NCBI GenBank assembly: GCA_947169235.1
Contig: CAMVOY010000024.1
Coordinates: forward strand, 1 to 35,668
Direction: 5' to 3'
DNA from: an uncultured Lachnospiraceae bacterium
Lineage (GTDB): Bacteria > Bacillota > Clostridia > Lachnospirales > Lachnospiraceae
DNA length: 35,668 nucleotides
Both the position numbers and the translations under genes were made by a program. The notes below the pieces were generated by a model. That model searched no databases, was not told the origin of the DNA, and worked only from the letters and a program-made list of their open reading frames with translations. Position 1 is the first letter of the stretch. Each line of letters starts with the position of its first letter. Shown piece by piece: positions 1 through 35,668 of this stretch.

Positions 1-51
1 ACGACCTCCGCCGTGACAGGGCGGCGCTCTAACCAACTGAGCCACTAGGCC
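1..51 (-). tRNA. tRNA-Asp (GTC), 3' part cut off by window start
   Basis: Read on the minus strand, the D-arm and anticodon arm match the complete tRNA-Asp at 434-507, with loop CTGTCAC giving anticodon GTC. The acceptor 5' strand is GGCCTAG rather than GGCCCGG, so this is a second, slightly different Asp gene. The variable region, T-arm and 3' acceptor strand lie outside the window. It is the most distal tRNA seen in the operon. Confidence 0.9.
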
Positions 52-55
52 AAAA

Positions 56-129
56 TGGACCCTCGGGGACTCGAACCCCGGACCGTCCGGTTATGAGCCG
101 GATGCTCTAACCAACTGAGCTAAAGGTCC
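56..129 (-). tRNA. tRNA with CAT anticodon (Met, or Ile2 read through lysidine)
   Basis: A full 74-nt cloverleaf is visible on the minus strand: acceptor GGACCTT, D-loop with GTTGGTTAG, anticodon loop CTCATAA (anticodon CAT), and a T-arm with GGTTCGAGTCC. CCA is not encoded. Sequence alone does not separate elongator tRNA-Met from the isoleucine tRNA whose C34 is changed to lysidine; the GGACCTTTAGC start recalls Ile2 genes of other Firmicutes. It is not the initiator type, because the first acceptor pair is intact. Confidence 0.9.
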
Positions 130-328
130 GAAGAAACACGTTATTTTCGGTTTTTAAAAGACAAAAACCGGAAAATAACGAGGAACATAGTTCCTCTGTG
201 TTTCTGAACATTTGCTTCGCAAATGTTCTCGCGGTTGTTGGCCGTGTTCTGGAATACAGAACACAGAAAACTACGAGGGACGATGTCCCTCTGCGTTTCT
301 GAACATTTGCTTCGCAAATGTCCGAGCA
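130..328 (-). repeat. Hairpin-rich spacer between two tRNAs, with a duplicated two-hairpin unit
   Basis: This 199-bp spacer should be transcribed with the tRNAs. Positions 140-180 form a long stem with one bulged base. Two direct repeat units follow, 179-231 and 274-326. Each holds a short hairpin (180-196 with arms GAGGAAC/GTTCCTC; 275-291 with arms GAGGGAC/GTCCCTC) and a longer one (206-228 and 301-323) with a CTTCG-containing tip. A further hairpin, arms GTGTTCTG/CAGAACAC, lies at 244-264. No reading frame here looks protein-coding. Confidence 0.75.
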
Positions 329-400
329 TGACCCCAACGGGATTTGAACCCGTGTTACCGCCGTGAAAGGGCGGTGTCTTAACCGCTTGACCATGGGGCC
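329..400 (-). tRNA. tRNA-Glu (TTC)
   Basis: A 72-nt minus-strand cloverleaf with acceptor GGCCCCA paired to TTGGGGTC plus discriminator A, and anticodon loop CTTTCAC giving TTC for glutamate. CCA is not encoded. It lies 33 nt downstream of the tRNA-Asp at 434-507 and should be cut from the same precursor. Confidence 0.95.
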
Positions 401-433
401 TAAGAAATTGTCGGGAACTGCGTTAGTTCCCAA

Positions 434-507
434 CGACCCGGATGGGAGTCGAACCCACGACCTCCGCCGTGACAGGGCGGCGCTCTAACCAACTGAGCCA
501 CCGGGCC
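434..507 (-). tRNA. tRNA-Asp (GTC)
   Basis: A complete 74-nt cloverleaf on the minus strand: acceptor GGCCCGG paired with CCGGGTC, discriminator G, and anticodon loop CTGTCAC giving GTC. CCA is not encoded, so this operon depends on CCA-adding enzyme. It is the promoter-proximal tRNA of the cluster. Confidence 0.95.
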
Positions 508-537
508 AAAGTGCGATTCCAAGAAACGCACTAAGAT

Positions 538-566
538 ATAATAGCATAAATCTTTCCCAAATGCAA
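538..566 (-). promoter_or_regulatory. Promoter of the tRNA operon
   Basis: On the minus strand a -35 box TTGCAT (561-566) and a -10 box TATTAT (538-543) are separated by exactly 17 bp, with an extended TG upstream of the -10. Transcription would start near 531, about 24 nt before the first tRNA. This matches the sigma-A consensus well. Confidence 0.8.
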
Positions 567-604
567 GGAAAACTTTTAATATGATAAGATAGATTCTTTT
601 AATC

Positions 605-1035
605 GAGTCGGCGGAAACTATTATTCCAGTCCGATGCCCCGATCCTGCGGGAACTTTTACTTCAATTCGACGGCTCGAACCGGTGGAAGCAGACCTCGTT
701 CATACCAAATTCGAATTTCTTTCCATTTAGTCGGAATTCTCTTTTCGTCCGTTTTGGTGGAAACAAACCCCGTTCATACAAAATCCTGTTTTTTGATCAA
801 AAAGTCGGAATTTTTCGTCGCTTGTTCATCTCATAAATTTTCGTGACGGATGACGCGAGTCAAATTCTAGAATTCTTTTCCGACTTTTTCTTTCGTTTTT
901 ACCAAAAAGTCGGAATGGCCTCTGTTTCCGCATTTTCGGGATTTGCTTCGTTTCCGACTTTTCCATACGTTTTTACCCAAAAGTCGGAACGACCTCTGCT
1001 TCCGCGCGCCGGTCGGGGTCGACCTCTGCTTCCGA
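605..1035. repeat. Repeat cluster 1 of the TTCCGACT/AGTCGGAA family
   Basis: This gene-free stretch is built from T-rich imperfect palindromes whose ends are TTCCGACT and AGTCGGAA. Clear pairs are 878-889 with 904-915 and 952-962 with 979-989. The right half is typically followed by a tail like CCTCTGCTTCCG. Degenerate copies lie upstream, with right halves near 728-735 and 805-815. The same family recurs at 19446-19850, 29076-29475 and 30477-30792. Open frames across it change register at repeat borders and resemble no protein. Confidence 0.7.
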
Positions 1036-1043
1036 GCTGGTGA

Positions 1044-1227
1044 GGCCGGCCAATTCCAGGAGAAGAACAGTTTTGCAGGATTCTCTCGGACCGAGGAGCA
1101 GCATTGACCTGTCACGACTCCCGGGAATACTCGAAAAGCTGTCGTTGAACAGAGCCAGCATATCATCCCGTCCAACCAGATTTCTGGGACGATTACCAAA
1201 AGATGGAACAAATATAGTATCCTGCAT
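1044..1227 (-). pseudogene. Truncated start of an AAA-type ATPase gene
   Basis: On the minus strand an ATG at 1227 follows an AGAGG ribosome binding site. About 60 codons read like the N-terminus of a P-loop ATPase of the kind that begins with a PxFGxxPxxLVGRdd segment. An LVGRDDMLALF stretch, a PGSRDRSMLLLG stretch and a KTVLLLELAG helix are recognisable. The Walker A motif is GPRESCKT instead of GxxGxGKT, so two glycines are lost. The frame then runs straight into repeat cluster 1, and the rest of the ATPase domain is absent. I read it as a dead gene remnant; the exact ATPase family is uncertain. Confidence 0.6.
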
Positions 1228-1350
1228 GAAAAATAGCCTCTTATTTCGTTTTTATCTATCTTGTTTCTTTTTATCTATTTTATTTCTTTTTATCTATTTT
1301 ATTCTATTTATTCATTTATATCAAGTGGGAACAGCCGCCAATTCCAGCAA
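1228..1350. other. AT-rich tract with short tandem repeats, no gene
   Basis: The plus strand carries a pyrimidine/AT-rich run in which a unit like TTTTTATCTATTTTATTTC is repeated about three times between roughly 1245 and 1315. On the minus strand it would be upstream DNA of the dead ATPase gene. Together with 508-1227 it forms a 0.9-kb stretch without an intact gene. Confidence 0.5.
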
Positions 1351-1357
1351 TAAAAGC

Positions 1358-1385
1358 TTGCAAATACGTGGGTTTGTGCTATACT
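1358..1385 (+). promoter_or_regulatory. Promoter of the MIF-like gene
   Basis: A -35 box TTGCAA (1358-1363) and a -10 box TATACT (1380-1385) are 16 bp apart, with a TG extended -10. The predicted start lies about 20 nt before the ribosome binding site. Confidence 0.65.
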
Positions 1386-1413
1386 TAGAAAAAAAGACGA
1401 GGAGGGCAAAAAC

Positions 1414-1755
1414 ATGCCATTTATCGATTCAAAGATTTCAGTGAACGTTTCACAGGAGAAAAAAGACGCTATCAAGGCTAAGTTCGGCCAGGCGATCAGC
1501 GTTCTCGGAAAGGGCGAGAGCTTCCTGATGGTCGGATTCGACGACAACTACGATCTGTATTTCGGCGGAGACAAGGTTGAAAAAGGCGCATATGTCGCTG
1601 TCAGCCTTTTTGGAAAGGCATCACCGGATGCTTACTCCAAGATGAGCGGTGAAATCTGCCGCATCCTTGGCGAGGAACTCGACATCCCGGGTGACAGAGT
1701 CTATGTTACCTACCGCGAAGTCAGCGACTGGGGTTGGAACGGTAGGAACTTCTAG
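1414..1755 (+). CDS. MIF-like phenylpyruvate/tautomerase superfamily protein
   Basis: The 113-residue product has the length and pattern of the macrophage migration inhibitory factor branch of the tautomerase superfamily. Proline follows the initiator methionine; in this family the processed N-terminal Pro is the catalytic base for keto-enol tautomerisation. A lysine-containing segment near residue 32, a central beta strand near residues 38-50 and the C-terminal GWNGRNF, like the GWN..F ending of MIF, support this. An AGGAGGG site precedes the ATG by 7 nt. The family forms homotrimers. The bacterial substrate is unknown, and no neighbour suggests a pathway. It is monocistronic, with its own promoter. 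Confidence 0.85.
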   Translation: MPFIDSKISVNVSQEKKDAIKAKFGQAISVLGKGESFLMVGFDDNYDLYFGGDKVEKGAYVAVSLFGKASPDAYSKMSGEICRILGEELDIPGDRVYVTYREVSDWGWNGRNF

Positions 1756-1760
1756 GATGT

Positions 1761-1838
1761 AAGAGTATAACTAATCCGGGACATACGAGTAGGGAACAGA
1801 AGAGTGCAACTAATTCGGGACATAAGTGTAGGGAACAC
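1761..1838 (+). repeat. Two 39-bp tandem repeats
   Basis: Two successive 39-bp units (1761-1799 and 1800-1838) share AAGAGT, GCAACTAATTCGGGACATA-like and TAGGGAACA blocks with a few substitutions, and a partial third copy (GAGAGTATAAG) follows. They fill the gap between the MIF-like stop codon and the next promoter. No terminator is evident here. Confidence 0.75.
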
Positions 1839-1855
1839 GAGAGTATAAGAAATTC

Positions 1856-1884
1856 TTGACCTGTTAGTAATAATTTGCTATAAT
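1856..1884 (+). promoter_or_regulatory. Promoter of the secreted Big2-like gene
   Basis: TTGACC (1856-1861) and TATAAT (1879-1884) are 17 bp apart, with an extended TG. This near-consensus promoter predicts strong expression. A short dyad, GCGGCATATGCCGC, lies in the leader near 1904-1917. Confidence 0.85.
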
Positions 1885-1949
1885 GTTCTTTGTATCTGAT
1901 CCCGCGGCATATGCCGCAACTAACCATTTAGTACCAGGAGGTAAGAAAA

Positions 1950-2576
1950 ATGACAATCAAATTGAATGTGTCAAAGAAGACTGCAGCTATCGCTATGTCT
2001 TTAGTTCTTGCAGCAGGCACAGTCGCAGGTGGCGTTTACATTTCTAACGTATCTGCAGCTACAAAGCCGTCAGTTGCTAAGTCTGTAAATGTCGCTCCGG
2101 GTAAGACTACAGGTCTGGCTATCAAGAGCAAAGGTTTCAAGGTTAAGAGCGTAACAGTTAAGTCAAGCAATACAAGTGTTGCTATGGCTCAGGCTACAAA
2201 GAAGAGCGTAACTATCGGCGGTATCGCTGAGGGTAATGCTACTATCACTGTTAGCATCAAGGCTAAGAAGGGTAAGAAGACAAAGACTTATACATCTAAG
2301 GTTGCCGTTTCGGTTAAGCCGGAGAACGAGCCTACAGTAGCTCCGAGCGTAGCGCCGACAGCTACAGCTGCTGCAACAGCATCCGCTAGTGCTTCAGCAT
2401 CTGCATCACCGAGCGCATCTGCAAGTGCATCACCGAGTGCTTCAGCAAGCGCATCAGCATCACCGAGTGCATCTGCATCTGCTTCACCGAGCGCATCAGC
2501 ATCAACAACACCGGCTTCTGAGTCAGCTTCAGCATCACCGAGCGCTTCAGCAAGTTCAACACCTACGAATGGTTGA
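1950..2576 (+). CDS. Secreted Big2-like protein with Ser/Ala/Pro low-complexity tail
   Basis: The 208-residue product starts with a signal peptide: lysines at 4-10, a hydrophobic stretch at about 12-33, and likely cleavage after SAA. Residues 38-125 resemble a bacterial Ig-like (Big2) fold, with the V..G.....V....SV pattern, SSNTSVA and an IGGIAEGNATITVS stretch. Residues 126-208 are almost only Ala, Ser, Pro and Thr, in AS/SASP repeats at protein and DNA level. There is no LPXTG signal or transmembrane anchor. It may be released, or held in the wall through the flexible tail, which could be glycosylated. The ribosome binding site AGGAGG lies 7 nt before the ATG. Function unknown; secretion is the firm part. 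Confidence 0.8.
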   Translation: MTIKLNVSKKTAAIAMSLVLAAGTVAGGVYISNVSAATKPSVAKSVNVAPGKTTGLAIKSKGFKVKSVTVKSSNTSVAMAQATKKSVTIGGIAEGNATITVSIKAKKGKKTKTYTSKVAVSVKPENEPTVAPSVAPTATAAATASASASASASPSASASASPSASASASASPSASASASPSASASTTPASESASASPSASASSTPTNG

Positions 2577-2678
2577 TAGGTAGGTTGATAGTTGAATCTT
2601 AGATAAGTGTATATAAGATAATAACTAAAAAGCGTTAAATAGGATGGAAACAATCGATCCGGATCAGTTACAGATTGT

Positions 2679-2712
2679 AAAAGGGTTCTCATGATGAGAA
2701 CCCTTTTTTTTG
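2679..2712 (+). terminator. Rho-independent terminator, probably bidirectional
   Basis: A perfect stem, AAAAGGGTTCTCAT paired with ATGAGAACCCTTTT, is followed by a run of T on the plus strand. On the minus strand the stem also ends in TTTT, so it can serve both the secreted-protein gene and the convergent AI-2E family gene. Confidence 0.9.
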
Positions 2713-2802
2713 TATGATGGGCATATCTGAACCCTTCTGAGTCGGAGGCGACAGTGTCCATAGTATTGGAGTCATCGTTCGTTGGTGTCCGTAGTGTTGG
2801 CG

Positions 2803-4167
2803 TCACCGGCCGTCGGTATCACTGTCGTCGCTGGCATCAGCACCGGCAGCATCAGCACCGGCAGCGCCAGCACCGGCATCATCTGCGTCCTCATCCTTTT
2901 TGACATCTCCCAGCTTCCTGCGGTTCGTGCGGTCAGGGAGCGCAGGCCCTTTGGAGCCCGAGTACTCGTACGCCTCGGTCGGCAGGCCCTTTTTTCGCAG
3001 ATGCTTGTCCATGTAGCGCGTCACGATGCGGTAGATGATCGCGAACACGGGCACACCGATAAGCATGCCGACGACTCCGAACATCCCGCCGAAGAATATG
3101 ATCGAAAACAGTATCCAAAAGCTTCCGAGACCTATCGAGTTTCCGAGGATCTGCGGGCTGATGACGTTCGCGTCGATCTGCATGAACACGACGATAAAGA
3201 TCACAAATATCAACGCCGAGATCGGGTCGTGCACGAGCAGCAGCAGCGCACTCGGGATGATCCCGATGAACTGCCCGAAGAACGGGATCAGGTTGCAGAC
3301 CGCGAGGAGCACGGCGATAAGCGTCGAATACGGCATCCCCTTGTCGAGAAAAAGTCCCATCGTCCACAGGAATAAAAATGTCACGATACCGACAAACAGC
3401 GAATCTAAAAGCTTTCCGGTGATGAACTCACCGAATACGTGATGCGTTTCGGAGCACATCTTGTTGAAGCGCAGGTACCAGCGCTCAGGAAGCACAGCCG
3501 CGAGGAACTTGCGTGTCTGCAGAAGGAAGTTCTCCTTGTCGCAGAGCAGGTAGATCGAGATGATCAGTCCTACAAAGAAATCCACGACCACGCCCGCTAC
3601 GCTTACCAGGCTTGAGAGGACGCTGCCGAGACTTGAAAGCAGGGTCGGCAGTGAATTTTTGAGCATGTCGACGATGGCGACGGATGCGTTGTCAATGTTG
3701 TGCATGAAGTCTTTCTGAGTCTGTTCGCTGAATAACGCCGGATGGTCGGCCATGAACGAGTTGATCGCTGACTTCGCATCGTTAAAGTAACTCGGGATCT
3801 GCTCTGAGAGCGATTTCGCCGTGTTGATGAGCTGCGGGATGACGAGCACCGAGAGCCCTGTCAAAAACCCGAGTAACAGTAATATCGAAAGAGTGACTGA
3901 TATGCCCCTCGCTATATTCTTGTGTTGTCCCTTAAAAAGTTTCAAAAATACCTTCGTCTCGAAAAATCTCACGATCGGGTTTATCAGATAAGCGATGATA
4001 AGTCCGATCCATACGGGCGTCAGCGCGCTGACAACCTTTCCGAGAAATGTCAGTATCACCGAAAACTTCGGGAAGATGCTGCTCACGATGAGAGCGAGCG
4101 ACAGACTTATAAAAATAGTAAGTCCGATGTAAAAGTATTTTTTCTGTTCTTCTTTTAGTCGTTTCAT
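2803..4167 (-). CDS. AI-2E family membrane transporter
   Basis: The 454-residue product has about eight hydrophobic segments in the AI-2E/PerM (UPF0118) arrangement: two near residues 12-65, one near 90-115, a cluster at about 180-210, and several between 255 and 370, with the conserved late segment around PFFGQFIGIIPSALLLL. Family members export small solutes; autoinducer-2 transport is shown for only some, and others act as Na+/H+ antiporters. The C-terminus ends in a 30-residue tail of Asp, Ala and Gly, encoded by short tandem repeats at 2834-2880. It starts at ATG 4167 behind a GAGGATC site, 23 nt after nth, so the two are likely co-transcribed. Substrate unknown. Confidence 0.88.
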   Translation of the reverse strand: MKRLKEEQKKYFYIGLTIFISLSLALIVSSIFPKFSVILTFLGKVVSALTPVWIGLIIAYLINPIVRFFETKVFLKLFKGQHKNIARGISVTLSILLLLGFLTGLSVLVIPQLINTAKSLSEQIPSYFNDAKSAINSFMADHPALFSEQTQKDFMHNIDNASVAIVDMLKNSLPTLLSSLGSVLSSLVSVAGVVVDFFVGLIISIYLLCDKENFLLQTRKFLAAVLPERWYLRFNKMCSETHHVFGEFITGKLLDSLFVGIVTFLFLWTMGLFLDKGMPYSTLIAVLLAVCNLIPFFGQFIGIIPSALLLLVHDPISALIFVIFIVVFMQIDANVISPQILGNSIGLGSFWILFSIIFFGGMFGVVGMLIGVPVFAIIYRIVTRYMDKHLRKKGLPTEAYEYSGSKGPALPDRTNRRKLGDVKKDEDADDAGAGAAGADAAGADASDDSDTDGR

Positions 4168-4190
4168 GTCTTGATCCTCGATTGATTAGT

Positions 4191-4820
4191 TTATAGTTTC
4201 CGTCTGCACACGTCTGCGCAGGGACAGGTGTCACACTTCGGGTTCCTCGCTGTGCAGATCGCCCTGCCGAAGAGCACCAGGCGGTGGCAAAAATCGTTTG
4301 ATTTTTCGGGCGGAAGGACCTTCCTGAGCTGGTCCTCGACCTTTTTGGGATCCTTCGTGCCATCGGTAAGTCCCATGCGCCCGGTGATCCTTATACAGTG
4401 CGTATCTGCGACGTAGGCTGGCTGCCCGTAAACATCGCCAAGTATCAGATTCGCACTTTTTCTGCCGACTCCGGGCAGCTTCAGAAGCTCGTCCATGGAG
4501 TCGGGGATTTGTTTATCATGATCACTGATGAGAGTGGTCATAAGCTTTTTGATGTCGCGTGCCTTGCTGGGGCCGAGTCCGCAGGGACGCACCGCATCGG
4601 TCAGTTCGTCGATGTCCGCATCCGCTATCGCCTCCATTGTCGGGTACTTTTTAAAAAGGTCCCGGGTGACGATGTTCACTCTGGCGTCAGTGCACTGCGC
4701 CGAGAGCCGTACCGCGATCATAAGCTGCCATGCCTCGTCGTAATCGAGGCTGCAGATGGCATCGGGGTATTCGCGTTCCAGGCGTTCGATCAGTGCCAAG
4801 GCTAAGTCTTTTTTTCTCAT
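4191..4820 (-). CDS. nth: Endonuclease III
   Basis: Base excision repair glycosylase/AP lyase for oxidised pyrimidines. The helix-hairpin-helix LPGVGRKSANL carries the catalytic lysine (residue 121 from this start) and VADTH the catalytic aspartate (139), matching Lys120 and Asp138 of the E. coli enzyme. Four cysteines (189, 196, 199, 205) in C-X6-C-X2-C-X5-C bind the 4Fe-4S cluster. The frame is open further upstream, but the ATG at 4820 follows a GGGAGA site and gives the usual length of 209 residues. The upstream codons fall in the palindrome at 4828-4959 and look non-coding. Confidence 0.95.
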   Translation of the reverse strand: MRKKDLALALIERLEREYPDAICSLDYDEAWQLMIAVRLSAQCTDARVNIVTRDLFKKYPTMEAIADADIDELTDAVRPCGLGPSKARDIKKLMTTLISDHDKQIPDSMDELLKLPGVGRKSANLILGDVYGQPAYVADTHCIRITGRMGLTDGTKDPKKVEDQLRKVLPPEKSNDFCHRLVLFGRAICTARNPKCDTCPCADVCRRKL

Positions 4821-4827
4821 ATATTCT

Positions 4828-4959
4828 CCCGGGCGTGAGCCCCAACTGCCAAACTCGGAATCATAGATTCCTCGTTGTCCGTTGGGTTCATCTGCCCTTG
4901 GATATATGCATCTGCATGCAAGCATGCGCTGCATACATCCTACGGTCAGACTCACGCCT
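4828..4959. repeat. Intergenic palindromic region between cysE and nth
   Basis: The 145-bp gap has GGCGTGAG near one end and CTCACGCC near the other. Inside are a hairpin GGAATC-ATA-GATTCC and a larger imperfect stem built on TGCATGC-type sequence near 4900-4945. It resembles the layout of the structured elements elsewhere in the window, but I could not find their shared loop motifs in it, so I keep it apart. Confidence 0.5.
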
Positions 4960-4965
4960 TATCGC

Positions 4966-5976
4966 TCATATGTAATCCCCGTAATTCGGCACCTCGTACT
5001 GCGGCATGAGCCTTACGGCAGGCATGTCGGACGATGCCTTGGTGCCGGCCGGGACCGAGCTGATGATAAACGTATTACCGCTGATTACGGAGTCGTGTCC
5101 GATGACCGTCTCGCCGCCGAGGATGGTCGAGTTTGCGTAGATCGTGACGTTGTCCTCGATGGTCGGGTGACGTTTGGTGCCGCGGAGAGCCTGGCCCTTT
5201 CTGGTGGAAAGCGCGCCCAGAGTCACGCCCTGGTAGAGCTTGACGTGGTCGCCGATGGTCGTGGTCTCACCGATAACAACACCGGTTCCGTGGTCTATGA
5301 AAAAATATTCTCCGATAGTCGCGCCGGAGTTGATGTCGATACCGGTGCGGCTGTGTGCGTACTCAGTCATTATGCGAGGGATGAAAGGCACCTCGCGGAT
5401 GTAAAGCTCGTGGGCGATACGATATACGAAGATCGCATAGAGACCGGGATAGGAGAAGATGACGCTCTCCTTGTCCTGGGCAGCGGGGTCTCCGTCGTAG
5501 CCGGCGTCCACGTCTTTTAACAGGAGAGACTGGATCCTCGGCAGCTCGTGGAGAAACTCGTCCGCGATCTGTCTGGCCTTCGCAACACAAGCGTTTGTCG
5601 GGTGGATCTCAGCCGGATCGTAGCTGTCGTCTGAGTTATGGTCAGAGTGCGTGGTGGCATCGGCCGATGAGGCGCTGTCATCTTCGCACTCGCAGTTTCC
5701 CTGATTGGCATAGGTGATAGCCAGAGCGATCTGCTCGCTTATCATACGTCGGATGTTGTAAAGACGATCTTCCGTATACTCTTCGGGCTTGCGTCCTATC
5801 ATCTCGGCGTCCCAAAAATACCCCGGAAACATGAGTTTGCGGAGTTCCTTGAGGACCTGGATGATGATGCCGCGGTCGGGGAGGCGTGCGCCTTTTCTTC
5901 CTTGCAGCAGCTCCTCGTTTCGATAGTGGCATGCGATCTTCGCTGCCACGGCGCGGATTGTTTCAAAATCTGACAT
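4966..5976 (-). CDS. cysE: Serine O-acetyltransferase
   Basis: Transfers acetyl from acetyl-CoA to L-serine, the committed step of cysteine synthesis. The C-terminal half is a left-handed beta helix of hexapeptide repeats, with the family landmarks [27 protein letters not shown] and KRHPTI; the histidine of IDHG and the DI/H positions are catalytic in the family. The helical N-terminal domain is interrupted by an acidic Ser/Asp/His/Thr-rich insertion of about 30 residues, between the segments coded near 5605 and 5700. The start at ATG 5976 is preceded by AGGAG and gives 336 residues; codons upstream are in the intergenic leader. It lies between engB and nth. No T-box or other riboswitch hallmark was seen upstream. 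Confidence 0.93.
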
Positions 5977-6012
5977 TTTGATCTCCTTTTGTTTGATCCC
6001 CTGTTTCAATTG

Positions 6013-6072
6013 GTTTACTGTCGGCGAGAAGATATGTCCTTGTCTCGCTCTGATCCGAATGCTCCGCATTCG
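6013..6072 (-). other. Hairpins in the engB-cysE spacer
   Basis: The 120-bp spacer contains a perfect 7-bp stem CGAATGC-TCC-GCATTCG at 6056-6072 and, closer to cysE, a GCGAGA/TCTCGC pairing. There is no T-run after either, so termination is unclear; attenuation or RNA processing between the two genes is possible. Confidence 0.4.
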
Positions 6073-6096
6073 AAAACGACGCTCGACTGCGGAATA

Positions 6097-6813
6097 CTAA
6101 ACTTTGAGGTTCTTAACGAAGTAGTCTAAATATTCCAGGATTTCGTCCCTGCCTTCGCCCGTGGAGGCTGAGAAGGCGATCACAGGCAGCTCATCGACAA
6201 CTTCGTCGCCGTTATTGTCTGTAGGTGCTGCATCATTGGATGTTGCATCAGCGGTTGCGGAAACCGGGGCGGAGCCCATGATCCGTGTCGCCTCTGAAGT
6301 GAGTTTGCGGCGGATGGCAGCGATGTGCTTTGCCTTTTCATTCTTTTTCAGTTTGTCGACCTTGGTCGCTACGATTAGCGGGTTGAAGCCGAGGCCGAAG
6401 AGCAGTCTGAACTGCTCGATATCTTTTTCCGTAGGGTCGTGGCGGCTGTCGATCAGCAAAAATACCACGCGCAGCGCCTGCGACGTCTCCAGATATCTGC
6501 GGATCATACCCATCCACTTATTCGTGGTCTCACGCGATGTTTTCGCGTAGCCGTAACCGGGCAGATCTACCATATATAATTCGCTTGGTTCGGTATCTTT
6601 ATCAGATAGAACAGCCTTATAGTAGTTGATCGTCTGAGTCTTCCCGGGCTCCGATGATGTCCTCGCGAGGTTCTTTCTGTTCCACACGCAGTTTAAGAGC
6701 GACGACTTTCCAACGTTCGATCGTCCCCAGAACGCCACCTCCAATATTTCATGCTGAGGCAGCTCGCTCGTTATTCCACACACAGTCTCCAGCTCTACGC
6801 TGTTAATATTCAT
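6097..6813 (-). CDS. engB: Ribosome biogenesis GTPase EngB (YsxC/YihA)
   Basis: TRAFAC GTPase needed for 50S subunit assembly. The G motifs are in order: G1 GRSNVGKS (residues 30-37), PGKTQTIN as G2, DLPGYG as G3, TKVD as G4 and SASTGEG as G5. An insertion of about 30 residues rich in Ala, Thr, Asp and Asn lies between G4 and G5, which is unusual. ATG 6813 was chosen because GAGGTG sits 5 nt upstream and overlaps the in-frame ATG codons further up; this gives 238 residues. It follows lon across a 217-bp gap that holds a structured palindrome. Confidence 0.95.
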   Translation of the reverse strand: MNINSVELETVCGITSELPQHEILEVAFWGRSNVGKSSLLNCVWNRKNLARTSSEPGKTQTINYYKAVLSDKDTEPSELYMVDLPGYGYAKTSRETTNKWMGMIRRYLETSQALRVVFLLIDSRHDPTEKDIEQFRLLFGLGFNPLIVATKVDKLKKNEKAKHIAAIRRKLTSEATRIMGSAPVSATADATSNDAAPTDNNGDEVVDELPVIAFSASTGEGRDEILEYLDYFVKNLKV

Positions 6814-6872
6814 CAGGCACCTCATCAATCGTTTTCAGAACCATAATTACTCAAAACAGTGACATATAAGCA

Positions 6873-7022
6873 GGGCCGATAAGGCAGTTTAAGCCTTTTC
6901 GTGAGGGGACTGTCGGATACGTCAGTGCGTAGGCACCGTATTTTGGTGCCATGCACTGCTACGTATCCGAATGGCGCAAGCGGATCCCCGAACGGAAAGC
7001 TTAAATCTGCCGTTTATGGCCC
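6873..7022 (-). repeat. Structured palindromic element B, between lon and engB
   Basis: A 150-bp nested palindrome. The outer arms pair about 6873-6900 with 6990-7022, and the inner stem is 6913-6970 (TCGGATACGT at one end, ACGTATCCGA at the other). Read on the minus strand, the left internal loop carries TTCGGGGATCC then GCTTGCGCCATT, and the right one ACAGTCCCCTCACG; both recur in element C at 14279-14418. The element should be transcribed inside the lon-engB mRNA. Confidence 0.75.
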
Positions 7023-7030
7023 GGATCATC

Positions 7031-9436
7031 TCACTTAAGTACCATATTAATTATCTCGTCCACGTGACTAACGAAGGCAATCTCCAGTCCCTCCGTGATC
7101 TCCGCCTCGAGCTCCTCGACATCCGGGCGGTTCTCGTCCGGCACGATCACTCTCTCGATCCCGGCAAGTTTCGCTGCAAGGATCTTTTCCTTCAGTCCGC
7201 CGATCGGGAGCACGCGACCTCGTAACGTGATCTCGCCTGTCATGGCAGTCTTCGCGTGAACCTTTTTATCAGTTGCGGCAGAGTATATAGCCGTAGCCAT
7301 CGTCACACCCGCGCTCGGGCCGTCCTTCGGGACAGCGCCCTCGGGTACGTGCAGATGGAAATCATGCGTCTTGAAAAACTCTTCCTTCTCGGGAAGCATC
7401 GAACGAACGAGGGAGAGTGCGATCTCGGCAGACTCCTTCATAACGTCACCGAGCTGACCTGTCAGCTTCAGGTTTGACTCGCCGGGCATCGTATTCACCT
7501 CGATCTCGAGAGTGTCACCACCGACCTCGGTCCATGCGAGGCCTCGTACGATACCTACATCGTCGCGTTTGTTCGCCGGGTTGTCACGGAACTTACGCTT
7601 GCCGAGGAAATCAGGAAGATTCTTCCCGGTCACCCTTATAGGCAACTTGAACTCATCCTGTGCCTCAGTTGCTTTCTTCTTACCGGCAGCATTCTTCTTT
7701 TTGACAGCCTTCTTATCGGCATCATCCACTGTGCCGGGTTTCTCAGCCGCCTCGTTTTCAAGTATCATCTTTGCCGACTTTCGGCAGATCGTTCCGATGG
7801 AGCGCTCGAGTTCACGTACGCCGGCCTCCTTGGTATATCCCGAAATGATGGCCTTTATACCGGCATCGGAGATGTTTAACTGTTTCTTTTTCAGACCATT
7901 TTTCTGAAGCTGCTTCCCAACCAGGTAATCGCGGCCGATGTGGAACTTTTCATTCTGCGTGTAGCCGGCGATCCTGATGACCTCCATACGGTCGAGGAGG
8001 GGCCTGTCAATGGTGTCCGTGGAGTTCGCGGTGCAGATAAAAAGCACGTCCGACAGATCCACGGGCATGTCGATATAGTGGTCGCGGAAGTTGACGTTCT
8101 GCTCGGGGTCGAGGACCTCCAGAAGGGCAGAAGAAGTGTCTCCGCGATAGTCTTTTCCTACTTTATCTATCTCATCCAGCAGGATGAGCGGGTTTTTCAC
8201 CTTGGCACGTTTCAGGCCGTCGATCAGACGTCCCGGGAGCGCACCCACATACGTGCGGCGGTGTCCCCTGATCTCTGCCTCGTCACGCACACCGCCCAGG
8301 CATACGCGTACATAAGGTTTCTCGAGGGCTCTCGCAACGCTCTTTGCGATGGAGGTCTTGCCTGTTCCCGGCGGGCCTACCAGACAGATGATGGGAGCAT
8401 CGCCCTTGTCAGTGAGCGCACGGACGGCGAGGAACTCGAGTATCCTTTCCTTCACCTTTTCAAGTCCGTAGTGATCCTCATCGAGGATGTCACCGGCGTG
8501 TTTGATATCACAAACCTCCTCACAGGCATGATCCCACGGTAACGCGAGGAGGTTCTCGATGTAGTCCTCCGCCACGATACGCTCGGCTGAGCTGTTGGAT
8601 ATATGCTTTAAGTGGTCGATTTCCTTTTTGATATTTGCTCTGATCTCGTCCGAGCACTCGAGTTTTTCGAGCTCTCTCTCAAAACGTTCCGTCGAATCCT
8701 CGTCGGGATTGTCGCCGAGCTCGTTTTTGATAACCCGCATCTGCTCTCTGAGGAAGTACTCCTTTTGGTTTTTGGAGACCTCCTCCTGGACTTTATTCTT
8801 GTACTCTTCACGGATCTTGAAGATGTTGACTTCTTCTGTTAAATAATCATTTAACATCTCGTACCGTTCCGTTAAATTCAGGCAGTTCAGGATATCCTGG
8901 CGCTTGGAAAAGGTGAACGGGATCTGCATCGAGATGACGTCGATGAGGGTCGAGAGGCTCTCGGTCTCGAAGATCTTGTCCCTGGCCGAACGGCTGGCTC
9001 TCGGGTTCTCAGCGAGGTACTCATCGTAGAGCTCACGGAGGTTTCTCATCATCGCCTCGACCTCGACTCTGGTCAGATCCGACACATCATCGATGAGAGT
9101 CTCGGCAGTGCCCACGATATAGGGCTTCGACTGTGTGAGCGCCATCAGCTGAGCACGCTCCTTCGTGGAGATCATCACGCGGATCACGCGATCCTTGAGC
9201 TTGACCTCCTGGCGAATCTTTGCTATGACGCCGACCTCGTAAAGGTCATTAAAAGAAGGGACCTCGATCTCGGGATCCTTCTGCGCTGTTATAAAAATGG
9301 TCCCGTCGCCCTCCATGGCCTGCTTTACGGCAAGCTTTGATATCTCGCGGTTGATGTCGAGATGCACGAGCATCCCTGGCAGAACCACGATATCTCGCAG
9401 TGGAAGTACGGGAACGGTATAGTTGTTTTCGTCCAT
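7031..9436 (-). CDS. lon: ATP-dependent protease Lon
   Basis: The 801-residue protein has the LonA order: N-terminal substrate-binding domain (about 8-200), coiled-coil helical part (about 200-310), AAA+ domain with Walker A GPPGTGKT (354-361) and Walker [10 protein letters not shown] (416-424), and the peptidase domain with catalytic Ser708 in PKDGPSAG and the paired lysine in GGLKEK (749-751). An insertion of about 40 Lys/Ala/Glu-rich residues (560-600) lies between the AAA+ lid and the protease domain. It degrades misfolded and regulatory proteins in the cytosol. A GAGGTG site precedes ATG 9436, 35 nt after clpX, consistent with one operon. No CIRCE or CtsR site was seen nearby. Confidence 0.97.
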
Positions 9437-9471
9437 ATATACACCTCATCAGTCAGCTGCGCTGACAGCTA

Positions 9472-10806
9472 TTAGGCACTTTCTTTATTGGATTTGTCAG
9501 CCTTGGCGGGCTTTTCCGCGATCTTTAGCGGCTCGGCGGTGTTTGCTTCAAGTGCGTTGCCGTTTTTATCAAGATATCTAGCCGACCCCTCGCCGTCTAT
9601 GACTTCTTTCGTGATCACGCACTCAGAGACGTCGTCACGTGAAGGCAGCTCGAACATCGCATCCATCATCGCGGTCTCGAGTATCGCGCGCAGGCCTCTG
9701 GCACCGGTCTTTCTCTCGTTGGACAGATGCGCCACGCGGCGGAGTGCGTCCTCATCGAAGCGCAGTCCCACGTCGTCGAGATCCATGAGCGTCTGGTACT
9801 GCTTGGTGATGGCGTTCTTCGGCTTGGTGAGGATCTCCATAAGTGCGTCCTCGTCAAGCAGATCGAGTGATACCGTCACCGGTACACGACCGATAAACTC
9901 GGGGATCAGGCCGAATTTGACGAAATCCTCGGGCATCACCTGTGCAAAAAGCTCCCCGACGTTCTGCTCTGTCGGATCAGCGATCTCAGCGCCGAAACCG
10001 ATGGATTTGCGGTCGATACGGTGGCTGATTATCTTGTCAAGGCCGTCAAATGCTCCTCCGCAGATGAACAGGATATTCTCCGTATTGATATGGAAGAACT
10101 CCTGCTGCGGGTGTTTGCGTCCGCCCTGCGGCGGCACGCTGGCCTCAGTACCCTCAAGGATCTTGAGTAGAGCCTGCTGTACGCCCTCGCCCGAAACATC
10201 GCGCGTGATGGAGACGTTCTCTGCCTTTTTGGTGATCTTGTCGATCTCGTCGAGGTAGATGATACCGTGCTCGGCACGTTCGATATTGTAGTCGGCGGCC
10301 TGTATTATCTTCAAAAGGATGTTCTCCACGTCCTCGCCGACGTAGCCGGCCTCGGTAAGCGTGGTCGCATCCGCGATCGCAAATGGCACGTTAAGGATTT
10401 TGGCCAGTGTCTGTGCGAGATACGTTTTTCCGGAGCCCGTAGGCCCGACCATGAGGATGTTTGACTTCTGCAGCTCGACATCCAGACGATGACCGGAGAG
10501 GATCCTTTTGTAGTGATTGTATACGGCGACGGAGAGAGCCTTTTTCGCTGCCTCCTGGCCGATCACGTACTCATCGAGGAACTGCTTGATCTCGATGGGC
10601 TTTAGGAGGTTGATCTCGTTTCTCTCATCGTCATCGGCGAGAGTTAAGTTCTCTTCCTCCTCCTCGAGTATCTCGTTGCACAGATCCACGCACTCGTCGC
10701 AGATAAAAATCCCGTTCGGTCCGGCGATAAGCTTGGTGACCTGGCGTTCATTTTTACCGCAGAACGTGCAGTGGAAGAGTGATCCGTGTGAATTGTCTTT
10801 GTTCAT
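9472..10806 (-). CDS. clpX: ClpXP ATPase subunit ClpX
   Basis: AAA+ unfoldase that delivers proteins to ClpP. The N-terminal zinc-binding domain has Cys13, Cys16, Cys36 and Cys39. Walker A GPTGSGKT is at 121-128, the GYVG pore loop at 154-157, and Walker [11 protein letters not shown] around 182-191. The IGFG loop that docks on ClpP is present in the segment RKSIGFGAE. The C-terminal 35 residues are a Lys/Ala/Glu-rich tail beyond the conserved domain. Its ATG overlaps the clpP TGA by one base (TGATG), so translation is coupled; an AAGGAG site lies inside the clpP end. Confidence 0.98.
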
Positions 10807-11423
10807 CAGTCTTTATTCTCCTTGTCTGCATCCGCATCCGCGCGGGATGTGATGATCTCATCGATAAGACCGTATTCAAGTGCTTCTTTTGCATCCATAA
10901 AGTTGTCGCGTTCCGTATCCTCAGCGACTTTCTCGACCGGCTGGCCGGTGTTCTGTGACAGGATTTTGTTAAGTCTGTCTTTAGTTTTGAGGATGTTCTC
11001 GGCGACGATCTTGATCTCGGTAGCCTGACCTCTGGCACCGCCTGAAGGCTGATGGATCATGACCTCTGCGTTCGGCAGAGCGTAGCGTTTTCCCTTGGCT
11101 CCGCTCGAGAGCAAAAATGCTCCCATACTCGCTGCCAGTCCGATACAGATGGTCGAAACGTCGCACTTGACGTAGTTCATCGTGTCGTAGATGGCCATGC
11201 CCGCGGTGACTGAGCCGCCCGGGCTGTTGATATAAAACTGGATGTCCTTTTTCGGATCCTCACTCTCGAGGAAAAGCATCTGAGCTACTACGAGGCTTGC
11301 AGTCTGATCTGTGACCTCGTCTCCGAGAAAAATGATACGTTCTTTCAAAAGTCTTGAGTAAATGTCATATGAGCGCTCGCCTCCGCGGCTCGTCTGCTCG
11401 ATGACGTAGGGTACTAATGGCAT
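10806..11423 (-). CDS. clpP: ClpP proteolytic subunit
   Basis: Serine protease forming the barrel of ClpXP. The catalytic triad is Ser99 (LAASMGA), His124 (MIHQPSGG) and Asp173 (ERDNFM). The 205-residue length, with a short propeptide, fits the family. An AAGGAGG site precedes ATG 11423. It lies 21 nt after tig and overlaps clpX by one base, in the usual tig-clpP-clpX order. Confidence 0.98.
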
Positions 11424-11444
11424 GGTTGTTTCCTCCTTATGTGT

Positions 11445-12761
11445 TTACTCTTCAGATGCACTCGCGCTTTCACGCTCAACCTCTTTAGCCTTGCCAGCTA
11501 CAAGCTTTGCTGCAGCCTTTACGGCGATTTCCTTTTTGATTGAGTCAAGCTCTTTGTCTGTCAGGTTCTTTTTATACTCATCAGGCTTCTGACGATACAT
11601 CTTTGCGATCTCCTCGATCTCCTCGTCTACCTCTGCATCGTCTGCCTTGATCTTTTCTGCGTCCACGATCGCCTCGAGGATGAAACGTGTCTTCAAGCGG
11701 CGCTCAGCTTCAGGTTTCATCTGCTCCATCAGCATCTGCGGGGTCATGCCTGTCATCTTCATGTAGGTCTCAGGATTCATGCCCTGCATCTGAAGGCGAT
11801 AACCGAACTCTCTGATAAGTTCCTCGGTCTGATCCTCGATGGCTTCCTCAGGGATGTCGATCTCTGTACTCTCAACAAGCTTTGCGAGTGCCTCGGCCTC
11901 CTTTGCCTCGGATGCCTCCTTTTTGCGGCGCTCGGTGAGGGTCTTTTTGATGTCGTCCTTATACTCCTTGAGAGTCTCGAACTCGGAAACCTCCTCAGCG
12001 AACTCGTCGTCAAGCTTCGGAAGCTCCTTCTCAGTGATTCCTTTGATCTTTACCTTGAAGAGTGCAGGCTTACCTGCGAGGCTTTTTTCATGGTACTCCT
12101 CAGGGAATGTGACGTTGACATCGACGTCGTCGCCGATATTTTTGCCAATCAGCTGATCCTCGAATGTATCGATGAAAGAGTGGCTGCCGATCACGAGGTC
12201 GTAGTCCTCGCCCTTGCCGCCGGCGAATGCCTTATCGTCAACATAGCCGTCGAAGTCGATCTTTACGATGTCGTCCTTCTTTACGGCTCTGTCAGTAACC
12301 TCAACCTTGCGGCTGTTCTGCTCGCGAATGCGGTCGAGCTCTGCGTTTACGTCTGCTGCGAGAACCTTTACGTTCTGCTTTGTGACCTCGATGCCTTTGT
12401 AGTCGCCGAGCTTAACCTCGGGACGGATGGCTACGGTCGCGGTGAATGTGAAGGTGTCATCGTCGTTCACGTCTACCATATCATAACTCGGTCTGGAGAT
12501 GATCTCGAGGTCGCAGTCCTTCATGGCCTCTTCATAAGCGTCCGGTGCTGCCATGTTGATGGCGTCATCGTCGAAGACTTCCTTTCCGTACATCTTCTCG
12601 ATCATCTTGCGCGGCACCTTTCCTTTGCGGAATCCCGGAACGCTGATCTTTTTCTGATTCTTTTTAAATGCTTTGTCGCGAGCGGCGCTGAATGCCTCGC
12701 TCTCGACTGTGATTGTGAATTTTGCTTTGCTTCCTTCGATTTTTTCTACGGTGTAACTCAT
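11445..12761 (-). CDS. tig: Trigger factor
   Basis: Ribosome-bound chaperone and peptidyl-prolyl isomerase. The ribosome-docking loop GFRKGKVP is at residues 43-50, the FKBP-like domain at about 150-250, and the helical C-terminal chaperone arms follow to residue 438. A TAGGAG site lies before ATG 12761. It is only 38 nt from the glmM stop codon, so it is probably read from the glmM promoter or a weak local one. Confidence 0.97.
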   Translation of the reverse strand: MSYTVEKIEGSKAKFTITVESEAFSAARDKAFKKNQKKISVPGFRKGKVPRKMIEKMYGKEVFDDDAINMAAPDAYEEAMKDCDLEIISRPSYDMVDVNDDDTFTFTATVAIRPEVKLGDYKGIEVTKQNVKVLAADVNAELDRIREQNSRKVEVTDRAVKKDDIVKIDFDGYVDDKAFAGGKGEDYDLVIGSHSFIDTFEDQLIGKNIGDDVDVNVTFPEEYHEKSLAGKPALFKVKIKGITEKELPKLDDEFAEEVSEFETLKEYKDDIKKTLTERRKKEASEAKEAEALAKLVESTEIDIPEEAIEDQTEELIREFGYRLQMQGMNPETYMKMTGMTPQMLMEQMKPEAERRLKTRFILEAIVDAEKIKADDAEVDEEIEEIAKMYRQKPDEYKKNLTDKELDSIKKEIAVKAAAKLVAGKAKEVERESASASEE

Positions 12762-12799
12762 TTTGTTTAACTCCTATCGTTTGTTTTTTATTTTTTCTT

Positions 12800-14185
12800 T
12801 TATTCTACGGCGTGCCCCTTTTTCTTTAGCACATCGACTATCCTGTCGACGTACTCTCGGCACATCTCGTCGGTCTCAGCCTCGACCATTACCCTTATGA
12901 GAGGCTCCGTTCCGCTCTCTCGGAGCAGGAGTCTGCCGTGGTTACCCAGATCTTCGCTTACTTTGTCCGCGGCCTCGATAACGTCTGCATCGTTTAAGGC
13001 TGCCTGTTTGTCGGCGACCTTGACATTTTTAAGTAGCTGCGGATAAATGTGCAGATCCTCGGTAAGCTCTGATAACGGCACTTCGGCGTCGATCCATGCG
13101 AGCATGATCATGAGCGAGGTGAGTATACCGTCTCCGGTCACTGCGTGGTCACCGAAGATGATGTGGCCTGACTGCTCGCCGCCGATGGAGAAGTTGTTCT
13201 TCATCATGTTCTCGCTGACGTATTTGTCACCGACCGGCGTCTGCTCGTAGCGGATGTTCTTCTCGTCGAACGCACGGTAAAGGCCGATGTTGCTCATCAC
13301 GGTCGTGACGACGGTATCGTCCTTCAGTTTGTTGTGCTTGCGCATGTAGTTGGCACAGAGGTAAAGGATGTGGTCGCCATCAATGACCTTGCCCTCGTCG
13401 TCCACGGCGAGACATCTGTCCGCGTCACCGTCGTATGCAAAGCCGACCTGTGCGCCGGTGTCGTATACGAGCTCCTGCAGAGTCTCGATATGTGTCGAGC
13501 CACAGTCGCGGTTGATGTTCGTGCCGCTGGGCTCGCGGTTCCTGGCGATGACCTGAGCGCCCAGATCCTCGAATACCTGCACGGCCAGTTTGTAGGCCGA
13601 TCCGTTCGAGAGGTCCAAGGCTATGGTCTTTCCGTCGAACGGCGTTTTTTCCTTGAACCCGTCACCGTCCTCTGCGACTGCCTCTCTGACGAGCGCCTCG
13701 AGGTAATCGGTGTAGGTTTCCTTTCCTCTGGAATAATCGTAGCATTTTCCGATCTTGTCTCTGACGGCGAACGGAAGCTCAGGCTCACCCGTGTCTATGT
13801 AGGTTTCGATCTTCTCCTCGATGTCGGGTGAGAGTTTGAAACCCTTGCCGTCGATGATCTTGATGCCATTGTCAAAGTAGGGGTTGTGGCTGGCCGAGAT
13901 CATGATCCCGCAGTCGAAGCCTTTGCGCCTGACCATGTAGGATATACTCGGTGTGGTCGTAACATACATCTCGTATGCGTCCGCGCCGCTGGATGTGAGT
14001 CCTGCGACGAGAGCGTTCTCAAGCATGTAGCCTGAGATACGGGTGTCCTTTCCGATCACGATCCTTGGCCTGTGCTCATCCGTTCTGTAATAAGCACCGA
14101 GAAATCGCCCTACTTTGTACGCATGTTCCACGGTGAGAGATACTCCTGCCTCCCCGCGAAAACCGTCGGTACCAAAGTATTTCAT
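12800..14185 (-). CDS. glmM: Phosphoglucosamine mutase
   Basis: Converts glucosamine-6-phosphate to glucosamine-1-phosphate for UDP-GlcNAc and peptidoglycan. The phosphoserine motif SASHNP places catalytic Ser99, the metal-binding loop is DGDADR, and the sugar-binding GEQSGH and the phosphate-binding RESGTEPLIRVM are present. The start MKYFGTDGFRG is canonical, and 461 residues is close to the family length. AAGGAGAG precedes the ATG. It is the first gene of the minus-strand run and has its own promoter. Confidence 0.97.
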   Translation of the reverse strand: MKYFGTDGFRGEAGVSLTVEHAYKVGRFLGAYYRTDEHRPRIVIGKDTRISGYMLENALVAGLTSSGADAYEMYVTTTPSISYMVRRKGFDCGIMISASHNPYFDNGIKIIDGKGFKLSPDIEEKIETYIDTGEPELPFAVRDKIGKCYDYSRGKETYTDYLEALVREAVAEDGDGFKEKTPFDGKTIALDLSNGSAYKLAVQVFEDLGAQVIARNREPSGTNINRDCGSTHIETLQELVYDTGAQVGFAYDGDADRCLAVDDEGKVIDGDHILYLCANYMRKHNKLKDDTVVTTVMSNIGLYRAFDEKNIRYEQTPVGDKYVSENMMKNNFSIGGEQSGHIIFGDHAVTGDGILTSLMIMLAWIDAEVPLSELTEDLHIYPQLLKNVKVADKQAALNDADVIEAADKVSEDLGNHGRLLLRESGTEPLIRVMVEAETDEMCREYVDRIVDVLKKKGHAVE

Positions 14186-14222
14186 GATTGCTTTCTCTCC
14201 TTATAAAAATACATTCCGCCCT

Positions 14223-14251
14223 ATTATACATGAAGTGTTACTAAAAATCAA
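14223..14251 (-). promoter_or_regulatory. Promoter of the glmM-tig-clp-lon run
   Basis: On the minus strand TTGATT (14246-14251) and TATAAT (14223-14228) are separated by 17 bp. The start would fall near 14216, about 30 nt before the glmM ATG. It is the only strong promoter I saw for the long minus-strand block. Confidence 0.8.
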
Positions 14252-14278
14252 GTGTTTTCGATAGTTTTATGATACAAA

Positions 14279-14418
14279 GAGAGGTACTGACCGACAGAAT
14301 CGTTTCGGGGATCCACTTGCGTCATTCTGAGACGTAGCAGTGCCGGAAACTCTTTGAGTTTCCTTAGCAGATGACGTTTCAGACAGTCCCCTCAACAATT
14401 CTGTCGTCAGCACCTCTC
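14279..14418 (+). repeat. Structured palindromic element C, between the secreted-protein gene and glmM
   Basis: A 140-bp nested palindrome. The outer arms are 14279-14300 and about 14398-14418 (GAGAGGTACTGACCGACAGA against its near complement). Inside are TTCGGGGATCC, ACTTGCGTCATT, a stem TCTGAGACGT/ACGTTTCAGA, and ACAGTCCCCTCA. These segments align with element B read on the other strand, while the stems differ in sequence but still pair. It fills most of the 305-bp gap; the rest holds the glmM promoter and small hairpins (CTCCGG/CCGGAG near 14424-14442). Confidence 0.75.
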
Positions 14419-14490
14419 GATAGCTCCGGGAAAAGCCGGAGACAGATATTGTTTCAGTTAGTCTACTGAATGCGATATAATATTGCTTTT

Positions 14491-15693
14491 TTACTTGATC
14501 TTGACTTTCTTTGAAAGACCGTATTTAGCCGGGCTCTTCTTCACTGCCTTTTTGAGGGCTCCATTCTTGATTACCAGAGTCTTCAGCTTGGTTGCCTTTT
14601 TGAAGACGTTCTTTGCAGCGGCCGAGACATTGTACTTGGCTCCGAGCTTTGATATGGTAGCCGGGATGGTGATTGTCTTGGCATTTTTAACGCCTGTCAC
14701 CGTAAATATTGTCTTCTTTCCGCTGAGAGTGGATGTGAAGGTGAGGCCGCCCTGTGCGACAGGGTAGTTGGCGATGAGCTGTGCGTCCTTAGAAAAGGCC
14801 TCCGGAATAGCTACGGTGTCAGATGTGACTGAGCTTGCGGTGGAGTTCTTGATCACGAGGGCGAGTGCTGCTCCGTCTACCGAAACGTCGATGGTAGCGT
14901 CGATGTTGTGACTAACGAGAACGCCTGTGGTCGGATCAACGCCGAACTTTATCGTGAAGTCTACGCCTTTGATCTCAAGCTTCTTCATGACCTTGTCCAT
15001 GGCGTTTTTCACTGTCGCGTTATCGCCTATGCTTGATGTGAAGGCTTTTAACAGGGCGTTGATATCTTTCTTTGCATCCTTTACTCCTGCCTCGTCTGCC
15101 TTGAGATTCAGTGTGACATTTGCCTTATCCTTGGTGATGGTGAGGTAAGGAGCGAGCTTTGCGAATGCTGTGGCATCTATGTTGTCAAGGATAGTTCCGC
15201 CTGCAATGCCTGCCGGGAGGTCTGCAACCTCGCTTCTGCCGGCTTTGCTGTTGTAAAGATAGACACATTTCTTTGCGAGATCACCGTATGCCTTGATCTC
15301 GGTGGTTCCTGCCTGTAAATTAAGTTTCTTGAGCGCTGCGCCGAGATCGGCTGACAGAAGAGCTACTGCGCTGAGGTCAGGAAGCTCTGCAGATCCGATC
15401 ATGGAAGCACACTTGGATACAGGATCTACGGTAGTTGTAAGTTTAACCGGGATGCTAGCCACCGGGAGTCCGCCGAGTGAGACTGATACGTTCAGCTCGG
15501 AGTCTGATTTGGTGGTGTTTTCTGTTGCAACTTTGGCTGTAGCGGCCTTGGCTGTCTCGATCAGAGTAAGAAGCTCCGCGAGATCAGAGTCGCTGGCAGC
15601 TGCCTTTGCGGGAACCGGATTAGCTGATGCCAGTCCGATCACGAGTGATGCGGCGAGTATGACTGAGCCGCAAACCTTTTTGAAACGATTCAT
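14491..15693 (-). CDS. Secreted protein with C-terminal BspA-like repeat region, function unknown
   Basis: The 400-residue product has a clear signal peptide (basic start, hydrophobic residues about 9-24, cleavage near AKA-AA at 31-33) and no lipobox cysteine. Residues 40-290 contain regular amphipathic strands and I recognise no family; the pattern of long beta strands suggests a lipid- or ligand-binding sandwich, but that is a guess. Residues 325-400 (VKNAKTITIPATI, AAAKNVFKKATKLKTLVIKN) resemble the ending of BspA-type leucine-rich repeats common in Lachnospiraceae surface proteins. AATGGAGG precedes ATG 15693. It has its own promoter and a palindrome just downstream of it. Confidence 0.75.
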   Translation of the reverse strand: MNRFKKVCGSVILAASLVIGLASANPVPAKAAASDSDLAELLTLIETAKAATAKVATENTTKSDSELNVSVSLGGLPVASIPVKLTTTVDPVSKCASMIGSAELPDLSAVALLSADLGAALKKLNLQAGTTEIKAYGDLAKKCVYLYNSKAGRSEVADLPAGIAGGTILDNIDATAFAKLAPYLTITKDKANVTLNLKADEAGVKDAKKDINALLKAFTSSIGDNATVKNAMDKVMKKLEIKGVDFTIKFGVDPTTGVLVSHNIDATIDVSVDGAALALVIKNSTASSVTSDTVAIPEAFSKDAQLIANYPVAQGGLTFTSTLSGKKTIFTVTGVKNAKTITIPATISKLGAKYNVSAAAKNVFKKATKLKTLVIKNGALKKAVKKSPAKYGLSKKVKIK

Positions 15694-15768
15694 AATTCAT
15701 TCCTCCATTCTTATATGGTTTGTTATGTTTGGGCGAAAGTTGCCTATTTTCTGTGCTTTTCGTCGGTT

Positions 15769-15783
15769 ATGACCGACGGTCAT
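15769..15783. promoter_or_regulatory. Candidate repressor operator (15-bp perfect palindrome)
   Basis: ATGACCGACGGTCAT is a perfect palindrome about an A. It overlaps a second inverted repeat, CGTCGGT-TATG-ACCGACG, at 15761-15778. It lies about 10-25 nt after the predicted transcription start of the secreted-protein gene at 14491-15693. The GACCG/CGGTC half sites resemble operators of TetR-type repressors. No such regulator is encoded in the window. Confidence 0.5.
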
Positions 15784-15800
15784 TATTTGCCCTGATACAT

Positions 15801-15829
15801 ATAATACCACAGAGAAAAACAAAATGCAA
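15801..15829 (-). promoter_or_regulatory. Promoter of the secreted-protein gene
   Basis: On the minus strand TTGCAT (15824-15829) and TATTAT (15801-15806) are 17 bp apart. The leader is about 100 nt long and starts with the palindromic candidate operator. The whole gap 15694-16047 is non-coding and holds this promoter, the operator and the recJ promoter. Confidence 0.8.
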
Positions 15830-15866
15830 GAGGAAAAATTGACGTTTGGTCATTTTTATTCAATTC

Positions 15867-15895
15867 TTTACAATAATGCCCGTATGTGGTACGAT
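15867..15895 (+). promoter_or_regulatory. Promoter of recJ
   Basis: TTTACA (15867-15872) and TACGAT (15890-15895) are 17 bp apart. The leader is about 145 nt, long for this window. It contains an imperfect duplication around 15936-15956 and 15988-16010, plus an in-frame stop-limited short frame. Confidence 0.7.
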
Positions 15896-16047
15896 ATGAG
15901 AGGATTAACGTGAACATATTGAGGAGTATGATCGGGGCCCGAGGACAGGCCGTGGGATGGAAGATGGATATATGCGGGATATGTGAGAGGCCTGAAGACA
16001 AGCCGTGATCCGGAGTGACTATAGGGAGTGGGAAGGAAGATGACAGA

Positions 16048-18102
16048 ATGAAGAAACGATGGGTGCTGAGGCAGGAGCCGGCTGACTTCAAAGGCCTGGC
16101 CGCGAAACTCGGAGTCTCGCCGGTCGTGGTGAGATGCATCAGGAACAGAGGTCCTGAGACTGAGGATGAGATGCGTTCGTATCTGTACGCGGGTATGGAC
16201 GAGCTGTACGATCCGATGATCATGCCGGGAGTGGCTGAGGCGGTGGAGCTGCTCGCGGGTGGCCTGGCACAAACTGCGGAGATGCAGCCGGCAGGAGCCT
16301 CGGAGGACAGCGCGACTGGAGTCGGAGTTCCGCATGGGAACACGTTGGAGGACGGTATGGCAGCGGGATCTGCGCAGACGCAGGCGACTGGAGCCGGAGT
16401 TCCACATGGGAACACGTCGGAGGATGGAATGGTGATGGGATTTCACCGTATCGCCATCGCGTCCGACTACGACTGCGACGGTATATGCTCGGGCATGATC
16501 CTGAAAAATGGACTGGAGGCTCTGGGTTTCGAAACAAATATATATACACCGGACCGTGTCAGGGAAGGCTACGGTCTTAACAGAAGGATAGTTGATGATG
16601 CGGTCAGAGATGGCTGCGAGCTGCTAATCACCTGCGATAACGGGATAGCTGCAAATGATGCTGTATCCTATGCAAAGGAAAAAGGGCTCACCGTCATAGT
16701 GACGGATCATCATGAGCCTCAGGAGGAGCTGCCTTGTGCGGACGTGATCATCGACCCGAAAGCGGATGAGATGGTGCTGGCTGCGGTGGGTGCTGCGGGT
16801 GCTGCCGGGTCCGCCGGGACGTCCATGGGGGCAGAAGCCGGGTCCGCCGGGACGACGGCAGAAGCGTCCACAGGAACGACGTCCGTGATATCTCCGTACC
16901 CCTATCCCGGCCTGTGTGGTGCGGGTGTGGCGTACAAGCTGATCGAGGCTCTGTATGATAAGCGAGGGCTTGCTATCGGCACCGACTTACTCGAGCTAGC
17001 TGCCATCGCTACCATCACCGATGTGATGGAGCTGGTCGATGAAAACAGGATCATTGTAAAGTACGGACTTCAGGCTCTGAGGCGTACTGAGAATAAAGGC
17101 CTCAGGAATCTGTTAAAGTTACTGCGCCTTGACGATGTACCGATAAAGGCCAGTGATATATCATTCCGACTGGGTCCTACCCTGAATGCGACAGGAAGGA
17201 TCGCAGATGTGGAGGATGCGTTTTTACTCCTCTCCGAAACGGACGAGACGAAGGCAAAAAAACTCGCCGAGAAACTGGTAAGTCTTAACGATGAACGAAA
17301 ACAGATGATGGAAGACGGCACAAATACAGCTCTGGACATGCTTTATAAGGACTTCCCCGATGCTGATAAGGGTTTGTTGGACGATGTCCTGGTCGTATAC
17401 GTGCCCGGCGTACATGAGTCGATAGTAGGGCTTATAGCAGGAAGAATTAAAGAGCGATTTAATCATCCCGTAATCACGTTTACTGACGGGCTTTGCGACG
17501 GATCGACGGGTGCCAAAAACCTCAAAGGATCGGGCAGATCTATCAAAGGATATCACATGTTTGACCGCCTGATGGACGTCAAAGACCTCACATCAGCCTT
17601 CGGTGGACACGAGATGGCAGCGGGTCTGACCATCCCGGAGGCCAATCTTGATACTCTTAGGGAGAAACTGAACGCGAATTCGGGACTAAATGAGGATGAT
17701 TTCGTGCCGGAACTGGCCATAGACCTGGAGGTACCGTTATCTGACGTTAGTGAGAGACTGATTGATGAGATAGACAAGATGGGGCCTTTCGGCGTAGCTA
17801 ACCCGCGTCCCGTCTTCGCAGTGCGAAATCTGCACATAGATCGTGTGCAGTATATGGGTAAAGAAAAACAGCACCTGAAACTGTACGTAAAAGAAGATTC
17901 GGGCACAGTATTGGAGGCGGTTGCCTTCTTCAGGGCAGCGGAGTTCGATGATGAGATAATCGCTAAATATAATAGCGACGAGTTGGATGCGATCAGACGC
18001 GGCTGCTCGGATAAACTCCTAACGCTCGCCTACCAGCCGGAGATCAACGAATTCAATGGCTTCCGCCAAGTCCAGCTAAAAATCGTCGAGTGGTCATTCT
18101 GA
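16048..18102 (+). CDS. recJ: Single-stranded-DNA-specific exonuclease RecJ
   Basis: 5'-3' exonuclease of the DHH superfamily, acting in recombination and base excision repair. The metal motifs are in order: DYDCDG (140-145), DHH (220-222), and GGH in the DHHA1 domain (519-521), with the SGRSI strand upstream of it. The C-terminal OB-like region ends at residue 684. Two low-complexity insertions break the DHH domain: about residues 71-132, holding two copies of a GVPHGNT-type unit, and about 241-281, rich in Ala, Gly, Ser and Thr. The start at ATG 16048 is preceded by GGAAGGAAG and begins MKKRW; codons further upstream are in the leader. Confidence 0.95.
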   Translation: MKKRWVLRQEPADFKGLAAKLGVSPVVVRCIRNRGPETEDEMRSYLYAGMDELYDPMIMPGVAEAVELLAGGLAQTAEMQPAGASEDSATGVGVPHGNTLEDGMAAGSAQTQATGAGVPHGNTSEDGMVMGFHRIAIASDYDCDGICSGMILKNGLEALGFETNIYTPDRVREGYGLNRRIVDDAVRDGCELLITCDNGIAANDAVSYAKEKGLTVIVTDHHEPQEELPCADVIIDPKADEMVLAAVGAAGAAGSAGTSMGAEAGSAGTTAEASTGTTSVISPYPYPGLCGAGVAYKLIEALYDKRGLAIGTDLLELAAIATITDVMELVDENRIIVKYGLQALRRTENKGLRNLLKLLRLDDVPIKASDISFRLGPTLNATGRIADVEDAFLLLSETDETKAKKLAEKLVSLNDERKQMMEDGTNTALDMLYKDFPDADKGLLDDVLVVYVPGVHESIVGLIAGRIKERFNHPVITFTDGLCDGSTGAKNLKGSGRSIKGYHMFDRLMDVKDLTSAFGGHEMAAGLTIPEANLDTLREKLNANSGLNEDDFVPELAIDLEVPLSDVSERLIDEIDKMGPFGVANPRPVFAVRNLHIDRVQYMGKEKQHLKLYVKEDSGTVLEAVAFFRAAEFDDEIIAKYNSDELDAIRRGCSDKLLTLAYQPEINEFNGFRQVQLKIVEWSF

Positions 18103-18118
18103 TATCAGAATAAATGCA

Positions 18119-18252
18119 GAGATGGAATATGCAATATGCAAGCGAGGAATATTATCATACGTCGTTGCGTAGCGTGTGTTTTTTACACGCATGCAACGTG
18201 ACGTATGATAAAGAAGCGCAAGCGTGTCCTCGCGCATATGCATATCCATCTC
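18119..18252 (-). repeat. Structured palindromic element D, between recJ and the glycosyltransferase
   Basis: A 134-bp nested palindrome with outer arms 18119-18148 and 18229-18252 and a long inner stem 18152-18211 capped by a T-rich loop. Read on the minus strand, the left internal loop is GAGGACACGCTTGCGCTTC, then TTTATC and the stem segment CACGTTGC; the right side has GCAACGACG and later ATTCCTCGC. These match elements E and F. Confidence 0.75.
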
Positions 18253-18299
18253 GGAAACCGCATAGAATGCATATCCCGAATATAAGGAGGTAATTACTC

Positions 18300-19268
18300 A
18301 TGGAGTTTTCACTATGCATGATCGTAAAAAACGAGGAGAAGACGTTGGCGCGCTGCCTCGACTCTCTCCACGGCCTGATGGACGAGATCATCATCGTCGA
18401 CACCGGCTCGACCGATGCGACCAAGGAGATCGCAGCCCGCTACACGGACAAGGTCTATGACTTCACATGGGTCGACGATTTCTCCGCCGCGAGGAACTTC
18501 GCCTTCTCAAAAGCGACCAAAGATTACATCTATTCGGCCGACGCCGATGAGGTGCTAGACGCCGAAAATTGGGCAAAGTTTGATATCTTAAAACGCAACT
18601 TAATAAATGACATAGAAATCGTCCAGTTCATCTACGGAAACCAGCTCGACAATGGTACTGCATATAACTTTGATGAGGAGTTGAGACCGAAACTCTTTAA
18701 GAGACTCCGCACTTTCACATGGATCGAGCCTGTGCATGAGCAGATGAGACTGGATCCCGTGGTCTATGATTCGGATATCGTGATCACGCATAAGCCCGAA
18801 GGACTGCACAGTGGCAGAGATTATAGGATTTTCCTGAAGGAGTTTAACGAAGGCAGGCGCCTGTCAAAACATCTGCATCATATGTACGCCATGGAGCTTT
18901 TTATCTCGGGATCCGATGATGATTTTCTCGCAGCCGAGCCTGCCTTTGTGCAGAGCGCATGTGATGAGACGAGGAGCCTTGACGAGGTGAAGGAAGCTGT
19001 GTGCGTAGTCTGCCATGCAGCGAGACTTCGCGGTGATGCGGACACCATGCTGAAGATGAGCTTAAAGGATCTGCTCACGGAGGGCTCTGCTGAGATGTGT
19101 TGTGAACTCGGTCGTTGGTTCTATGACAGGGGTGACTACCGGGAGGCCGCGATGTGGTTCTACAACGCCATGAATGAGACCGAGCCGATACTCACGATTC
19201 AGGCCGCAAAGGAATGGCCCGAAAAGGGTTACAGGATGTGCGCGGAGAAGCTCGGACTGGAAGTGTAG
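18300..19268 (+). CDS. Family 2 glycosyltransferase with helical C-terminal part
   Basis: The 322-residue product begins with a GT-A fold: SLCMIVKNEE near residues 4-13, IIIVDTGSTD (nucleotide-sugar binding) near 30-39, and the DAD metal motif in YSADADEVLD near 80. A WIEPVHEQM stretch near 140 is typical of the SPBC2/YtcC type of family 2 enzymes. Residues 195-322 look helical and may hold one or two TPR-like units (WFYDRGDYREAAMWFYNAM). There is no membrane segment, so it should be cytosolic or peripheral. AAGGAGG precedes ATG 18300. Acceptor unknown; it lies alone between two repeat regions. Confidence 0.88.
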   Translation: MEFSLCMIVKNEEKTLARCLDSLHGLMDEIIIVDTGSTDATKEIAARYTDKVYDFTWVDDFSAARNFAFSKATKDYIYSADADEVLDAENWAKFDILKRNLINDIEIVQFIYGNQLDNGTAYNFDEELRPKLFKRLRTFTWIEPVHEQMRLDPVVYDSDIVITHKPEGLHSGRDYRIFLKEFNEGRRLSKHLHHMYAMELFISGSDDDFLAAEPAFVQSACDETRSLDEVKEAVCVVCHAARLRGDADTMLKMSLKDLLTEGSAEMCCELGRWFYDRGDYREAAMWFYNAMNETEPILTIQAAKEWPEKGYRMCAEKLGLEV

Positions 19269-19445
19269 AGCTTGGTCTCGAAGCATAGAGCGTTAGCTCG
19301 AAGTGTAGAGTGCGGGGTCGAAGCATAGAGCGTTGGCTCGGAATATAAAGTTCGGCCTCGAAGCATAGAGTGTTGGCTCGAAGTATAGAGTGCGAGCTCG
19401 AAATTAAATGCACGAGATCAAAGAATAGGGCTTCGGCGATGAGGT
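19266..19445 (+). repeat. 20-bp minisatellite, about nine units
   Basis: Starting at the TAG stop codon of the glycosyltransferase, the sequence falls into consecutive 20-bp units of the form TAGAGCGTTGGCTCGAAGCA. Seven are clear and two at the far end are degenerate. The array is not in frame with any plausible gene and runs directly into repeat cluster 2. The first unit includes the stop codon, so the array grew from the very end of the gene. Confidence 0.85.
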
Positions 19446-19850
19446 GGAAGCAGCCACCATTCCGACTAAACTCGGTTTTTCCCTGTTTGGTCGGAATTTT
19501 TAATTTTTCGGTTCGAGTGGAAACAACACCCATTCCTACCAAATCCCTAATTTTCGGGAAAAAGTCGGAAATAATTCTTCTCTTGCCCTTACGGCTCAAC
19601 TCCACATTTCAAAAAATCAAAAAATTGTTCCTACCAAATGCCGCTTTTATCTAAAAAGTCGGAATGGCCTCTGCTTCCGCTCTGCCGGAACTAGTCAAGA
19701 TTCCTACCAAATGCCACTTTTATCCTAAAAAGTCGGAATGGCCTCTGCTTCCGCTCTGCGGAACTGATAAAGATTCCGTCCGAACGCCACTTTTGCCCTA
19801 AAAGTCGGAACCGCCCATGTTTCAGCTCCTGCTTCCGCCCCGCAGGCCGG
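19446..19850. repeat. Repeat cluster 2 of the TTCCGACT/AGTCGGAA family
   Basis: At least six AGTCGGAA or GGTCGGAA half sites are present, several followed by GGCCTCTGCTTCCG. From 19628 three consecutive units of about 70 bp can be aligned, each with a TTCCTACCAAATGCC-like start, a T-rich middle and AAAGTCGGAA; the third is diverged. It belongs to a 974-bp gene-free stretch (19269-20242). Confidence 0.75.
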
Positions 19851-19923
19851 CACCGGAAATAAGGCTTGAAGGCAAACGCATCAAACATCAAGCTCATGGC
19901 GCTTCCGCGCGCAGTACCCCCTT

Positions 19924-20047
19924 GATCTGCGTGGATGCATTATATCTGTGCTCGTCCGGTTGTCAACCCTGCGCTACGCGCACCGCGAAGCGGCTGCGGG
20001 GTTGACAACCGGGACGACGCACAGATAAGATCACGCCCAGGCAGATC
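19924..20047. repeat. 124-bp GC-rich palindrome upstream of purA
   Basis: The ends GATCTGC and GCAGATC pair. Inside, TATCTGTG and GGTTGTCAACCC face GGGTTGACAACC and CACAGATA, around a GC-rich centre that can form smaller hairpins. It lacks the loop motifs of elements B-F. It could act as a strong barrier to transcription before the purA promoter. Confidence 0.7.
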
Positions 20048-20049
20048 AG

Positions 20050-20147
20050 GGAGCACATTCTTCACCGCCCGTCCGACTCGCTTCAAGAAATGAAATCCGG
20101 AGCACATTCGTCACCGCCCGCCCGACTCGCTTCAAAAAATCGAATTT
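20050..20147 (+). repeat. Two 49-bp tandem repeats upstream of purA
   Basis: Units 20050-20098 and 20099-20147 differ at only a few positions. Both contain GGAGCACATTC, CACCGCCCG and GACTCGCTTCAA. They end about 24 bp before the purA -35 box. Confidence 0.85.
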
Positions 20148-20170
20148 GTGCGGAATTCATGCGTAAACCC

Positions 20171-20200
20171 TTGACATCAAGGGGCGTATTAATATATAAT
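20171..20200 (+). promoter_or_regulatory. Promoter of purA
   Basis: A consensus TTGACA (20171-20176) and TATAAT (20195-20200) with an 18-bp spacer. The leader is only about 35 nt long, so there is no room for a purine riboswitch. Confidence 0.85.
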
Positions 20201-20242
20201 AAGAAAGTTGGTTTATGAAAATATTGATCCAGGAGGATACAA

Positions 20243-21520
20243 ATGATAACTGCAGTAGTAGGCGCCAACTGGGGCGATGAAGGAAAAGGAAAGATCACAG
20301 ACATGCTGGGAGAGGAGTCCGATATCATCGTTCGCTTCCAGGGCGGAGCGAATGCCGGACATACGATCGTGAACGACTACGGAAAGTTCGCGCTTCATAT
20401 CCTGCCTTCCGGCGTTTTTTATGACCATACGACGAGCATCATCGGGAACGGTGTCGCACTGAACATCCCCGAGCTCGTAAAGGAGATACGTGAGATCACG
20501 GATAAAGGCGTGCCGATGCCGAAGATAAAGGTGTCTGACCGTGCGCAGATCGTGATGCCGTATCACATCCTGTTCGACGAATACGAGGAGGAGCGCCTGG
20601 CCGGCAAGTCGTTCGGATCGACGAAGTCGGGTATCGCGCCTTTTTACTCAGATAAATACGCAAAGATCGGTATCCAGGTCAGCGAGCTTTTCGATGAGGC
20701 TGAGCTCAGAGAGAAGCTTGAGGGTATCGCCGTAAAGAAAAATATCCTGCTCGAGCATCTGTATCACAAGCCTGCACTTGATGTGGACGAGCTGATGCAG
20801 ACGATGAGCGAATACAAAAAGATGATCGAGCCGTATGTATGCGACGTCGGAACATTTTTGTTCAATGCTAGAAAAGAAGGAAAGAGGATCCTTTTGGAGG
20901 GACAGCTCGGAAGTCTCAAGGATCCCGATCACGGTATCTACCCGATGGTCACTTCTTCATCGACGCTTGCAGGGTACGGAGCTATCGGGGCCGGCGTACC
21001 GCCGTACGAGATCGGAAGGATCGTGACGGTCGTGAAGGCTTATTCATCGGCGGTCGGAGCGGGCGAGTTCGTCAGCGAGATCGAGGATGAGGCTGAGGCA
21101 GATGAGCTCAGACGCCGCGGCGGAGACGGCGGTGAGTATGGTGCCACGACGGGACGCCCGAGACGTATGGGCTGGTTTGATGCGGTGGCGAGCCGTTACG
21201 GATGTAGGGTGCAGGGTGCGACGGAGGTCGCTCTCACGGTGCTCGACGTGCTCGGATATCTCGACGAGCTGCCGATATGCGTGGGTTATGAGATCGACGG
21301 AAAGGTGACACGCGACTTCCCGACGACGAATCTTCTGAAAAAAGCCAAGCCGGTTTACGAGACTCTGCCGGGTTGGAAATGCGATATAGACGGAATAAGG
21401 GAATATGACAAGCTCCCAGAGAATTGCAGAAAGTATATAGAGTTCATAGAAAAGGAGCTCGAGGTCCCGATCAAGATGGTTTCAAACGGTCCGGGACGCC
21501 ACGATATCATCTACAGATAA
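20243..21520 (+). CDS. purA: Adenylosuccinate synthase
   Basis: Joins IMP and aspartate with GTP to give adenylosuccinate in AMP synthesis. The P-loop signature GANWGDEGKGK holds catalytic Asp12, and NAGHT holds His40. The GTP-binding end includes TTGRPRRMGWFD and the conserved closing segment near residue 415. At 425 residues it is a full-length bacterial enzyme. The segment EGQLGSLKDPDHGIYP differs from the EGAQG..LDIDHGTYP form of proteobacterial enzymes. CAGGAGG lies before ATG 20243. The next gene begins 77 bp later without a clear promoter or terminator between them. Confidence 0.97.
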   Translation: MITAVVGANWGDEGKGKITDMLGEESDIIVRFQGGANAGHTIVNDYGKFALHILPSGVFYDHTTSIIGNGVALNIPELVKEIREITDKGVPMPKIKVSDRAQIVMPYHILFDEYEEERLAGKSFGSTKSGIAPFYSDKYAKIGIQVSELFDEAELREKLEGIAVKKNILLEHLYHKPALDVDELMQTMSEYKKMIEPYVCDVGTFLFNARKEGKRILLEGQLGSLKDPDHGIYPMVTSSSTLAGYGAIGAGVPPYEIGRIVTVVKAYSSAVGAGEFVSEIEDEAEADELRRRGGDGGEYGATTGRPRRMGWFDAVASRYGCRVQGATEVALTVLDVLGYLDELPICVGYEIDGKVTRDFPTTNLLKKAKPVYETLPGWKCDIDGIREYDKLPENCRKYIEFIEKELEVPIKMVSNGPGRHDIIYR

Positions 21521-21597
21521 TGCAGGATCCTGATCTTATGACCCTTCGGTGTCGAGCCGGAGATACATTTTTGACTGAAAGAGGATAGAGGGAGACA

Positions 21598-24500
21598 ATG
21601 AGGGAAAAGATATACTTCCTGGCAAAAGGAAACTTCACATACGAGGCACCGAAGCTCATCGTAGAGCCTGAAAAGGTTGAGATCGAGGTTGTGGCCGGAA
21701 TGAAGGCCGAGGCTACCTTTACCATCGAGAACTCAAGGCATACCAAGATGAAGGGCTTTGGATTCTGCGATGTGCAGGAGATCACATTTTTGCCGATATT
21801 CGAGGGTGAGCAGAGTGAGCTTACCGTCGAGGTCGATGCTACGGAGCTGATCGCCGGGACCAATCTGACCGGTGATCTGTTACTTGTGACCGACTGCGGA
21901 GAGCTGAGAGTCCCGTACGATATCAAAGTCACTGCGCCCGTTCTCACGGATGATGAGGGCAGGAAGGTCAGTGACTATTTCACTTTGATCAAGCGTACGG
22001 AAAAAGATCCGAAGGCGGGTCTTAAGCTTTTCAAGGACCCGAGGTTCAAGGAGACATTTTTGTATCGTGACCCCGAAGGCAGACTGGTCTATGATCGCCT
22101 GATGAAGGGGAATACCGGGCTCTCCGGCATGGAAGAGTTTCTGGTAGCTTTTGAAAAAAAAGAGCCGGTCCGCTTTATGCTCGAGCATGCCGATGACATC
22201 GAGTACGAGCTTTCCGGAAACGATATAGAAGATGTGATAATGGTGAACTTAAACGCCTGGGGCTCCACGGCGATAAGGGTTGACGTGACCGGAGATTTCA
22301 TCGAGGTCGAGAAGCGGATCCTCTGGACGGATGAGTTCGTCGACATGAGGGGAAGACTTGACTATCGTATAGTCGCAGGCAGGGTTCCTGCGGGTAATCA
22401 TGTCGGCAAGATCCGATTCACCTCACCTTACGAGAGCTACGAGGTTGAGATAATCGTGCACAGTCCCGTGGGTGCCAAGGAGAGAAAGATCACCCGTGCG
22501 AAGCAGGCTGTGGAGGTACTGTTACTCAGATCCCTTTTGGCTTACGAAGAGGGAAGGGTGACCAAGGACGAGTTCAAGATATTTTTGCAGAAGCACAGAT
22601 CCGTGCTCGAGAAACTGGTGTTCAAGTTCAGCGTCCCGCTCAAAGGTTACATGGCGTGGATCCTCTCGAGTGAGGCGTCGAAGCTTGAGTTCTACCGGGA
22701 CACCGAAAGAGACGATGCACCGAGTTTCGGCGATGACCAGTCGGTGGTCGAGAACTATCTTTTGACAAAATATGTGAAGTGCCTGTATTCGGAGCGTGAT
22801 GAGGATCTCGCGGAGCTGTCGAACCTCGTGACGACATATGCCGAGAACGGGTATCTCAGCGAGGTGCTGCTCGTGATCGGGCTGCGCTGCGACAGAGAGA
22901 ATTATTCCTCGGCACAGAACCGTGCGGAGAGGATCAGGAAATTTTTGATAAAGGGCTCAGCCAGTCCCATCATGTATTCCGAGCTCATCAGATGCTACAG
23001 GAAGGAGCCTGAGCTTCTCACCGAGCTTGATGCGATGACCTTAAAGGCGCTGCTTTACGGCCTCCGTCAGGGGCTGATCACGGAGCAGATGGCCGACGTG
23101 ATCACGGTGCTCTCGGAGGGAAGAGGTCTGCCGCTCATCGACAGCGGGCAGGGCTACGGCTATACGAGAGAAAACGACCCCCTGGGCAAGGGCACGGGGG
23201 CTTTGCTCATGCACGTTCTTTTCGGGATCTACGAACTCTACCCGAACGATGATACCCTGAAAAATATCTGTTCACTCCTGATACGCTATGAGAAGCGCGA
23301 CAGGAGATTTTTCCCGTGGTACGAAAAGGGTGTTTCAAAAATGCTCAGGATCACGGATCTTTTTGAGTACTATGTGTACACCATAGATCCGGCGTCATAC
23401 GATCCTCTGCCGACGAACATCCTGTCATACTTCCAGTATGAGAACCACTTAAATGACGCGAGAAAGGCGTATCTGTACGCCAATATAGTTAAAAACAGAC
23501 AGACAAACCCTGTGGCTTACTCGACCTATGAGGAGCAGATCAGGGAATTCGTCAAAGACCAGATCGAGAAGGAGAGAATCTCCACGGATCTGGGATATCT
23601 GTATACGGAAATGCTGACGGCTGAGGATGTGATGGGTGTCACCGAGGATGGCGACAGGGAGGAAGCCGAGGCTATGGCGTCTACTCTGACGACGCATCTG
23701 CCGCATATCATGTTCAGACACCTCCTCACATGCATGACGCCTGACATAGAGAGTGTGACGTTGGTATACCTGAATACGACCGATGAGCGCACCTATCCGC
23801 TCGATCGCGGCAAGGCGCTCATGGATATCTATACGCCGGAGTTCAGACTGTTTTTCTCGGACAAAGAGGGAAATCAGTATGTCGACAGCATCGACTATAC
23901 GCTTGAATATTTTTATGACGGAGGCGAGTTCGCGCCACTCTGCTACCCGGCGATCGATATGCCTGAGGACGAGGATGATCTCGCCGGTGCATCGGATGAG
24001 GATCCGGAACCGGGCGAGCAGCTGGTCATGGGCGGGCTTTCGGTGGACGAGCCTGAGGAGGAACCGCCGGCGCCGAAGACAGCGTTAGAGATCCTTGAGG
24101 AGATAAGAAGGACAGGCAAGACTCCGAAGATGGAGGAGCAGGAGCAGAAGGAAAAAGAGGCCAGGAGAAAGGCCGTGGAGATGTACGAGCTCTACCCGAT
24201 CGATGTGCCTGACAGTCTGATATTCCACCTGGCTGCGCGCATCGAGAAGAAACCGCGACTCGACGCTACTGAGGCCGATGTGCTGTTCCACGCCCTGGCG
24301 ACGGAGAAGCTCAGGGATATGTTCCACGGGCGGATATTCTTACGAGTCTATGACTATATCAGAGAACAGGTCAGGGAAAAGGACAAAAACAATTACCTTC
24401 GCCTGCTGATGAAATATCTGAATCCGAATACGATAAAGAGAAACCGTATCGGTGAGGTCGCGAGCGACTGCATCCGCTGCGGCGAGATGGAGAAGGCAGC

Positions 24501-25560
24501 CCAGATGCTCAAGAGATACGGCAGGAACGGCTGCAAGGACGATGAGATGGCCAAGCTCGTTGTCGAGCGCATCAGACAGGTCGAGTACGAGTTCGACGAC
24601 TGCCTCGTAAAATGGGCGTACGCGCTCTATGAAAAGGGTCACCACGAGCGTCCGATACTGAATTATCTGCTCCAGTACTACATGGGCGAGACGGACACGC
24701 TTATCTCTCTGTACAGGGCATCCATGCCGAAAAAGGTCACATCGGGCACGGGCTCCTCGCAGGTCGAGAGTGTCGAGGGTTATATCAAAAATAACCCGGA
24801 GTTCTACGAGAGCGTCAGGGAGAGGCTTTTAGGCCAGGTGCTCTTTGCCTGCAGGAATACTGAGGATACTGAGGACATATTCCTTGACTACTATGAGGAC
24901 GGCGAGAACAGGATGCTCGTAAAGGCGTATCTGTCACAGGTTGCTTATGAGTATGTGGTCGGACGTATCGAGCTGACTGATGCTATTTTTGAAAAAATCT
25001 ACCAGCAGGCGATGTATGAGAAGGAGCCCGTGATGGTGCTCGCGGCGCTGAAAAAGCTGGTAACGAAAGAAGAATACGATGAGAACGAGACAGGCTTTAT
25101 CATGAGCAGTCTCGAGGATATGGCAGGACGCGGCTGCATACTCCCGTTCATGAAGGATTTCGCACCGCGCATCACAGTGCCGTTCGAGATCAGGACGCCG
25201 GTACTCGTGCAGTATTACAGCGGGACGCCGGACGGGGTATTTTTGTTCGTCAAGAACAAAAACAGCGAGTACGAGTCCAAGCCCATGGAAAAAGTGTTTG
25301 ACGGAATATTTATCTCGTCGATACTTCTTTTTGCGGGCGAGGAGACCGTCGGATACATCTACGAAGAGGAGACGGGCAAGCGTTCAAAACAGTTCGAGCT
25401 CCGCAAAAAGGAGATCAAGAGCGGCGGCGCGAGTCTGTTTGAGCAGGTAAATGCGATGCTCGAGGCCAGACGCGACGGAGACGAAGAGGAGTACAAACAT
25501 CTGAGTGAGACTTTCGTTGAGGAGCTGGAAGTATCGAAGGCGTTGTTTACGATCTTATAA
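21598..25560 (+). CDS. Giant beta-sandwich and solenoid protein (resembles DUF5717 family)
   Basis: The 1320-residue product has no signal peptide and no membrane segment, so it is cytosolic. Residues 1-115 and about 190-300 show two beta-sandwich-like domains with alternating strands (VEIEVVAGMKAEATF; GRVPAGNHVGKIRF). Residues about 305-780 and 865-1190 are mostly helical, with repeating 30-40-residue amphipathic pairs suggesting a TPR/HEAT-like solenoid. An acidic, proline-containing linker (about 788-865) separates the two halves. The last 120 residues return to beta structure. No catalytic motif was found. I recall Lachnospiraceae families DUF5717/DUF5717_N with this size and context, but could not search. 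It is the first gene of a tight operon, 18 bp before the Hsp70-like gene, and may be its scaffold partner. Confidence 0.75.
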   Translation: MREKIYFLAKGNFTYEAPKLIVEPEKVEIEVVAGMKAEATFTIENSRHTKMKGFGFCDVQEITFLPIFEGEQSELTVEVDATELIAGTNLTGDLLLVTDCGELRVPYDIKVTAPVLTDDEGRKVSDYFTLIKRTEKDPKAGLKLFKDPRFKETFLYRDPEGRLVYDRLMKGNTGLSGMEEFLVAFEKKEPVRFMLEHADDIEYELSGNDIEDVIMVNLNAWGSTAIRVDVTGDFIEVEKRILWTDEFVDMRGRLDYRIVAGRVPAGNHVGKIRFTSPYESYEVEIIVHSPVGAKERKITRAKQAVEVLLLRSLLAYEEGRVTKDEFKIFLQKHRSVLEKLVFKFSVPLKGYMAWILSSEASKLEFYRDTERDDAPSFGDDQSVVENYLLTKYVKCLYSERDEDLAELSNLVTTYAENGYLSEVLLVIGLRCDRENYSSAQNRAERIRKFLIKGSASPIMYSELIRCYRKEPELLTELDAMTLKALLYGLRQGLITEQMADVITVLSEGRGLPLIDSGQGYGYTRENDPLGKGTGALLMHVLFGIYELYPNDDTLKNICSLLIRYEKRDRRFFPWYEKGVSKMLRITDLFEYYVYTIDPASYDPLPTNILSYFQYENHLNDARKAYLYANIVKNRQTNPVAYSTYEEQIREFVKDQIEKERISTDLGYLYTEMLTAEDVMGVTEDGDREEAEAMASTLTTHLPHIMFRHLLTCMTPDIESVTLVYLNTTDERTYPLDRGKALMDIYTPEFRLFFSDKEGNQYVDSIDYTLEYFYDGGEFAPLCYPAIDMPEDEDDLAGASDEDPEPGEQLVMGGLSVDEPEEEPPAPKTALEILEEIRRTGKTPKMEEQEQKEKEARRKAVEMYELYPIDVPDSLIFHLAARIEKKPRLDATEADVLFHALATEKLRDMFHGRIFLRVYDYIREQVREKDKNNYLRLLMKYLNPNTIKRNRIGEVASDCIRCGEMEKAAQMLKRYGRNGCKDDEMAKLVVERIRQVEYEFDDCLVKWAYALYEKGHHERPILNYLLQYYMGETDTLISLYRASMPKKVTSGTGSSQVESVEGYIKNNPEFYESVRERLLGQVLFACRNTEDTEDIFLDYYEDGENRMLVKAYLSQVAYEYVVGRIELTDAIFEKIYQQAMYEKEPVMVLAALKKLVTKEEYDENETGFIMSSLEDMAGRGCILPFMKDFAPRITVPFEIRTPVLVQYYSGTPDGVFLFVKNKNSEYESKPMEKVFDGIFISSILLFAGEETVGYIYEEETGKRSKQFELRKKEIKSGGASLFEQVNAMLEARRDGDEEEYKHLSETFVEELEVSKALFTIL

Positions 25561-25578
25561 CCATTCGGAGGAACATAA

Positions 25579-26859
25579 ATGAGTGATGACAGAACATTGA
25601 TAGTCGGCATGGATCTGTGCGACGAGACTACGCAGCTGGCGGTCTATGATCGTGAGCTGATGGAGCCTGTCCTTATAGGTCAGTCCGAGGATAATCCGGA
25701 CGCGCTTATAGAAACGGCGGTCAACTTCGCCGAGCGCGAGTCGATCACGGGACTCCTTGAGAAGGCGAGGTCCGGTGATGACGTTATGAACGACGGAAAA
25801 ATGGTCGGGATCGAGAGAGTGCTCGCGTACTTTTTCAGAAAGACCCTGGCGATGACCAGAGTTCGTTACCCCGGAGAAAAGATAAAAATGCTCACGATCT
25901 CGGTTCCGTCGATGGACAAGGATTTTGTGGACAGGCTGTATGAGGCGCTGTCTTTGATCGGACTCGAGAACGACAGAGTGAGGATCATAGATCACAAAAG
26001 AAGCTACATGTACTACGTGCTCTATCAGAAAAAGGAGCTGTGGACCAATGACGTGGGGCTTTTTGACTATGACGGCGAGAGACTGTTATACGAACAGTTA
26101 AAAATAGACCGTTCGCACCTGCCGGCTTTGGTGGGCGTTACGGAGAAGGATTTTACGGAGGCCTTTAAGGTGGCTGACAGGCCTGAGAAACTCCCTGAGA
26201 AGCTCCCTGATTCGATCGAGTTTATCGACGAGATCGACGAGAACTCGGAAGAGATCAAGGCTGCGACCCCGAAAGGGACTATTTTTGAGAATATAGTAAA
26301 GACCGCGCTGAAGAATCAGTTCGTATCATCACTGTTTATGACGGGTGAGGGATTCGAGACAAAGTGGGCTGATGAGGTGTTCCCAAGGCTGGCGGTCGGC
26401 AGACGTCTGTTCCGCGGCAGGAACCTCTATGTCAGTGGGGCGACATATGCATCGAAGGAGTTCGGTGAGAAAAAGAGACTCGAGGATTACGTTGTTTTTG
26501 CGCCTGATATGGTGCCGGCACGTCTGTCGATGGATGTGTACGAGAACGGAAAGCAGAACGAGGTCGTGCTCGCACCGGCCGGTTATCCGTGGTTCGAGGT
26601 GGATACCGAGGTGGATCTGATCCCTGACGGGGATACGGAGATCGTGGTGAATGCAAGGCCTGTGTTTGAGGGAGAGGTACACCAGTACAAGCTTGACATC
26701 TCGCCTATCCTCGCGAAGAACAACCGTATGACCAGGATCGGGTTGCGCGTGAGGTTCGAGGATTCGAAAACAGCGATATTTACCATAAGGGATAAGGGCT
26801 TCGGCGATACGATGCCCGGAAGCAATCGTGTTTGGGAGGAGACTATAGTATGTTCATAA
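25579..26859 (+). CDS. Hsp70/actin-like protein with degenerate nucleotide motifs (resembles DUF5716)
   Basis: The 426-residue product follows the Hsp70/actin order. Strand IVGMDLCDETTQLAVYD (8-24) stands where Hsp70 has GIDLGTTNS; MLTISVPSMD (about 110) where it has ITVPAYF; then IIDHKRSYMYYVL (about 137); NDVGLFDYDGERL (about 155) where it has YDLGGGT; and LFMTGEGFE plus GRRLFRGRNLYVSGA (about 250-290) where it has VGG and a GAA helix. The first aspartate is kept, but the glycine-rich phosphate loops are replaced, so hydrolysis may be lost or altered. Residues 300-426 are beta-rich, placed like an Hsp70 substrate domain. The fold assignment is from motif spacing only. A CGGAGG site precedes the ATG, and the stop overlaps the next gene by 10 bp. 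Confidence 0.7.
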   Translation: MSDDRTLIVGMDLCDETTQLAVYDRELMEPVLIGQSEDNPDALIETAVNFAERESITGLLEKARSGDDVMNDGKMVGIERVLAYFFRKTLAMTRVRYPGEKIKMLTISVPSMDKDFVDRLYEALSLIGLENDRVRIIDHKRSYMYYVLYQKKELWTNDVGLFDYDGERLLYEQLKIDRSHLPALVGVTEKDFTEAFKVADRPEKLPEKLPDSIEFIDEIDENSEEIKAATPKGTIFENIVKTALKNQFVSSLFMTGEGFETKWADEVFPRLAVGRRLFRGRNLYVSGATYASKEFGEKKRLEDYVVFAPDMVPARLSMDVYENGKQNEVVLAPAGYPWFEVDTEVDLIPDGDTEIVVNARPVFEGEVHQYKLDISPILAKNNRMTRIGLRVRFEDSKTAIFTIRDKGFGDTMPGSNRVWEETIVCS

Positions 26860-27623
26860 GATGCTATGGAAAGGTGGCGACAGAGCCCTATACCATGCCG
26901 TATACCGGAGCGAGGGTGTACTCTTTGGAGGAGCTGTGCTACTACATCGGAAATAACATATATACGATCACCGAGGACTTTTTTACGAAGTCTTTGGTTG
27001 AGTGGCTTGACAAAGAGGCGGATCAGAAGGTCCTCGCCAACAAGCTCGACACGATGATAACCAACAAAAATAAGCTGAAGGATCTGGTCGTGACCATCCT
27101 ATGTGCCTGCGACTACTACAAGGAGTTCGAGATCCGCGAGCTGATGCGTGTTATCGACGATATCGTGAATCTCCCGCTCCATGAGAAGAGCAAGATCCGC
27201 GCCGACAACTATATGCGTGCCGGACTCTATGCAAAGAGTGCCGCAGCCTACAGAAAGCTGCTCACGGGTGCCTATGCGGTGAACTTTACGCCGGAGGCTT
27301 ACGGAGATATCCTTCACAATCTCGGTATAGCGCAGTTCTACACGGCTTCTTTTGAGGCTGCCGAGAGGGATTTCAAGGAGGCTTACGCCAGGAATCACAG
27401 GGCGGAGTCGCTCCATCATTATCTCTATCTGCTTTTAATGAGAAACAGAAATGAAGAGTTCGAGCGCGAGTGTATAGAGCATGGCATGAACAATGCTCAG
27501 CTCGAGGCTATCAGAAACAGATTTAACGAGGAAAAGATGAAGGTTCAGAAACGGACCATCGATGATGAAGAGATAGAAAGATTTAAAGAGGATTTGAGAA
27601 AGGCGGCCGGTAGTGCGATTTAA
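26850..27623 (+). CDS. TPR-like protein of the Hsp70-like operon, function unknown
   Basis: The 257-residue cytosolic product is almost wholly helical. Residues about 1-110 form an N-terminal domain of unknown type, beginning MFIRCYGKV. Residues about 115-200 contain two or three TPR-like units (ADNYMRAGLYAKSAAAYRKL; ILHNLGIAQFYTASFEAAERDFKEAY is the clearest region). The C-terminal 45 residues are highly charged. ATG 26850 was chosen because GGGAGGAG lies just upstream and the gene then overlaps the previous stop by 10 bp; an upstream in-frame ATG lacks a site. The overlap with both neighbours argues for coupled translation and a shared complex. Confidence 0.75.
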   Translation: MFIRCYGKVATEPYTMPYTGARVYSLEELCYYIGNNIYTITEDFFTKSLVEWLDKEADQKVLANKLDTMITNKNKLKDLVVTILCACDYYKEFEIRELMRVIDDIVNLPLHEKSKIRADNYMRAGLYAKSAAAYRKLLTGAYAVNFTPEAYGDILHNLGIAQFYTASFEAAERDFKEAYARNHRAESLHHYLYLLLMRNRNEEFERECIEHGMNNAQLEAIRNRFNEEKMKVQKRTIDDEEIERFKEDLRKAAGSAI

Positions 27624-28845
27624 ACTGTTCGGATTCGGCCGGAAAAAGAAGAAGGATGAACAGATCCCTGAAGAGGAGTACGGAAGCCTCAGAGAGGAGA
27701 GAAGTGCCGAATCAGCCGAAGTAGAGAAGATCATCAAGAATCACCCCTACTTCGAAAAAGAAAATGTAGATTTGAAAAATGCGCCTGCTCGCATCGCTTA
27801 CCTCGAGCGTCTCAGAGACACTATCATGGAGGGAAAGCATCAGTGTGAGGAGGTCAAGTTTGAATACGGCCGCGTTACATCCTACCTTAAGGACATCCAG
27901 CTCATCGATCAGGCTCAGGAAGAGGACAGAAAAGAGATATATGACTGCGCAAAGAGGATAGTCGAGCTGACCGAGATGCGCAAGGCCATACGCCACAAAA
28001 GATATCAGATCTCGGACCCCCAGAGAAAGGCTATGGACCGCTTCGAGGAGGACGTGCCTCACGACGTGGAAAAGCTTTTGGAGTTCGAAGATCTGCAGGT
28101 AAAGATAAGGGGAGATCTCAGAAAACTGAGCGGAGAGAAGGCTTTTCTCGTTTCCGAAAAGAAAGAGATCAACCGCAGACAGTCGTCGCTGAGGCGTATA
28201 AGCAAGGTGTTGGCAGTGATCCTGTCTTTGGCAGCGATAGCATTGGGGTGCCTTTTGGCTTACTGGCAGGTCGATATCACGGTGCCTTTTGTCGCTACGG
28301 CATCGTTTGCATTTCTCATCGCCGCTATCATCATGTGGGAGGCGCGCAAAAACCGCATGGAGATGGCTGTTACCGAGAAAAAGGAGAACCGCGCGGTATT
28401 TTTGACTAACCGTGTAAAGATAAAGTACGTTAATAATGTAAGAGCTCTGGAGTACCTGACCGGCAAATACGCGGTCAGAAACGCTACAGAGCTTGATTTC
28501 GTTTATTCGCAGTATCGTGATGCGAAACGCGAGTGGGCCCGTCAGCGTGAGGGTACGATTCAGATCGAGGAGAACCATGAGATACTGATCCATGCGCTTA
28601 AGAGGATCGGTGTCAGGGACCGCGAGATATGGTTTACACAGGCGAAGGCTCTCATCGATCCGTCTGAGATGGTCGAGGTCAGACATGAGTTAAACCAGAG
28701 GCGTCAGAAGCTGAGGGAACAGCTGGATTACAATACCGGAGTGATGACGGAGTGTCTGAATGAGATGGATAAGATCAGGCAGAAAAAGCCCGAGTACGAG
28801 GCGGATGTTGAGAGGATCCTCGCGCAGGTCGGGGAACTGAAGTAG
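27613..28845 (+). CDS. Coiled-coil membrane protein of the Hsp70-like operon, function unknown
   Basis: The 410-residue product starts at GTG 27613, overlapping the previous stop by 11 bp, with AAGGCGG upstream. A basic N-terminus (FGRKKKK) leads into charged coiled-coil helices (about 35-190). Two adjacent transmembrane helices follow (197-217 and 224-243), joined by a short loop, and then a second charged helical region (about 245-410). With two spans, both coiled-coil parts should face the cytoplasm and could anchor the soluble operon partners to the membrane. No known family was recognised. Confidence 0.72.
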   Translation: MRFKLFGFGRKKKKDEQIPEEEYGSLREERSAESAEVEKIIKNHPYFEKENVDLKNAPARIAYLERLRDTIMEGKHQCEEVKFEYGRVTSYLKDIQLIDQAQEEDRKEIYDCAKRIVELTEMRKAIRHKRYQISDPQRKAMDRFEEDVPHDVEKLLEFEDLQVKIRGDLRKLSGEKAFLVSEKKEINRRQSSLRRISKVLAVILSLAAIALGCLLAYWQVDITVPFVATASFAFLIAAIIMWEARKNRMEMAVTEKKENRAVFLTNRVKIKYVNNVRALEYLTGKYAVRNATELDFVYSQYRDAKREWARQREGTIQIEENHEILIHALKRIGVRDREIWFTQAKALIDPSEMVEVRHELNQRRQKLREQLDYNTGVMTECLNEMDKIRQKKPEYEADVERILAQVGELK

Positions 28846-28849
28846 GGAC

Positions 28850-29027
28850 GGCCGCTGAGGTCGGGGGTTTTGATTGTCCGTGAGGACACGTAGAAAACTC
28901 TACGAGTTTTCTTCGCTTCTTTTATCGACCGCCACGTTGCACGCACGGAAAATACCCGTGCTGCGCAACGACGCTCGAGACACATCCCTCACGGTGACAA
29001 TTCAAAACCGCCCTCCTTTAGGCGGCC
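28850..29027 (+). repeat. Structured palindromic element E, downstream of the Hsp70-like operon
   Basis: A 178-bp nested palindrome that begins five bases after the last stop codon of the operon. The outer arms pair 28850-28884 with about 28985-29027. The left internal loop has GTGAGGACACG, an extra hairpin (AGAAAACTC/GAGTTTTCT) and TTCGCTTCTTTTATC; the inner stem is near 28925-28975 with CACGTTGCACGCACGG facing CCGTGCTGCGCAACG; the right side has ACATCCCTCACGG. It shares these parts with elements D and F. Its position suggests 3'-end formation or stability for the operon mRNA. The 755-bp gap 28846-29600 also holds the left inverted-repeat arm and the PHP promoter. Confidence 0.75.
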
Positions 29028-29075
29028 TGATTGGCACAAAACAAAAGTCGCCCGCCTATGGTGGCGCCTGTCGGT

Positions 29076-29475
29076 CCTGCCTGACGAAATCCGGGATTTG
29101 CAGCCCGGAAGCAGACGCCTTTCCGACTTTTTCATGTTTTTTTGCGATTAAGTCGGAATTTTTTAGCTCTATAACTTTTTCTTACACATGTGAAAATAAG
29201 GTGACTTCCGACTAAACGTGTGTTTTATGCAATAAAGTCGGAATTTTCTATTGATTTTCAGTCGGATAGAGTTTTCAGATTCTAGAATCAATTAAAAAGA
29301 GGTCGGATTATTCCGACTTTTTCTTGTTTTTTTTCGATTTAGTCGGAATCTGTCCTGCTTCCGCCTGTTTTTCGTTTTGTAATTTTTGTTTAGATTCCGA
29401 CAAAACTGGTTATTTTTGCGATTTAGTCGGAATCGGTCCTGCTTCCGCGCATATCATCAAGGAACGGAAACCGGG
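29076..29475 (+). repeat. Left arm of the inverted repeat around the PHP gene (cluster 3)
   Basis: This 400-bp arm is repeated in inverse orientation at 30477-30792. Over about 285 bases of its outer part I count roughly ten mismatches. It is made of TTCCGACT/AGTCGGAA palindromes with T-rich centres and contains TTCTAGAATC-type and CACATGTG-type small dyads. It has one additional unit of about 84 bp near its inner end that the right arm lacks. Confidence 0.85.
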
Positions 29476-29497
29476 CGGTCGCTGATGCGACCGCCCG
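29472..29497. terminator. Strong GC hairpin between the left arm and the PHP promoter
   Basis: Arms CGGGCGGTCGC and GCGACCGCCCG form a perfect 11-bp stem with a TGAT loop. No T-run follows on either strand, so intrinsic termination is doubtful; it may still shield the PHP promoter from read-through. Confidence 0.45.
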
Positions 29498-29541
29498 CTC
29501 ATTATGGCGATATGTGAAAGTCTGATTATCTTAAAAACTGC

Positions 29542-29570
29542 TTGCATACGTCGGTGTATTCTGATACTAT
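29542..29570 (+). promoter_or_regulatory. Promoter of the PHP gene
   Basis: TTGCAT (29542-29547) and TACTAT (29565-29570) are 17 bp apart, inside the segment enclosed by the two inverted-repeat arms. Promoter and gene would therefore move together if the segment inverted. Confidence 0.7.
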
Positions 29571-29600
29571 ATAGTTCAAATCAATCTTGGAGGTGTCGGG

Positions 29601-30470
29601 ATGCAGTTTATCGATCTTCATATGCACTCAATCCACTCGGACGGGACTGATACCCCGGCGGAGTTGGTTGAGCTCGCACTCGAAAAAGGTCTGATAGCCA
29701 TGGCTCTTACCGATCACGACACGGTCGACGGAGTAGACGAGGCGGTAGCCGCAGCTGAAGGTCGCCCTATAGAGGTGATCTCCGGCGTTGAGATCTCCTG
29801 CGAATACGTGATCCCGCCACAGGCAGGGAAGCCCTCAAGAAAAAAAGAGATCCATATCCTCGGATACGGTATGGACATAACAAACGCAGAGTTGCTTGAA
29901 AACCTGAAGTTTGCTTGCGACGAGCGTGATAATCGGAACAAAAAGATGGCCGCCAACTTTCAACAGGCGGGCTACGATATGATTTCCTACGAAAAACTAA
30001 AAGAACGATTTGGTAATGTCACCATCGCAAGGCCTCATTTTGCGCGCCTTTTGATGGAGGCAGGAGTGATCCCGTCGATAGAGTCTGCCTTCGAACACGG
30101 GGGACTCCTTGCGAATGACAGCCCTCTATATGTTTTTCGTACTTATCTGACACCTGAACAGGGGATAAAGGCAATCACGGGAGCAGGCGGAAAAGCTGTT
30201 CTTGCTCATCCGATGATGTATAAGATGTCCGTCTCAGAGATCCACAGGCTGCTCGAGACTCTTACAGGTTTCGGACTCACGGGGATTGAGGCTATTTACT
30301 CCAGAAATAAAGGAACCGACGAGTCGTATATACGAAAGCTCGCCGGTGAGTTTAACTTATTCATAACAGGTGGTACCGACTATCACGGCCGAAACAAACC
30401 TGATCTCGAGATCGGTTGGGGCGAGGGAAATCTCCGCGTCCCGGCAATGTTACTGTCAAATCTTCGTTGA
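29601..30470 (+). CDS. PHP-domain metal-dependent phosphoesterase (YciV/TrpH type)
   Basis: The 289-residue product is a full PHP domain protein. The metal-binding motifs are in order: DLHMHSIHSDG (5-15), ALTDHDTVDG (35-44), GVEISCEY (near 61), RPHFARLL (near 143), LAHPMM (near 198) and GTDYHGRN (near 256). Characterised relatives hydrolyse 3',5'-bisphosphonucleotides or remove 5' nucleotides from RNA; the substrate here is not determined. TTGGAGG lies before ATG 29601. The gene sits alone between inverted-repeat arms, its stop only 7 nt before the right arm. Confidence 0.9.
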   Translation: MQFIDLHMHSIHSDGTDTPAELVELALEKGLIAMALTDHDTVDGVDEAVAAAEGRPIEVISGVEISCEYVIPPQAGKPSRKKEIHILGYGMDITNAELLENLKFACDERDNRNKKMAANFQQAGYDMISYEKLKERFGNVTIARPHFARLLMEAGVIPSIESAFEHGGLLANDSPLYVFRTYLTPEQGIKAITGAGGKAVLAHPMMYKMSVSEIHRLLETLTGFGLTGIEAIYSRNKGTDESYIRKLAGEFNLFITGGTDYHGRNKPDLEIGWGEGNLRVPAMLLSNLR

Positions 30471-30476
30471 GAGAAA

Positions 30477-30792
30477 CCCGGTTTCCGTTCTTTGATGATA
30501 TGCGCGGAAGCAGGACCGATTCCGACTAAATCACAAAAAAACATGAAAAAGTCGGAATAATCCGACCTCTTTTTAATTGATTCTAGAATCTGAAAATTCT
30601 ATCTGACTGAAAATCAATAGAAAATTCCGACTTTATTGCATAAAACACACGTTTAGTCGGAAGTCACCTTGTTTTCACATGTGTAAGAAAAAGTTATAGA
30701 GCTAAAAAATTCCGACTAAATCGCAAAAAAACATGAAAAAGTCGGAAAGGCGTCTGCTTCCGGGTTACAAATCCCGGATTTCGTCAGGCAGG
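30477..30792 (-). repeat. Right arm of the inverted repeat around the PHP gene (cluster 4)
   Basis: The reverse complement of this 316-bp stretch matches 29076-29475 at about 96 percent by eye over its outer 285 bp. It lies between the stop codons of the convergent PHP and HD-GYP genes and fills their gap almost completely. Its T-rich palindromes could end transcription from both sides. Confidence 0.85.
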
Positions 30793-30809
30793 TCCGTATA
30801 GGGCCGCCC

Positions 30810-31925
30810 CTATTCGATTACCAGATTCGAGCAAGCGACGTCGTTCGCGAGGTCGTAAGTGTTTCCGGTCTCGACACCAATGACGGTGGGTCTGAGAGCG
30901 GACTCTTCGTTGTTCTTTACGACCTTGGCGTACTCGCCGTTTGACAGATGCACGATCGTGTCCACGGGGTAGAGGATCACGCATTTCAAAAATGTCCTCA
31001 TGACATCCACATCCAGGTCGTCGGTCATCGACATCAGGATGTCCACGGCGGTTCGCTGTGAGTAGGATTTTTTGTACGGGCGGTTGGTGACCAGCGCGTC
31101 GTAGACGTCCGCCACGGAGAGGATGCGGGCGTAGGGGATTATCTTGTCCCGGGTCACACCCATCGGATAGCCACGGCCGTTCATCTTTTCGTGGTGCTGC
31201 AGGACCGCCATGGAGATGATCTCCTTGAAATCCTTCTTTTCCTGGAGGATGCGGTAGCCGAGCACCGGGTGCTTTTTCATGACCTCGAACTCCTCATCGG
31301 TAAGCTTTGCGGGTTTATTCAGGATCTCGGGCGGGACCTTGGCCTTGCCCATGTCGTGAAGCAGACCTGCGATGCCGATATCGTGGAGCTCGGAGTGCTT
31401 GTATCCCAGGTTCTTCGCGATGACCATGGCGATGGTCGCCACGTCCACACTGTGACGGAAGGTGTACTCGTCGGAGGTGCGGAGCTGGCTGATATCCACG
31501 GCCAGAGCGTCGTTCTCATCGAGCGCCGTCAAAAGGTCGTTCGTTATGCTGTTAGATGTTTTTGTGAAGCTCTCGGAGTCGGTGTTGTTGTACAGATACT
31601 GCATGCCCGTGGAGATGCGCTTTCTGACGGTCTCCGTGAGCTGAACCTTCGCAGGGTCGTCCTCGCGGGCTTTGGCTATCTTGTTCTTTACAACGGGAGT
31701 TATCGACTCCTCTATCTTTTTCATCGGATCCTCGTCCTCGGGAGTATCCTCGCCGATTCGGATATACAGACCCGGTATTCCATGCTTGGAGAGACCCTCG
31801 ATCACGTATGTGTCGAGCTTTGCGCCACGGTGCACCAAAACACGATCGAGACGGTCGGTGATCGCCTGATCACTTATCATCCCGGCTTTGAGCATATTCA
31901 TTCTGACATAGCGTCTTTCAGCCAT
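30810..31925 (-). CDS. HD-GYP domain phosphodiesterase, probably for cyclic di-GMP
   Basis: The 371-residue product has an N-terminal region (1-140) like the domain often found before HD-GYP (RRYVRMNMLKAGMISDQAI), then the HD-GYP domain. His158 (FRHSV), His190-Asp191 (LLHDMGK), His244-His245 with Glu246 (QHHEKMNGRGYP) and the GYP motif (252-254) are all present, so it should be active. HD-GYP enzymes degrade cyclic di-GMP and some act on related dinucleotides. There is no membrane segment and no receiver domain. GAGAGG precedes ATG 31925. It is divergent from the secreted NlpC/P60-like gene, with adjacent promoters. Confidence 0.93.
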   Translation of the reverse strand: MAERRYVRMNMLKAGMISDQAITDRLDRVLVHRGAKLDTYVIEGLSKHGIPGLYIRIGEDTPEDEDPMKKIEESITPVVKNKIAKAREDDPAKVQLTETVRKRISTGMQYLYNNTDSESFTKTSNSITNDLLTALDENDALAVDISQLRTSDEYTFRHSVDVATIAMVIAKNLGYKHSELHDIGIAGLLHDMGKAKVPPEILNKPAKLTDEEFEVMKKHPVLGYRILQEKKDFKEIISMAVLQHHEKMNGRGYPMGVTRDKIIPYARILSVADVYDALVTNRPYKKSYSQRTAVDILMSMTDDLDVDVMRTFLKCVILYPVDTIVHLSNGEYAKVVKNNEESALRPTVIGVETGNTYDLANDVACSNLVIE

Positions 31926-31969
31926 TGGCTACCTCTCGTTATCATGTGTAAAAATAAAACTACTTCACT

Positions 31970-31998
31970 AGTATAATAAAATATGTAGGATTTGTAAA
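31970..31998 (-). promoter_or_regulatory. Promoter of the HD-GYP gene
   Basis: On the minus strand TTTACA (31993-31998) and TATACT (31970-31975) are separated by 17 bp. Confidence 0.75.
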
Positions 31999-32028
31999 GA
32001 ATTTTATCTGAAAAATACTCCGAAAGCA

Positions 32029-32057
32029 TTGCCTAGAGTGATTTTTTGTGTTATAAT
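32029..32057 (+). promoter_or_regulatory. Promoter of the secreted NlpC/P60-like gene
   Basis: TTGCCT (32029-32034) and TATAAT (32052-32057) are 17 bp apart. Its -35 box is only 31 bp from the -35 box of the divergent HD-GYP promoter, so a single bound regulator could affect both. Confidence 0.75.
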
Positions 32058-32096
32058 ACTGAAAGCTGTCGCTAAGAGTGACAAAAGGAGTAGAAG

Positions 32097-33575
32097 ATGA
32101 ACCGCAGTTATCAGGTAAAAATACGTAAAAAGATCGCCGTCCTGACATTTTTCTTTATGGTATGTCTGGTCGGGGGTATTTTTGTGTGCTCTCAGAATGT
32201 GGCTGAGGCGAAGAAAAAAACACAGAAACCTGAGCGTGTTGAGGTTCACCAGATCAAACGTGACGTGCGACTTCACAACAAAGACAATATCATCCCGGCC
32301 GAGTATGACAGGGAGTTTTTCCATGTGGGTGATCACGGGTTCATCACTTTTGCGAGTGTGCATGCGATGTCCGATATGAACGGAGCGCCGTCGTATGTGC
32401 GTCAGAACATGGCGAATCTGATCACCGTGGATGAGTTCGCGGGAGCGCAGATCGATTATTCGGTCGACAGGCCTGAGGTGCTGACCATCGACAAGGAGAA
32501 GCATCTGTACAGGATCCTGAAGGGCGGTGAGGCGACGGTCATCATCAGTGCGAAGGTGGATGTGCCGGATGCGACGAAGAAGTCCGGATATCGCAAGGAG
32601 AGATGGCTTGCGAAGTTCACGTTTATCGTGATGGGCGATGCCGGGGCCACGAAGCTTGCAAAGAAAAAGCTCGTCAGCTATGTCGTGAATGATTCCGTGG
32701 GAGAGGTAGATGTAGCTCTTAAAGACTGTCCGGATCTGAGATATTACAGCTTTGACTACGCATCGTCGAACAGTGCGATGTGCGTGAAGGCTGAGCTTGA
32801 TACGATAACCAAGAAGGTTCATCTTGAGTCCTATGTCGAGGGTGAGTCGGATATCACTCTGTGGCTGAATGGCAAAAAGCTTTCGCTGAGGCTTGAGAAC
32901 AGGCAGACGAAGATAGACAGGACACATTTAATCATGGATGAGGGCGATGTGTCGCAGCTTAACATAGAAAAATACCAAGGTAAGGTCACATGGAAGTCGA
33001 CGAACAAAAAGGTCGTTTCCGTGGATAAGAAGGGAAATATCATCGGCAAGAAGGTCGGCAATGCCGTAGTCTATGCATCTTTGGACGGACTGCATGGTGA
33101 CCAGCTGGTGGGATGCGCAGTCTCCGTAGTTGAGAAGGGGCATACGGCAGTGGTCAGAGAGGCCGCCATGATCGGCAAGACACGCATGTATTCGCAGCCG
33201 ATGAGAATGAATCCGGGATTCTATGACTGCAGCTCGCTCGTCTGGATGGCTTACGGGCTTATCGGGGTCGATTTCGGTATAGCCGAGTATGCGCCGACGG
33301 CAGCGTCCGAGTGTCAGTGGCTCGCTGAGCAGGACAAGATCCTCGGCAAGTGGGACAGATACCAGGTGCAGAAGATGGTCTACAGACCGGGAGATCTTCT
33401 GTTCAGGGTTGGCGCAGATAATGACAGATATCTGGGAATATATCATGTGGAGATGTTCGCGGGGTACAGGGTTACCGGGTTTGATGAGGATGGAGAGCCG
33501 GTGCTGGCGATGTGCTGGGCAAACAGGCCTGATGATTACTACGATCCGTGCGAGGATATTATGGGTAGGCCATAA
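32097..33575 (+). CDS. Secreted Big2 and NlpC/P60-like cell wall hydrolase
   Basis: The 492-residue product has a signal peptide or N-terminal anchor (basic 1-12, hydrophobic 13-31, then VAEA). Residues about 45-190 and 190-280 are beta-rich. Residues about 285-345 form a Big2 Ig-like domain (VTWKSTNKKVVSVDKKGNI). The last 130 residues look like an NlpC/P60-fold peptidase: Cys378 in FYDCSSLVWMAYG is the predicted nucleophile and His450 in YHVEMFAGY the base, with PGDLLF between them. The family cleaves peptidoglycan stem peptides; a role in wall turnover or cell separation is inferred. AAAAGGAG precedes ATG 32097. Confidence 0.85.
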   Translation: MNRSYQVKIRKKIAVLTFFFMVCLVGGIFVCSQNVAEAKKKTQKPERVEVHQIKRDVRLHNKDNIIPAEYDREFFHVGDHGFITFASVHAMSDMNGAPSYVRQNMANLITVDEFAGAQIDYSVDRPEVLTIDKEKHLYRILKGGEATVIISAKVDVPDATKKSGYRKERWLAKFTFIVMGDAGATKLAKKKLVSYVVNDSVGEVDVALKDCPDLRYYSFDYASSNSAMCVKAELDTITKKVHLESYVEGESDITLWLNGKKLSLRLENRQTKIDRTHLIMDEGDVSQLNIEKYQGKVTWKSTNKKVVSVDKKGNIIGKKVGNAVVYASLDGLHGDQLVGCAVSVVEKGHTAVVREAAMIGKTRMYSQPMRMNPGFYDCSSLVWMAYGLIGVDFGIAEYAPTAASECQWLAEQDKILGKWDRYQVQKMVYRPGDLLFRVGADNDRYLGIYHVEMFAGYRVTGFDEDGEPVLAMCWANRPDDYYDPCEDIMGRP

Positions 33576-33588
33576 GAATCGGTCGGTC

Positions 33589-33740
33589 GGTCACTCCCGG
33601 GAAGCTTTAAACAGTCCGTTCGGGCACGCTTTCGCTTTTTTCTCTAGCGTCACGTTGCACGCACGGAAAAGACCCGTGCTGCGCAACGACGCTAGAGAGA
33701 CATCCCTCACCGGACATGTTTAAACTTCCCTCGCGTGACC
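33589..33740 (+). repeat. Structured palindromic element F, between the NlpC/P60-like and aminotransferase genes
   Basis: A 152-bp nested palindrome that starts 14 bp after a stop codon. The outer arms are 33589-33618 and 33712-33740 (GGTCAC and TTTAAAC facing GTTTAAAC and GTGACC). The left internal loop is TTCGGGCACGCTTTCGCTTT; the inner stem 33642-33697 has TAGCGTCACGTTGC facing GCAACGACGCTA; the right side is ACATCCCTCACCGG. It is closest to element E. The rest of the 264-bp gap shows nothing else clear. Confidence 0.75.
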
Positions 33741-33839
33741 TGAGAGAAGATACATGCCTAGGGCTCTACGACGGGGATGAGATCCTCGAAGGATCAAGTG
33801 AGCATAGCAGACCTGGTGCAAGAAAGGATGACTTACAAA

Positions 33840-35027
33840 ATGATCAATCAGAAGATGTATCAATTGGGCGCGAGTCCATCGAAGATCAGGGACCTGTTTG
33901 AGTACGGGAACCGGAGGAAGGCTGAGATCGGGGCTGACAAGGTTTATGATTTCTCGATCGGGAATCCGAGCGTGGAGCCGCCGGTGAAGGTGAGAGAGGT
34001 CATCGAGGACCTTTTGGCAAATACGAATGCGGTGAGCCTTCACGGATATACTTCGGCGCCGGGAGATCCGGCAGTGAGAGAGGCGATCTGCAACTATGTG
34101 AACAGGACGCATGGGACGTCTCTTACGAAGGACAATTTTTACATGACATGCGGGGCAGCGGCTTCGCTGGAGATATCGTTACGCGCTCTGTGCGAGGAGG
34201 GCGATGAGTTTCTGACGTTCGCGCCATTTTTCCCAGAATACAGAGTTTTTGCCGAGGCGGCCGGCGGTAGTTTTGATACCGTTTTGTGCGACCCGGAGAG
34301 TTTTCAGCCTGATATAGAGGATCTGAGGAACAAACTCAGCAAAAATACCAAGGCGATCATCGTGAACTCACCGAACAACCCATCGGGGGCGGTGATCAGC
34401 GAGGAGAATGTTGTTAAGCTTTGTGATGTTCTGAGAGAGAAGTCGGCCGAGTACGGTCATCCGATCATCCTGATCGCGGACGAGCCGTACAGGGAGCTGG
34501 TTTACGATGATGTGAAAGTTCCGTTTTTGATGAACTATTACAACGATACCATCGTGTGCTACTCGTATTCAAAAAGCTTGAGCCTGCCGGGAGAGCGTAT
34601 CGGTTATATTGCGGTGAGTGACAAGATGACTGATTCGAAAGATGTCTTTCTCGCGGTGTGCGGCGCCGGCAGAAGTCTGGGATACGTATGTGCGCCGAGC
34701 CTGATGCAGAGGGTCGTTGCACAGTGTCAGGGGATGACGTCGGATGTGTCTGTCTACAAGGAGAATCGCGATATCTTAGCGAATGCGCTCAGAGAGTACG
34801 GATTTACGGTGGTACAGCCTGATGGAGCTTTTTATCTCTTTGTGAAGGCTCCCGAGCCTGATGCAGAGAAGTTCGCCGAGAAGGCGAAGGAGTTCGAGCT
34901 TTTGCTCGTGCCATCGGACAGCTTCGGCGTGCCGGGGTACGTGAGGATCTCGTACTGCGTATCGACAGAGATGATCAAAAACAGTCTGCCTGCGTTTGAG
35001 AAACTCGCAGAGAGTTATGGGTTGTGA
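33840..35027 (+). CDS. Pyridoxal-phosphate-dependent aminotransferase, class I/II
   Basis: The 395-residue fold-type I enzyme has the substrate loop DFSIGNPSVEPP, the NSPNNPSGAV strand that contacts the cofactor, IADEPY with the pyridine-binding aspartate, and the Schiff-base Lys245 in YSYSKSLSLPGERIGY. It resembles the aspartate/aromatic aminotransferase group of Clostridia; substrate unassigned. ATG 33840 was preferred because the product then starts MINQKMYQLG, as in relatives, with AAAGG about 12 nt upstream; earlier in-frame ATGs lack a good site. It is followed by pta after 45 bp. Confidence 0.92.
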   Translation: MINQKMYQLGASPSKIRDLFEYGNRRKAEIGADKVYDFSIGNPSVEPPVKVREVIEDLLANTNAVSLHGYTSAPGDPAVREAICNYVNRTHGTSLTKDNFYMTCGAAASLEISLRALCEEGDEFLTFAPFFPEYRVFAEAAGGSFDTVLCDPESFQPDIEDLRNKLSKNTKAIIVNSPNNPSGAVISEENVVKLCDVLREKSAEYGHPIILIADEPYRELVYDDVKVPFLMNYYNDTIVCYSYSKSLSLPGERIGYIAVSDKMTDSKDVFLAVCGAGRSLGYVCAPSLMQRVVAQCQGMTSDVSVYKENRDILANALREYGFTVVQPDGAFYLFVKAPEPDAEKFAEKAKEFELLLVPSDSFGVPGYVRISYCVSTEMIKNSLPAFEKLAESYGL

Positions 35028-35072
35028 TCAATTTTACAGTAAATACATAAAAATATACAGGAGGTAACAGAC

Positions 35073-35668
35073 ATGGCATTTGGATTTGGACAGCTGATTG
35101 AGATCCTGAAAAAGGATCCGAAGAAGATCGTTTTTACGGAGGGAAAGGACCCGCGTATCCTGGAGGCGTCATCGCGTCTTCTGGCGTCGACATTCCTTGA
35201 GCCGATCCTTGTTGGAAATGAGAAGGAGATTTTCGATGTGGCAGCGGAGGTCGGATTCAATATCCGCGGCGCAAAGATAATCGATCCTGAAAACTATGAT
35301 AAGATGGACGAGATGGTAGACCAGCTCTATGAGCTCCGTCGTGCGAAAGGTTTGACCAAGGAGCAGGCTGAGAAGCTTTGCCATCAGGGTAACTATTTTG
35401 GAACGATGCTCGTAAAGATGGGTGAGGCTGATGCACTGCTCGGTGGTGCGACTTATTCTACCGCTGATACCGTGCGTCCGGCACTGCAGATCATCAAGAC
35501 GAAGCCCGGAAAGACGATGGTTGCTTCCTGCTTCATCCTCGTAAGAGAGGGCGCGACAGGCGGAAACTCCGTGCTCGCTATGGGCGACTGTGCGATCAAT
35601 ATCATGCCGTCTGAGGATGATCTGGTTGAGATCGCCGAGGATTGTGCAGAGTGCGCGAAGGTGTTCGG
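35073..35668 (+). CDS. pta: Phosphate acetyltransferase, N-terminal part
   Basis: The first 198 residues are present and the gene runs off the window. The product converts acetyl-CoA and phosphate to acetyl phosphate and is usually paired with acetate kinase for ATP formation in fermentation. The start MAFGFGQLIEILKKDPKK, IVFTEGKDPRILEA and the substrate-loop region LLGGATYSTADTVRPALQII are typical of the short Pta type. CAGGAGG lies before ATG 35073. An ackA partner would be expected beyond the right edge. Confidence 0.93.
   Translation, partial: MAFGFGQLIEILKKDPKKIVFTEGKDPRILEASSRLLASTFLEPILVGNEKEIFDVAAEVGFNIRGAKIIDPENYDKMDEMVDQLYELRRAKGLTKEQAEKLCHQGNYFGTMLVKMGEADALLGGATYSTADTVRPALQIIKTKPGKTMVASCFILVREGATGGNSVLAMGDCAINIMPSEDDLVEIAEDCAECAKVF

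Follow-up and report, generated by a model that had tools for sequence, protein, structure and literature searches.

Closest described systems

Yeast Ssz1 is a lidless Hsp70, lacking SBD-alpha, whose NBD binds ATP but cannot hydrolyse it and which stays bound to a partner; inside that stable complex it can still bind chains through its SBD-beta, as PMC7083937 describes. Hsp70 genes also recur in GTPase-centred conflict systems, where about 14% of GAP1-N2 neighbourhoods carry an HSP70/GrpE theme according to PMC7159879. The HSP70-GrpE-FNIII/TPR theme of that paper is the nearest described idea to the locus analysed here. Two proteins of this locus, A and B, are members of the Pfam families DUF5716_C, DUF5717_N and DUF5717, which are named as families of unknown function. 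Searches of a paper collection with no preprints and few subscription titles showed no description of the operon; for DUF5716 or DUF5717 they gave one paper, in which DUF5716 appears as part of an unrelated motif scan.

The window, by which we mean the whole 35,668-nucleotide stretch of DNA analysed, comes from an uncultured Lachnospiraceae bacterium and carries four consecutive genes, A to D, of which B encodes a pseudo-Hsp70. Like Ssz1, B is lidless; its ATP site is degraded, and the Ssz1 structure 6sr6 is among its top Foldseek matches; we claim likeness, not orthology. B differs from Ssz1 in that its NBD segment between the phosphate-2 and adenosine motifs is shortened, and its operon differs in having a giant Ig/solenoid partner and, unlike Ssz1/RAC, no J-domain protein recognised among the scanned operon proteins. 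The ribosome link belongs to the Ssz1 side of this comparison.

With DnaK-GrpE the locus shares a homologous Hsp70 fold and, in a larger operon found elsewhere in the order, canonical Hsp70s together with a GrpE-domain protein. However, the operon Hsp70 types are lidless, and the window locus retains just a catalytically degraded Hsp70 without a GrpE-domain gene. The GAP1-N2 systems of PMC7159879 likewise unite HSP70, GrpE and a beta-sandwich/TPR protein in one neighbourhood, but no GTPase was recognised among the proteins scanned here. Against the 14% share of that theme, A and B occur in almost all sampled Lachnospiraceae genomes.

The operon in the window

Genes A, B, C and D follow one another on the plus strand at 21598-28845 of the window, and the coordinates bear out the four-gene row, 18-bp gap and 10- and 11-bp overlaps of an earlier, sequence-only reading of this DNA. 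The gene before A is purA (20243-21520), 77 bp upstream. Gene A (21598-25560, plus strand) encodes a giant putative scaffold of 1320 aa and is followed after 18 bp by gene B (25579-26859, plus strand; 426 aa), which is preceded by GGAGG. For C the ORF lister gave a start at TTG 26832; the alternative, ATG 26850, yields 257 aa, is preceded by the Shine-Dalgarno-like GGGAGGAG and is best taken as the preferred start. With it, C (26850-27623, plus strand) overlaps B by 10 bp. The overlap between C and D (27613-28845, plus strand; 410 aa) is 11 bp, and D starts at GTG. Values of dN/dS between the window and three relatives were 0.032-0.116, with dS computable for 10 of 11 gene pairs; all four therefore look like functional protein genes under purifying selection.

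Protein A scores above the Pfam curated cut-offs for DUF5717_N (PF18984, E 2.4e-170) and DUF5717 (PF18983, E 6.4e-53). A model of its residues 1-850, of moderate confidence (pLDDT 63.8), contains sandwiches and a solenoid. The first beta-sandwich, identified from the model and fold matches, spans residues 20-112 (21655-21933, plus strand). The second, Ig/PapD-like, spans residues 193-288 (22174-22461, plus strand) and matches PapD-type chaperones in a fold search. A series of helices at residues 293-704 (22474-23709, plus strand) forms the alpha-solenoid. Searched against solved structures, the Lachnospiraceae A profile gave a single match, judged to be chance. In other families A is usually split into A-N and A-C; A-N gave no convincing match to a solved structure, and the A-C profile matches TPR/PPR chains of the PDB in its later part. 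The model, the fold matches and the A-C profile support the earlier description of A as a beta-sandwich plus solenoid protein.

Protein C combines a conserved N-terminal domain with a short TPR array. The window sequence alone falls under the Pfam cut-offs (TPR_2 E 0.0022), the C of one other locus (L136) reaches a TPR_2 E of 5e-26, and a profile of 42 sequences matches TPR chains with a best E of 1.6e-31, which upholds the assignment of C as a TPR protein. A simple hydropathy count gives protein D two hydrophobic spans, and among solved structures it has only weak coiled-coil matches, in keeping with the two-span coiled-coil protein proposed before. NCBIfam gave D matches below cut-off only, and A, B and C none.

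Protein B is a relative of Hsp70

B passes the Pfam curated cut-off for DUF5716 (DUF5716_C, PF18980). The window's B alone has no HSP70 match in a Pfam scan, and 2 of 43 DUF5716 members have weak ones (best 0.026). The B profile matches DnaK at E 7.5e-8. In its modelled fold, an NBD-like domain of the ASKHA type (residues 1-303) precedes a lidless, Hsp70 SBD-beta-like domain (residues 304-426; 26488-26856, plus strand); the model is of moderate confidence (pLDDT 66.1, pTM 0.50), and the relative placement of its two domains carries no meaning.

A tree was built from 81 of 131 Hsp70 rows after incomplete rows were dropped, group sizes limited and one near-copy omitted. All 22 DUF5716 rows fall with B1, a larger-operon gene, of one other family (f4) in a single group (100/100), and DUF5716 plus B1 rows are separated from X, B2, B3 and DnaK at 100/100, in a tree with a midpoint root only, a program warning that long branches meet, and no actin or MreB row. 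Profile match, fold and tree all mark B as a relative within the Hsp70 superfamily. Of the original label "Hsp70/actin-like", the first half stands on these three results; the second is unsupported, B having a C-terminal Hsp70 SBD-beta and grouping with Hsp70s, among which no actin row was placed.

Distribution in Lachnospiraceae

A (DUF5717_N) was present in 147 of 150 sampled Lachnospiraceae genomes (124 of the 126 good ones) and B (DUF5716_C) in 145 (123 of 126), each nearly always in single copy. Two near-complete genomes (G446, G508) lack both, so the set is dispensable there. Three (G515, G545, G563) have A without B, and one small, incomplete genome (G437) has B without A. Named relatives of the window include Lachnospiraceae bacterium P6B14 (97% identity) and rumen Eubacterium MAGs. 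In a phylum sample (n = 398, with one genome from the rest of the order listed there), DUF5716_C occurred in five genomes, all Lachnospiraceae. DUF5717_N occurred in 10 genomes of a class sample (n = 245), nine being Lachnospiraceae and one a weak match under the cut-off, and in 94 of an order sample (n = 196; 93 over the cut-off), 22 from Lachnospiraceae and 72 from other families of the order.

Gene order was compared at 46 family loci comprising the window, five named relatives and 40 loci chosen by DUF5716_C, mostly on long contigs; B is present by selection, while A, C and D were not selected for. The arrangement is A-B-C-D in 22, A-B-C in 20, A with a fused B-C in three (L089, L095, L097) and B alone in one, from an incomplete small genome, so that A-B-C order holds in 45 of 46. 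It also holds, on one strand, in all 35 of 35 short loci chosen by B, 16 of them from genomes outside the 46. D stands at the locus in 22 of 46. It was found nowhere in the genomes without D at the locus (24/24), while control genomes were 8/8 positive, so D has been lost there or changed beyond recognition. Co-conservation, which the sequence-only reading had set as a check for all four genes, thus extends to A-B-C and not to D.

The flanks are partly shared. Upstream, 13 of 46 family loci have a divergent aminotransferase gene, which was also found in 9 of 20 loci from other families of the order; downstream, 13 of 46 have valS, which scored strongly in 4 of 18 downstream pieces of order loci. 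These flanks favour descent of a single locus, although the majority of loci have no more than one of the two.

A larger operon in other families of the order

Elsewhere in the order, the counterpart of this locus is an operon with roughly nine genes. We selected 20 such loci by DUF5717_N match, A being present by selection, and obtained downstream pieces for 18. They contain A, usually split, three canonical Hsp70s without a lid (one carrying vWA), a protein with a GrpE domain, B1 as a fuller relative of B, C and sometimes D. At 17 loci A is encoded by two genes, A-N (about 400 aa) and A-C (about 900 aa), and at three by a single ORF, with fusions counted solely from fetched ORFs. Open frames of 1332-1345 aa had also suggested a fused A; L117 shows two ORFs. 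At L122, three opposite-strand ORFs lie between A-N and A-C.

Gene X is an Hsp70 of about 559 aa. Gene Y encodes about 280-645 aa, and each of the three products scanned has a C-terminal GrpE domain (E 3e-13, 5.4e-12 and 2.2e-9). B1 is about 457-542 aa long, and in L118 it has Pfam matches to DUF5716_C (E 1.5e-26) as well as HSP70 (E 1.4e-17). B2 is an Hsp70 of about 546 aa; B3 has about 690-720 aa, the one scanned being Hsp70 plus vWA; and C, at about 387 aa, has a longer TPR array. Across the 20 loci, several of them cut by contig ends, X was counted in 18, Y in 17, B1 in 16, B3 and C in 15 each, B2 in 13 and D in 5. Two more B2 genes are HSP70 frames in L116 and L133 (G018:C131:11019-12479 and G674:C1:961224-962468). 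Six order loci have another membrane coiled-coil gene upstream, and two loci of family f5 (L122, L126) have no Hsp70 gene beside A. Of the genomes tested, DUF5716_C matches occur in 19 of 20 from f5 and, over all order genomes with A, in 31 of 32 (29 over the cut-off), some on the contig of A and others elsewhere; some are B2-like, including the only match in G735.

At the locus, all 10 order genomes scanned have several HSP70 matches, and all 10 Lachnospiraceae genomes scanned have none. HSP70 matches elsewhere in those Lachnospiraceae genomes are DnaK and MreB-sized frames, with one further unlinked Hsp70 each in G463 and G566 and a weak match in G555, none of these three placed by the tree. 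The GrpE-domain gene is absent from the Lachnospiraceae locus, and the N-terminal part of its protein was found in 0 of 291 class genomes (13 of the order, 10 of these Lachnospiraceae) in a search with no positive control. The operon had been called special to Lachnospiraceae. That is so for its four-gene form, but its larger counterpart is found in further families of the order.

Decay of the ATP site and exchange-factor lobe

At DnaK-equivalent positions, DUF5716 rows retain T11 in 0/43, K70 in 0/41, E171 in 0/43, T199 in 1/43 and G342 in 0/43, whereas every scored X, B2, B3 and DnaK row has all five intact; the K70 and E171 columns depend on the alignment of highly divergent sequences. D8 (37/43) and G341 (42/43) are retained, so ATP binding by B may persist. 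An ATP-driven chaperone role for B appears unlikely because its catalytic residues are lost. B1 rows also lack K70 (0/17) and T199 (0/17) and mostly E171 (3/17), and B1 stands beside a GrpE-domain gene, which argues that ATP-site decay preceded, rather than accompanied, the loss of that gene.

The stretch from the phosphate-2 to the adenosine motif, which we take to carry subdomain IIB, the GrpE dock of DnaK, has medians of 142-179 residues in DnaK, X, B2, B3 and B1 (B1 median 148, range 132-151). In DUF5716 the median is 70 (range 58-92), the window's B being the longest at 92. Compared with B1, the NBD segment is shorter by about 55 residues in the window's B and about 78 at the family median. 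This shortening, unlike ATP-site loss, accompanies the absence of the GrpE-domain gene. Beyond SBD-beta, X, B1, B2 and DUF5716 have medians of 11-23 residues (16 in DUF5716) against 152 in DnaK, and the roughly 215 residues of B3 are its vWA part; these operon Hsp70 types therefore have no lid.

A proposed reduced multi-Hsp70 machine

The window operon is best read as a reduced form of the larger one, and we think it slightly more probable than otherwise that it encodes what remains, in nucleotide-independent form, of a multi-Hsp70 machine. Judged by its occurrence across several families of the order, the larger operon would be ancestral. Its ATP-using Hsp70s and GrpE-domain protein would have left, while scaffold A, pseudo-Hsp70 B, adaptor C and often anchor D remain. 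Our best model is a membrane-tethered, nucleotide-independent Hsp70-type scaffold that would be comparable, by analogy, to yeast Ssz1. A would serve as the scaffold and B as a constitutively assembled peptide-binding or structural subunit, perhaps working in the manner of Ssz1 by analogy rather than orthology. C may bridge B to A or to a client, and the B-C fusions at 3 of 46 loci suggest contact between the two. D, where present, would tie the assembly to the membrane. The complex might transiently hold a client or partner, possibly handing it over to housekeeping DnaK. Weighing against this model are the retained D8 and G341, the moderate confidence of the B model, the long branches of the tree, the two f5 loci where A has no Hsp70 gene beside it, the two near-complete Lachnospiraceae genomes with neither A nor B, and the roughly half of family loci that have no D. 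Of the earlier proposal of a membrane-associated chaperone-like or cytoskeletal machine, "chaperone-like" is partly supported, although the lost catalytic residues of B make an ATP-driven chaperone unlikely; "cytoskeletal" is unsupported, B having an SBD-beta and grouping with Hsp70s in a tree without actin rows.

More tentatively, and with somewhat less than even confidence, we propose a novel chaperone machine so far found in one bacterial order. It would be a multi-Hsp70 assembly of lidless Hsp70s, a GrpE-domain protein, an Hsp70-vWA protein, an Ig/solenoid scaffold, a TPR adaptor and a membrane anchor, which in the dominant gut family evolved into an ATP-free pseudo-Hsp70 form and became part of core cell biology. 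This analysis newly identifies B as a pseudo-Hsp70, describes the larger operon with several Hsp70s, a GrpE-domain protein and a vWA protein that other families of the order carry, and shows that in Lachnospiraceae the ATPase residues and part of the NBD segment of B are missing together with the GrpE-domain gene of the locus. Lachnospiraceae are central to gut and rumen biology; carried by nearly every sampled genome of this family and not found above cut-off outside the order, the genes are candidates for core functions. The locus is a rare before-and-after record of an Hsp70 minus its ATPase site and part of its exchange-factor lobe, the operon of this lineage having also lost its GrpE-domain gene and ATP-using sister Hsp70s. 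It thereby makes the role of an Hsp70 without ATP testable in bacteria, alongside eukaryotic Ssz1.

Alternative explanations

A different division of labour is conceivable, though rather doubtful: the operon could serve a single abundant client as its own chaperone or scaffold, for instance an assembly of the envelope or one associated with the ribosome, and client recognition would fall to the Ig/PapD-like domains of A instead of to B. Genomes G515, G545 and G563 retain A but not B, two f5 loci have A with no Hsp70 adjoining it, the second sandwich of A matches PapD-type chaperones, and D and the upstream membrane coiled-coil gene of six order loci also fit. Ig folds are generic, however, most of the 46 loci in the family show no client gene beside it, and the small, incomplete G437 keeps B without A. 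We regard it as distinctly unlikely that B remains an Hsp70 chaperone switched by ATP, its active site being unusual, with housekeeping DnaJ and GrpE as helpers. D8 (37/43), G341 (42/43) and the overall Hsp70 architecture are preserved, but T11, K70, E171 and T199 are gone in nearly all 43 members, the NEF-lobe segment has a median of 70 residues instead of 148 (92 in the window's B), the lid is missing and the locus has no GrpE-domain gene.

The least probable reading we weighed is an actin-like cytoskeletal or filament system, with B as a polymerising ATPase and D as its membrane anchor. Hsp70 and actin have the ASKHA fold in common, and the canonical paralogues X, B2 and B3 draw Pfam MreB_Mbl matches; yet actins lack the C-terminal SBD-beta of B, B groups with Hsp70s (in a tree without actin rows), its ATP site is degraded, and its larger-operon partners are Hsp70s and a GrpE-domain protein. 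We set the actin or cytoskeleton reading aside on the fold and tree results. Very improbable, too, is a conflict or defence module with a logic akin to the HSP70-GrpE-FNIII/TPR themes of GTPase-centred conflict systems. Its attraction is that PMC7159879 describes GAP1-N2 neighbourhoods in which HSP70 and GrpE accompany an FNIII protein with a DnaJ or TPR fusion. Against it, the genes occur in almost all sampled Lachnospiraceae genomes and nearly always once, the flanks are partly conserved, purifying selection is strong, and no GTPase was recognised among the part of the neighbours that was scanned. PADLOC, moreover, has no match for A, B, C or D of the window, nor for X, Y or B1. It does match part of the NBD of B2 and B3 to PDC-M61B, which we take to reflect the common Hsp70 domain.

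Genes upstream of the operon

In the window, a TTGACA-18-TATAAT site (20171-20200; 12/12 match) lies ahead of purA, the gene directly before the scaffold gene A. In this genome, purA and the four-gene operon may be transcribed together. Upstream of purA is a family 2 glycosyltransferase gene (18300-19268); its cluster is a recurrent neighbour, present close by in four of the 46 loci of the family.

Among the 20 loci from other families of the order, six carry a ~375-480-aa gene with two or three hydrophobic spans on the same strand and directly upstream of A-N, the first part of the split scaffold gene (L119:5770-7152; L126:10838-12085, where a 92-aa ORF intervenes; L127:10148-11440; L128:6196-7641; L130:11953-13077; L132:10831-12150). 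A Pfam scan of four of these six genes gave nothing above cut-off and only coiled-coil-type matches below it. This gene may be an additional component of the larger operon.

Loci with unusual gene content

Two loci of family f5, L122 and L126, have no Hsp70 genes next to A-N and A-C. The two scaffold parts are separated by three opposite-strand ORFs in L122, and in both genomes (G741 and G735, respectively) DUF5716_C matches sit on contigs other than that of A. In f4 locus L115, the Hsp70-vWA gene B3 (1343-3384) is read as two overlapping frames and the TPR gene C (863-1231) as a short frame with one of 195 aa behind it; these are either real splits or assembly errors.

The pseudo-Hsp70 gene B is the sole operon gene found at L093, from the 67% complete genome G437, in which a search for DUF5717_N found none. 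Possible explanations are decay in a small genome or else incompleteness. G006, a same-genus genome of 4.6 Mb, has on contig C20 (57696-58592; L019, L020) a second, divergent B-like gene with a 395-aa frame that aligns in pieces of 28-33% identity; this would reflect either a paralogue or a mixed bin.
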